From: Porpolomopsis calyptriformis
Lineage: Eukaryota > Basidiomycota > Agaricomycetes > Agaricales > Hygrophoraceae
Length of the DNA stretch: 64,000 nt
Direction of reading: 5' to 3'
Assembly (NCBI GenBank): GCA_951640195.1
Contig: OX621175.1
Span: forward strand, 62,001 to 126,000
Under the pieces are notes generated by a model that was not told where the DNA came from, did no database searches, and worked only from the letters and a program-made list of their open reading frames with translations. Shown one piece after another: positions 1 to 64,000 of the stretch. The position numbers and the translations under genes are program-made. Numbering within the stretch: the stretch's first letter is position 1; every line of letters starts with the position of its first letter.

Positions 1-1527
1 CCCTTCTACATCATCTTCATCCCCTTCCTCCTCACCCTCTCCTTCCTCTCTGCCATCCTCGTCGTCGTCCGGGCTACTCTCATTCGAAGGCGACCCTCCA
101 TCCGAATCCGCCGAGTCAACTTCAAAGTCTTCATCCCCATCCGAATCATCCTCCACCACAACATTCGTATTAGCCATCTTCTCGACTCCTTTCTCCCCGC
201 GATTCTTAGCACCACCAGTACCATCGACCTTCTTCCCAAACAAATGTCGATGCTCTCTCACCCACTGATTAATACCCGCTTGTTCCTTTCCATCCACCAT
301 CCCAAACTCCGTCTCCACACCCTCGTCTCCACTCGCCACATCCCTCCCATCCCCATCCTCCCCCTTCCTAGTCAAAATCACCGAACACGTCCTCCCAGTC
401 GCACTCACCAACCTCACCCCATCAGACCCATTCATCAAATCCTCCAGAGACCAAAACTCGCATGGCTTGCTGTCACCCCATAATATTCCTTCCTTGAAGA
501 ACCACAAACTGCCTGCTTTGGCGCCACGGTAAGCCTCCACACCTGGAACTCCTCCACCTCCACCGCCCTCCAACCATGCTCCACTCGAACCGGCACACGC
601 ACTTCGAAAGACAGCCGCCGAAGGCTCCATCACCGGGAGGGCGTGCACCGGGAGATGGGAAAGAAACCGATGGAGCAAGGGGTAGGTAGCCGCGCCTTTC
701 GCAAACGTCTCGGTGGTATCGGCGAGCGGTGTTGTCTTCGTTGGGAGGTGGGTCGCGACCGATATAGGGACTTGCGCATGTGCATCGATGCCAAAGATGA
801 CTTGGGCAGAAGATTTTGGGGCGGAATGGTTGCTGGAGTCTGAGGGGAGGAGAATGACCGTCCAGTGGGGTCGGGACTTGCCGCGGGTGGGTGTGATAAA
901 GGCACGGTGAAGGGTGGAGAGCGGGACGAGGGCTTCAAGGGTGTGGGTGGTTGGATGGGTGAAGTGGATCGAGGCAAGGTGGATGGTGATGTTGATTTTT
1001 TTGCGGATGGGGGAGGTGGTGGAGACAGAGTAGAGGGTGAATAGCGGGTGGTCGGGGGTGCCTGGTGGGATGGAGGCGATGGCGGTAGGGTGGTTGTTGG
1101 AGACTCGTTGACGTTTTGATGTAGTACCATCGCGCGAGTTGGAATTTTTGAGAGAGTCCTGCCCTACTTCTGCCTCGTCCTCCTCATCTGAGCCCCGCCT
1201 TCCACGCTTGGTGTTAGTAAAAGGCGCGTCTAGTTGACGCTGCCCATGGTATAGGCTGTCCAGCGCCTTCTTCGCGCTGATCTGCCTTTCTTTCCATTCC
1301 CACTGGGCCTTGCGATCAGCGGACGCGCTGTCCGGATGATCATGGTTGTGAGTGAGACCATTGTCGTCATCGTATTCAGGTGCGCCGGTGGCGAATCGGA
1401 TGAGGGTGTCAAGCAGAGATTCGAAGCGGGAGGACGGGTCGGTGCAGAGTGCTGTGAGACGAGCAGCGTGGGCGGGTGGAAGGTGGTCGTGAATGGCGCG
1501 GTAGTAAGATGTGGATGTTGAAGACAT
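1..1527 (-). CDS. RTT106: Rtt106-type histone chaperone, C-terminal end cut by window
   Basis: One uninterrupted frame runs from the ATG at 1527-1525 to the window edge (509 codons, no stop), so the gene is partial at its 3' end. The N-terminal part (about residues 1-130) is helical and charged. Two PH-like regions follow, the first around residues 150-280. The second starts near residue 331 with the family-like stretch AYRGAKAGSLWFFKEGILWG. A long Asp/Glu tail begins near residue 455. This order (dimerisation region, double PH module, acidic tail) is that of Rttp106-like chaperones, which bind histone H3-H4 and deposit it behind replication forks and in silent chromatin. The start is chosen because upstream frames close and the sequence after the ATG is helical. 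Assignment rests on domain order and the PH motif; a related Pob3/Spt16-type PH protein is the main alternative. Confidence 0.85.
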   Translation of the reverse strand, partial: MSSTSTSYYRAIHDHLPPAHAARLTALCTDPSSRFESLLDTLIRFATGAPEYDDDNGLTHNHDHPDSASADRKAQWEWKERQISAKKALDSLYHGQRQLDAPFTNTKRGRRGSDEEDEAEVGQDSLKNSNSRDGTTSKRQRVSNNHPTAIASIPPGTPDHPLFTLYSVSTTSPIRKKINITIHLASIHFTHPTTHTLEALVPLSTLHRAFITPTRGKSRPHWTVILLPSDSSNHSAPKSSAQVIFGIDAHAQVPISVATHLPTKTTPLADTTETFAKGAATYPLLHRFLSHLPVHALPVMEPSAAVFRSACAGSSGAWLEGGGGGGVPGVEAYRGAKAGSLWFFKEGILWGDSKPCEFWSLEDLMNGSDGVRLVSATGRTCSVILTRKGEDGDGRDVASGDEGVETEFGMVDGKEQAGINQWVREHRHLFGKKVDGTGGAKNRGEKGVEKMANTNVVVEDDSDGDEDFEVDSADSDGGSPSNESSPDDDEDGREEGEGEEEGDEDDVEG

Positions 1528-1604
1528 GTTTGATTACCAGTTGGGGTTGTCATCGATCTTTCAGATATTGGCCAAGATGGATTCATCTTCACCAACTAGG
1601 TTTG

Positions 1605-3119
1605 CCATCGATAGAATCGGTGCGAAAGACAGTAATGTCGGTTACGAATGTCTACGAGGACGAAGGTAGGCTCTCTTGTGGATTTGAGATATCAATGCAC
1701 TCGCACAACATCTCAAAGATACTTTGTTGCCGGTGATCGAATGGAAATCAGAAGCTGACTTGTTCATGGAAAACGTCGGCGCTGAGCTCAGGTCGCGAGC
1801 GGGTTGTGGTAAATCACGTCCTGAGGTGAGTCTTTTTTCAAATCGTAAGAATCGTCAACCGATCTTCGTGCAGCGCCTCCATCATTGAAGATCTCTTTCG
1901 CCTTCCCCAACCTCATTTCACTGTTGGATGCTCGTATTTCTTTGTCGACGAGAGAGGCTCACAGAGGGAACGGAAATCTTATCCGATCTCTTATCCTAAC
2001 TCAATTCGGAGCTCTCCCAGACTCTCTGGTGACACTCTATGCCCAATGCTACAATGGGAACTCGCAGCCTTCCCTCGATTCTCTTCAAGGAACCCTACTG
2101 TCTATTGTCAGTTCCTTTGAAAATGCGTACATCCTCGACCAGTGCACGGAAAGGAAGGTGCTCTTAAAGCGGATTGAGGGTATGAAGACTGGCAATGTCT
2201 TAATGGAACCTGAAAACACCAATACCGATATCTCGATCATCTGCTTCAAATCGATGAAGGACTGGGACAATGGGGCGAAAGATGCCCAAGCAAACATCAA
2301 AATCTAACTTTCATTCCAACTTTCACTCACATCTAGACCATACTCATCCATTGCCTCAGGTTTCGTTGCAGCAGTCAAGACTCATTGGAGGAGCTAACGT
2401 GCCGGATGAATGTTATGATCGAATCGTCTCTAGGATCAGCAAGAAGCATCGCGACGATGCACTCAAGATCCTGCAATATCTTGCATCACCCTCTGCTCGT
2501 CCCCCTAACACTCATCCAGATTGTGCAAGGTTGTTGGATGCAGACTCCGAGCATGGTCTTCGTTTCGCGAGTTTACCGTGATCCACGGTTGGTGCTGCAG
2601 GTGTCCTCCCAGTCTCGTTACTAGCGTAAAAAGGTGAGAATGAACGATACCGTCAGGAACTCATCAAGCTGGCTATCGCGTATGTCCGTCCACCTGCTCT
2701 CCAAGACTGAACGAACGACTTTTCCAGATCAAACATGCTTAGCTTATCTTTTCTTGCAGTTTGACACAAGCGCATGCAAGATTTCCCACTTTGCCACGCC
2801 AAATTGGATTTCTCATATCCAATCTGGAAGCGATGAATGGCCTGATATTCAACTGAAACTGACGAGAGCTCTGTTCCACACTCCTCCGTTTATCATACGG
2901 GTTCGACTACATGGGTGGACAGGACGGTCCATTCCATCCAACCTGCATCACTGGCTGGTTTGGTGCGCGCGGCTTGACATCACCACTCGGATGTGTCAAT
3001 GCGCATGGTGGATTCTATGGAAATGCTCTCATGATGTGATTGTGAAACTTCTCTCGGACAATGGGACAGAGATTAGTCCCTCTAGGCTGCATAATCTCCC
3101 ATCCCACGCAGTTGAATGA
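1605..3119 (+). pseudogene. Decayed NACHT-ankyrin (NLR-like) gene copy 1
   Basis: This stretch aligns piecewise with the fuller NACHT-ankyrin gene at 12799-15250. Matching parts are the N-terminal ATCGATA..AGTAATGTC region near 1605, the QHL/QWKSE region near 1690-1760, the intron-exon edge before a SIIEDL-like helix near 1872, the YILDQCTER Walker B-like stretch near 2130-2150, the winged-helix part near 2400-2580 and one ankyrin-like motif (VIVKLLSDNGTEI) near 3035. The P-loop exon is not recognisable, internal segments are missing, and the frame changes repeatedly, so no full-length product is possible. NACHT proteins are STAND NTPases; fungal NACHT-ankyrin proteins are thought to act in non-self recognition. 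I read this as a dead paralogue. Its edges are approximate. Confidence 0.75.
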
Positions 3120-3373
3120 GAGGTGGATCACTCGCTGAAGGATGTAAAACGAGTCATAAGTTATTAGACGAGTATCCTCTAAGTAGATAGTAAGTCCGTA
3201 CGCAAAAATGGGGGGTATAAATATATACCATAGAAAAACGAGTGTGCTAAATACCATAATAAATCAATGTTCCTTCTATCAGGAACGATCCAACCCGCCA
3301 GAAGATAAAGGTATAAAGAAAAGACGAGTTGAAGCGAGACGTTTCACATTCCATTTTTATGGGGGCATTCTTG

Positions 3374-5888
3374 TCATTCATCCCTCATTCGTATGATTCG
3401 GCGAGCTCTCATGACTCCCGTTAGAACCGGGAAAGTTATGAACCAGCTGGTGGGACAGCAATCAGCCAGGGGCTGTGACCAAAAAAAGAAAAGGAGAGAA
3501 CGTACCCCACTAATAGGCCGTGAATAATCTCTATGGTCTCCCAGGCTCGCCGTACTATCCTGGTCCATCAACTCGAACGGCAACCGAGGATCCAAAAGAC
3601 CCTCCCCAATCCGCGGGTCATCCGCTACCGAAGAACGCGCGGTCTCAAGCCCAGACAGTGGAGGTATGATAGGCTGCATTATGTCCACCTCTCCAACACC
3701 ACCATGACCATGACCATTACCATTACCTCTTCCAACCGCACCCACACTCCGACTCACCCAATCCGGGATACCACTCGTCTGAAACGCCGGTGACCCGCCC
3801 ACCAACACCAATGGCGGTCTGATGTCAGTCGGAGACGAGGGCGACCGCGGCAGCAGCAGTAACGGCTGCTGCGAATGCACCTGCCCCTCGAACGACTGTC
3901 TCGTAGGCGATGGAGGGAGCGACCAGTTCGAGCCTTCCGCCGGTGCCGAATTACGATTCCGTCGAAAACGACCAAAGAAGCCTTCCAGGCCCTGCTCCGT
4001 CTTCTTCTTCTTCATCTTCTTCGGCAACAACGTCGACCCCGACGACGCCGACGCCGATGACGAAAACGACAACGGTTCACCCTGCTTCGCCTTCCCTTTC
4101 CCTTTGCTATAACTCGACGGAGGGGCCTGGAACTGGACAGAGGGCGACTGTCTCGCGCTGTTGGACGAAGACGAGGAGGCGCTCGCGCTCGCGCTCGGCC
4201 CACGCGAGTAAGAGTCATACGGGACGGCGCCGAGGGATCCCGAGCTGCTATTAGGTTGATGGCGAACTCGGGTATGGACGTGCGGGGCAGGCGAGGGCGC
4301 TTCATATGGGCCGGTCATGCCTGCCAGGAGATGTTCGGGGCTGCCCGACCGCCGGCCTGCTCCGTCGAGGACGGCGACGGTGGAGGGTGTACTCGGGGTT
4401 CGGCGTGAGAGGGGTGACACTTTGCCGTCTGAGGGTCCTCCTCCCATGGAGAGGCCGCCGGCGAGATGGGTGGTCTCGGACCCTTGTCCGCCGAATCCTG
4501 TCACGTGCCCGAGTGAAGGGCGTCTCGGTCGGCGGCTGCTGCTGATGCTGCTGCTGCCGCCGGCTTCAGCACCGGGCGTCTCGGGGTCTCCACCGTGCAA
4601 CCCGTCAATGAACGGATCGCGTTCGTCGAGAGCTGTTGGGGGGCGGGAGGGTTGGAAATACGAGGCGAGTACTTGGGGGTAACGTTCGGCCATTCTCACT
4701 CTGTCGTCGTCGTCCTCTCCGTCGTCCAGAGGAGCACGCCAGAAAGAGTCTCCGAGTGCTTGAAAATCAGCGTCGACGATGTCGTCTATCGAGGCTCTGT
4801 TCCTTCTGCGGGCACATGTGAACCAGATGAGGGCAAAGAGGATGGAGATGACACCGCCGATAACGAGGCCGGCGATTGCGCCACCGTTGCGACTGAAACT
4901 AAATTAAAAAAAAGTTAAGGTTGGGTGATGTAGCAACTGAGTGAAGAAACTGACGGCACAGGAGGTCTTGGGGTGATTGTGCTAAGAGCACCGCTAGAAG
5001 TGGTTGTATAAGCTGACTGAGTGGGCGTGATAATGCGGGTCGTAAAGTGAGTTGGGAGCGGGGAAATAGTAGTGGGTACGATTATGGTAGAAGTCATTAC
5101 GATGGGTGAAAAAGGTGAAGGTGGAGGCGGGGGTGGAGGGGGTGGAGGGGGAGGGGGAGGGGGAGGGGAAGGGAAAGGGGGTGGAAATGACGGAAACACT
5201 GGAATCGGCACTGAAGTTGTTGGGGGCAGTTCAGTAAACCCTGTCACCCCACTCGCTCTTGATATTTGAGTGGTCTCTGACAAACCCGTCTCCGTTCCCT
5301 GTGTGGTGGAAGTGGTTCCCGTCCCGGGAACGGTAAGGGAAGATGGCCGAGTGTGAGAGGGGGAGGGGAAGTGCCTAGAAACGAGTTCAGTGTTCGGAAA
5401 TGAGAGAGAGAGAGATAAAATGCGCACGATGAATGTGTCCTGGACAGAGAAGAGATCGGGGATGGATGTTGCGGGGGTACTGACCGTGTGGTGAGCGCAG
5501 TGGAGAACAAAACAGGGGGCTCGTCCGGTGGTGCCGGGATGGGCAACGGAATGCTGCTCGTGGACGGGAAAAAGGAGGGTGAAGGTGAACGCGGCTCATT
5601 AGGGGCGGATTCTCTTGGGAAGAAGAAGAAGAGGAAGGCAGATGCCCCACGGATGAGTGGGTTTGGGGTGAACGAACCGGAGGCGTTGTTTGTCCGCGAG
5701 ATGCACAGGTCAGGGACAGGGGGAGGTGGCATAGACAAGATGAAAGTGCGCAAATGATGCGCTGGTGGTTGGGGAAAGGAATGTCTTGTAGGGACCGTGG
5801 TGAGGGCTCGCAAGTCAATCGCGTGCTGGATGAGAAGAAGAAATCCCTGATTTGATATATCGAAAAAAAAAAACGATTTGAACGCCAC
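3374..5888 (-). CDS. Single-pass membrane protein with Ser/Thr/Pro-rich ectodomain
   Basis: Three main coding blocks on the minus strand connect through short introns. The first block (to about 5490) joins the second (about 5374-4972) at a GTCAGT...TTTCTAG intron that keeps frame. The second block is rich in Ser, Thr and Pro, includes a run of 16 or more prolines (about 5118-5172) and looks like a heavily O-glycosylated stalk. After another small intron comes a clear transmembrane segment (AIAGLVIGGVISILFALIWF, about 4880-4825) followed by RRRNR, giving a cytoplasmic C-terminus. The long last exon (ends 3374) is low-complexity with a basic PKKMKKKKTEQ stretch. This architecture resembles fungal mucin-like or cell-wall-sensor membrane proteins, but no named family is visible. 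The start is uncertain: ATG 5888 or an internal ATG near 5732. A last intron near 3510 may alter the final residues. Confidence 0.6.
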
Positions 5889-5943
5889 ATTTGAGAGACT
5901 TTACCCGACTGGGAAATATGACATTGTTATCAGCACTGGCACT

Positions 5944-5967
5944 ACCACCACCACCACCACCACCACC
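5944..5967. repeat. (ACC)8 microsatellite
   Basis: Eight perfect ACC triplets lie just upstream of the membrane-protein gene that starts near 5888. No coding frame convincingly uses them. Confidence 0.9.
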
Positions 5968-6928
5968 ATTGGCGAACACAGACATGATGGCCGTCTGATG
6001 CTGTCAAAGATGGCGAAAAATAGAAATAGTGTTCTTGTTCGCCTCAGCATTTCTGATATGACAGCTCGACCGAAAAAGCAGAGACGGTACAAGACGTACT
6101 TTCATACGAAAACGGTGAGATGTGAGAACGAAAATACGATGTATAGTCGTATCCGAACACTGGTTTTGAATCGACGAAACCTGCCATTCTTCGTGTTTGG
6201 TATAGCTGTGCACGATCATTTCTATCATCAGATTCGAGTCCGACAGTTGCTCCACAACTCTTGGTGGAAGGACGAGTGCGCGTGATATGGCTCCTAAACG
6301 TTGGCTTCTATTCTACATATCTGGACGTAATTTATCCATCGTAGTTCCGTCCGAGTGACTGCCTCGACGCCTCCGTTATTGAGGATCGATGCAGGGTCAG
6401 TGTGATCGATTCTCTCTGTCTGGTCAAGTCCATTTCGACGAATCTACAGGAAGGTCTTGAGGATATCTCCATCATGTCCATGTGAACCCAATATCGATAT
6501 TGTCGACATTGACAATATTGTCAATGTTCATAAGACAACCAAATCGTTGCTTTACGTGACAGTCACACTGAATCACACTTATAAATCACGCGCAGGCACA
6601 ATAAAGTTTTTCTTCACTCATCCCGAACTAGCACTATTGTCCCCCTGCGATTTTTTTCTTTTTCGGCTCGCAGGAGTCTACCGCTTGGTTCCAGATGATC
6701 TTTAAGGCGCCTCAGCTGGAGCGCACTCTCGCCTTTGGCTGTCACCGTTGTTGTTGACCTGGGGTGGTGTTCCTTACCGGACGCGCTACATATTGAATAG
6801 CATTGATATCTACTGTTCACCAATACAGAACGCTGTTCTAGACCAAAATACAATGGGATCTACGGAAAGAATCTCTATCAAATCATAAAACAATTTCGTA
6901 TTTCGGGGACCGGAGGCTTGCATTGGAT
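5968..6928. other. Intergenic stretch without a recognisable gene
   Basis: I find no convincing coding frame here. The interval lies between the upstream end of the membrane-protein gene and the 3' end of the first DUF1275 gene. It holds a perfect 22-bp palindrome at 6506-6527 (half-site ACATTGACAAT). A short stretch near 6360-6395 faintly resembles the exon start after the P-loop of the NACHT genes (ASVIED); it is too short to call. Confidence 0.5.
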
Positions 6929-7983
6929 TCAGCGTTTTGGAGGTTTGGCGGGAACGAAAATCCAGCTGAACGCGATAAGAACCCGAAGGCCTGTACCGAC
7001 GCCTAGAGCGCCAGAAGGCCCGATCTGGTCGACGAGAGCGCGTCCGACAAATCCGCCAAAAAATATAAACACGGCACCGATCAGCCTTTGATCACGCGAG
7101 CTGACCCAACGTCGATGAAACAGCTTCGGGTCCGCGACAAGTTCGCACCAGATCGTCGTCAACACGACTTGAGAAAAAATTGAAGTTTTTTTTTAAAAAA
7201 AGGGCAACAACGACAAAGAGAGGAATCAACTGCGATCAGAGTAAGAAGAGACGCACTGGTGGTGCCGAACGGTGTGTTTAGCCGTTTGCCCATGATCCCC
7301 TGCAAACCAAGACTGGCGCTCATGAAGGCGACACAGACGAAAGAGAGAAGGTTCGTCCAGGCGGGATCTCCTCGAGTTTCGGCCACGCCCGGTTGTCCGC
7401 TCTTCCATATCGCGATGGAAGCCGCCATGGTGAACAGGGCTTGGAGAAACGTGCCGGCGATCAGCCATAGACGACTGAGAGCGCCGATGCTGTCTCCGAT
7501 CCGGCCGATCGATGCACCGAGGTTGAAGGAGACGAGCGAGGTGAGGGCTTGTTGGTCGGCTCGATGGAAGGTCGTGTCCCGATGTCCGGGTGGGCCCGCG
7601 AAGAGACGGGCGAGGGCGAGAGCCAGCTGGGTGTGTGTGTGTGTTTCGCGAAGGTGAGAGAGAGGGAAGGGCGCTCGCACGTTACCTGAACGAAGTTGCC
7701 CGTTTGGAACCCGCACCAGACGAAGATGGCGGTAAACGAAATGGCATCTCTGGGGAAGGGGGACCGATAGCTGAGTATGTGGGAGGATATGGGTTATTAA
7801 CGGAGCTATTGCGTACATGAATCCAGTCATGAAAGAAAACGCGGCGAGGGGTGTGGTGGAGTGAGCCGGGTCGATGTCGGTGCGGAGGTGAGACCATAGC
7901 CTGGACTGACATAATGGTGCGAGAGCATGTTCGACGTCGACATCTCTGATGGTAGAGTCCTCAGAGTGTTTGCTGGTTGACAT
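6929..7983 (-). CDS. DUF1275 (YoaK-family) membrane protein, copy A
   Basis: Starts at ATG 7983 (MSTSKHSEDSTIRDVDVEHA) and ends at 6929. Splicing three short introns (about 7819-7752, 7685-7628 and 7250-7168) gives one clean frame. Diagnostic stretches are PLAAFSFMTGF, IFVWCGFQTGNFVQLALAL, DQQALTSLVSFNLGASIG, LSFVCVAFMSASLGLQGIMG, VLTTIWCELVADPKLF and GALGVGTGLRVLIAFSWIF. They form about six hydrophobic segments, as expected for the DUF1275/YoaK family of multi-pass membrane proteins, whose substrate is unknown. No stop or frameshift was seen. It is followed upstream by a paralogue on the same strand with the same intron positions, so the pair arose by tandem duplication. Family assignment is strong; function remains open. 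Confidence 0.85.
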
Positions 7984-8625
7984 TCAGCGAGATGTTTGAG
8001 AGCGAAGGGAAACGTTGCCATTTTAGCTGAAACCGCCACGCACGAGCACTTGCGGATCCTTGGCAAACTTTACTCCCATTACCCGCTCGGGTCTGGCGAT
8101 GGCGGATCGTGTCGGGAGGCCAGCTAATCGCCATTCTCAAGTCAATCATTTGCTGCATTCGTAGGGCAGTACTTCTCCCAGAATCCAACACGAGGAGCCT
8201 CGATATTGTCCCATCGTTACGGCGTGCTGTCGCCTCCAAGTTGGATGGATAAGTTCCCCTACCAGTTGTCCTTCCTAAGCTGCCATTAATCACCGCATTT
8301 CCTCGACAGACACCTTACCTCGGAAGGAGCGGACTTTCACCGCAGGGTACATAGCGAAATTATCTCATTATCCACAAGAGGAAAACTCGGTACCTTAGCG
8401 CTTGCAATCAAGCTCGTCGGCAGAAGCAAAGCGGGTTGGCTTGGCTATATAAGATTCCTGCTTGGCGTTGAGTAAATTGACAACTCACCACTTTTGCGAT
8501 AACAGATGGTGCGACGTATCATCCACTCCGTGGCTATCTATATCATCTATTTTTATTCTAACAAGACCTGGGGCCAGGAAAGATCTCAAGGCTATCTATC
8601 TCCTCGCTCTCCATTGGTAAGGCAA
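7984..8625. other. Intergenic region between the DUF1275 paralogues
   Basis: About 640 bp between the start of copy A and the stop of copy B. It should contain the promoter of copy A and the terminator of copy B. The open frames here have no recognisable content and I see no repeat. Confidence 0.5.
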
Positions 8626-9675
8626 TCAGACGGCGGGCACAAACATCCACTGTAGCGCAACAGCGACTCGGATACCCGTACCGACCCCAAGCGCCCCCGC
8701 GGCTCCAATTTGGCCCACCAAAGCGCAGCCCACGAACGCTCCCATTAAAATGCACGATGCTGCAATCAGCTTGTGATCACGAGAGGGGATCCGGCGTCGA
8801 GAAAATAACTTGGGATCAGCCACGAGTTCGCACCAAATCGTGGTCAGAACGACTAAGAAACCTTCTGTCAAGGTGGGCTGACGAACCGACCGCAACCCGA
8901 AACATACCCGTGGTCCCAAAGGCCGTATTCAGTTTCTTCGCCATACCTCCCTGCAAGCCCAAACTGGCGCTCAGAAACGCGATGCAGACAAACGAGAGCG
9001 AATCCGTCCACGCGAGAGCACCGTCTGTTGCCACACTCGGCTGGCCGTTTTTCCAGATCGCGATGGAGCCAGCCATAGTGAACAGGGCTTGGACGATCGT
9101 GCCCAGGACGAGCCACAGGCGAGTCAACGGTCCTATTTTATCTCCGATCCTTTCGAGAGAGGCGCCGAGATTGAAAGCAAGGAAGGAAGTCAGCGCCTGT
9201 TGATCGCTACGACCGAAGTCCTTCTCTCTGTGGGATAACATACTCGAAAACAGACGTGATGATGCGACGGCCAGCTATTCGGTGGGCAAAAAATAAACAG
9301 GGTGTGCAGTGTTTTTTTTTTCTCTGACGAGAGCGATCGTACCTGGACGAAATTGCCGGTTTGGAACCCACACCACACGAAGATGGCGACAAACGAGACC
9401 GCATCGCTTCAAGCGAAAAGGAGAAGGGGGGGGTCAATACACACAAGCCAAGCAATGATTGGTCCTGGCGCTGACATGAAACCCGTCATGAAAGAATACG
9501 TGGCCAACGGTATAGTCGACTGATGAGCATCGACTGTTTGATTGAGATAGTTCCATATTCCCCCTTGTGGCGGCGGCGGCGGCGACGATAACGCTCGTTC
9601 TACATTGACAAAATTGTCCAATGTCTCGCTCGAGTGGCTGTATCCCTCGCTGGCTGGCTCTTTGTGGGTGGGCAT
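8626..9675 (-). CDS. DUF1275 (YoaK-family) membrane protein, copy B
   Basis: Starts at ATG 9675 (MPTHKEPASEGYSHSSETLD) and ends at 8626. Three introns (about 9477-9412, 9342-9277 and 8908-8857) sit at the same places as in copy A and restore one frame. Shared family stretches include STIPLATYSFMTGF, IFVWCGFQTGNFVQ, QALTSFLAFNLGASLERIG, LSFVCIAFLSASLGLQGGM, VLTTIWCELVADPKLF and GALGVGTGIRVAVALQWMF. About six membrane segments are expected. It is intact by eye. The loop after the second segment differs most from copy A (ASSRLFSSMLSHREKDFGRS against ARLFAGPPGHRDTTFHRA), where substrate or partner preference could have diverged. Confidence 0.85.
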
Positions 9676-9929
9676 GGTGTGTGCGTGCGAAGGAGAGCAC
9701 CAGGAGTGGGGCAAATGCGGTCGAAGCACACCCCAGAGCTATTTACATGGCGACCCCACTTACTTTCATCCTGAACTTTGCTTGGCGTGTGGCTTCCATG
9801 GGTTGTTATCATACTTTCTTCGAATTATCTGCCGTGATACCCACATTTCTTCACGTCATAACCCGGTAGATTGCAAATGCTGCACGATAATGCGGAGAGA
9901 ATGTACAACAACGAATTCGGTACACGACT

Positions 9930-11256
9930 TTACATGAAAATCACACACAGATTGCCTACAAATGTCAACCACGCCATCCTGTAAAACACACCCCACCCTT
10001 CTTCCTTCTTCATCTTTTGGAAGCAGTCCCGCACTCCGAGATACTCGTCAGCGGGTGATCTCAACCTTGAAATAAAATTATCAGCATGAACACCAACTAG
10101 AAATAACTAGACACATACGGGACGATAACTTCTGGTTTGGGAGGAAGCACGACTTGCACCGGAGTGTCACCCTTGTTTCCCGTGTCCGTGTCCGTTTCCG
10201 TGTCCGTCTCTACCAGCTCTCCCTCAGGCACTACAGGTTGAGCCATGGTTTCAAGGAGGTCTGGTTGTTCGGGATCCCTCTCCAACGGGAGACCGCCATA
10301 GTTGCGCTGAATGACCAATCGCGTGATCATAACATCGAGGGGGGCGAACACGATCGTCACCAGCAAGGCCAAGAGACATCTAACGGTCCAGTAGGAGAGG
10401 AACAAGAGGAGGAAGTGCTTGTCGGCGAAGTTCATCGGTCGGTACCTCAGTTTGAAGATATATTCGAGGGATTGGAAGAATCCGACGAGGGCGGGGACTG
10501 GGACGATCCGGAGAAGGAGAGCAGGGATGAGCCCGGGGGTGGTGTAGATCGCCAGAGGCACCTTTCGCTCGTAGGTCGTAAACAGGACGCGACACGCTAC
10601 AGCAAGATTGCGCGGGAGGTCTTCCGCGTTTGCGATCATTCTGTTGAAAATGGTGAGTGGTGAGCGGGGTTGTGAAGGGTGAGTTGGAGAGTGTGCGGAC
10701 CGGTATATTAGAGTCAGCGGGGGGATGTATATCAGCACGGTGATGAAGAGGGCCTGAGCGGATCTAAAGAGTGTGAATGGAGAAGGCGACATCCAGACTT
10801 TGAACGAGGAAAATTGGAACGGCAAAAAGGTTTGGATGACCCCGAAGAACAACAGGGTCGGGACTAGATGGACATTCAGAAAATGTGTGTGTTTTTTTTT
10901 TTTTGAAACGGCTCAGCTTACGCCATCCTCTGAAAAGACCTTTCCAACCCTGAGGAGGACGCATCTTTCTGTCAACCGCGGCTCTAACCGAACTGGATGA
11001 AATAAACCCACCTGCAACGTCTTCACCCTCTTCGCTATTCCTAGGAATGTTGGAGGAGGAGGAGCAGATGATTCATTTCCGAGATGAAGCGTCGCTTCTG
11101 AGTCTGGAAGAGCTGGCTTGGGATGGTAGCTGGCCCTTGAGTTTATTCAACAAGGTTTAGACCTGTCGTAAATCTCAACGTTTTATCGCACCTGTATAGG
11201 ACCGTGACAGTCGTCAGCGGAGCTGTGAGAACCGGAAGACAGTACAGAAAGAACAT
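9930..11256 (-). CDS. Mitochondrial-carrier-like membrane protein (SLC25 type)
   Basis: A multi-exon minus-strand gene. Two stretches carry carrier-type signatures: QGWKGLFRGW (about 10960-10930) and, in the last exon, EYLGVRDCFQKMKKEEGW followed by FYRMAW, matching the G..D....KEEG...YRG part of the SLC25 repeat. A third, APLDVMITRLVIQRNYGG near 10330-10280, matches the P-x-D-x-x-x-x-R motif. Between them lie hydrophobic segments such as LFITVLIYIPPLTLIYR and LLALLVTIVFAPLDV. Splicing at about 10939-10892, 10703-10643 and 10120-10072 keeps frame. The stop is at 9932-9930. Upstream, TM-rich exons (PLVMFFLYCLPVLTAPLTTV) continue to at least 11256, the first in-frame Met; the true start may lie further upstream. 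It may act in the mitochondrial inner or outer membrane (Ugo1-like proteins are diverged carriers of the latter). The substrate cannot be read from the sequence. Confidence 0.6.
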
Positions 11257-11479
11257 AACGAGAGGAACTAGTTGACGATGTGGAGTGGGGCACTTATATG
11301 TTCGATGACACGTATGTTTGCACAGCCCGAAGCGCAGTAAGCGTGAGTGGGATAATGCCCATCCTAGATACAGTTTCTACTACCGATTGATCCTATCAGG
11401 AGCAGGCCAGTCCTCTGGTTCCATCACAAGCACCTGTGTATTAGCGTAACTGGGTCTTTCCCGTTAAGAACGTCGTAAT

Positions 11480-12060
11480 GTCTGAGTGCATTGAACAACG
11501 CGTGATTGGAGAGGTCTTGAATTTGCCTTGAATGGAAAGCCACGGATGACCGACGAACAGGATCCGTCGAAGTATTGATCTATCCTGTGGCTCGCCTGGA
11601 GCTGATCCGCCTCCAATCGCTCACCCGCGTAACCGGGTGAAATGGAAGATCTGATGATGGAGGTTCCAGTAAAGCTTCGGTTAGCAGCAAACAGAGAGCA
11701 AGTGTGGGGATCCGAACATCCAAGCGCCGTGGAGTATCGTTTCAGGTGCGCGGAGCGGTTGGGGTGCGATATCGTCAGTGGATGATTGCGCTAGTACCCC
11801 ATACCTTATCAATGTGTAGCACATTATGTCCGTGTCACTGCTTCAGATAATAAGGGCAGAGGGTGTCGTTGAGAAACGGCTGCTTGAACGGTACCATCCC
11901 AGGGAGGGAGACAAACACGCGCTATAATAGAGGCAAGGTCGTCCTGCGAGGGCGACCCGGTATCAAACATGAGGTTGTCGTATTTCAGGTCTTGATGTAC
12001 GATTCCACATCGATGTAGCCCCGTAAGTATGTAGAAGAATCCGTTTTGCTACCGGCAATG
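11480..12060 (-). pseudogene. Decayed protein-kinase-like fragment
   Basis: On the minus strand, GLHRCGIVHQDLKYDNLMF (about 12025-11965) looks like a kinase catalytic loop (HxDLKxxN). Some 200 bp further, in another frame, DDIAPQPLRAPETILHGAWD (about 11770-11710) resembles the activation-end APE segment common in fungal SRPK-like kinases. Between them the DFG region is not seen and stops occur. The flanking sequence holds short open frames only. I infer a broken kinase gene; it could also be a real gene with introns I did not resolve. Edges are approximate. Confidence 0.35.
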
Positions 12061-12189
12061 GATACACTTCTTGCTCACTTCCCAAGTTGCACCAGAATGA
12101 GTTCACATCACCCAAGACGGAGGTGACAAGACCGAGTCAAGCTACACTGTCTTCTGAAGCACGAGCTTTTCGCTGAGGGCAGGACCTTG

Positions 12190-12444
12190 CTAATCTCCTC
12201 CACAAAGCCATGGCAAGGTCCACCACATCACTTCTTCTTTGGTACGTTTTCTGTTCTTGTCTCGGGTAGCAGCATGTGCGTCGCGAGCAACCACTTGTTT
12301 ACGGTCATCGACCCGGGTCTCTTTGTAGATGTCCTTTGTGACTTCACGGAGAGGGTTCTTGAAAACAACCAGACCCCATGCTTTCAAAGCGGCGCAACCG
12401 TAGAAGAAGTCAGAAACGAGGGCAGGTGGTATCTTCGTTGGCAT
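12190..12444 (-). other. Small unrecognised open frame, lysine/arginine-rich
   Basis: An 84-codon frame starting MPTKIPPALVSDFFYGCAAL and ending in a charged stretch (RDKNRKRTKEEVMWW). It sits upstream of the kinase-like fragment in the same direction, so it might be a 5' exon of that gene or an unrelated remnant. I do not recognise it and see no signal peptide or clear membrane span. Confidence 0.25.
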
Positions 12445-12798
12445 GCATCTGAATTGTGAGGAGGAAAAATCAAGCTGAGGGAAGGGTGGGTGATGTCGAT
12501 AAAGCGGGGCTAGTTGGGCGTTCTTCGGGAGGTACGTTGTAATTGGGAATAAAGAATCCCAAAACCGACTTCAACTCGCCTTCCGACGTGAAATAATAAG
12601 TGCTAGGCTCTATCAACGAATCCGAGGAAACGTAGCCACTTGAAAAGATTTACGGAGAACGGCTCCGCACTTGTCGATTCGATGAAGAGTGCGTGGGTAG
12701 GCCGAGGTCAACTTTTCACCCGTCGAAGCAGTCTGAGTTTCAAGCGACTTGCACCGAACCAAGGTACTGTCCACCTCACACCCATTATTGCTTGACAG

Positions 12799-15250
12799 AT
12801 GACCTCCGCTCCGTCGAGGGGGCTTGCGATCGATAAGATCGAAGCAACTGGTAGTAACGTCTACATTGGAGGGAATCAGACCAACAATATCACGAATGTC
12901 TATGCCATGTCCCGGCAAGGTAAGCTATCAATTCCAGGATACGTTGTCATGCTTCATCTGGCTTCCGAGCTTAGATAAAGAGGTGTATCGATGGTTATCT
13001 GCCATCATTCCATCTGAGAACTACGATATGGCACTGGCACAACATCTCGAAAACACCGGTTTGTGGTTCATCAACAGCGATCGGTTCATCCAATGGAAAT
13101 CGGAGGTAGACTCATTTCTCTGGGTTCACGCAACACGTATGTTTACCCATGGTCTGTAAGATTAAATTGGCGATACTGAATTCACCGCACAGCCGGTTCT
13201 GGTAAAACTGTCTTAAGGTAAGCTTTCTCAAACACACAGAAATAATCAGATCTTGACCAACCTTCGTTCAGTGCCTCTATCATCAAGGATCTTCTCCATC
13301 TTTGCCAATCCGATCCCACGATCGCTTGCGCCTATTTCTTTTTCGACGGCAGGGACTCCCGGCAGGAGTTACAGCTACACAAACATCTCATCCGCTCTCT
13401 CATCAGACAATTCTCAGAGAAGTCCGGCGCTGTCCCCCATTCTTTGAAGTCGCTCTATGTCTCCTGCCATAACGGCGATTCGCGGCCTTCCATCCATTCT
13501 CTCAAGAGCACCCTTCTATCTATTATAAACTCTTTTCGACACGCGTACATCATCGTTGACTCCCTCGACGAGTGCACAGAAAGGATACCGCTCTTGAGGT
13601 GGATCGAAGAAATCACTGGCCAGAGGACTGGAAAGCTACACCTATTTGCAACGAGTCGAGATGAAGAAGATATCACCAAACAACTTCGATTACTTGATCC
13701 CGACCATGTCCTTATGAAACCCGAACACATCAATGCTGACATTGAGAAATTCGTCAACCACATGCTTCAAACAGATGAAGGATTCGGACAATGGGACGAA
13801 GACATCCGAGCCAACATCAAGTCCAGCCTAATGGAAAGCGCGGATGGAATGTACGATGTTCTGATTTGAATTCATAATGTACATAACACTTATCTGTTGT
13901 CTCAGGTTTCGATTGGTGTCGTTGCAGCTGGCAGCGTTCCAAAACTGTTATAGAAGCACTACTGGAGGAACAGATGGGATGCCTCCCTAGCGGTTTGAAC
14001 GAGATTTATGATCAAATCGTCTCCAAGATTGATAAGAAATATCGCCAAGATGTGCTCAAGTTCCTGCAGTGGCTTGCGTTCTCTGCTCGCCCACTCCGAC
14101 TGGATGAAATCGTTCAAGTTACTGGCGTGATTGCGGATCCTGAGTTTGGCCTTCGTTTCAAGTCATCTCATGTTTACCGTGATCCAGGGTTGGTCTTGCG
14201 CGTATGCTCCAGTTTTGTCACCTGCATGGGAGGTGAGAGCCAATCAATACCAAAATACCCAGCTAAAGGATCGGGTCAGGAACTATCAAGCTTGCACATA
14301 TGTCTGTCAAGGACTACCTACTTTCTAAGAACGGTCAAGATGGTGCGGTCGGCTTTGCCATCAATGAAAGGCTTTCCCACTCTCTCATCGGACAGACGTG
14401 CTTGGCCTATCTTTTGCAATTCAACACCCTGGACATCCTAAACGAGGCCACCATACAAGACTTTCCGCTTTCTGGCTACGCAGCGAAATACTGGATTTTT
14501 CATATCCAATCTGGACGTAATGAATGGTCTGATATTCAGCAGAGACTGGTCATGGCACTGTTTCAGCCGCACCACACTCCCCCATTCATCACATGGGTTT
14601 GGTTGTTTGATATAGACCGGCCTTGGGAGGGGCAAAAGTATAAAAAACAACCTTGCAGCGTGCCGTCTACGCTCTACTATGCTTCGTTAGCTGGCTTGCC
14701 GCATGCCCTGACATCACTCCTTCAGGGTGCTGATGTTGATGCATTGAGTGGAGAGTATGGGAATGCTCTCCAAGCTGCATCATATAAAGGCCACGAGGCG
14801 GTTGTGAAGCTCCTCCTGGACAATGGTGCAAATATTAATGCACCAGGTGGAGAATATGGAAATGCTCTGCAGATTGCTTCATTAAATGGCTGTGGTGTGG
14901 TTGTGAAGCTTCTCCTGGAAAGAGGAGCAGATATCAATGCAGAGCATGAAATCTATGGAGGAGCCCTTGGTATGGCATCTTACAAGGGCCATGAGGAAAT
15001 TGTAAAGCTCTTCCTGGATAAGGGGATGGATATTAATGGACAAATTGGGGTCTTTGGAAATGCTCTCCAGGCTGCTTCAGTTCAGGGGTATGAGCCTATT
15101 GTGAAGCTCCTCCTTAGTAGAGGGGCAGATGCCACTGCACAGAGTGGATGCTATGGTACTGCCCTGCAAGCTGCATTATTCAAAGGCCACAATGCAATTG
15201 TAAATCCCCTAAATGATCACATTGCACTATGTATGTCAGGTATAGTATAA
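12799..15250 (+). CDS. NACHT-ankyrin (NLR-like) protein, copy 2, possibly frameshifted
   Basis: Begins at ATG 12799 (MTSAPSRGLAIDKIEATGSN), whose N-terminus holds the NVYIGGNQTNNITNVY motif typical of basidiomycete NACHT proteins. After introns at about 12920-12974 and 13140-13193 come the P-loop (HATPGSGKTVL) and, after another intron (13217-13271), the Walker B stretch IIVDSLDECTER near 13548-13583 and the sensor-like LFATSRDEED. A winged-helix part (IYDQIVSKIDKKYRQDVLKF) follows. Five to six ankyrin repeats (about 14720-15220; consensus YGNALQAASYKGHEAVVKLL) close the protein. Two frame breaks (near 13940 and 14290) need either an alternative acceptor (GTTGCAG at about 13934-13940) and a 47-nt intron (14231-14277) or are true frameshifts. 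If functional it would be an NTP-driven sensor of the fungal non-self recognition type. The last repeat is truncated. Confidence 0.7.
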
Positions 15251-15466
15251 ATTGGAAGGAGAAAATACCTTGTAACAATATTACACACCCAGCACTGTTC
15301 TGACATCTGACATGTTCATATATTCATGCAATGTCCATTTCACAAACGAACGAAAAAAAGTCCAATGTCTCGAAAGCAAGTGTAACAGGAATGCACACAG
15401 AGATGAAAAAAGGGAATACCAGAGACACGCACACATGTCCATCTCCTTTTTCTTCTAGCCACCGCC

Positions 15467-18400
15467 TTAGGACATCTTCCCAAGCACACGAGGTTGGGAA
15501 ATATCAGCCATGTTGATAAAAATATCATCTGCCGGATGACGATATAATGGCGCCCTCAGACGTTTCTGATCCAAGTGATGTCCGATGAAGCCAATGCTGC
15601 GGCCGAGCACGAACAAACCGTTTAACGTGCCGATCTAAAAAAAGGGGGCACGACAGGTAAGTCCAAAAAGAAAAGAGAAGGAACGAGATGGATGTGTTGC
15701 GCATCGCATACGAACCTTGATATACTCGTCGGCCTCTTCAGGCGTGAACGCCCCGCTGTCACGCAACAAATCGACGAAGGAAACGGCAACACACCCATCA
15801 ACATTCAAGATGAGCTACAAGAGGCCATTGCATCAGTCACACCCATACGGGAAATAAAAGTAAGACGAACCGTATCCTTCTTCGCCGTTGTAACTTTCTC
15901 CACGGCCAAAGCATAATCAAGCAGGCTATGACTCGGGAAATGCTTCCTCACATACTCCTTCACAATCTCCACGCGCAAATCAGGGTTATTCACACTCTTG
16001 ATCTTGTGCCCAATTCCGCTAACTATCGAAAAAAAAAAAAAGATAAATCGAAAACACGCGGGCGAGAGAGGACACACGCACTGAGTTTGTTTGCCTTCCT
16101 CGACTCGTCCACAAACTCTCTCGGTGTTAAACCCGTATCTCGCGCATTCGAGAACATCGAGGCAGCCTCATCCAAAGCGCCTCCAAAGCGACTGCCAATC
16201 GTAAGAAGTCCGGACGCCAAAGACGATATCAAGTCCTTCCCCGCACGCGAAGCGACAATCGTGTTCATAGCTCTATTCCCCCGCCCCCGCCCCCATTCCG
16301 CCTCATCAGCAAGAAGCAATAACCACCATAAAAACATAACTCACCCAGACACGGCAGGCCCGTGATCAGCAGTCAACATCAACACCATCTCAATAAACTT
16401 GGTTGCCCACGGCGGGAGTCCTAACCCAAACAATCAAAGGAGAGAGAGAAAAAGAATAAGACAACACGAAGCCGCAAACGCATCGCGAGAGAGCCCACGT
16501 CGTTTAAACCACAACAAGCTGACCACACCACCAAGCCCGATATCCTCCTTAAACACATCCGAGATCCGCATACCAGCATACAACAACTCCTGCCCGCGCT
16601 CGTCCGAAATAGTCGAGATAAATGCCGCCGGTTTGCGAATAAGTCCCAATTCCTATTTAACAAAACAGCACCTCATCAGAAAAGAAAAAAGAATTAAGCA
16701 TCACATACCTGCGCCCACTTGTAATCCATCGGAATAACTGGTGGATCACGCTCCGGCTTAGGCTTAATAACACCGGCAGCGACCAGGTTCTCGTACGTCT
16801 CCCTCAACGCATCCGGCAACGCCTCAAACGTTTCGGGCACAATGAACCCTGCCTCCCTCATCGCCCGATTCTTTGCATCAGCCGTCTCAAGCTCAGAATT
16901 CGCCATGCTCCCTGCATGCCCAAACTGCACCTCCGTCGTAAACATCTTCGCACATGTCCCAATCGCCCACGCCACGATCGGCTTCTTGATGATCCCCGTC
17001 TTGACTGCATCGATCACTCGATACTCCTCAATACCACCCACTTCCCCTAGCAACACAAGCATCTTGCAATCCGGATCCCGCTCGTACCGAAGTAGATGGT
17101 CGATAAACGTCGAACCAGGATATCGATCTCCCCCGATCGCAATACCCTCATACGTGCCGTTCGTCACAAGTGAAAGAATATTGTTCAGCTCGTTAGACAT
17201 CCCGCCCGATTTCGAGACGTAGCCGACGGCGCCAGCACGGTACAACTTGGAAGCAATGATATTATCCATCATTCTACACATTACCCAAACGTTAGCCTTA
17301 GCATGCACCAAAAATGAATAAATAAAGCGTACCCCCCAGAGTTCCCGATCCTGAAACACCCAGGTTTGATCCCACCGACAGTGGCAGGGCCAATGATCAA
17401 CACACCCTTCTGCTTCGCAATATGTAAAATCTCACGAGCATGCCTTTCTGGGACGCCTTCCGCGATCAACGCAAGACACTTGATCTGCGGATAATTAAAC
17501 ACCTCGAGCGTGGACGAATACACACTCCGCGAGCTCGCAAAGTTGACCATGACATCCACATCAGGATGCTTCTTCACCGCCTCCTCGATCGACGTGTACA
17601 CCGGCAGCAACGTCTCCCTCGTCCCCCAATAAAACTTTTGTATATGGTGCCCACCAAACGGATATATCATGGCCGCAACACTCGGTGTCCCCCGACCACA
17701 CGAGTAGTCAAAGTCGAGCATGCCCTGAATCGCACGAGGTTGGAGCCCGTACACGAACGACCGGGTAGATGCGTCGAAGGGACGGTAGGCAGGCCGCTCT
17801 TTTGCCGCAGCGGTGTCAAAATGAATAATTTGGTCATCAAGTTGAGTTCGCTCTCCATCCGCATGGATCGCTCCGACCATGGTGCTCTGCGTGGGGCTCA
17901 TAGGCACAGCGGTGGCCAGCGGAGGTGGGGACCCGGGTGCACTCGGTCCAATTGACCTGACGGTGTCACCGCTCTTTCCGTGCCCAGGGGTGATTCCTAA
18001 CGCGAGCGGTACGATCTCGGTAATATGAGTGTCAGGGCCGTATACCTTGATCGGCACGCCGAGTGACTCGCCAAGTAAACGCATGGCTTTCAACCCTTCT
18101 TGGTAATTCGGTCCGCCGCGACGAACAAAAATCCGGACATCATGCGAGGTTAGTTGGGCCTTGTACTCTTTGAGCGCACGGATAATGCCTTTGAACGTTG
18201 CTGCGACGTTGGTAAAGTTGGCAATACCACCCCCGATGATCAAGATCTTGCCATCAGGGTTGGGTTTTCCGCGAGTCAACAAATCGACTGTTGAATGTGA
18301 ATTAGGGAAAATAATTCTAAGAAAAGGAAGGCGACTAACTGATCGTCTTTGCATATTCGTACGTTTGTCCTTCGCTAGGTGCACCAGAGTATTCACCGTA

Positions 18401-19654
18401 ATTGGCTAGTTCGTGAGCAAAGCCGTGTGCGGCGATGGCGTCTGAATAAACGACAGAGGCACCACCACCGGCGACCATGGTCCAAACACGACCTTCGGGA
18501 TTGAGTACTGTCAACTTGAGGGATGCACCAGTCGAGCCGTCAAGCTTTTGGATATAAGCTTCTTCTTTAGTCAAGTCACGTCCAAAAGGCGCAGGCCAGA
18601 CCTGTCGATCAGGAACGTCAGCTAATCAACGACTATTGTAGAAAAAAATAAGTACCATGGGGGGACCGCGATCGGCGGAAACCATTCCGCCTTTGGTGGT
18701 AACCATCTGACTTGCACTCTCATATACAGTCAAGTCCCTTGCAATGGCCCACTTGGGCCCACAGATGCTCTCGGCTGTCTGGTCGAGCTTGGCAGCCATG
18801 TCAAGGTAATGAATGGTGGGCTCCGCTCCGGGCCCTTCTGGATCGAGACATATGAGGGGATTGATTTCGAGATAGGCAAAATGGAGATCGACATAAACGG
18901 CATACAAGCGGGTAAGAAAGTCGACGAGAGTTTCGCGCTTGGCGGGGGGGACGTGCTTGAGGAGGGTGGAGGCGACGGTTTCGCGGGATGGAAAGGGGGC
19001 GCCGACAGGGATGGAAAGAACGAGGGCTTTGGCGTCAACGTCGCCGATGTCTACTCCCCCTTCGTGAGTGAAGAGGATAGAGTCGCCTTCGCGAGCCGAG
19101 TTTATGCAGACGTAATATTCGGTATGCGGGGGATGAGGCAGGAAAGGCTCGACGATGAAATTGTTAATAGTCCCGGTGATGGACTCGACCTATTAAAAAA
19201 AAAAATCGATCGATTTTCAGTCACGTGCATCACAAAATAATGAGCGCGTCAGGCAAAAAAAAGGAAGATGGATTGTTACCTTTTGGGGCTTTCCAGCACG
19301 CTGGACGATCCAGGCCTTGACTTCCTCCCAGGACTTGTTAAGAGTCAATAATCCGGCCTTTCCACGGCGCTTGATGAGTTGATCAGGCTTCACGACCAGT
19401 TTTTGGGTAAAGACCCAACTGGGAAGATGGGAATCGGGTGTGATCGTGTCGGTGGATGGGTCCCAAGAGACTTGGGCGACCTTGGGGGCGGGGTAGACGA
19501 ACTTGGTTGCGGTCTGTGCTGAGTTTGTGACAGATGGCGCACGCTCTAGCCAATAAGCGAGAAGGAGCTTCGCGTCATATTCCCTGATGGCTTTTGGGGG
19601 GAAAGGTTAATAAGTATTTAAAGATGGATGAGAGATTGTACCTTTTGATGACAT
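15467..19654 (-). CDS. ACLY: ATP-citrate lyase (single polypeptide)
   Basis: Starts at ATG 19654-19652 (MSSK, then an intron, then [14 protein letters not shown]) and ends at TAA 15469-15467 after [13 protein letters not shown]. Roughly ten short introns interrupt it. The N-terminal half has the ATP-grasp and CoA-ligase parts ([48 protein letters not shown]). The middle has the phosphohistidine loop FGHAGSMAN (His codon 16918-16916) and the CoA-binding [16 protein letters not shown]. The C-terminal citrate-synthase-like domain shows [31 protein letters not shown] and [16 protein letters not shown]. It cleaves citrate with CoA and ATP to acetyl-CoA and oxaloacetate in the cytosol, feeding lipid and sterol synthesis and histone acetylation. 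Many ascomycetes split this enzyme into two genes; basidiomycetes and animals keep it as one. I see no disruption. Confidence 0.95.
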
Positions 19655-19876
19655 TTTTGCGCAGAGTGAGAGGGAAAGTGAGAAAAGTGAAGGAGAGTTG
19701 TCTGTCAAACGCTGGCTATTTATTAAATTTATTTAAACCGATTTGAGTCCCCAAAGTTCACACGATCAAATGTATTTTATTTTATTCTACTTAAAAAATA
19801 ATTAATTAATTAGTCATCAACTTTGCCATTCGACCTAAACACAAAAGTAAAAAGAAAGAAAAAATTCAAAAGTCCA

Positions 19877-20901
19877 TCAACACACAACACAACCTCCACA
19901 ACATCCCGCACTATTATCTCCACCTCCACCTCCCTCTTCCTCTCCTCCCCCCCCATTACCCAACCCACCATCCCTTTGTCCGTTCCGTGCACGTCTTTTC
20001 CGCCCTTTCTTTTTCAGTTCGCCCTCCGCAAGCGGCACATATGGCCGGATAGAGAGGTGTACTATCGTTGCCGTCGGCTGCGCTTGTGCTTGCGACCGCG
20101 ACTCGATAATAGGCTGTGATTGTGATGCTGAAGGGATATACGTCGGGAATGCAAGTTCTGGATGCGTAGAATACATATTAGTACGTGTCCGTTTCCGCAT
20201 GTAACCGACTCACTTGATAGCGTATCCTCGTCTTGCAGAATTTTACCAAGGTGAAGGATTCGAAGGTAAGATGGTGCTGGCGGACGAAAATCCTGCCATT
20301 CTATAAAAACAACGCATTTCAGCACCCATGACATCATGTGATCGGATAGATCCAACATACCACTCGGCCATGCATTCCAAGCAAGCTCCTTTACCCTTCC
20401 CACCGTCGTCTCCGGCTCAAATGACATCGTCCTTCTCTTCCCACACTCAAGCAGGAACGTCAACGACACCTGTGGCATCTGCGGGACCGACACCGTCACA
20501 GGGGCGACAACTCCCTGCGCGGGCTCCTCATCCGCGGGCAACGGATCTTGTTTCAATTCAGAATCCGCATGAATTAATTGCCGATGCGGCCCTAGTGAAT
20601 CCGATCGACCTTCCTCGACACACATTATATTCTTTGCGCACCCTTCCTCGGGTCGCTGGGTATCTGATGGCGAACAAGGGTCGCCATCAGCGGCGGGCTC
20701 TCCTTCCCCTCCTCCTTCGCCCGGAGGAGGGACAACCGGGCTCTCAGCTGAATCGGCCGCTGGGGCGAGGGGCGGCGGGGTGGTCGTTTCCGGAAGGGGT
20801 TGTGGTTGAGGCGGGCGGTGAACTGAGATCTCGGTTATGCCGGTACTGCTACTCGGGATCTGCGTCATATCCGGGACGGTTAACGGAGTGGAGTCGCTCA
20901 T
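19877..20901 (-). CDS. UBL3-like membrane-anchored ubiquitin-fold protein
   Basis: Starts at ATG 20901 (MSDSTPLTVPDMTQ) and ends at 19877. Two introns (about 20347-20299 and 20217-20162) keep frame. A long Pro/Glu-rich N-terminus leads to a ubiquitin-like fold: VSLTFLLECGKRRTMSFEPE, TVGRVKELAWNAWPSEWQDF, YLRILHLGKILQDEDTLS and, past a Ser/Gln-rich insert, ATIVHLSIRPY. The C-terminus is glycine-rich with a CCGGCVVC end, so the last four residues CVVC fit a CaaX box for prenylation and the neighbouring cysteines could be palmitoylated. UBL3/MUB proteins of animals and plants have the same layout (Rad60-SLD_2 fold plus C-terminal CaaX). It likely sits on the plasma membrane or vesicles and may dock an E2 enzyme. 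The N-terminal extension (about 170 residues) is much longer than in animal UBL3. Confidence 0.75.
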
Positions 20902-22156
20902 GGCTGATGACGTGCGTATATGCGGGTGAGAGAGGAAAAATAGGACCAAGAGTGGTTGGGGCGAGAGCGTGCAAACCCAGTCGTTTATAGCCGAAGTTTG
21001 AGCGCCGAGTAAGTGTTGGCTTTAGGACGCAGTCGGGGAGGAGGGGCGAATATGGAATTAGGTAGAAAGGCGCCGAGTTCACATAATTTCAGCTTCTGAA
21101 AAAGGCTCTCTGACTGTGAAGAATCACGATCACTAACCTTGGATGAAAGTAGGCGATATTAGACTGATTCTACAAAGCTTGTGTAAAGGAACGCAGAAGT
21201 TTTTTGGGAAGTCGATTGGAGGTGTCGTGTGGGGAATGGTGAGAGAACGAACACTGTAATGGTCGTGCGAGTGACGACGAAAGCGGGGAGGGTATGTCAT
21301 CGGCTTTTGCCGTGCTTGTCTTCGCTGGGTTTCGATACTTGATTCCGTTTCTAGACATCCTGCATGGCAACATGTCACACGAACGAGCCAGTTCAATCCA
21401 GTTCTTATTCTAAATGTGAAGATTATCATAACAGATCTGTTTGGAACCCATTGGATGGACTCGAAAGGGCTTGATTCGAAGACCCACTCTACGCTCCTCA
21501 GACTGGGTCTGCAAACAAATGCGATACAGTATCATCGGGGACAGGCACTATGCGGGGGGGGGTTATCCGTGATTTCGATTGGCAGCCACAGCTAGAACAC
21601 TGGATCTTGGGGTGATAACCCTGCGTACACTCTCAACAGGCGGACCCAATGTGGGCAGCGTTGGGAGTGGGAAACAAGGCATTATTTGGCGGCAGTGGGT
21701 TGTGTTAGCATGAAGCGTCTCCTCCAAGGATGGTGATTTTGAGTGGAGGATGATCGAGATCAAGATAGGGCAGAATGCACTCTGGGTCGGGCAAGCGACA
21801 GCGACTGTCCTTTGCCTCGTGAGCACTCGACCCCATAGTAGAGTATGATCCCAAGATAAACCGTCGTGTGATGCTGGCGAATGTTGGGTGCGAGCGGAAA
21901 GACTTGGATTTATGATCGTATGAAGCTGGCATGCCGAGCAGGCGAGCACACCGGGTGCTCTGCTCAAGAAGTCAATTGAGGCAAGTGGCACAGTAGTTTC
22001 TGTATTTCGCCAAATTGAACCCTCAGCGTATCCTCTACCGTTGACATATCGAGGAATCCCCCAATGGCTGTAAAGGTTGTCCCACTCTCGCCCCCCGAGT
22101 AACGGTTACTAGCCAATATTCTGAATCCGTGATATGATCACCAACAGAAGATTCTT
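20902..22156. other. Intergenic region, no recognisable gene
   Basis: About 1.25 kb between the UBL3-like gene start and the F-box gene stop. Several open frames of 65-140 codons exist on the minus strand, but they lack family motifs or a plausible exon pattern. A G9 run lies at about 21551-21559. I see no repeat shared with the rest of the window. Confidence 0.5.
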
Positions 22157-23349
22157 TCAACTCACAAACACATGAACATGTAAGATGCCGCGAGCTTCAA
22201 ATACGGAAAACTCCCTCCTCGCACAATCCTCGAGAAAATCAACCATATCCAAGCCACTGTAGTTGTTGATTTCGATTTCTACTCTCTTGAGATGTGTGAA
22301 CGGTGATGGAGTACGGGCGAGCAGCTCAACGATGCTGTTCCATTTAGGCAAGTGGTGGTTGGCGGTCATCATGAAGCGAAGGGTCTCAAGGTGAAGAGAT
22401 GAGACAGAGGAAATGGTATTCCAGATGAATGAGTTTGGAGACAATGAAGCCCTCGTTCGGGTCTCAATTCCAGCAATTGTTAGTGAATGCAAGTTGATAC
22501 ACGGTGTGAGATCGACGGCATCATCCTCTCCGTATTCTGTGGAAGAGTGAACATTTCAGTATGACCAATCGCCAAAACTGGAACGCAGAAAGGCTTGAGC
22601 TTACTTTCCAGCACATATGGTAAATATATACCGACACCTTTCATGGTTGGCCCAAAACCACTGATGAATTGGCGGACGAATGGCGACTGTTCTTCCTCAA
22701 GACGAATACGGAGATGATCTATCTGAAGTGGTCGATGGGCAAGCAGCCATTTACCGAATAATACCGATTGGGGATCCGTTAATAAGTCGAGTTTGGGCAT
22801 CGTAAAGAACAGTGGTTGCTTCAACTTGGGCGGCGGCTCAAAGGGTAAGTCCCGAATCCCGGTCTGTAGGAGCCAAATTGTATTGGAGAATGTGAGATGT
22901 TTTAGCCTTGGGAAGGAGCGAATGATGCGAATGAGCTTGCGGCATTCTACGAGCGATGTGTGATGGAACACAAGCTCTTCGGGGTCGAGATGGAGCACCG
23001 CATGCTTGAATTGTAGGGGCATGAAATTCCAGTTATTGCAGAACACCTCCAAAATCCTCACATTTGGTAGACGCGAGGCAAAAAGATCGGATACAGTGAT
23101 TTGGAAGGCTGCAGGTTCTACCTGGTGCAGGATGAGATGCTGTATTATGGGGCCAAGAGTATTCCCTGGGACATTGACGATGATGAGAAAATTAACCAGG
23201 TTGGAACTGATGGTTACAGTTGAAAAGAAATGATATCGGCTCGCAGGCAACCATGTTTTGCAGACGAGACTGCACATCTTGAGAGCATCCATATCATCGT
23301 GAAGGTGGTCAATTATTCGGTCTGTTATCTCTCCTGGAAAGGTGACCAT
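22157..23349 (-). CDS. F-box protein, mushroom type
   Basis: Starts at ATG 23349 with a canonical F-box: FPGEITDRIIDHLHDDMDAL followed by KMCSLVCKTWLPASRYHFF. One intron (about 22606-22541) joins VLEK to YGEDDAVDLTPCINLHSLTI and keeps frame to the stop at 22157. The rest is built of leucine-rich, irregular LRR-like segments (HLTFSNTIWLLQTG; LHLETLRFMMTANHHLPKW; HLKRVEIEINNYSGLDMVDF). Such proteins are substrate adaptors of SCF (Skp1-cullin-F-box) ubiquitin ligases; mushrooms carry hundreds of them. The target is not predictable. About 375 residues, a usual length. No break was seen. Confidence 0.85.
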
Positions 23350-23830
23350 GCTAATCGATGGCAGGCAGATTATTGAAACTCAGATCAACCATACGAGACG
23401 AGTTGGTAGCCAAGAAATAAAGAAACAGGAAAAAAGAGTGAATGCTACAATTTATCTATTAAGGTGTAAGAGTCCAAGATGATGGGTAGATATGAACCTT
23501 TGATAGAGCGAGAACTGGCGCCACACTTTCATTTTTTTCAAGACTTCGAGAGTTACACGAAACAAAGTCGAAATCAGGCAAGGGACTACAAACGGATAGC
23601 GCCCCGATTGTCATCATCATCTGGGGTCATCCGGCGTGCTTGGGCTTGCGCCGCGGTCCAAGTATGGCCTGGTCTTCGCTTCTCGCTGTCGAAGGCGTGC
23701 TCAGACAGCCGCCAAGCATAACACCGCCGGTAAGAGCAGCGTCATTCCCACCATCTTGGATGAGTCGACAAACACCGGGCCCGTCTTGCCTATTCTCTGG
23801 GCGACATCTTGTACGACGCGGGAATGGGAG
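23350..23830. other. Intergenic region, no recognisable gene
   Basis: Contains the promoter side of the F-box gene and some GC-rich sequence (23590-23830) with open frames in several phases but no recognisable motif. Confidence 0.4.
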
Positions 23831-24262
23831 TCACCTTTGCATGAGGCGGGGGAAGTAGGATTCAGGGGAACCACATGAACTTAAGCTAGAAGTGAATGTG
23901 GAGATATCCGAGGGGAAACACAGTTCTGGCAGAGATTGGGAACGTTGCCACGACGAATCAAGGGAGAGGACGAGGAGATGACAATTTCCTCTGCCAGCAC
24001 AGAAAATACGGCATTTGAGTGTCTCTTTCCGGGGGTCTTTCGAAACCTTCGTCGACGAGCAGAGTTTCTTTTCTAAGGGACTGAAATACTCAATCAGCCC
24101 TTTTCTTTTACCCACGTCATCTTCGTCCGCATTCCAGACAGCATGTGAAAATGGAGTTCCACTATTTGAGTCCTTCGAATCGGCGTGGACATCATTGCGT
24201 GCAACCAGCAGCTTCTCGTGTCCATACTGGACTGCATACGAAAGTGGAGTTTGACCAAACAA
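23831..24262 (-). pseudogene. Ankyrin-repeat relic of a NACHT-ankyrin gene
   Basis: The minus-strand frame starts with FGQTPLSYAVQYGHEKLLVA, then ARNDVHADSKDSNSGTPFS, which matches the ankyrin repeats of the broken NACHT-ankyrin gene at 49457-51784 (GQTPLSYASQLGHEGIVKLL). Further repeat sequence continues out of frame to about 24330. No NACHT part accompanies it, so it is a fragment. Downstream it adjoins the fold-back element. A 34-bp stretch (GCCAAG..GCCACC..GGAAGCATG) occurs twice, at about 24286 and 24412. Confidence 0.6.
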
Positions 24263-24763
24263 GTCCCTCGAACTTCGAGGTTCGCCAAGACGCCACCTTT
24301 GATTGGAAGCATGTAGTAATGCAATACAAGCCTCACCCTACATTGTAATGTCGGCCAGAATGTGATACCTATTGCAAAACCAGCCAATGAACCTCTAAGG
24401 GTTTGCCAAGATGCCACCTTTGATTGGAAGCATGGCCCTACTGGTGTCGTGTTGGAAGGTCTTGCCGGAATTGGACAGTCTTGTGAGAGCTTGCCAGAAA
24501 GCATGTCTTACTGCAAGATGTTGCCAAGATGATGCCGGTACGTGTGGAGCCCATTCAGCCAAGATAGCAGTGAACTACAGTGAAATGAACTTGCTATATA
24601 GTGGTGTTTCTTGGTCCACCGATCTTCAGCTGAAAATACATATATAGCTGATGTACACTGAAGCGCCGAAATTTATATATAGTAGTGAAATACATCTCCA
24701 CTAAAAGGCAGGTATGCCAGTACACTACAGGGTAGCCAAGAGTGATAAGGGAGATACACTAAT

Positions 24764-25151
24764 TGTTACGATGAGTCTCTTTTTTGGTTATTATTTCCTT
24801 TCTATGTGCCAGTTCTCTTTACTATCATTTTCGATGCTGCGATTGTCACGCTGTCACAACGTGACCGTTACCCGACCGGTCGAGTCACGGTCACAAGTGT
24901 GATGTTTGTCACTCCTTCTTATCTTTCTTATCTTATCTTTTACACTTAATCATTGCTTACACAATCGTTCCATGGATTGATTACATAATCACATTTTCGG
25001 ACTCAGCTAGGGTAAATATAGGCAGCTTGGAATTGCTTGTACTTCTCTAGGTTGAACCACAACTTGGACTTGCCAACTTCTTGTTTGCATCGGCTAAGAC
25101 CCACATTGGACCTCCCAGAGTGAAGACCTGAGTCCTGCTTCACACCTAATA
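24764..25151 (+). repeat. Gypsy-1 5' LTR
   Basis: 388 bp, begins TGTTACGATGAG and ends CACACCTAATA. It differs from the 3' LTR (37653-38040) at three places by eye, each a CpG in this copy that reads TpG or CpA in the other. A TATA-like TAAATATA lies at 25013-25020. Confidence 0.95.
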
Positions 25152-25164
25152 GCTGGTTCAACCT
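25049..25164 (+). promoter_or_regulatory. Gypsy-1 predicted transcript start and self-complementary primer-binding site
   Basis: The 11-mer AGGTTGAACCA at 25049-25059, about 36 nt after the TATA-like box, is the exact reverse complement of TGGTTCAACCT at 25154-25164 just inside the LTR edge. This fits Tf1-type self-priming, where the 5' end of the RNA folds back as primer. A tRNA primer remains possible because the site begins with TGG. Confidence 0.55.
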
Positions 25165-25596
25165 CCTTAACTCACCTCTTCAACCTCACTTCTTCCAGCA
25201 CTTCCTTGGAACTGCTCCTTATCATCTTCCACAACTATTCACTAGTTGAAGACAACCTTAGATGTCCTATCCTCTTTCATTTGGAACTACTTGGAAGACC
25301 CTAACGGATGTCTCCACTGGTTTCAAGTTGACCACTACTCTGGACTACTCCACTGATCCTGCCCCACCTTACACCCCTATCCCTATCTGCCCCCCCTTCT
25401 TCCACACAGCCTTCCACTGCTGAACTGTTGATCTTGTATCCAGATTTGCTAGTGTCTGAAGTGCTCTAGATCAATCCCCACACGTGCCACTACGTACTCC
25501 CAAACCAGTCACCCACTTCCTTGCTTCATTAATCTGCATCTTTTGCCGACGTAGTACTGACCTTATCAGGGAAGTCCACATCCGAGACAATCTGCA

Positions 25597-26577
25597 ATGA
25601 CGCCACCAGGAACAAGCTCGAGGGTTAGATACGGTCTCTTGGACGACATAGAATTTGAAGACACCCCCAGCGAACCCCAACACACCCCCCCCCCAACCTT
25701 TCCTACACCAATGACTGATACTACCCCCAATAAGATTAAACTTGCCGAGCCCTCCACCTTCGATGGTGCCCCAAAGGATTTCAGAAACTGGATGCGGCAG
25801 GTGACTATCTACCTCTGTGGCCGACAAGTTACTAGCAATGAGGAACGTATTCTTGTTACCCTTTCCTACATGAAGGAAGGGACAGCGGCAACCTGGGCTC
25901 AGCATTATGTTGACGAATACTTCAGTGTGGTAAATGATGAAGGAGACCCCGTTCCCCTTGGACCCTGGAGTACCTTTAGAGATGCCCTCGCTGCGAGCTT
26001 TGCAGATCGCGTAACTGAGTGGCGGGCTCGTGAGGAAGTTGAGCACTGCCGACAGGATCGCCAGCGAATTGATGAATGGATCCTCAAGCTCGAGCTTCTC
26101 TTTCACAATGCTAGTCTTGAAAACTCTGATAAGGAGCAGATTCGCATCCTTGAAAAGAACACCCACCAGGCTATTATTCGCCAGGTTTACTCATCTCCTC
26201 CCCTCCCCACTACGTACCCAGCTTACTGTGACAAGGTCATGATGATTGGACGACTCTTTGAACAGTTCCAATCCCATGAACGCTTGCAAAAGCCTATGGC
26301 TCCTACCACCTTCCATCCTACCCCCTGCCCTCCTGCTCAGAACCAAACCTCTCCAGATATTAAGACCTCCTCTGGAATTATCCATGGTGGTCGAGGTGTG
26401 CCAATGGATCTGGACAAGACGCGACAGAGTAATCATTGCTTCAATTGTGGTGAAGTTGGACACTTCCGTCGTGACTGCCCCCAGGAGAAGGTGAAGGTCA
26501 ATGTTAGAGCACTTATGATGGAGATGGATGATGATGAACTTAGTGAGCTGAATGGGCTTTTAAACCAACAGGACTAG
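25597..26577 (+). CDS. Gypsy-1 Gag
   Basis: Starts at ATG 25597 (MTPPGTSSRVRYGLLDD). A capsid-type region (PSTFDGAPKDFRNWMRQVTI onwards, residues about 50-220) is followed by a CCHC zinc knuckle, CFNCGEVGHFRRDC, near residue 285, and an acidic end (EMDDDELSELNGLLNQQD). Gag forms the virus-like particle and packages element RNA. It is open over 326 codons with no stop, unlike the pol that follows. Pol lies in another frame after an 18-nt gap. Confidence 0.9.
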   Translation: MTPPGTSSRVRYGLLDDIEFEDTPSEPQHTPPPTFPTPMTDTTPNKIKLAEPSTFDGAPKDFRNWMRQVTIYLCGRQVTSNEERILVTLSYMKEGTAATWAQHYVDEYFSVVNDEGDPVPLGPWSTFRDALAASFADRVTEWRAREEVEHCRQDRQRIDEWILKLELLFHNASLENSDKEQIRILEKNTHQAIIRQVYSSPPLPTTYPAYCDKVMMIGRLFEQFQSHERLQKPMAPTTFHPTPCPPAQNQTSPDIKTSSGIIHGGRGVPMDLDKTRQSNHCFNCGEVGHFRRDCPQEKVKVNVRALMMEMDDDELSELNGLLNQQD

Positions 26578-28779
26578 GATTTTCATGATGGTCGGTGAAG
26601 ACGCGTTTCCTTCATCTGACTGAATATGCTCTTTTCTTGCGTTGCTTGCAGAATGATTCAGACTTCCTCTCTACTCCCTCTATGACGCAATGTACAGTAA
26701 ATGCCAATGCCAGCGTCTCTTCACCTTCTCTAACAAGTCCGAATTCAAACTCGCAACAAGCAGAAACCCTGGAACGCACCCTACCCTATCCTCTCCCCTT
26801 GTTACCCACTACTGTCGCTACTACTCTTAGATGTAACCCCCATCAAGCAATCCCCATCCTCAAGCAATGGTCTCACCCTGTACGCTTCCGTGAGATGACT
26901 CAACACACTGTTGATGAAATCAATCTGCTGTCCCCTGAGAATGCCATCTGTGCCGTTAACGAACTCAAGGACCCCCACGTGTTTGTTCGAGGCACCAAAG
27001 GATCCCAACTTGTTCTCAAGACCACCATTGTCACTCTTGACAATCGAGCTGAACATCAAGCAACTGCTCTGGTTGATAGTGGATGTGAAGGCTCTTGTAT
27101 CAATGTGAAATATGTCCATAACCATGACCTGCACACAGTCAAGCTTGCACGTCCAATCCCTGTGTTAAATGCAGATGGCCAGCCTAATACTGAAGGACCG
27201 ATCTCTGAAATGGTCACTCTTGAGCTCAGGGTCAGTACCCACTGGGAGCGAATCAACTTTGGTGTCACCAACCTTGGCAAAGGACAGATCTTCCTCGGTC
27301 ATGATTGGCTCAAGATTCACAACCCCTCAGTGGACTGGAAGAAAGGAACCCTCATCTTTGACAGATGCCCTTCTGACTGTAACCCCCATATTGATTCTTG
27401 CAGCTTGAATGCTCTCACTCTTGAGGAGGGAGATCACATCCTCATGGTGGACCCTACCCCTGCAATCAATATCCGCCTCCTCACGACCAAGTCCCAAGAA
27501 CTCGCAATCAAAGCGTATGAGGCTCAGGACAAGACTGCCTCCTGGAGAGAGAGAGTCCCTTCTTACCTTCATGAGTTTGAGGATGTATTCACCAAGGAAG
27601 AGTTTGATGAACTTCCACCTCATCGTCCCTGGGATCATGCCATTGAACTTCTACCTGGAACTGAAGAAGTACTTGACTGCAAGATCTACCCACTTAGTGT
27701 GGATGAACGAGCTCAATTCGATGAATTCCTTGATGAAAACCTCCAGACTGGACGAATCTGACCCTCCATCTCCCCTATTGCCTCCCCCTTCTTCTTCATC
27801 AAGAAAAAAGATGGAAGACTCCGACCTATACAAGACTACCGCAAGCTTAATGAAATCACTGTCAAGAACCGGTATCCTCTCCCTTTAATCACAGAATTGA
27901 TCGACACACTACAGAATGCCCATTATTTCACCAAGCTAGATATACGCTGGGGCTACAACAATGTCCGGATCAGGGAGGGGGATGAATTCAAGGCAGCCTT
28001 TCATACCAATCGCGGTTACTTCAAACCCCTTGTTATGTTCTTTGGTCTCACAAATTCCCCTGCCACCTTTCAAAATATGATGAACGACATCTTCCATGTC
28101 CAAATCCGCCAAGGTCATATCCTAATCTACATTGACGACATCCTCATCTTCGACAGAGATCTCGATACGCATCACAAACATGTCTATGAAGTAATGTCCC
28201 TTCTTTGTAAACACAAGCTCTACCTCAAGCCGGAGAAGTGCGACTTTGACCAGAATAAAGTGGAGTACCTTGGTGTCATCATTTCTGAAGGAAAAGTCAA
28301 GATGGACCTGATCAAGGTCAAGGGAATCTCTGAATGGCCAATCCCCCAATGCAAATGTGATGTTCAGTCCTTCCTCGGGTTCTGTAACTTCTACTGACAT
28401 TTTATCCACCACTTTGCTGGAATTGCCCGACCTCTTAACACCCTTACTGGAAGTGTTCCTTTTGACTGGACTCAAGACTGCCAGAATGCTTTTGACTAAC
28501 TCAAGACTCTCATTACCACTTCTCCAATTCTCTCTATTGCCAATGACCAGGACCCTTTCTGTGTAGAGACCGATGCTTCAGACTATGCCATAGGTGCTAT
28601 TCTCTCCCAACGACAGGACAACATTTGGAAACCAATTGGCTTCATCTCGAAATCTCTCACCCCTACGGAACGAAATTATCAGATCTATGACTGCGAATTA
28701 CTTGCTGTGATGATTGCGCTCCAGGAATTCCGCCAATATTTAATATCGGCTAAGCAAGATTTTGAGATCTGGACAGATC

Positions 28780-29149
28780 TGTTATGATTCGGTAGTCGAA
28801 GGGTTTTACTTCTCGCGTTGGAGGGGCTGATGAGGAAAATGGAATTCAACTAAAGAGTGGGGGAGCTAACTAGGAATCGAACTTAACCTACTGACTAAAG
28901 GTCAGGCTTTATATACTAACTACCTGAGTCGCCATGAGTCAGTCATATGTACGATTACAAAGTGGAATCCGGAATGTGACTAGTGAAGAGTCACAAAAAG
29001 AATAACGGAAACGGAATGTGACTCGTGAAAGAGTCGGAAGGAGGGTACATGTGATCAGTCTCTATATATAAAACGGTAAAGCGGAAGGATAAATGGAATG
29101 GAGACTAATCAAGTATGACTAAAGGAAAAAGAAAAAAGTGTCTGTGACA
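28780..29149 (-). repeat. Gypsy-2 3' LTR
   Basis: 370 bp, on the plus strand TGTTATGATTCG...GTGTCTGTGACA. It differs from the partner LTR at about five sites by eye, all transitions, four in CpG/TpG/CpA context. Confidence 0.95.
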
Positions 29150-29229
29150 TACACCCACACTAAAAGGAATTTCGTCCCGAAATTCGAGGCGGCTTCGAGA
29201 GTGTTGACGGGTGTGGAGGAGGTGAAGGA

Positions 29230-29808
29230 CTAGAATAAGTCCTTGTTGGAAACGGTGGCTGACAAGGAAATAATGTTGGCCGGGGAAGTGTCGTTGTCGT
29301 CGGGGATGGTGATGGGGTTCGACGACGAACCGGGGGGAATGATGAGCGGACCTGGGAAAACTGGAGGAGCCGGGGAATCAAGATGGGGAAGTACCTTTGC
29401 GACTTCCTCATATTTCGTCTCCCAGTGTTTGGCCTGTTCTCGCCAATACTCGCTCGCTCTTCTCTTTCCATCCAAGCTCATTCCTTGATTATACAGTTCT
29501 TCATTCAATCTCGCGATTTCGTCTTTGTAGTATTTGACATCCTTCTGCAACGACTCGATGATTTGCTCGGGTGGGATGGGTGGCGCGACGATTTCTTCTG
29601 GCCATATAGGAGGGTCCCGGTTACGCGCGCGATGGTTATGTTGCCAGAGTTGTCCAGCGAGCTCAGCTTCACCATAGGCGGAGGAGGTGGAAGCGAGCGG
29701 AGGGAGAGCGCGGTGAGGGGGTTGTCCTCCAGTGGACATATGAGGAGTGCGGGGTGGACGACCACCAGTAGACTTACGAGCAGTTTGGTGTGAGCATTCT
29801 GCGGGCAT
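29230..29808 (-). CDS. Gypsy-2 ORF3: protein with a histone H3 tail-like N-terminus
   Basis: A 192-codon frame starting at ATG 29808-29806, after the pol stop (29928) and before the 3' LTR. The frame is open upstream to 29895, so a longer form is possible. Residues 8-20 read QTARKSTGGRPPR. Residues 8-16 (29787-29761) are identical to histone H3 positions 5-13, so Lys12 here corresponds to H3 Lys9. R17, P19 and R20 keep the basic pattern of H3 KAPR. A second STGGQPP copy follows at residues 25-31. The middle is predicted helical/coiled-coil (EQIIESLQKDVKYYKDEIAR; REQAKHWETKYEEVAK), and the end is Pro/Asp-rich. It has no stop although gag and pol of the same copy do. The function is unknown; from the motif I infer a possible H3K9-tail mimic. 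It has no histone fold, so it is not a histone gene. Confidence 0.75.
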   Translation of the reverse strand: MPAECSHQTARKSTGGRPPRTPHMSTGGQPPHRALPPLASTSSAYGEAELAGQLWQHNHRARNRDPPIWPEEIVAPPIPPEQIIESLQKDVKYYKDEIARLNEELYNQGMSLDGKRRASEYWREQAKHWETKYEEVAKVLPHLDSPAPPVFPGPLIIPPGSSSNPITIPDDNDTSPANIISLSATVSNKDLF

Positions 29809-29927
29809 AGTGATGTCGATTTCTAGTGAAAGATGGAGATGAAAGAGATTATAAGGATGAGTCGGAGTTTGGAAAGGTGACAAAAGTGAAAACATAAACG
29901 AGGGGAGTTGATACCGTGAAAGAATGA

Positions 29928-32900
29928 TTAGGTCACCGTTTGAATTGAGTGTTCGTATTCTAGAATTCGTTCTTTCGCATGGAGGAGGTTCTTCGGCTCC
30001 CAGGTTGCTTCTTCAATGGGATAGCCAACCCATTTGACCAAATACGTACGACGTCGAGTAGATCCGTGGTGTTGGAGAATTTGTTCGACCTCGTATTCCT
30101 CTTTCTCCTGAATGACATCTGGAGGTGGACGGAGATTATCATCTACTTCCTCTGGATGGAGATCGGAGTTAATGTTAGCGGATCTCAGGAGTGAAACGTG
30201 AAAGACGTCGTGTATTTTCCATGATAAGGGAAGGGCCAGGCGATAAGAGACTTTTCCAATTTTTTCTAGAACTTTGAATGGTCCAGTACGTCGGACATCA
30301 AGCTTGAGGGTTGGACGACCTGTTTTTAAGTTACGGGTATCAAGATAAACAAATTGACCTATTTGGAGTTGGGTATCTTTCTGTTTACGATCTGCGAAGC
30401 GTTTCATGGTTTCGGCCGTTGTTTCTAGAGCTTTTGTGGCTTCTTCGCGGGCTTCTGTGAGATGATCGTGAAAGGCATCTGCTGCGGGATTGGAAGTAGG
30501 GATCGCAGGGATAGATGGGACGAAGGGATGTTGGCCAGTATCAAGGTAAAAGGGAGTGTGTTTCGTCAAGGAGTGTTGTCGGTTATTATACGCGAATTCA
30601 GCTGGGGATAGCCAGTTGGACCAATCGTCTTGCATAAAGTTTGTATATAAACGAAGGTATTGTTCAAGTTCTTGATTGGTGCGTTCCGTTTGACCATCAG
30701 TTTGGGGATGATAAGCGGTGGATAGACCGGAGATGATTCCCAAATGAGTGTTGAGAGCTTTCGCGAATTTGGAAGCGAATTGAGTCCCTCAATCGGTTAT
30801 GATCTTCTTTGGCCAACCGTGGTGTTTCCATACATTGTCCCTAAAGAGTTTTGCGACTCCTTCTGCAGAAATATTCGATGTCGTCGGGATAAAATGAGTG
30901 CGTTTGATAAAGCGATCGACAACGACTAAGACAGCATCGTAGCCAGATGATTGGGGGAGTTCCACGATTAGATCGGCGGTGATTTCTTCCCAAGGTCGAG
31001 ACGAAGGGGGAATGGGTTCCAGGAGACCTGCAGGCTTCGAAGGATAGAGCTTGACTTGTTGGCAGGTCGGACAGGATGATACGAATACACGGATGTCAGG
31101 GGCAGCACTACTCCAGGTGTAGTTCCGCAACACAAGCTCACGTGTCTTCTCGATTCCGGGATGGCCTCCATGGGGTAGGGAGTGGGTCAATCGAATTATC
31201 TCTGTGCGTAGCGATACGTCCGCTGGCACGACAATACGATCTCCTGCATCTCTCACAATTCCGTCAGTGAAGGAGTAGCCGGAAGAGGAATCGGATAATT
31301 TGATGCGAATGTCCTCTGGGATTTGATTGAAGTCGGGGAAGCGAAGTCTTGACATGAAAGAGGGTTCGGACATGGAAATGATAGCATTGATGAAACGTTC
31401 GGGGGGGAGGAGGGCTTTGCCTTCTGGTTCTTCTTTTTCTGTACGACGGTGGTCGGGTCGGCGGGAGAGTCCATTGGCTTTGTTTTTGACTCCAGGGGAA
31501 TACTCGATCTTGAAGTCGAATCTACCTAAGAATTCCATCCAACGTGCTTGTCGTCTGGAGAGGGATCTGTTCTGCATGAAATACTTGAGCGCTAAATTGT
31601 CCATTTTTATCAATACAGTATCCCTTGCGCCCTCTAAAAGATAGCGCCAATATTTGAGGGAAGTGACGATCGCAAGCATTTCTAGGTCATGGGTAGGATA
31701 GTTGTACTCGGCAGGGAGTAGGGACTTCGAGAAAAAGCCAACGGGGTGCCAACCATTGTCGTGTTTTTGAGATAAGACCGCGCCAATACCGAAATCGGAG
31801 GCATCGGTTTCTAAGAGGTAAGGAAGGTCTGGCCGCGGGGTAAGAAGGACAGGGGCTGTAGTGACGAGATATTTGAGTTGTTCAAAGGCTTTTTGACACA
31901 AAGGAGACTAATCCCAAGGTTGGTCTTTCTGCAAAAGGCCACAGAGGGGACGAACGACTGAGGAGAAACTTTTGATATAACGACGCCAGAAGTTGGTGGT
32001 GCCAAGGAAGGACTGGAGGTCTCGCAGCTTTTGGGGTGTCGGCTAATTGATAATGGCGTCTACCTTTTTTGGGTTGATAGCGAGTTGACCTTTGCTGATG
32101 ATCGTACCAAGGTATGTAACAGAGGTCTTCTCCATTTGGCATTTGACAGGTTTGGCGGATAGTTGATTCTTCTCCATGAGTTTGAGGGTTTCGTCGGTCC
32201 AGTGGCGGATTTCTTCGGGGGTGTCGCCCATAACGAGAATGTCGTCAATATAGATGTGAACACAGCCAGAGTCTAGAACGGGTTTAAAGAGAACGTCTAT
32301 CATTCATTGAAAGGATGCTGGGGAGTTTCGTAGTCCAAAGAACATGACAGTTGGTTCAAAGAGTCCTCGATTGGTGATGAAAGCTGCCTTCCATTCGTCG
32401 CCTTCCTTGAGTCGTATGTTGTTAAATCCCCATCGAATATCGATGACAGTGAAGAGCGAAGCAGTAGCAAGCTTCGGCACTTGGAGAATTTCCGATAGAA
32501 GGGGGAGGGGATAACGATCAGGAATGGTTTTTGAGTTGATGTAGCGATAGTCCTGGATAGGACGTAGACCAGCACTGAGACCTTTGGCATTGATCTCTTC
32601 AGCCTTTTTCGCAAAGAAGAAAGGAGCAGCTTGTGGTGATTTCGATGGATGTATCTGACCTGTTCTGAGATTTTCATCAATAAACTTATTAAGTTCCACC
32701 TGTTCATGGGGGGAAAGGGGATAGAGTTTTCCGACTTGAAATTTGGTGTTCGGGTAGAGGTTGATCGCATGATCAAAGGGACGTCGAGGAGGAAGTTTGT
32801 CGAATTCTGCGGTATGGAAAACACGCCAGAAATTGTGATAACGACTGGGAATGAAGGATTTGATGTCTTCCTCGATGGAAACTGGTCGAGAGTGGTCAAC

Positions 32901-33545
32901 TCCAACCAAACGGATAAAGGAGTCATGTTTCAGACTCGAATCAAAGACGTAGAGTTCTTCCTGTGGGGGCAACACTCCAACTCGCATACTACTGAACAGC
33001 GTGTCACCAGACGCAAAGGTTAAGGTGGCTTTTGTCCAATTGATGGTGGGGTTGTGTCGCAAGAGCCATGGGAAGCCGAGGATGACCTGTTGCTTTTTTC
33101 CTAAGTTGGTGACCTCCAACCGGATTCGTTCTCGAAAAGATAGATCTGGTGCCTCGATAAACAGGTCTGTGTCGTGCGTGATGGGACCTCCTCGGTTCTC
33201 GGAACCATCAGCGTTTCGTACCGGTATAACCTCATCCAACGGATAGGTCGATATCTCCATTTGACAAACGAATGCTTCGTCAATAAAATTCCCTGAGGTG
33301 CCAGAGTCAATGAGTGCTATGATAGCCACTCGTCGAAGATTGTCGGCACTCGTGATCCAAAGATAGAATTCGAGAGCGCCTTTGCCCTGTTCAAGTGTGC
33401 CAAGAAAATGAAAGTTTTTCATAGATGGTGGTACACATATGTGGGACACAGCCAAAGTGCTTGGGCTTTTAGCACTTGGCCAGACTAAAAATCCTTTTGC
33501 TCTTTTAACGCTCGAGCTAGCGCAGCCCGTCTCTCCTTGTCCCAA
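29928..33545 (-). pseudogene. Gypsy-2 Pol (protease-RT-RNase H-integrase-chromodomain), broken
   Basis: Protease ALIDSGTSGNF is near 33310. Reverse transcriptase shows IDIRWGFNNIRLKEGDEW and YIDDIL near 32250. RNase H has LLETDASDFGIGAVLSQ. The integrase zinc finger (HSLPHGGHPGIEKTREL; SSCPTCQQ) and core (TADLIVELP; AYHPQTDGQTERTNQELEQY) follow. The C-terminal chromodomain reads EEYEVEQILQHHG and TYLVKWVGYPIEEATWEP, with all three cage aromatics (Y, W, Y). In-frame stops are at 32304, 32043, 31908 and 30789. Gypsy-3 shows Trp at the second and third and Arg at the fourth, so they fit TGG to TAG and CGA to TGA. The copy is inactive as read. Confidence 0.9.
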
Positions 33546-34906
33546 TTTGCGATTCCCATATCCTTCAAGTCGTCCTTAGCCGTCCTTTTCTCCTTTTCGT
33601 CATCCTCTGATACTTCCTCTATCCGCGCTTCCAATTCTTCCGTATCAACCCGATTGATCATTCGGACATTTCATCCTTTGCTTCGACCGCGATTTCCTCC
33701 TTTTCCTCAAGTAGAAGTTGAGGATTCTTGACGTGCCGGAACGTCTTCAGCGCGTGGGCTTCGACATTCATTGGCGTAATGTCCCTTTTTGCCACAGTTG
33801 TAGCAAGTGATGGAGGAGTTGTCTCATTTCGCTGTCTTGAGAGAGGCTTCTCTCGATTCTTGTTTGATCGGGGATGAAGTGGTGGTGGTGGTGAAGCGGG
33901 AAGGGTTTCCTCGGGGATTCGATTTGGCTTCAGACTTCTTTCCTTTTTGGTCTCGACTTGACCACAACGCTTGTTCAGCTCATTGCTCCTGGTACTGTTC
34001 TTCGAATTGGGCCGCTTTCGTCATCCAATCCAGCAAGGTCGACGGCATATTATCCATCGAATAGATTCGCATTCGGATCGGCTGGGGAAGTCCGGCTTTG
34101 TAAAACCGAAGTAAGGCGGCCTTGTTGTACTCAGTTCTTGCTGCGTGTTGCATGAATCGAAGGTTGTAGTCTTCAATCGTTCCTGTCATCTTCACTTTCT
34201 CTAGCTCGATCCGCGCCTTCGCTGCTGGGTTAATCCTTCCAAAAGCTTCCCTGAAATCGTCCAAAAACGTTGCGTAGTCCCACACGAAATTCCTCGTTCT
34301 ATCAGCTCCTTCTGTGAACAGTCGTCCCCAAGCCCGTGGATTGCCGTCACCGAGATAAGAGAGCATATAGATGATTTTCTGTTTGTCATTGTAGTCTTTG
34401 ACCACAAAATTGAGTTGACATTGATGAATGAAATCTTCAAGCTTCTCTGAAGTTCCATTGTATTCAGTTGGATTGGTGATTTTGATTTTGGTGGGGGCTG
34501 GAAGTGTAGGGGGAGCAGTTGTCTGGGTAGGTAGTTGAGTGGGAAAGGTCGATGGGAGAGGAAGTTGGACGGATTGGGTTCTTCTTGCAGGGTAAACGAA
34601 AGGATTTGAGGGGGAAAGTCCAGGTCCCCGAAGTACAGATCGTCGTCGTGGGGGAGGGGTGGCTGGTTCTGAGTCTTCTCGTCGACTTTCTTTGAGAGCT
34701 TTTAATTCCTTTCGGAGTTCGTCATTGAGGTCGACTTCGCTGTAGTACTAACCACGGAACTGGTCGATTTGTGCTCTTAGGTCTCTGAGCTCTTGTTCCA
34801 TGTTAAATGGGACGACGACTTCTTCTTCTTCTTGACTGGTAGGGGGGATGTTGCTGGGTCCGGGTGCGGGAACGCTCTGATTGGCTTCATATTCTTGTTG
34901 AGACAT
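33485..34906 (-). pseudogene. Gypsy-2 Gag, broken by stops
   Basis: Starts at ATG 34906-34904 (MSQQEYEANQSVPAPGPSN). A Pro-rich region leads to a capsid part (PTEYNGTSEKLEDFIHQCQL; AWGRLFTEGADRTRNFVWDY), then a zinc knuckle CYNCGKKGHYANEC near 33800 and an acidic end with NWDKERRAALARALKEQKDF. Stops at 34748 (TAG where Trp is likely), 33980 and 33824 break it. The end of gag matches that of Gypsy-3 (NWEPKRKEELKRALEKQGF). Confidence 0.8.
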
Positions 34907-35069
34907 TGATGTTAGTGATGATGACGAGGGGGAAAGGGGGATGATGGATTGTGCAGGGGTTTGGAATACTATAGGTTGAAAGGGAGTATCTGAATCTGCG
35001 GATGAGAAGATTGACCTTGTTAAGTCTTCGGCAGGATCCAGAGTGGAAGTAGTTTGATACGTAAGAAGG

Positions 35070-35217
35070 AAGTTCGATTCTTGTTATGATTCGGTAGTCG
35101 AAGGGTTTTACTTCTCGCGTTGGAGGGGCTGATGAGGAAAATGGAATTCGACTAAAGAGTGGGGGAGCTAACTAGGAATCGAACTTAACCTACTGACTAA
35201 AGGTCAGGCTTTATATA
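35070..35217 (-). promoter_or_regulatory. Gypsy-2 promoter, predicted start and self-complementary primer-binding site
   Basis: On the minus strand a TATATAAA box (35217-35210) lies 31 nt before AAGTTCGATTC (35186-35176), the predicted RNA 5' end. Its exact 11-nt reverse complement GAATCGAACTT lies at 35080-35070, next to the LTR edge. This is the arrangement expected for self-primed Tf1/sushi-like elements. Confidence 0.65.
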
Positions 35218-35451
35218 CTAACTACCTGAGTCGCTATGAGTCAGTCGTATGTATGATTACAAAGTGGAATCCGGAATGTGACTAGTGAAGAGTCACAAAA
35301 AGAATAACGGAAACGGAATGTGACTCGTGAAAGAGTCGGAAGGAGGGTACATGTGATCAGTCTCTATATATAAAACGGTAAAGCGGAAGGATAAATGGAA
35401 TGGAGACTAATCAAGTATGACTAAAGGAAAAAGAAAAAAGTGTCCGTGACA
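35082..35451 (-). repeat. Gypsy-2 5' LTR
   Basis: 370 bp partner of 28780-29149. It ends on the plus strand at GTGTCCGTGACA, directly followed by the AGATC target duplication. Confidence 0.95.
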
Positions 35452-37652
35452 AGATCATGCTAATCTCCAATACTTCAAAAAGCCTCAAAAGCTTAACAAA
35501 CGACAGGCCCGTTGGCTCACAGAGCTACAAGATTATCACTTCACGCTTCACCACATCCCGGGGAAATCAAACTCCAAGGCTGATATCCTGTCGAGACGAC
35601 CAGGATTTGAAAGGGGGATGGATGACAATAATGACGCCATTTTACTCACAGATAATCTCTTCTCACCTTTCGACACTCTCCCTTGCAAACCCCTAGGCCC
35701 TGTCCCAGAAGAAAACAAACTCAATCTACGGCAAGTCCAACATGATATTAAGCCTGTCGACTTCCATTCCCGAATTGTCCGAGCTCGCAACAACCTGGAC
35801 AAGACTATCATGCTTGTTTCAGAAAGGGATCAAAACTGGGAAACCTCTAATGATGGTGTCCGTACCTTCAAGAATCGGATTTATATCCCCATTGCCAAAA
35901 CCCTCTGTGGCGACATCATCTCTCAGTATCATGACACCCCACTCTCTGGACACTATGGCCGGTACAAGACTGCTGAAGGTGTCCTTCAAGACTACTGGTG
36001 GCCCACGCTTCAACGAGATGTTGCAACCTATGTCGCTGGATGCGAAACCTGTCAAAGGACCAAAGCCTCTCGTCTCCCTACCAAGACCCCACTCCACCCC
36101 TTTGAACCACCAATGCAACCTTGGGAAATGATTACGGTCGACCTCATAGGCCCCATACCAGAGTGTCAAGGCTATAACACTGTCCTTACCATCGTTGACT
36201 GGTTCACAAAGGCTGTCAAGTTCGAACCAACCCATATTGAACTCAATTCTGAAGGCTTTGCCAAAATCATTTGAGACCGTGTTATCCGAGACCATCGACT
36301 CCCCAAATGAATCATCCATGATCGTAACCCTAGATTTGTATCAAAGTATATGACCGACCTCTTTCGCCTTCTTGGAACCTCCCAAAACATCTCCACTGCC
36401 TACCATCCCCAAACTGACGGTTAGACTGAACGGATGAATCAGATGCTTGAACAGTATCTCCGTATCTTTATCAACCACCGTCAGGACAACTGGAAGGAAT
36501 GGCTTGCGCTAGCTGAATTTTTATACAACAACTCTATTCATGCTGCAACTCACCAAACACCATTCTTCCTCAACTATGGTTGGCACCCCTGGAAAGGAGA
36601 TAGCTCCAAGAAGGAAGTCAGGAATGAATCTGCTCAAGAGTTTGCCACTCGTATGAAGAACATCCACTGTGAAGCTGAATCTGCCCTTCGCCAAGCGAAT
36701 GAACGGATGAAAGAAACCCATGATAGGCATGCCCGTCAAGCTGTTGAATACCAACCTGGAGACTGAGTTTACCTTGCTTCAACCAATCTTCGCACTAATC
36801 GTCCAATGAAGAAGCTTGACGACAAATGTTTTGGACCCTTCAAGATTGTTGAGAGGGTTGGTCACTCCTCTTACCACCTTGAACTCCCTTGGCCTGGCCT
36901 TCACCCTGTGTTCAATGAATCATATCTTTCTCCATATCGTCCCCCCAAATTCCCGAACCAAAGAAAACCTCCCCCTCCGCTCCCTTTAGATATCGAAGGA
37001 GAACCTGAGTATATTGTTGAAGAAATTCATGACTCCCGTTGACGAAGAGGACGTCTCCAATACCTAGTCCATTGGAAGGGATACACCTGTGAAGAGGACA
37101 CCTGGGAGCCTGAACGAAATGTCAAAAACACCCTAGATCTAGTCAGCAAATTCCACATTGAGAATCCAAATTGCCCAGCCCCTACCAATAATATTAGAGT
37201 GATCCAGACTGATGACTCCCCTGGAGTTGATCCAAGGCTCTATAACCCAGTCACTCATTCACCTGGCGAAGATTATTATCCACCTCAATCTAATGACAAT
37301 CTCAATGCTATTGTTCCATTGTCTCCTGACATTGTTGACCGCCTTCTTGATCTCAAGCAAGATGCCTCCGCCCTTCTCCCTATCCTCCCCCCTCAAGTTC
37401 GTAGAGTTTGGGTTCATGAGTCAACCCCAGTCAATGCTGTCATGGCTGTACTTCGACTTGATGCTCAAGGCCAAACTCTCCGTGCCTACCAAATTGTGAA
37501 CCCTCTTCTTGACATTGAGATCCGTAAATGATATGAGTATCAGTCCCCAATTCAACCCTGTTATGCACCCCGTTGGCTCCTCCGTGATTACTCAAGACAT
37601 CTCCAATGTCTATTCTGAACATCGCGTGGGCGCGATTCTAATGAGAGGGTGG

Positions 37653-38040
37653 TGTTACGATGAGTCTCTTTTTTGGTTATTATTTCCTTTCTATGTGCCA
37701 GTTCTCTTTACTATCATTTTCGATGCTGCGATTGTCACGCTGTCACAACGTGACCATTACCCGACCGGTTGAGTCATGGTCACAAGTGTGATGTTTGTCA
37801 CTCCTTCTTATCTTTCTTATCTTATCTTTTACACTTAATCATTGCTTACACAATCGTTCCATGGATTGATTACATAATCACATTTTCGGACTCAGCTAGG
37901 GTAAATATAGGCAGCTTGGAATTGCTTGTACTTCTCTAGGTTGAACCACAACTTGGACTTGCCAACTTCTTGTTTGCATCGGCTAAGACCCACATTGGAC
38001 CTCCCAGAGTGAAGACCTGAGTCCTGCTTCACACCTAATA
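37653..38040 (+). repeat. Gypsy-1 3' LTR
   Basis: 388 bp, same ends as the 5' LTR and followed by target duplication CTAAT at 38041-38045. All three differences from the 5' copy replace CpG by TpG or CpA. Confidence 0.95.
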
Positions 38041-38199
38041 CTAATGGGCTGAAGATAGTACTCACCAAAGACTATGGAGGGGCTGAGAAATGGATGTATA
38101 TGTATATAGCTTGGCTGAGATATAGATTGCCGATAACTACCAATGGGCCAAAGGTGGTTTCTACTATATATACAGGTTGGCCAAGATCGGTATGCTATA

Positions 38200-39545
38200 C
38201 TACACCTTCAGAGATGTCCACCGATGACGAGAATGGCTTGGCTGAGGGGTAGCAGTTGCATCGGTACCCTATAAATATGTGTATAGTAGATATAAATATA
38301 TATTGCGAATAATTAATTGCTTCAGCTATAAACAACTTTGCTGATAATTGTATACTTTAATCCACCTTCGGAGAGGTCCACTGATGCCGAGAATAGCTCG
38401 GCCAAGGGGTAGCAGTTGCCTCAGTACCCTATACATATGCATATAGTAGATAGAAATACATATTGTCAATAATTAATTGCTTTGGCTTTAGATAACTTCA
38501 CTGATAATTGTATGCATTAATCCACCTTCGGAGAGGTCCGCCGATGCTGGGAATGGCTCGGCCAAGGGGTAGCAGTTGCCTCAGTACCCTATACATATGC
38601 ATATAGTAGATAGAAATACATATTGTGAATAATTGATTGCTTTGGCCTTGGGTAACTTTGCTGATAATTGCATGCATTAATCCACCTTCAGAGAGGTCCA
38701 CCGACGCCGAGAATGGCTCGGCCAAGGGGTAGCAGTTGCCTCGGTACCCTATACATATGCATAGTAGATAGAAATATATATTGTGAATGATTAATTGCTT
38801 TGGCCTTGGGCAACTTTGCTGATAATTGCATGCATTAATCCACCTTTGGAGAGGTCCACTGATGCCGAGAATGGCTTGGCCGAGGGGTAGCAGTTGCCTC
38901 GGTACCCTATACATATGCATAGTAGATAGAAATACATATTGTGAATGATTAATTGCTTTGGCCTTGGGCAACTTTGCTGATAATTGCATGCATTAATCCA
39001 CCTTCGGAGAGGTCCACTGATGCCGAGAATGGCTTGGCCGAGGGGTAGCAGTTGCCTCGGTACCCTATACATATGCATAGTAGATAGAAATACATATTGT
39101 GAATGATTAATTGCTTTGGCCTTGGGCAACTTTGCTGATAATTGCATGCATTAATCCACCTTCGGAGAGGTCCACCGACACTGAGAATGGCTCGGCCGAG
39201 GGGTAGCAGTTGCCTTGGTACCCTATACATATGCATATAGTAGATAGAAATACATATTGTCAATAATTCATTGCTTTGGCTTTAGATAACTTCACTGATA
39301 ATTGCATGCATTAATCCACCTTCGGAGAGGTCCGCCGACGCCGAGAATGGCTCAGCCAAGGGGTAGCAGTTGCCTCGGTACCCTATACATATGCATATAG
39401 TAGATAGAAATACATATTGTGAATAATTAATTGCTTTGGCTTTAGATAACTTTACTGATAATTGCATGCATTAATCCACCTTCAGGGGGGTCCACTGACA
39501 CCGAGGATGGCTTCGCCGAGGTTTCACAGCTGCCTCAGTAACCTA
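38200..39545. repeat. 160-bp tandem repeats, left arm of fold-back element (about 8 copies)
   Basis: The marker TAATCCACCTT recurs at 38358, 38518, 38678, 38836, 38994, 39152, 39312 and 39472, a spacing of 158-160 bp, with a more diverged unit before it. Open frames within are periodic translations of the repeat and are not taken as genes. Confidence 0.95.
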
Positions 39546-40169
39546 CACTCCATGGATAATTTATTAATATAACTTCTATAGAGATGTAAGACTATCTATC
39601 TTAGAGTAGTGCAACATATTTCCTATTTTATTTCTATCTCAATAGTGAGGTATTCAATGTTTAGTTGTTACTCTCTGCTAAAATGCAACGTCAAATTTCG
39701 GACTTGATAAATATGCTTGTAAAAAATCCAGAAATATTTGTACCACTTGTATATGTACTTCATATTCTATTAATACTATGTGCCTAATACTGAGTAGTCT
39801 ACTATGTTTGAATGTAATGAAAAAACTCTATAGATTTATATAGTAACCTATACTGTGACAGTGTAGAGTAACATCGAACATAGGTTAATCTAACACAACA
39901 TTTTCTACACAGTTTACTTATACTAGCACACCCTGTCAGGCACATTAAATAAATGTAATATAGAGTATATAAACAAGTGGTACAAATATTTCTAGATTTT
40001 TTACAAGCATATTTATCAAGTCCGAAATTTGATGTTGCATTTTAGCAGAGAGTAACAACTAAACATTGAATACCTCACTATTGAGATAGAAATAAAATAG
40101 GAAATATGTTGCACTACTCTAAGATAGATAGTCTTACATCTCTATAGAAGTTATATTAATAAATTATCC

Positions 40170-40900
40170 ATGGAGTGTAGGTTACTGAGGCAGCTGTGAA
40201 ACCTCGGCGAAGCCATCCTCAGTGTCGGTGGACCCCCCTGAAGGTGGATTAATGCATGCAATTATCAGTAAAGTTATCTAAAGCCAAAGCAATTAATTAT
40301 TCACAATATGTATTTCTATCTACTATATGCATATGTATAGGGTACTGAAGCAACTGCTACCCCTCGGCTGAGCCAGTCTTGGCATCGGTGGACCTCTCCG
40401 AAGGTGGATTAATGCATGCAATTATCAGCAAAGTTACCCAAGGCCAAAGCAATCAATTATTCACAATATGTATTTCTATCTACTATATGCATATGTATAG
40501 GGTACTGAGGCAACTGCTACTCCTCAGCCGAGCCATTCTCAGCGTCGGCGGACCTCTCTAAAGGTGGATTAATGCATACAATTATCAGTGAAGTTATCTA
40601 AAGCCAAAGCAATTAATTATTGACAATATGTATTTCTATCTACTATATGCATATGTATAGGGTACTGAGGCAACTGCTACCCCTCGGCCGAGCTATTCTC
40701 AGCATCGGCGGACCTCTCCGAAGGTGGATTAAAGTATACAATTATCAGCAAAGTTATTTATAGCTGAAGCAATTAATTATTCACAATATATATTTATATC
40801 TACTATACACATATTTATAGGGTACCGATGCAACTGCTACCCCTCAGCCGAGCCATTCTTGTCATCGGTGGACATCTCTGAAGGTGTAGTATAGCATACC
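40170..40900. repeat. 160-bp tandem repeats, right arm (about 4 copies, inverted)
   Basis: Reverse-complement copies of the left-arm unit, marked by GGTGGATTAA near 40244, 40403, 40563 and 40723. There are about half as many copies as in the left arm. Confidence 0.9.
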
Positions 40901-40904
40901 AATC

Positions 40905-41380
40905 TCGGCTAACCTGTATATATAGTAGAAACCACCTTCGGCCCATCAGTAGTTATCAGCAATGTATATCTCGGCCAACCTGTATATATAGTAGAAACCA
41001 CCTTCGGCCCATCAGTAGGCATTGGCAATCTATATCTCAGCCAACCTATATATATAGTAGAAACCACCTTTGGCCCATCAGTAGTTATCAGCAATCTATA
41101 TCTCAGCCAACCTATATATATAGTAGAAACCACCTTCGGCCCATCGGTAGTTATCAGCAATCTATATCTCGGCCAACCTGTGTATATAGTAGAAACCACC
41201 TTCGGCCCATTGGTAGTTATCAGCAATCTATATCTCAGCCAACCTGTGTATATAGTAGAAACCACCTTCGGCCCATTGGTAGGCATTGGCAATCTATATC
41301 TCGGCCAACCTGTATATATAGTAGAAACCACCTTCAGCCCATCAGTAGTTATTGGCAATCTATATCTCAGCTGAGCCATA
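40905..41380. repeat. 66-bp tandem repeats, right arm (about 7 copies)
   Basis: The marker AGAAACCACCTT recurs about every 65-66 bp seven times. The left arm has only one matching unit (about 38110-38180), so the two arms differ in this array too. Confidence 0.9.
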
Positions 41381-41655
41381 TACATATACATCCATTTCTC
41401 AGCCCCTCCATAGTCTTTGGTGAGTACTATCTTTGGCCCAATAGTGTATCTCCCTTATCACTCTTGGCTACCCTGTAGTGTACTGGCATACCTGCCTTTT
41501 AGTGGAGATGTATTTCACTACTATATATAAATTTCGGTGCTTCAGTGTACATCAGCTATATATGTATTTTCGGCCGAAGATTGGTGGACCGAGAAACACT
41601 GCTATATAGCAAGTTCATTTCACTATAGTTCACCACTATCTTTGACTGAACCATG

Positions 41656-42288
41656 TTATGTGTGCATCTTCCCAAGATCTCACAAGACGTGCCTAGGGTA
41701 GGATTCTCTCCCAAGACCATTGGCTGACAGGTGAGATCTTGGCAATCCCCGCCAGCACTGTAGCCCTTGTAACTCATTATCACACATTCTATTGCATTCC
41801 ATATTCACATTCATATTTTGAAGAATAAAAGTTACAATTGTTGCGTGAACAATAACACTGAATGAATAAAGCATTGACAGATAATGGAGAGCGAGGGTTA
41901 GAAAGCCAGACTGAGACAATTATTGCGTGAATGTGATGACAGACGATGGAGAGCAAGGGATGGAAAGCCAGACAGAGACAAAGTGCAGCAGAGAGAGAGA
42001 CACAAAGCATGAGAGCGAAAGACCCAGAGCATGGCTGTCACGAATCTGAAATTCGAGACATGAGATCGAGCGCGCTGAGGCTGTCTCTCATGAACGTCAA
42101 GCAGATTCTAGCTGATCACGTGTAATCTGGTATATATACTGGGAACAAGCGAATTGGTTAAGTCCAATTCTATGACGTTTTAGTCAAGTGGTCTTGACTG
42201 TCATCAGAAGTGCATGTTCCCAGTGCAATTCTTAACAATGGCTGTCAAGCAGAGTCTAAGAAAAGATGAGGGCACAATTCTATGTGAT
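41656..42288. other. Spacer between fold-back element and DUF6698-type gene
   Basis: AT-rich, no gene seen. A diverged direct repeat of about 40 bp with a 63-bp period lies near 41876 and 41939 (GACAGATAATGGAGAGCGAG and GACAGACGATGGAGAGCAAG). The left end of the Plavaka-type element may lie here, but I could not find a clear terminal inverted repeat. Confidence 0.4.
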
Positions 42289-44651
42289 TTATCCATTTGC
42301 AGCTCTTCGCGCAGCACGTTGTGCAGCTAAAGTGCTGACACCGGATGGAGTATTATGGTTGCGGTTTGCTCGCCGATGGCCACTGTGAGCCTTTGGTCCA
42401 AAAACTTGTCTAAACCCAAGTAGACTATGAGTGGAGATGAAGAAACAAATCAAGTCACTCACTCATTCCACCAATCAAGCATCTCTTTCTTCCATTCACT
42501 GTCCTGAAAAGCGTCAACGATGTTCTTGAAGAAATCAATTGCGTTGAAGTTTCCATCTTCAGTGCTCCACTCTTCTTGACCATTTAGTATAAAACGAGCC
42601 TGCCAGATGTAAGAGAACATTGGAACACATGTTAGACAATGAAGTAGACGTACCAACACAGCAACATATGCAATAGAATAGATGCAAACTGCTGTCATGT
42701 GGGATATATCAGCTAACATCTTCTTTCCAGCTGATTGACCGGGAGTGATCTTCATAGTGGTGTGGGGGCCAGTAAAGATGTGTCAAAAACACTAAATGAA
42801 GAAGAATAAGCAAGGCGAATCCAAAGGGATGTGCACTCACCACAAGAAGGAAAGGTCCTTGCAATAGACCTTTATCAAGAGCCATTGGATTGTACTCATC
42901 TTCAGGGTACAAAAATGATGGCCAGTCATCAGCGCAGATCTCAATATGGCCTTCACAAACTTCACAACAGAATCTGTGAACCAGTAGCACTCTAGTACAG
43001 TAGCACAAGGAAATAGAATACTCACTTTTTGTGGTCTTTATCAAATTGATCTCTCAGGTTGCAAGGGGAAAGTAGACATTGATATGTCTGCTTCGTGTAT
43101 GAGAACCGAACACAGAACAAGGTGCGAGGACGACTATAAAGAGTCTCAACACAGCCTATGATTGATAATCGTGGAAAGGGAGTCTTCGATCATTCGCGAA
43201 CGTGATTGATCGGGGAATCGGAAGGATCGGGAAGTCGAAAGAGGAAGTCTTAGAAGATCTACAGAGGATCTAGACTCGAGAGCGAGAGAGAAGCGAATAT
43301 CTAACTTGTTTGATCACTAGCTACAACATACAGTATATATATCTTCTAGTACAAGGATCCCTTTGAGTGTATATGATAAAAGGGGAGCCTCTCTAATAAT
43401 CTAAGGGGAAAGTAGTGAATGGGAATGAAGGAATCGAATGAAAAGGGAGAAATAGAAGAGAACAGATGCCTTTGAATAGTGTCTTCCCTTTGATATACAA
43501 ACATTCATTTGCGTTTGGAAAGCTTCAATCGCATTCAGAGCGTTCGATGATTCTCGAAGTCGTTCGGGACGTTCGGGAGCTATCGGGAGTGTTCGGAGGG
43601 TTCGAGTTCATTTTCGAAGGATTTGGTAGGCGTCTAGTATTCGTATAGTTGAATATACGGTGCTCAGGGGACGGAGGGGTTGTATCAACGTACTGATGCT
43701 AAGTGGGAAAATCCCCAGTCACCTTTGTTGTGATTTGTTGAGTTGATGGGAGGGATCCCAAGGATGTTTGGGATGTAGGATATTGCCGCATAGCGCAAGC
43801 TGCCTACATCATCCACGCGAGCATTGCATGCATGCTTGTCAAGCTATGAAAAAGTAATATCAATTGATATCGCAAAGTGAGAGAGACAGGCTACATACAA
43901 ATAAAATAAACTCGTGAAGAATCTCAGTATCAGAGTCGCCATCCACACCCTGGATGTGATCCTTCAGACTTGGTATAAGTTCCAAAATTGCATGGTAGGT
44001 GCGAATTGAATCTTGATGCTCCTCAGGTTCACTGGATGAACCATGTGAATGTAATAACTGTAATATTAGCAATGTATATGCACAGATCACCTACTGGCTC
44101 GAAATCCCCCCCAGGGATCCCTTCCGATTGCCAGCCAATCTGTAATACCTGCAGAATATTGACAAAGGGACCAATGATACAGGGAATCAACCGCACTGAA
44201 TCCCTATGCCCCTCGAGTGACAATCTATATGTATAATGTTAGTCTTTGGAATACAGTAGAAAGCTCTACTTCTTGGTACTTTGGCTTTTTGTTAGCAGAC
44301 GTCAACAAGTCCCCAAGGTGATGTAGACCACACTTGCGAGCCTGCAAGTCTTCGTTATTCTAAGATGTCCATTAGTAATCTCAGATACTGCATAAAGATG
44401 GTTACCTCGTGTGTTTCCTCATGTGTTTCATTATCAGATCCATAGTGAGAGGATCCTTCACTCTCCTGAGGCTCACTCTGATGTAATTGTCGCAACTTGT
44501 TTGAGCTTTTGCCACCGTTCTTGACATGTCTAGGGTTTACTGATAGGGTTGGACTTGGTTGACAATGGTTGGGCTGACGATAGCTAGCAGGAGGGGCCTG
44601 CAAAGCTGCTGCCAGTGGTGCAGCCCATTTTTTGGAAGGGTGTCCAGGCAT
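42289..44651 (-). pseudogene. DUF6698-type gene beside Plavaka transposase, interrupted by a solo LTR
   Basis: Starts at ATG 44651 (MPGHPSKKWAAPLAAALQAP), 152 bp from the divergent transposase start. Recognisable exons are SLEGHRDSVRLIPCIIGPFV, YHAILELIPSLKDHIQGVDG, GWGFSHLASVR-type and LLSPCNLRDQFDKDHKKFC parts, WPSFLYPEDEYNPMALDKGL, ITPGQSAGKKMLADISHMT, SIAYVAVLARFILNGQEEW and KKEMLDWWNEQVFGPK. The last exon ends at TAA 42291-42289 with a basic tail. The 608-bp insertion at 43080-43687 splits one exon. The junction after PFLLV near 42840 needs an unusual splice or is a frameshift. DUF6698 (family name from memory) is a basidiomycete-specific family of unknown function, often multicopy. A second copy is at 62773-64000. 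Confidence 0.65.
43080..43687 (-). mobile_element. Solo-LTR-like insertion (608 bp)
   Basis: Bounded by TGATA...TATCA termini and a 4-bp target duplication, ACAT at 43076-43079 against ACGT at 43688-43691, again a CpG difference. Its removal together with one target copy rejoins the DUF6698-type exon in frame (ASVR|LLSPCN). It has no coding content. On the minus strand a TATA-rich stretch (ATATATATACTG) lies in its second half, as in LTR promoters. Orientation is inferred from that only. Confidence 0.65.
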
Positions 44652-44803
44652 GAAGACTTAGAGAAATGGAATGGAATGGAACGGACTTGGATAATATACT
44701 TTGGGGCAAGCTCACATGCTCATATAAGATGCATTTTCAACCTTATCGATCATTCTCAGAGGGCCCAATGCTACGGTGTATTCTACTGTTCTGGCTCTTC
44801 ATT
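44652..44803. promoter_or_regulatory. Shared divergent promoter region of DUF6698-type gene and transposase
   Basis: 152 bp between two divergent start codons (44651 minus, 44804 plus). It includes GGAATGGAATGGAACGG repeats near 44667. Any promoter for either gene must lie here or overlap coding sequence. Confidence 0.4.
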
Positions 44804-47800
44804 ATGTTCACCTGCCTTGCTTGCCAACAAACCTTCAAGGAGAATCATGGACTCAAGGTTCACATCAGGCACTGCAAGAAGAATACAGCTTTGACCGCAA
44901 ATTCATTGAAGAGAAGGACCGAGAATTTGAAGAAAGCAGCAGCAGCAAAGCTCCAATGACGGGAAGTGCTACAGGATGTGGAGGAGGAACGTGAAGATCT
45001 TCGGGTACAACTTAATGAGGTGCGAATATCAATTTTAGAGTACTTTATCATTTATCTATCTATGAATACACTACAGATTGAAAATCTAGACCCACTACCA
45101 GAAATCGAGGCTATGTTTCATTCAGTTAGTCGGTTTGGACATAAACGCAGGCTACCTCGGGCACTTGAAGATTACCTGCCCTAGAGACTTGCTGGTCTCC
45201 CACTCCATTTGTCTCAGCCAGTTCCAAGTCAGCAGGGCACACCTGCTACTGATCGATCAGATTCTGGTCATCCGGCAGCTCTCACAGCAGAACTAGAGCT
45301 AGAGCCATCCCCACCACCCATGCCTCCTCATTTTGACACAGAACATAACCATTTCAGAGTGTATCGTCGCTATACCACTAAGCCATCCAATGATCCTGAG
45401 GATAAGTGCACGCTAGACTCATTTTGCAACTCACCGACTCTTGCAACAGCTCCCACTGATCCTTCCAATGAAAATCCTATCTGAGGATTTGGTTCTGCTA
45501 TCGCATTGCAAACAAACTTCTTCACACCATTCCTCAATGCGACCGCCTTCCAGCTTATGGAATGGTTTTACAGTATAACAACTGTAAAATCTACTGCCAA
45601 TCTTGATCAGCTCATTCACAATGTTCTGCTTGCCGATGATTTCAATGCCAATGACCTTCAAGGATTTAGTACAGCCCATGAACTTAGTCGGCTGGATGCT
45701 TATGACAAGACCAATCAAGCTTTCTCAGCAGAAGACAGTTGGCATGAAGCTTCTATAACCATTGTACTACCAAAAGAGAAGGTACGATAATGTTTAGCAA
45801 TATGTATATTCCGATATGATAATCTTGTTGTAGATCCAACACAAATCAGAAGCTGACACACCTCAATTTGAGGTTTGCGGTGTATATTATCGTCATCTCC
45901 TTGAGGTTATGAAAGCAGCCTATCAAGATACTGCTGCTCATCGTTTTCATTGGATCCCCTTCAAGCTTTTTGTGCAGAAGAGTGGGATTCCCTCCAGTGG
46001 TGCAGAGGAATCTGAGGATGTCCGAATATTTAGTGAGATATATAATTCTGATGCGATGATTGAAGAAGATACCAAAATACGCACTCAAACCCTAAACTCT
46101 AGTGATGATCCACACATCGAGACTGCTATTGCACCAATTCTACTCTGGTCTGACTCAACTCATCTTGCAAGCTTTAGTACCGCGTCACTCTAGCCAATAT
46201 ACATGTTTTTCAGAAATCTCTCAAAGTATGCGTGGGGTAAACCAAGATCGTTTGCTGCCCATCATCTGGCCTATATTCCCAAGGTAAGTGTAGTCTCTTT
46301 GGCAACTTGAATGGCACTCAAAATGACTTACAGCTTCCGGACACGATACAAGATGTATATCAAAGACTCTTCGGAATTCCTGCGACCTCTGCTGTGCTCC
46401 GCTTTTGCAAGCGTGAGCTAATGCAGCAAATATGGCTTTTACTGTTAGATTCCAACTTCATGCATGCCTATGTCCATGGGATTGTGATCCTATGTGGCGA
46501 TGGCATCAGACGTCGACTCTTCCCCCAATTCTTCACATATGCAGCCAATTACCCAGAGAAGTACATCAATTTCTTGACTTGAATTTGCTAGACTCAAACA
46601 ATGTTTGCAGAATCTTACTCGCTTGCATTAAATACCTTGGGAACTGTCCGTGTCCCCACTGCCTGGTTGAGAAATCACAAATTCCATCCCTTGGAACCTG
46701 AATCGACCAGCAGCGTTGCAACTGGCTACATGTAGATAATCACTGGCTCCACCGTACTATTGCAACAGTCTGTAAATGGATATTTGAGAAGGGTACTGCC
46801 ATTGGAAGCAAGACAATCAGCAATCTTTTGGACAAGCAATCCTGGCTTCCTACATGGGTTCAATTTTCTTTCTTTGGGTTTAACTGGCTATTGTCTGACT
46901 ATTTGATAGAGTGCGTTTTCTCTGCGTCTCTCAGAATTCGACTTTAATTTCTACAACATGTTTGTTCCTGATCTTATGCATGAGTTTGAACTGGGTGTGT
47001 GGAGAGTGATTCTCACACATTTGCTTCGGATTCTCTATGCAGCAGGAAGTGATTCTATTCAGATTTTTAATCAAAGGTGTGTCTTTTATATCTGAACTTT
47101 GCATAACTGACATCTCTTGCAGGTTCCATATGGTTGCAACATTTGGCCAAGACACGATTCGTCGATTTGGGAACAATGTTTCAGCAATGCGCAAGCTTGC
47201 AGCATGGGACTTTGAAGATATCCTTCAGGTATGATAATGTTTCAATACATTATTTATTCTGCTGATAGGCGTTACGGTATTTAGTGCATCATACCAGTGG
47301 TTGAAGGCCTCTTGCCAAGCCCACACAATGAGATCATCTTAGATCTTCTCTTTGAGCTTGCAACATGGCATGCTCATGCGAAGCTCTGTCTCCACACTGA
47401 AATGACCCTGGATCTCTTTGAGTCAGTAACAAAGTCACTTGGCGCAATACTGCGTCACTTCCAATGTACGACTTGCCAAGCATTCAACACACGAGAGCTC
47501 CCAAAAGAAGAAGCTGCATGTGGGCGATGAACAGCTGCCCTTGCCACTAAAGGAATGAAAACCCAGTCAAAAGGAAAGGCAGTAGCAGCTGCTCCAAAGC
47601 CAAAACGACTCAATCTTGCCACCTACAAATTGCACGCACTTGGAGATTATGTCTCCACTATTTGCCGCTTTGGTACAACAGATAATTACACAACACAAGT
47701 GGTAAGTTTGGATTGGTTCTATACAATTTTCACTCAAGCTACTTTTAGGGGGAGCTAGAGCATCGTCGCGTCAAGAAATTTTATGCTTGGACTAACAAGA

Positions 47801-49145
47801 ACAACCATGCACGCCAAATTGCCTGACATCAATGCCAACAAGCTCTTCTGCAAGGGATAAAAAAGCATGACAATGTTCATGGGCAGAACAAGGTCAGTTA
47901 TTATGATTGTTTCAATTAGCTGCAGCATGAAGAATGTAACAGGAAGAATCACTGGCCTTTCATGAACAAGATCCACTCCCTCTCACCTCACCAAAACAAC
48001 ATTACCACATTTCCGATTCACAACGTTACCCAGAAGACATCACTTGATGGCTCACAAGACACTGCAATGATGGAGGAGTCAAAGTAAGTGCGAGCATGAT
48101 CTCTCACTTCACTAAAATGAATGCCAGTGATATTTCATATTTCAGGATTTCATGCGAAAACTAAAGGACCATCTACTTGCCTGACTGAAGAGCATTCCAT
48201 ATGATGGTGATGAACATGTATTTACTGACCTCAAGCGGGATACTATCTGATTCCAGAACAACCGGATGTATCGTCATAAGGTCATTCAAATCAACTATAC
48301 AATGTACGACATGTGTTGGGCTCAAGATTCCATCAATCCCTGTACTCAGCCTTACATCATGATATCTGCACATGAAGATGAGACAGAAGATGAGCATCCC
48401 TACTGGTACGCTTGCATCATCAGCATCTTCCATGTGAATGTTAGACATACTGATTCACAACACTCTGAGCCCCAATGAATGGACTTCCTTTGGGTCCGTT
48501 GGTTTGGTAGAGATCTCACTGCACCAGGTGGATTCAAGACACATCGTTTACATCGTATTGGATTTCTCGATTCAAGTGAGCCAAGCACCTTTGGATTCCT
48601 TGATCCAAATGAAGTCCTTCACGCAGTGCACCTTATTCCCTCATTTGCATATGGACGCACCTCAGCTCTCTTAGGCAAGTCAATCGCATGGCATCAACAT
48701 GAAAACGATGAAGATTGGCTCTATTACTATGTTTCTATGTATGTGATTCTGTATTCATGATGTCCCAAATCAAATATATAACAGGTTCATTGACTGTGAT
48801 ATGTTCATGAGGTTTCTCAGTGGTGGAGTAGGGCATAAAATGATGCGTATCAATCAAGACCTCACAGGAACTGTACCAAACGATATTGCAGAAGAAGATC
48901 TGGCTGAAGATCACCGCATGGATACCAACACAGGGAATCAAGACGAAGATGAAGATGAGCATGAAGATCGTGAGGAGCGTGAGCATGAAGGAGAAGGTGA
49001 TTATAGCTACCAGTCAACTGATGGGGAGTTGGGTAATGAACAGGAAGATGATGGAGAGGTGGAGGATGAGGACTTGGGTCCAGAAGATGGGGAGGATAGT
49101 GACATTGAGGATCTTTACAGCGATGAGGGTTTTGCTCCATTGTAA
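44804..49145 (+). pseudogene. Plavaka-type transposase, broken by many stops
   Basis: Begins at ATG 44804 with a C2H2-like finger (CLACQQTFKENHGLKVHIRH). Then come family-like blocks VYRRYTTKPSNDPEDKCTLD, QLMEWFYSITTVKSTANLDQ, VYYRHLLEVMKAAYQ, HRFHWIPFKLFVQ, CKRELMQQIWLLLLDSNFM, NMFVPDLMHEFELGVWRVIL, MVATFGQDTIRRFGNNVSAM and PVVEGLLPSPHNEIILDLLF. The WVRWFGRD and RIGFLDS part and a very acidic end finish at 49145. This is the domain order of basidiomycete Plavaka (CACTA/EnSpm-type) transposases. Several introns are present. In-frame stops: TGA at 44957, 45482, 46699, 47528, 47824, 48181, 48248 and 48476, TAG at 45182 and 46191. The TGA stops mostly sit where arginine fits. The copy is dead. 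Confidence 0.85.
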
Positions 49146-49184
49146 ATACTTGGCTTGACTTGCAATACTGTTGCATGGGACACA

Positions 49185-49325
49185 CTGTCTTCCTACATCT
49201 TGTAAGTTCCCAATCATCATTCCCGAGGCCTTATAAGCTATTGCATGCAATGCGCTGTCTTCCTACATCTTGTAAGTTGCCTGTCATTATTCCTTAGGCC
49301 TTAGGAGCTATTACAATCCTAATCA
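49185..49325. repeat. 70-bp direct repeat pair downstream of the transposase
   Basis: CTGTCTTCCTACATCTTGTA occurs at 49185 and 49255 within two diverged 70-bp units, each ending in AGGCCTTA...GCTATT. Subterminal repeats are usual in CACTA-type elements, so this may be the right end of the Plavaka element. Confidence 0.6.
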
Positions 49326-49456
49326 CATTATGATATTTCATTGGGATGCAATACAATACTTCGTAAGGCAGCTGAACTTTGCCCCATAGGCCTGTCCCTT
49401 GCCTTCTCATCCAACGCGATGCATTCATTCACCAGACTACCAAGCCCTTCCAAGGG

Positions 49457-51784
49457 TCACCTGATCTTGCAATGATTTTGCGTTTTTGCTGATGAATTGG
49501 CGTCAACATCATTATGTGCAACTAGCAGGTTCACGACACCCTCGTGCCCATACTGAGCTGCATAGGAAAGTGGAGTTTGACCATATGAGTCCTTCAAATC
49601 TGTGTGGACATCATCACACACAACCAGCAGGTTCACGACACTCGTGCCCACCCTGAGCTGCATATGAAAGTGGAGTTCGACCATCCGAGTCCTTTGAATC
49701 TGCTTCAACATCATCACGCGCAACCAGCAGCTTCACAATACCCTCATGCCCTAACTGAGACGCATACGAAAGTGGAGTTTGACCAAGCGAGTCTTTCGAA
49801 TCTGCGTCAACATCATCCCGCGTGACCAGCAGGTTCACGACACCCTCATGCCCATACTGAGAGGCATACAAAAGTGGTGTTCGAACAAACGAGTCCTTTG
49901 AATCTGCGTCAACATCACGGGCAACCAGAATCATCACTGCATCCTAGCTTCCCTCCACAGCTGCATATGGAGCGGCGTTTGACAGGTGTTGTCCATTGAA
50001 TTTGGATTTGCACCATTTTCCAGCTGATAACGGGCAATCTGGTCCAAGTCGAAGAGAGCAGCAATATGCACACCAGAGAAATTCTTTGGAATGTGCTGAC
50101 TAAATGTGACCCAAGGCGATCAATCTACCAGCATAACTTGAGTGGCGCATGCAACTTTTGAATCATCAAGAAGAAACTTCATTGCCAAGTCCTTGACACT
50201 CTCTTGGTGCCGGCGTGCATGATGACCCCAGTTCTTGGCAGCGTAATCAAGAAATGGGTTGTCTTTCAAAAGGGAGTGGAATTCATCATCGCTGTTGGAG
50301 TAGCCACGCGCAAACACATCGAGCGAAAGATATCTGAGGCATGTTGCCGCAATATCAGTCTCAGCATTCGGAAATCGGGATTCACGTTGATTTTCAAAAT
50401 ACTGCTGAGTTGTATAGTCTGATTGATTGTATGCTGAGTATATTATTCAAACAATCCATGTTCCACTCACGAGCAAGGCGAATGGTACGTTGACCATCAA
50501 TTACAACCAATCCAGTGCAGACGGAAGTCAGTTGTGAATCGAAAATGAGATCGTCAGAGTCCATCTCGGTCATACCGGGTGAAACAGCAAAAGCATATTG
50601 CAACTCTTCGACTGTCAGCGGTCGGCAAACATAAGTGATCCACGAAAGAACCCGTTTGCCTAGTTCTCTGTCATCTTCAGATTGTCGCTCGATTCGATCC
50701 AGAGCTTGATCGTAAATAGCATTGATGTCACTTGGTAAGTGATCGAGAGCCTTCTTGACTCCTTTGACATTTTTCTGTTGTGTCAACATGTTCATGTGCA
50801 AGCGTGCCACTAAAAACCTTCTCGGCAGTTCAGAAGTAAAACAGTCATATAATATCAGAGACACTTACATGCCTTTCACATTCTCAACAACCTTTGTTAC
50901 GATAATTTCTTGCAGTTTAATCAGATGAGGATGCTTCCAGAAATTGTTGCTCGATCGAAGGCAGGTATCGCGAGGTCACCATAATGTTGACAGGTCCGGT
51001 CAAAGATTGAAGAGAGCTCAGGAGGTTCGCTCGCAATCCATCACTTTCAGAGCATTCGTCCAAGCCGTCGACGACATTGAATACTTTTGCGTATGTCTTG
51101 ATTTCCGTCTTCAATGCGTCGGTAACCTCATTGAGTGTGGGAAGTGTGTTTTTATTTTGATGAGAGCGATGGAACACTTTGATATGGTCAGATATTGCCG
51201 GACTGGCTTGCACCAATTGCTTAAGCAGACTCGCAATGAGGTTCGTGGGAGTTTGCATGGTCTGCTCTTTATAGTTGCAATAGATGCATGTGACGCCAAC
51301 ATTGTAATCGAAGACCGTCCGGAGATGGTTTACGACAATAGACCTAGCAAATAACCGTAATCAGCTTCGGGTGAACAAGCAACTTCAAATGATTATATCA
51401 CGAAAGGATTGTCTTTCCAGCACCGGCTGTTCAACTAATAAGATTGATATCACCGATGGAGGTAAATCTTACGATTTCCAGGACACCACAATACCTGTGA
51501 CATCCGATTGCGCCATTTCTGAAATGTTTCGGATTCGAGGAGCCAACGTCCAGTACCATCTTTACTCTTCTCAAAAAAATCACTCTGCGTTGCTGAGAAG
51601 TTAAGTTTTGACAGCCATTCTGTGATGTTGCGACGTTCTTGGTCTTATCATCGACACATTAGTAAATGCACCCCCTAAAGCAGATTCAGTGCAGCAGCTT
51701 ACCTGGCTCGAAACTTGAGTGAATAATATTGGTCTGATTCGTACCAACTGTGTTGACTGTCGACCTCACTATGGATGTCGCCAT
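49457..51784 (-). pseudogene. NACHT-ankyrin (NLR-like) gene, copy 3, broken
   Basis: Starts at ATG 51784 (MATSIVRSTVNTVGTNQTNI). After an intron: WLSKLNFSATQSDFFEKSKD, FQKWRNRMSQVLWCPGN, then the P-loop PGAGKTIL after a further intron. Walker B reads VFNVVDGLDECSESDGLR, the sensor-like stretch IMVTSRYLPSIEQQF. The winged-helix part (ALDHLPSDINAIYDQALDRI; LGKRVLSWITYVCRPLTVEE) is intact, followed by TTQQYFENQRESRFPNAETD. Ankyrin repeats (TPLSYASQLGHEGIVKLLVA) fill 49500-49940. Breaks: a frameshift near 50935, a TGA after MLVD near 50120 (CGA or TGG expected), stops near 49940, and frameshifts between repeats. The original would be a STAND NTPase sensor. The repeats are closely related to the relic at 23831-24262. 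Confidence 0.8.
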
Positions 51785-51915
51785 GCTTTGACGCGGTCAA
51801 TCACGTGAACACAGCAATAAAAAAAACTCTCGATCTCACTCTTGTCGATATTTTTACTGGGATTCACCCACCAAATTTCCGCTTGCATTCCACTATATAG
51901 AACAATATCAGAAAC
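51785..51915. promoter_or_regulatory. Divergent intergenic region (131 bp)
   Basis: Separates the NACHT-ankyrin start (51784, minus) from the APH-like kinase start (51916, plus). It must hold both promoters. An A-rich run and CACTATATAGAAC near 51892-51903 look TATA-like for the plus-strand gene. Confidence 0.45.
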
Positions 51916-52856
51916 ATGTCGGTTCGTTCAATCTCGATGTTTAAATCACCCAGCAGCTGTTATGACAATTCTTCCAGATTGATTCTTTTGACGAATCCTT
52001 GCTTGATCAATATACTGACGACGAAATAATCCAATTCGTGGACAATTCTCCCGCCCTCGTCACCACCCGAGTTGAAGCCACAAAGGGCTTGTCTCACGGC
52101 CTCATTGCGAAGTTTGTATCACGCGACGCTTACGATGATGAAGTAGAAGCACTCGAGTTAACAAGGAAACTTGGCATCCTTGTCCCTGCTCTTCGCCGCA
52201 GAGTGGCTCGGGATACCGATACGAACGATTGTATTCTCATAATGGACCGTATCCACGGATGTACCTTGGAGGAGCTATGGTCCAAAATCGGATGGTGGAA
52301 AACGTTGTCGGTAGCATGGCAGTTAAGGCGCTACTTACGAATTATGCGTAGAGTTACCTCCCCGACGGCGGGCGGACTTTCGACTGGTTTGACCCGTTCA
52401 CTATGTTTGGAGTGCATCCATGGCCCTGTGCGGAATGCCTCACCAGAGGTATTCACCAATTATCTTAACTGGTGGCTGACTAGCTGCCGCCCTACATACC
52501 TCCGCCCGCGTAGGGATCTCCTGCTCGAGCCCTTACCCGAACACACATTCATTCACCAAGATCTTGCTCCCCGTAACATGATTCTCGACACTCAGAACCG
52601 TTTGTGGCTCGTCGACTGGGGCTATGCAGGATATTATCCTATTTATTTCGAATACAACTCAATCGAGACCACCGCGATGCCCTGGATCTATGCCTCATCT
52701 TGGAGATCGCGTTTGGCACGGTGGCGTTGGGCTTTTTTGCGGTGGATCGCGGCGGGCCAAGCTAGGCCTCACCCCAAACAATGCAAGGCATTAGCGGAGG
52801 TACACCGCCGCTCATGCATTTTCAGGCTTGATCGGTCACAATACTCAGAAGGATAA
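51916..52856 (+). CDS. Aminoglycoside-phosphotransferase-like (APH) small-molecule kinase
   Basis: Starts at ATG 51916 (MS), then an intron (51922-51978) and IDSFDESLLDQYTDDEIIQF. The nucleotide-binding lobe includes LSHGLIAKFVSRD and a helix with DDEVEALELTRKLGILVPAL. The catalytic loop FIHQDLAPRN (about 52548-52577) has His, Asp and Asn in place, and the metal-binding segment LVDWGYAGYYPIYFEY follows. These are the two core motifs of APH/choline-kinase fold enzymes. Fungi have large APH families whose substrates are mostly unknown; antibiotic resistance should not be assumed. The frame is clean to the stop at 52856. Length, about 295 residues, is usual. Confidence 0.8.
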
Positions 52857-53147
52857 ATGTACATCAACCCTGCCTTATTATTCGGTACTAGCAAAGGTTT
52901 TCACACCCCAAAATTGAAAGGCGAACCCCATCCCCTAGGTATTGTCAAATGCTTTGAGTTACTGTCTTCATATATATTTACAACATTTGCTAGTGTGGGT
53001 GCACAAAGGAAGCGAGGCTAAGCTAATATACATGGGGTGGTCGGCGACGTTGTTTGCGAGCAATGTGCCATGGCCCCCCACTTGGGAGATGATGAGGTTA
53101 TGTATTCAGTTGACCTTGACAACACTGGTGACGCGATTTGACATGAA

Positions 53148-55112
53148 TCAACGCAAGAAATGACTATCGAGGGTGACATTTGCCCGGGTCCTTCCATCCT
53201 CTAGCCTGATCCATGTCTGTATGCTCGCTCCGGGAGCGGCAGAACTGAAGACGATGTTGCGGACGCCGTGGTCCCAGCCAGCATGAGAGTATCCTCCGTA
53301 CCTTTAAACACACAAGTGATTGGTGGAATGACCAGATGAAGGATGGGGTACAAGGACCGTAAGGGATCGAGAGGGAGTAGATCAGATGGTGTACATGTAT
53401 CAAGCGACTCACCCCGAATGTTTATCAAAGCAGAATATAACGTCCTTGGTTGGTTCTCGAGCACACCACTCGTTCCCATGATCTAGGCATATCGGACGGT
53501 CAGTGATTCAATGTAAGTCCCTGATGAGAGAAACTCCGCCACGCGTAAGAACTCACCATGACCAGAGATAACGACCCGCAGGTTCTTCACATATTGGTTC
53601 AGAGCATCCCAGAACGGTTGGTCCAGACCGACTTCACCAGGTTGTGATGATTGTGTCGACCCCTCACCCAAGACATCCGCTATCGAATTAGACGTCAGAT
53701 ACTCAAACAACATGACCCAGACATATAGACAAGGAACATACCATTCAGGCCGGGATTCTGTGTGCTGTTGAGAGTAGCCTGTACGGCTTGGATCACATTG
53801 CTTAAGAACGTTATAAACGAGAAAGAAACGCAATCGTGGTTTTAGTCCGAATGTGGCCAGAGAAATTTGATACATACGGTGGGATGTGTACAAATGCGAG
53901 AGCACTCCGGGTTTCCCCTGGACCCCATAGGCCCTCCATTGCAGTGGTCTCGGCCTGGATCCAGTCTGCTACAGTTGGGTCAACGTAGTCTGGCACTGGA
54001 GTAGAGATCGTTCCGGTGGACCATCCGCCTGTCAACGATGAAATGGATTATCACGCCAGGCCAAGTAGTAGATGATAATGTGTCAAGGGAGAAGTACACA
54101 CCACGGGAGTCGAAAAACCACAGAACTAGAGCCGGGACTCGGTCTAGGAGGGAATTTCAAGTGAATTGGGGATGGGCGCACGGAAAAATGAGTTTTGTCG
54201 TACCATGGACGTGCTTGTATATCTGCAGGAAGGAGAAGGATCAGATTTTCGGGATCGTAAGTGTTGATGATACACACTGGTACCCAATAGTTACCGGGAC
54301 CTTCCTCGCCTCCAATCCCTGGAGGTGCTCGGCGCGTGTAACTGAGGGGAGCGACCTTCTGCTCACGAAGAATCTCTTCAAGATGTGTGATGTTGGGTTC
54401 GTTATCATGATTCTGCGGAACAAAGGTCAGTTCTAGGGGCATCACGAATCAGAGGTTCACAAGAGAGAAGGATCGGAGAGGATAAAGAGGTAAGGGGACT
54501 TACGCCATGTGTAGAAGAGAAAGGAATCTTGGCACTGTTCAAAGGAGCGACGATCTCGTCCATAAGACAAGTAGAATTCTCTCGAAATGTGTCTGAATGT
54601 AATCATATGTACAAGCGGGGAAGTCTGGACGAATGACATACTTTCTCCGGTGATCAGATCCCCATTCAGAACTCTGATGTGAAGACCCGTTAAGGATCCC
54701 ACCTTGGTCACGGTAGAGGAACGCACACGTAGTCTGGCTTTTCGTCACCCAGAACCGTATTCATCAGTCGTGCACTGTTGACATCTTGTTCTGGGCCCCA
54801 TGCGTCCCAAGGATTCTCGCCTGATAGAAGAAGAAGAAGCTGAGATGGCTTTATCGAGCCGGATATCTCACCATAATGAAGATCGGAGAAAACGGTTAGT
54901 TTGAATGTTCCATCAGGGCGGAAGGTCAGCCGGGGCTTGTGTGGGTAGGGGTTGAGATTAGGGCGATGATGGAGAGGATACTCTGGCCAGATGTTTCGAG
55001 TGTTCTGGACGACAAGCTAGTTCGAGAAAACCCACATACGATTCGATAAGGGGGCGGCTCTCGCGGACTGGTAAACGCAATACAAGGCAAATACGAAAAG
55101 GGTAGATTTCAT
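53148..55112 (-). CDS. Secreted calcineurin-like metallophosphatase (Dcr2/PAP-like)
   Basis: ATG 55112 opens a signal peptide (MKSTLFVFALYCVYQSARA). The four metal-binding motifs are present in order across short introns: LTVFSDLHYGE (about 54885), VLNGDLITGE (about 54670), STHGNHDNEPN (joined across the intron at about 54500-54427) and VVISGHDHGNEWC (joined across an intron near 53560-53485). Other parts are NPWDAWGPEQDVNSARLMNT, PVPDYVDPTVADWI and AGWDHGVRNIVFSSAAPGAS. The stop is at 53150-53148. These make a binuclear-metal phosphoesterase acting in the secretory route or outside the cell, close to fungal Dcr2-type enzymes. One problem: reading straight through the first exon gives TAG at 55019-55017, and no obvious intron removes it in frame. 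The 5' exon is therefore unresolved or the copy is damaged. Confidence 0.75.
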
Positions 55113-55607
55113 AGTTGGGCACGATCGTTCAGATGGCTGTGTATGGATAGCATCAGCAAAAGTGCAATAGAAAGGTCAGGCTCGGTAAGCACAGACATTG
55201 TCCACAATTGGGGACAATTTCCACCTTCTAGGTACCACCATGTATGCCATGAGACTGACTTAAAAAATGACAATGTACCATACAAAATGACAATTTAGTT
55301 GCTGAATGACAAACTTGCTGAAAAACTGCAAGGCAGTCCAAAGCCATCCATTGCTAGACCTTGAGGGAAAAGGTTGGGACAGTATACATTGTACACCATG
55401 TGAGGTTATCTTGACAGTGTCATACAGTTCAGCACAATGCAGTGTATTGTTCTACCAAAGTACATGATATGGAAGTGAATTCCATCAAGTCCGAAAACAT
55501 TGGATCAATGCAGCGAAGCGAATGCAGGGTATGAGTGATGAAGGTATGCAGCGAGGAGGCGAATGCGGAAGAATTAGATGAGGGGCGGAAACTTGAAAGT
55601 ACCCAAG
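55113..55607. other. Intergenic region upstream of the phosphatase, target of Gypsy-3
   Basis: No gene seen. It holds a near-perfect 22-bp inverted repeat at 55197-55218 (half-site ATTGTCC) and the short repeated phrase AAATGACAA near 55265 and 55287. Gypsy-3 inserted at its far end. Confidence 0.45.
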
Positions 55608-55966
55608 TATCAGAGATATATTTTTTCTTTTTCCTTTGCTCGTCTATTCCCATTTACATCAGACAGTTTACACCAATAGCCGCTTAGCCACCCAAGCTCT
55701 GCTTAGTAATACAAGGTGACCAAGCCATATCTATATTTAGTCAACCATCACTCTCCTTATCTACATGACTCATCCATAGTTGTTACGACTCACACGTAGT
55801 CAATATGACTCATACTTAGCTAGTATATAAAGCTAGCAGTAGATAGACTTAGGATAAGTCTGTTTCTTTCGTTAACACCCCAATCAGTAGTCTTCCAACC
55901 CTTTAAAACCCTACACCCAGAGCCTGAAGTAAAACCTTGCGATCAACCCTAGACTGCTGTCTAACA
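55608..55966 (+). repeat. Gypsy-3 5' LTR
   Basis: 359 bp. It starts TATCAGAG where the partner starts TGTCAGAG, and ends GTCTAACA. About four differences from the 3' LTR by eye, three of them CpG against TpG or CpA. Confidence 0.95.
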
Positions 55967-55978
55967 AGAAACAGACTT
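55824..55978 (+). promoter_or_regulatory. Gypsy-3 TATA box, predicted start and self-complementary primer-binding site
   Basis: TATATAAA at 55824-55831 lies 32 nt before AAGTCTGTTTCTT (55856-55868). The exact 13-nt reverse complement AAGAAACAGACTT spans the LTR edge at 55966-55978. This is the best example in the window of Tf1/sushi-type self-priming geometry. Confidence 0.75.
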
Positions 55979-56146
55979 CCTTCTTGCTCACTCCACGCTA
56001 TACAACCCCTACTCTGTCTGGCCAGTGCTGAAGGTCTTCACCCACGAGATCAATTTCACCACCCAGACATTAACATCGATTAGGCTTGCTCTCTCCCCTT
56101 GTATTCCCGTCAAGCCCCCCAATATCCAACTGCCACCGTTCCACCA

Positions 56147-57568
56147 ATGGTTTTGACTCGTTCATCATCCACTATCCCTCACCCTGCTATCCCTCTCTCC
56201 CAGGAAGGCTCTCTCCCTCCTGCCCCAGCTCCCATCCCCAACGAGATGGTTGACCCTGCCCAAGAAGAAGAAGAACAAGAAGAAGAAGAACAAGCAGGTC
56301 CCTCTCACTCAAAAGGGAAAGGTCGAGCTGAGGACAATGATGAGGATGAAGAAGAAGATCCACGCGTAGCCTTTGAGATCATGAAGCAGGATTATCAACA
56401 ATTGCTGCAGGTCCAACAAGACCAAGTGCAAGCGAGTCATAGAATCGAACAACAACTTCAAGTATTGATGGCCAACCTCATAGGCCCCCAACCTGTCCCT
56501 GCCCCTCTTGGGCTATTCCCACAACCTCTCCAAGCACCCCCAGTATTCCCCCAACCTGTCCCTGCCCCTGCCCCTGTCCCTGCCCCTGCCCCTGCCCCCG
56601 CCAAGATCAAAATGAACCCTCCTGATGAATTCTCTGGTGATCCCACCAAGCTCCGCAACTTCCTGCGTCAAGTGAAGTTGAATCATTTGGGATGACCAGG
56701 AATCTCAGAGGCCGACAAGATTATCTATGCCTTGTCGTTTATGATTGGAGGAAATGCAGAACCATGGGCTGAGCATCAAGTAGACACTTACACAACGTTG
56801 AACTGGGTTGGTGCCGATTGGGCTGTCTTTGAACAAGCCCTTGTCCGAGACTTTGGAGACTTGGACCCCAAGTCAACTGCTCAACTGAAGATCAAGGACG
56901 TTAAGCAGTTCAACAAGAGCGCTGAGGAGTACAACATCAATTTCAATCGATGGGCCCATGATACTGGATACGGACAAGAAGCTTCGGTGACTTTGTATAA
57001 AGACGGACTCAACCCCTCCCTTTTGCGACAGATCTACCTTTCAGATTGTCAACCCACCACCCTCTTTGAATGGCAGTCTCGTACTGCTGAACTTGACAGA
57101 CAACATCGAGAATTTTTGGCTAGAACATCTTCTAAGCCCCAGACTCGCAACACTCGCATCACCAACACCCCCTACCGACAAGGACCACCTGCTGGTCCCT
57201 CCACCTATTCCAACCCTGCTGCCCCCAGAATCAAACAAGAAGAAAAGCCTGCTTCACTAGGAGGAATTCCCAAAGGAGCATGTTTCAACTGTAGACGATT
57301 TGGCCACTTTGCCAGTTCTTGTCCCAATGCTCCTAGGACGAGTACTTCTGGTTCTGGAAGCCGCCCCTTCACCCCAGCAGCTAGAGGTCGTGGAGGAAAG
57401 AAACCTGGTCGAGGAAGAAATGTTCGAGTTCTGGAGACCCCAGCCTCGATTGAGGAGGTCAACTCCAATGAAGATTCTCGTCAAGACTTCGAGAAGTGTG
57501 GTATCGTCAACTGGGAGCCTAAGAGGAAAGAAGAGCTGAAGAGAGCTTTGGAGAAACAGGGTTTTTGA
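56147..57568 (+). pseudogene. Gypsy-3 Gag, one in-frame stop
   Basis: First ATG 56147 (MVLTRSSSTIPHPAIPLSQ). A Glu-rich region and a Pro/Ala-Pro repeat lead to a capsid part (PPDEFSGDPTKLRNFLRQVK; YALSFMIGGNAEPWAEHQVD), zinc knuckle CFNCRRFGHFASSC (about 57282-57323) and a basic Gly/Arg-rich stretch. The stop is at 57566-57568. TGA at 56693-56695 interrupts it (HLG*PGI, where Arg or Trp would fit). Pol follows in another frame with almost no gap, as expected for programmed frameshifting or reinitiation. Confidence 0.85.
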
Positions 57569-60500
57569 ACAGTCCAGACAATAGCTCGTGCGTTGCAGAC
57601 TCCTTTTCTATGTGTACCACTACCCCTATGCAATCTATTTCCCAAATTCTTGGTGCACTTGATTCGAGCGAAGAAGCTTTAACCATACCCCTTTGGTTGG
57701 AGACCACAGACACTGGTAGACGAATTGCCGCCAGTGCATTGATAGACTCTGGCGCCTCTGGATGCTTTATAAACTGGAATTTTGTGCAGGAGCGCGATAT
57801 CCCTTTTTATCGATTGGAAGGACCAATCCCCATGTGGAACGCAGATGGGACAGACAACCGAGGAGGTCCCATCGAATATGCTGTAGACCTGTGGATGGAG
57901 ACGCCGGATTTTCCTAGGGAACGAACCCATTTGGAAGTGACAAATTTAGGAGATATGATACAGGTTATCCTCGGCTACCCGTGGCTCAAACGTAACGATC
58001 CCCTGGTTGACTGGAAGGCTGGAACACTGACTTCACGTCAGACTGTGGCCCCAACCAAGACTTCTCAGGCTGGAGTGATAGTGTTACGAGTAGGCTCTAC
58101 GTTGAATGGCGACTCCTACGCCAAGATTATCAGATTGGTCTCACTGGGAGACCATGCAAGACCCACTACTATGGAGGAAGATATGAAGAAGTATGTGCCG
58201 AAGAAATACTGGAGGCACTGGAAGGTGTTTATGAAGACCACCTTTGATGAACTTCCCCCACGACGACCAGAATTTGACCATGCGATCAATCTCAAACCTA
58301 CCTTTAGACCCAAGATTGGAAAGGTGTACAAACTCACTGAGTACGAACAGGGAAAGCTGAATGAATTCCTGGAGGAACAACTTGCAAGTGGATGAATACG
58401 ACGATCAAACTCCAAACAAGCTGCCTCATTCTTCTTTGCTGCCAAAGGTGAAGAAGTTAATGCCCAAGGACAAGATGCTGGACTATGTCCAATCCAAGAC
58501 TATCGCTATCTGAATGCTCACACAATCCCAGATGCCTATCCCTTACCTCTCATCTCTGAGATTATTCAACAGACCAAGTTATCAGAAGCGGAACTGTTCA
58601 CAGTCATGGATATCCGATGGGGCTTTAACAATATTCGTATCAAAGAAGGAGATGAATGGAAAGGAGCCTTCAACACTCGACGAGGGCTGTTCGAGCCCAC
58701 CGTTATGTTCTTTGGAATGCAAAACTCGCCTGCCTCCTTCCAACAAATGATCGACATTCTCTTCAAAGAGGTTATCGATTCCAAGCAGGTCCATATCTAT
58801 ATTGATGATATCCTGATCATGGGAAAGGACCTCACTGAACTCACCTATTGGATGGAACAAACTCTAGAGATCATGGAGAAGAATCAACTGTCCTGCAAAC
58901 CTGTCAAGTGCCAGTTCGAGAAAAAGGAAGTGATTTATCTGGGGATGATGATCTCTAAAGGCCACATTGCTATTAACCCCAAGAAGGTTGAGGCGATCAG
59001 AACCTGGCCTATCCCCCAGAAGAAACGAGATCTCCAATCCTTCCTTGGCACTGCCAACTTTTGGCGGAGGTTTATCAAGGATTACTCCCTGATTGCTCGT
59101 CCTCTTAATGAGCTCCTACGAAAGGATCAAGAATGGATTTGGACCCCTAAGCAACAACGTGCTTTTGATACCCTCAAGAATGCGCTTACCTCTGCTCCTG
59201 TTTTGAGGACCCCGAAGCCAGACCTTCCTTACCTTCTGGAGATGGATGCTTCTGGTGTTGCACTGGGTGCAGTCTTGACCCAGAAAGAGAATGACGAAGA
59301 AGATTGGCATCCCATTGGCTTCTACTCCAAGACCCTCCTCCCAGCTGAACGAAATTACCCCACCCATGACCAAGAGCTTTTGGCCATCATATCTGCCTTG
59401 AATGAATGGAGATACCTTCTACAAGGGACACGACAGCCTATTATGATCAAGACTGATAACCAGTCCCTCCAATATTTCATGACCAGTCATCAACTCTCCA
59501 GGCGCCAGGCTAGATGGTCTGAATTTTTAGCTTGCTTTTGGTTCAGAATCAGCTACCAGCCTAGAATCAAGAATAAGGCTGATGGACTCTCCAAGCGTCC
59601 AGATCATTACCTGGAGTCTTATGAGGAGGTGGAGGACAAGGTCCTTCTGCCAAAAGAACTTTTTGTCAATGCGCTTTTCATCAATGCGATTATCAGTTTA
59701 TCGTCCCCTAACTTTTTATCCAAGCTTTGTTTTCATTCCCCCCTACCTCTCGAGATTATGGCCAAAATTGAAGATCCCTCTTCCGGATACACCCACGTAG
59801 ATGGCATTGTGCGCGATGCTGGAGATCGTATAGTTGTGCCAAAGGATGTATCTTTGCGCACAGAAATTATTCGATTGACCCACGACACACCCACTGGTGG
59901 CCATCCCGGTATTGAGAAGACGAAGGAATTGCTCCTCCGTAATTACACATGGGAAGGTGCCCCACAAGATATCACCAATTACGTGAAGTCCTGCCTTGCT
60001 TGTCAACAGACCAAGGTTTATCCACAGAAACCCACTGGACTTCTCCAACCGTTACCCCCTCCTACTAAACCGTGGCAACAGATCACTGCTGATCTTATCG
60101 TGGAACTCCCTAACTCAAAAGGATTCGATGCTATTCTAGTTGTGGTGGACAGATTCACCAAACGGGCTCACTTCATCCCAACAACTGGAAACCTGTCTGC
60201 TAAAGGAACTGCTGCGCTATTTCAAGAACATGTCTGGAAGCACCATGGATGGCCAGAGAAGATCATTACCGATCGAGGAACCCAATTCTCATCGAAGTTT
60301 GCTACATCATTGGATGAACTCCTAGGAACCACTTCTGGGCTTTCTACCGCCTATCACCCCCAAACAGATGGACAAACTGAACGAACCAATCAAGAGTTAG
60401 AGCAGTACGTACAGCTCTACACTAACTTCATGCAAGACGATTGGAAAGATTGGTTAGCTCCGGCGGAGTTCACTTATAACAACTGAGAACATTCCTCCAC

Positions 60501-61146
60501 TCACCAATCCCCCTTCTGGCTTGAATATGGCCGACACCCTCACACCCCCTTATCAGTTCCAACCCAAACCTCAAATCCCAATGCCAACGAGTTTTATGTG
60601 CAGCTTACTAGAGCTAGAGAGAATGCTGAAGAGTCTCTTCAAAAGACCGCTAACTCAATGAAGCTCTATGCCGATCGAAAATGTCAAAAGGAACCCACGT
60701 TTTACGAAGGACAAAGGGTCTGGCTTGATGCCAAGAATTTGAAAACTGGCCGGCCCGCAAAGAAACTGGATGTCCGCCGGCTCGGACCTTTTATGATTCT
60801 AAAACAAGTATCACCTGTGGCTTACCGACTAAAGCTACCGCTGTCATGGAGGATTCATCCCGTGTTTCACGTTTCACTACTCAAGGCTCTAGAAGAGAAT
60901 CTCGATCTCCACCCCCCAATTGGAGAAGATGACAATCTCTGACCACCTCCGGATGTGATCGAAGGAGAGCCCGAGTATGAAGTGGAATGTATTCTCAATC
61001 ACACCCCAGGAAAACGGAACCGACAATACCTAATCAAGTGGAAAGGCTACCCGATAGAGGCAGCCACCTGGGAACCACGATGGAACCTCAAGCACGCAAA
61101 AGACGTCTTAATGAATTATGAAAAGTCTATTCAAGCAGCGATTTAA
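57565..61146 (+). pseudogene. Gypsy-3 Pol (protease-RT-RNase H-integrase-chromodomain), three to four stops
   Basis: Protease SALIDSGASGCFINWN is near 57735-57780. Reverse transcriptase has VMDIRWGFNNIRIKEGDEWK and YIDDIL (about 58798). RNase H has LLEMDASGVALGAVLTQ. Integrase has the zinc finger (THDTPTGGHPGIEKTKELLL; SCLACQQTK) and core (TADLIVELPNSKGFDAIL; AYHPQTDGQTERTNQELEQY). The chromodomain (EPEYEVECILNH; RQYLIKWKGYPIEAATWEP) keeps the three cage aromatics. TGA stops at 58393, 60484 and 60940 fall on arginine positions; for the last two, Gypsy-2 actually shows Arg at the matching place (YNNRQHS; DDNLRPPPD). Over 900 residues of RT to integrase remain open between 58396 and 60483. Confidence 0.9.
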
Positions 61147-61260
61147 CTCTCTTTTACGAATACTACCGACATCACGATCGTTGAATCTCCTTTTCTCCTT
61201 TTCAATCTCCGACAATTATAAGGACTTCCCCTTTCCAACAATCATCAAAAGAAGCATGAA

Positions 61261-61953
61261 ATGCCCCGTGAAGTTCGTTACGCCTGCAAGTCGACTGGGA
61301 GGCGTCCACCCCGAGGGAACCCCACCGCTTCTACCTCCAACCTCCCCCCCGATTCTTCTTCCTCCTCTTCCTCATCCGACAGTGTCTTGGTTACCTGATG
61401 GTTCAAGAAGCCAAAGCGACGTACCGATACTATCGACAAGCCGGGACGAAACCGTAACTATCGAGGGCTCCCCTTTGCCAAGGTCGAGCACCTATCTGGG
61501 TGTCCTGAAACCTACGTCCCATTTATTTCTGGAGCACGTCGATGTGAACTTAACTACGACCGTCACTGGTACACATTCGACAAGGACAGCGACTTTGACG
61601 ACAAGAAGAATCAACTTGAAGATTGGCTGGAGGCATACCAAGTTGGGCGCCAACTTTTGATGGTTATACCGGACCAGGACGAATCCGACGTCACCACCCC
61701 CACTATCCCCGAAGACCCCATCTCGCACCGCATCCATCGCGTCGCCGACCGACTCTATGCTGCCCGAAACGGGTACTGCTCGATGATGGATGCCAAGTAC
61801 GAAAGGATCCTTGACCTGGAGGAGAATGCTGTGATGTGTAGGGAGCTGGCTGAAACTTGGTTGCAATGTGCCCGGGAGTTGGATGGCCGTTACCACTGGT
61901 TTGACCCAGATGGACACCTGCTTCAACCCCCAGTTTATGATGGCGCGACCTAG
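61261..61953 (+). pseudogene. Gypsy-3 ORF3: relative of Gypsy-2 ORF3 with decayed H3-tail motif
   Basis: ATG 61261 opens MPREVRYACKSTGRRPPRGN (motif 61279-61314), aligned with MPAECSHQTARKSTGGRPPR of Gypsy-2. Two single transitions separate it from ARKSTGGRPPR: Cys codon TGC where CGC would give Arg, and AGG where GGG would give Gly. A Ser-rich stretch precedes TGA at 61396-61398. The frame then stays open to 61953 with WLEAYQVGRQLLMVIPDQDE and a helical RIHRVADRLYAARNGYCSMM region, ending DGHLLQPPVYDGAT. About 230 codons. The function is unknown. Its shared place, start and motif with Gypsy-2 suggest a conserved accessory gene of this lineage. Confidence 0.7.
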
Positions 61954-62232
61954 GGACCGGATGCTGTTCCCGAATGAACAGTATTCCTTACGCCTCCCTT
62001 CTGGATGTGTGGTTAGAGAAGGTGATATCTACTGGAGAGTTGAGGAAAAGCATACCTAGTGGATAGTCTTTGATCTGACATCTGTCCACTCATCCCTCCT
62101 CTTCATCGCTCACCTATCTCATCACCCCTCTACCCACCTCTACCATCCCTTTACACCTCCCCTTGACACCCTTCCTTCGCTTCGAAGGGTCTTCTCAAAA
62201 TTCGGGACGAATTTCCTTTTTGTGGAGGTGAA

Positions 62233-62591
62233 TGTCAGAGATATATTTTTTCTTTTTCCTTTGCTCGTCTATTCCCATTTACATCAGACAGTTTACACCA
62301 ATAGCCGCTTAGCCACCCAAGCTCTGCTTAGTAATACAAGGTGACCAAGCCATATCTATATTTAGTCAACCATCACTCTCCTTATCTACATGACTCATCC
62401 ATAGTCGTTACGACTCACACATAGTCAATATGACTCATACTTAGCTAGTATATAAAGCTAGCAGTAGATAGACTTAGGATAAGTCTGTTTCTTTCGTTAA
62501 CACCCCAATCAGTAGTCTTCCAACCCTTTAAAACCCTACACCCAGAGCCTGAAGTAAAACCTTGCGATCAACCCTAGACTGCCGTCTAACA
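62233..62591 (+). repeat. Gypsy-3 3' LTR
   Basis: 359 bp, TGTCAGAG...CCGTCTAACA, directly followed by target duplication CCGAG. Confidence 0.95.
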
Positions 62592-62596
62592 CCGAG

Positions 62597-62772
62597 ACAG
62601 CATATGGAGACCGCGAGGCAGTATGTGAGACGGGAAGGCGAATGGAAGACGGTGAATATTATGACAAGGCATATGCGACAGGGTGCGACACAGCGTATGG
62701 GAGGCAGTGAGAATATGCGAGACAGTGGTGGTGAATCTGAGTAACAAAAGAAGTGAGTAGAGACGGAGAGGG
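62597..62772. other. Purine-rich degenerate repeat
   Basis: Short motifs of the form GCGACAG/GAGACAGYRTATGG recur irregularly several times. It lies just past the stop of the second DUF6698-type gene. No gene seen. Confidence 0.4.
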
Positions 62773-64000
62773 TTAGTTACGCCTGGCTTTTTTGTGTTGT
62801 ACTGCCTTCCCTTTGGCAGCAGTCTTGCGAGCCCTACTGATGTTTTGATGAGATGGGGAGGGTTCTCGCGACGGGCCTGGACTGTTGCGAGCACTGCCCG
62901 TATCGCCACGGTGAGAATTATTTTCAATGTCAGAACTGAGCGGAGAGGGAGGGTCTTGGGGAGTAGGAGCGCGTTGGCATTGGCGCGGTCCCACAGGCTC
63001 CTGCGACGGTCCAGCGTGGGGAGTCGTATGGCGTTCCAGTTCTCTCGGTGGATGTTCACATTGCTGTTGATGCGCAGGATCCCTGTCTTGCCTTGCATTG
63101 GCTGCCATAGTGAGCTCTCGACGCAGGTGGCATTGCTCAAACATGTCCGAAATGTCGTTTGATTTTGGCGCCTCAGTGTGTTGATTTTCTGCCATTGTCC
63201 CTTTAAAAACTTGCCTGTTACATACAGTCAGTAGCAACTTGAGTATAAATGCGAAAGGATTACTCGTTCCACCATTCAAGGGTGTCAATAGACCACTCAT
63301 GGCCAGGGCACTGCTTGAACATCTCCACAATCGCATTGAAGAAGTCTTCCTTGTCGAACAGCTTGTCTTCCAGTTTCCAGTTGTCCTCTGAACAGAGGAA
63401 CCAGCGGGTCTGCAAAGTTCTTCAGTATTTGGGATGTACAATGTGAAAAAGAAAACTTACATGTAAAGCAGCATAAGCAATCGTGCGAGGGGTTACACAT
63501 TCCAGATCATTTAACTTCGCTTGACCTGCTTTTGTGCGTATGGGACCCTGCGAATCATTTGCGGCAGATGATGGAGAGGTGAAAATGTGCCGCCAAACCT
63601 AGACGATGACAAGTTAATGAAGAAAAAAAGATCCGAGGAAGATTCACCCGAACAAGGAGAGGCCCTCGACAGAGACCCTTGTCGATTTCTTCGGGAGTCC
63701 ATGTTTCAGGATTTTCGAAAAGAAAGACTGGTAAGTCGCGTGAAGTGACGGGCAGGGTGCCCATAGCAAGTTTTTCTAAAATTCTAAAATCGCGGTATGA
63801 GATTGAATGGATACGATATAAAAACGGCGTACCTCTCATTAGGGTTATTAAAATTTTTGAGGTATTTGATAGGGAACAGAAGGCGACCGAGAACTTGGTG
63901 ATTGAAACCTCGCGTTGCGGCTTTCAGACTCTTGAGGGGGATAGCCGGATGGATGACCTTTAAGGGAAGATCGAGAGTGATGTAAGCAAGTCCGTCATTG
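62773..64000 (-). CDS. DUF6698-type protein, copy 2, start beyond window
   Basis: Partial at its 5' end (window edge). Exons read in frame: VIHPAIPLKSLKAATRGFNH and QVLGRLLFPIKYLKNFNNPN; after an intron LAMGTLPVTSRDLPVFLFEN and EEIDKGLCRGPLLVR; VWRHIFTSPSSAANDSQGPI; LECVTPRTIAYAALHTRWFL; EEDFFNAIVEMF-like and GHEWSIDTLEWWNE. A last exon follows with QVFKGTMAENQHTEAPKSN and a basic, Pro/Ser-rich tail ending KAVQHKKARRN at 62773. The order GFNH...LLFP, LPVFLF, GLCRGPLLVR, FTSPSSA, IAYAALH, EWWNEQVF is that of DUF6698. No stop or frameshift seen, so this copy may be functional, unlike the one at 42289-44651. No transposase lies beside it inside the window. Confidence 0.7.

Follow-up and report, generated by a model that had tools for sequence, protein, structure and literature searches.

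A chromodomain Gypsy element encodes an accessory protein that carries a copy of the histone H3 tail near its start and may act against silencing

Why would a retrotransposon protein begin with a piece of histone H3? The case comes from Porpolomopsis calyptriformis, in a stretch of 64,000 nucleotides (the window) that contains a Gypsy element, Gypsy-2. Its third open reading frame (ORF3) carries QTARKSTGG near its start. H3K9 methylation is a central route of transposon silencing. If the likeness is functional, a mobile-element protein with an H3K9 site would be a direct attack on, or a use of, the silencing system, and the ORF3 tail would be a simple peptide handle on transposon survival under silencing. 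The answer depends on whether ORF3 is a real protein, whether the tail is kept by selection, and which partner it might address.

Gypsy-2 and its third reading frame

Gypsy-2 is a chromovirus (a chromodomain Ty3/Gypsy element), with LTRs and a target duplication, the expected domain order and an integrase chromodomain. RVP_2, RVT_1, RT_RNaseH, Integrase_H2C2, SH3_Tf2-1 and Chromo are above their Pfam cut-offs and stand in Gypsy order; rve falls below its own cut-off. The target duplication is the 5 bp AGATC (28775-28779 and 35452-35456), and pieces of the host Gypsy element flank Gypsy-2 on both sides. In the window copy, pol is broken up into several reading frames, and the copy is therefore probably dead. 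Coordinates of the features are collected in Table 1.

Table 1. Features of the window, the host genome and the protein collections (positions refer to the window unless a contig or protein handle is given)
Feature	Position or handle	Strand	Remark
Gypsy-2 element, LTR to LTR	28780..35451	(-)	nested within another Gypsy element
5' LTR, 370 bp	35082..35451	(-)	5/370 differences from the 3' LTR
3' LTR, 370 bp	28780..29149	(-)	partner of the 5' LTR
Integrase C-terminal part with chromodomain	29928..30635	(-)	Pfam Chromo and HP1 1kna alignment
ORF3, 192 aa, begins MPAECSHQTARKSTGGRPPRTPHMSTGGQPPH	29808-29230	(-)	about 90 near-full-length copies; low dN/dS in its own frame only, not in three other frames
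QTARKSTGG, ORF3 residues 8-16 = H3 residues 5-13	29761..29787	(-)	exact identity
HMSTGGQPPH, ORF3 residues 23-32, imperfect second unit	29713..29742	(-)	Met where Lys9 would be
Coiled-coil-like segment, residues 80-142, two predicted helices	29383..29571	(-)	block pLDDT 57-86 over residues 81-140
Second family, N-terminal piece of third ORF, MPREVRYACKSTGRRPPR...	61261..61395	(+)	Cys at the Arg place, stop after 45 residues
Second family, post-stop frame of third ORF, 184 aa	61399..61950	(+)	searched as a separate piece
Host H3 genes, three found	C5:682286-682860; C5:691270-691854; C2:3412900-3413403		
Paired third ORFs, five places	L079 = C1:519300-524600; L080 = C4:416600-421500; C5:731038-733178; C9:1163317-1165457; C11:520579-522719		
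Multi-tail proteins, Armillaria (three species)	P0005, P0007, P0008		
Multi-tail protein, Peniophora sp. CONT	P0013		
Multi-tail protein, Daedalea quercina	P0015		
Multi-tail proteins, sources jgi/lgn only, taken as metagenomes (five)	P0002, P0003, P0004, P0006, P0009		
Multi-tail protein, Oikopleura dioica (tunicate), 478 aa	P0017		three H3-like tails at the N-terminus, no Pfam domain

An earlier note on this DNA had claimed a nine-residue identity between ORF3 and H3, and it is found exactly where placed, at 29787-29761. Of the three H3 genes found in the host, two read MARTKQTARKSTGG and the third has QTARKSTGG. All three appear, from their sequence, to have an intron that opens directly after the STGG codons, at the point where the ORF3 identity stops. 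The note had also thought chance unlikely, and a shuffling test bears this out: the longest stretch that ORF3 shares with H3 1-40 is nine residues, and the longest in 20,000 shuffles of ORF3 was two to seven. As a DNA pattern, exact A-R-K-S-T-G-G occurs at 70 places in the 33.5-Mb genome, which are 67 ORF3 copies and the three H3 genes; the reversed control pattern occurs at two. H3 residues 5-10, which we take to be the segment contacted by HP1, are all present in the ORF3 tail, and the K14 place is Arg in the window copy.

ORF3 follows the integrase stop (29928) after a gap of 119 bases. Among the 80 aligned rows of ORF3 copies, a Met that lies upstream in frame and is not followed by a stop (within 29 codons) occurs in only eight, and 19 have a stop there, so MPAE is the likely start of ORF3. 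A longer in-frame form, possible in the window from an ATG at 29895, was rejected because most rows do not keep the extension. A spliced messenger is likewise unsupported, with YAG in the 40 bases upstream in just 31/80 rows; the window copy has a pyrimidine tract and TAG immediately before the ORF3 ATG. On the same strand (-), CTTATAAT lies at 29855-29848, 40-47 bases upstream of the ATG, and a stretch rich in pyrimidines comes after it. The 80 bases upstream of ORF3 contain TTATAAT in 70/80 rows. These sequences are possibly a promoter or leader signal.

Homology searches with ORF3 itself gave little. A phmmer search of PDB did not match H3 peptides significantly (E of 0.44 or more, with one unrelated match ranked above them at 0.14), which is no surprise for a match of this length. 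The Pfam scan of ORF3 gave nothing above cut-off, with SlyX alone appearing (E 0.042, below its cut-off), and none of the 165 candidates from a first protein search with ORF3 as the only query reached E <= 0.001. In IMG/VR and GTDB genomes, where little fungal DNA is expected, 83 and 94 pattern matches yielded no confirmed relative. The fold prediction has a mean pLDDT of 55.8 and a pTM of 0.22. Confidence is low in the first 40 residues and at the C-terminus, and helices are predicted at residues 44-62, 80-117 and 120-142. From this model, ORF3 is probably a flexible tail on a rod, and its H3-identical N-terminal region is probably disordered.

Conservation of the tail and of ORF3 as a whole

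Of the 128 rows that matched ORF3 in the genome search, about 90 are near-full-length copies and 18, by our count, match the coil distantly; the others are fragments. The codon alignment has 80 rows (the window copy, L001, and L002-L080); nine more near-full copies lie outside it. Q8, T9, K12, S13 and T14 are invariant in all 80 rows, and A10 is kept in 77, R11 in 67, G15 in 79 and G16 in 77. The 13 replacements of R11 are to His (eight) or Cys (five), the pattern that CpG decay would give; DNA methylase matches are present in the host genome and are in line with CpG-type decay in the copies. The silent sites of T9, K12, S13 and T14 differ among rows (K12 is AAG in 61 and AAA in 19). Silent sites that vary in codons whose residues hardly do argue for selection at the protein level.

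For ORF3, dN/dS calculated from 39 nearest pairs that do not overlap is 0.298, or 0.248 without CpG changes, and falls to 0.16 once CpG-type contexts are removed. The control frames give 0.82 and 1.27 (shifted) and 0.75 (reverse complement), or 1.13, 1.09 and 0.99 without CpG changes. Values for parts, with those lacking CpG changes in brackets, are 0.18 (0.10) for motif 8-16, 0.145 (0.13) for coil region 71-140, 0.40 (0.42) for the C-terminus and 0.35 (0.25) for the integrase chromodomain part. Between the window copy and six diverged copies, dN/dS is 0.10-0.21 at dS 0.49-0.97, and the motif is free of replacements in five of the six.

We ranked 184 nine-codon segments along ORF3. Without CpG changes, those starting at residues 23 and 7 have the two lowest dN values and motif 8-16 is ninth; with every change counted the motif is 19th. 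Under a strict rule that takes CpG-type contexts out of both sites and changes, the segment at 7 is second, the motif 14th and the segment at 23 26th. By dN/dS the motif ranks 55th, or 27th without CpG changes. Stretches near residues 100-113 are tighter than the motif. The earlier note had proposed asking whether the motif is kept while the rest of ORF3 varies. The first part stands, since K12 is kept in 80/80 rows over a varying silent site, but the motif is no more constrained than some other parts of ORF3. The motif is strongly constrained and parts of the coil at least as much, so that purifying selection acts on the whole protein. Judged by sequence, copies and selection, ORF3 is a genuine accessory protein encoded by a chromodomain Gypsy element.

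A second chromodomain Gypsy family is present in the window as an element at about 56.1-62 kb (+), with its own third ORF from 61261. In less decayed copies this ORF reads ARKSTGRRPPR. A genome search with its two pieces gave 127 and 115 matching rows, counting fragments. We read 21 N-termini, from the window and from 20 of the 115 rows, chosen because their frame stays open over a long stretch: Lys10 is K in all 21, Ala8 is A in 18 and T in three, Arg9 is R in 13 and C in eight, and Ser11 is S in 18 and L in three. The H3 motif is thus kept by selection both across copies and in the second family, the kind of sequence evidence for which the earlier note had asked. In the integrase part of pol the two families share 63% identity over 301 columns. 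Their ORF3 bodies reach 21% identity when three rows are aligned globally, and gave no local match; the two ORF3s match each other locally at a significant level in the N-terminus alone (E 0.003). The note had named relatives with no ARKS in their third ORF as evidence against itself, and one more distant family alone is of this kind (L079:3230-3748), where the coil is 30% identical in the three-row alignment and the H3 tail is absent. A motif ORF was also not found, among forward frames of at least 50 aa at 36.25-38.7 kb, for a chromodomain-bearing Gypsy element at about 25.6-37.5 kb.

At L079, the locus read in detail, and at L080, a Gypsy-2-type 3' piece (integrase end and ORF3, QTARKSTGG intact) adjoins another Gypsy family, represented by its integrase end and third ORF. 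At these two and at three other loci, the two third ORFs have matches about 1.4 kb apart, as though ORF3 had travelled with, or been captured by, another element.

The tail could also be a relic. An H3 exon fragment may have been captured once and the region then constrained otherwise, as an RNA signal or start region, with descent but no chromatin function. The coincidence between the apparent host H3 intron and the end of the ORF3 identity is suggestive, and the motif DNA differs from one host H3 gene at just four of 27 positions, all of them silent C/T changes. Against this reading are the hardly varying residues over variable silent sites, which point to selection on the protein, and the occurrence of the same tail on different linkers in other proteins (below). 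We consider it very unlikely.

A methionine unit and proteins with several tails

Going beyond the earlier note, which was made from sequence alone, are the roughly 90 genomic copies, the second family with its related motif, and an imperfect second unit in ORF3. This unit repeats the first: RKSTGGRPPR is followed by HMSTGGQPPH in the window and by RMSTGGQPPR in other copies. Met is kept in 79 of the 80 rows and the next Ser in all 80, and residue 23 is Arg in 37 and His in 43. L079 and L080 read MSTERQPL. In the second family, the residue lined up with this unit by eye is Ala. According to PMC5030085, SAM-dependent binding by H3K9M traps Clr4, and the chromodomains of Clr4, Swi6, Chp2 and Chp1 did not bind it. 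Since those chromodomains do not bind H3K9M, the Lys unit and the Met unit would address different partners. A role of the second unit as an H3K9M-like methyltransferase trap is speculative, a lead rather than a result. A working unit would mean that a mechanism familiar from cancer and from engineered histones has a natural, inherited counterpart.

Of 3141 candidates scored with a profile built from nine ORF3s, four proteins reached E <= 1 (three of them above 0.001), and all four have three to four H3 tails. A query joined from such tails matched 1169 proteins at E <= 10 among 7947 scored, candidates with the fewest shared words being left unscored, and the best 120 were mostly histones. Among the matches listed, at least 11 non-histone proteins hold 38 tails matching ARK[STG][TS]G, three to four each, or three in Oikopleura. 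P0016 (Cooperia oncophora) resembles a mis-annotated H3 gene array and was excluded from the count. The search pattern demanded K at the K9 place, so K is found there in all 38 tails and a Met would have been invisible. QT stands at the place of H3 residues 5-6 in 32 tails, and 26 have K at the K4 place. At the K14 place five tails have K, 20 have R, eight have H and five have another residue. In an alignment of P0004, P0006, P0009 and P0013, all invariant columns except the first Met lie inside the tails. The three Armillaria proteins have near-identical tails, and their linkers are rather similar too. A Pfam scan of ten multi-tail proteins found no domains. These unannotated proteins are apparently an undescribed class, and would serve as multivalent tools for HP1 and Clr4/SUV39 enzymes.

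Possible roles and known parallels

We favor, tentatively and at slightly less than an even chance, counter-silencing by ORF3 as a decoy H3K9 site as the leading explanation. The QTARKS site would be offered to the host H3K9 methyltransferase, to HP1-type readers of methylated H3K9, or to both. ORF3 multimers would then compete with nucleosomal H3, and the Met unit of Gypsy-2 might, speculatively, add an H3K9M-like grip on the methyltransferase. H3 residues 5-10 are complete in ORF3 though the K14 place is Arg, and K14 is likewise Lys in just 5/38 tails of the other proteins, which we count in favor. Counted against it are that the motif is not the tightest part of ORF3, that R11 is lost in 13/80 rows, that the Arg before Met is His in 43/80, with Ala at the eye-aligned place in the second family, and that just 31/80 rows have the upstream YAG that might help to explain how ORF3 is translated downstream of pol. 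A Pre-SET match at one place in the host genome is consistent with a host H3K9 methyltransferase. A chromoshadow (HP1) search of the host genome gave no match, and its controls were equally silent.

The decoy may be part of a larger picture, in which fungal retrotransposons make a counter-silencing protein with a Lys9 bait and a natural Lys9-to-Met trap for the H3K9 methyltransferase, and basidiomycetes have a wider, undescribed class of proteins with three to four H3K9 tails on divergent linkers, either derived from such elements or host factors of the same arms race. That whole picture we regard as unlikely.

The partner could instead be the element's own integrase. The chromodomain that the earlier note had placed beside ORF3, with an intact cage, is there: the Chromo domain has a Pfam E of 5.7e-12, and the match to HP1 1kna (E 6.3e-8) retains a tyrosine, a tryptophan and a tyrosine, which we take to form the aromatic cage. 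ORF3 methylated at Lys12 would bind this chromodomain and regulate or escort the integration complex, for example by blocking it until chromatin is reached. The cage residues are kept across the 80 rows (Y in 79, W in 77 with three stops, Y in 79), the chromodomain ORF adjoins ORF3, and both tail-bearing families have a chromodomain. Targeting alone, however, already predicts cage conservation; the Gypsy element at about 25.6-37.5 kb has a chromodomain and no motif ORF in the frames checked, and the L079:3230-3748 family has a related coil without the tail. We think an integrase partner rather unlikely.

Methylated ORF3 multimers might also bind host HP1 and so keep element particles or DNA in heterochromatin, a safe place for insertion, which we judge quite unlikely. 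The tail has the whole HP1-contact segment, and the window copy is nested in another Gypsy element; a single nested insertion is no proof of targeting, and the chromodomain could suffice without ORF3. Tether, decoy and auto-regulator had all been proposed in the earlier note. The sequence supports the H3 identity, the selection on it and its occurrence in a second family; among the three roles we lean towards the decoy.

Gypsy-2 resembles fungal chromoviruses, including Tcn1-like elements, in its LTRs, protease, RT, RNase H and integrase with a C-terminal chromodomain, and differs in adding a third ORF with an H3 tail. A term search of the main text of PMC2864245 gave no match for "ORF3", "third ORF", "additional ORF" or "histone H3". 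Among the matches listed from the open-access PMC literature, with subscription journals mostly outside it, we found no transposon-encoded H3-tail mimic and no multi-H3-tail fungal protein.

Partial parallels come from other systems. EZHIP inhibits PRC2 through H3 K27M-like mimicry (PMC6513997). Gypsy-2 shares with H3K9M and EZHIP-type trapping peptides the idea of a peptide mimic that would act on a silencing enzyme, and its second unit has an H3-like context with Met where the target lysine would stand; it differs in that His often replaces the Arg before Met and in that the first unit retains Lys. VANC proteins of Arabidopsis VANDAL transposons are described in PMC10398659 as sequence-specific anti-silencing factors. 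Like them, ORF3 would be a transposon accessory protein directed against silencing, as we propose; VANC is sequence-specific, whereas ORF3 has no Pfam family above cut-off and mimics a histone. The host proteins ATF7IP, LIG1 and WIZ have H3K9-like sites methylated by G9a/GLP, and the ATF7IP site is tri-methylated and recruits the chromodomain protein MPP8 (PMC6172828). ATF7IP shows in this way that methylation of an H3K9-like site, and its recognition by a chromodomain, can occur in a non-histone protein. ORF3 likewise has a short H3K9-like site outside histones; the consensus searched for in host proteins has three residues (ARK), whereas ORF3 has nine H3 residues, near its N-terminus, in a retrotransposon.
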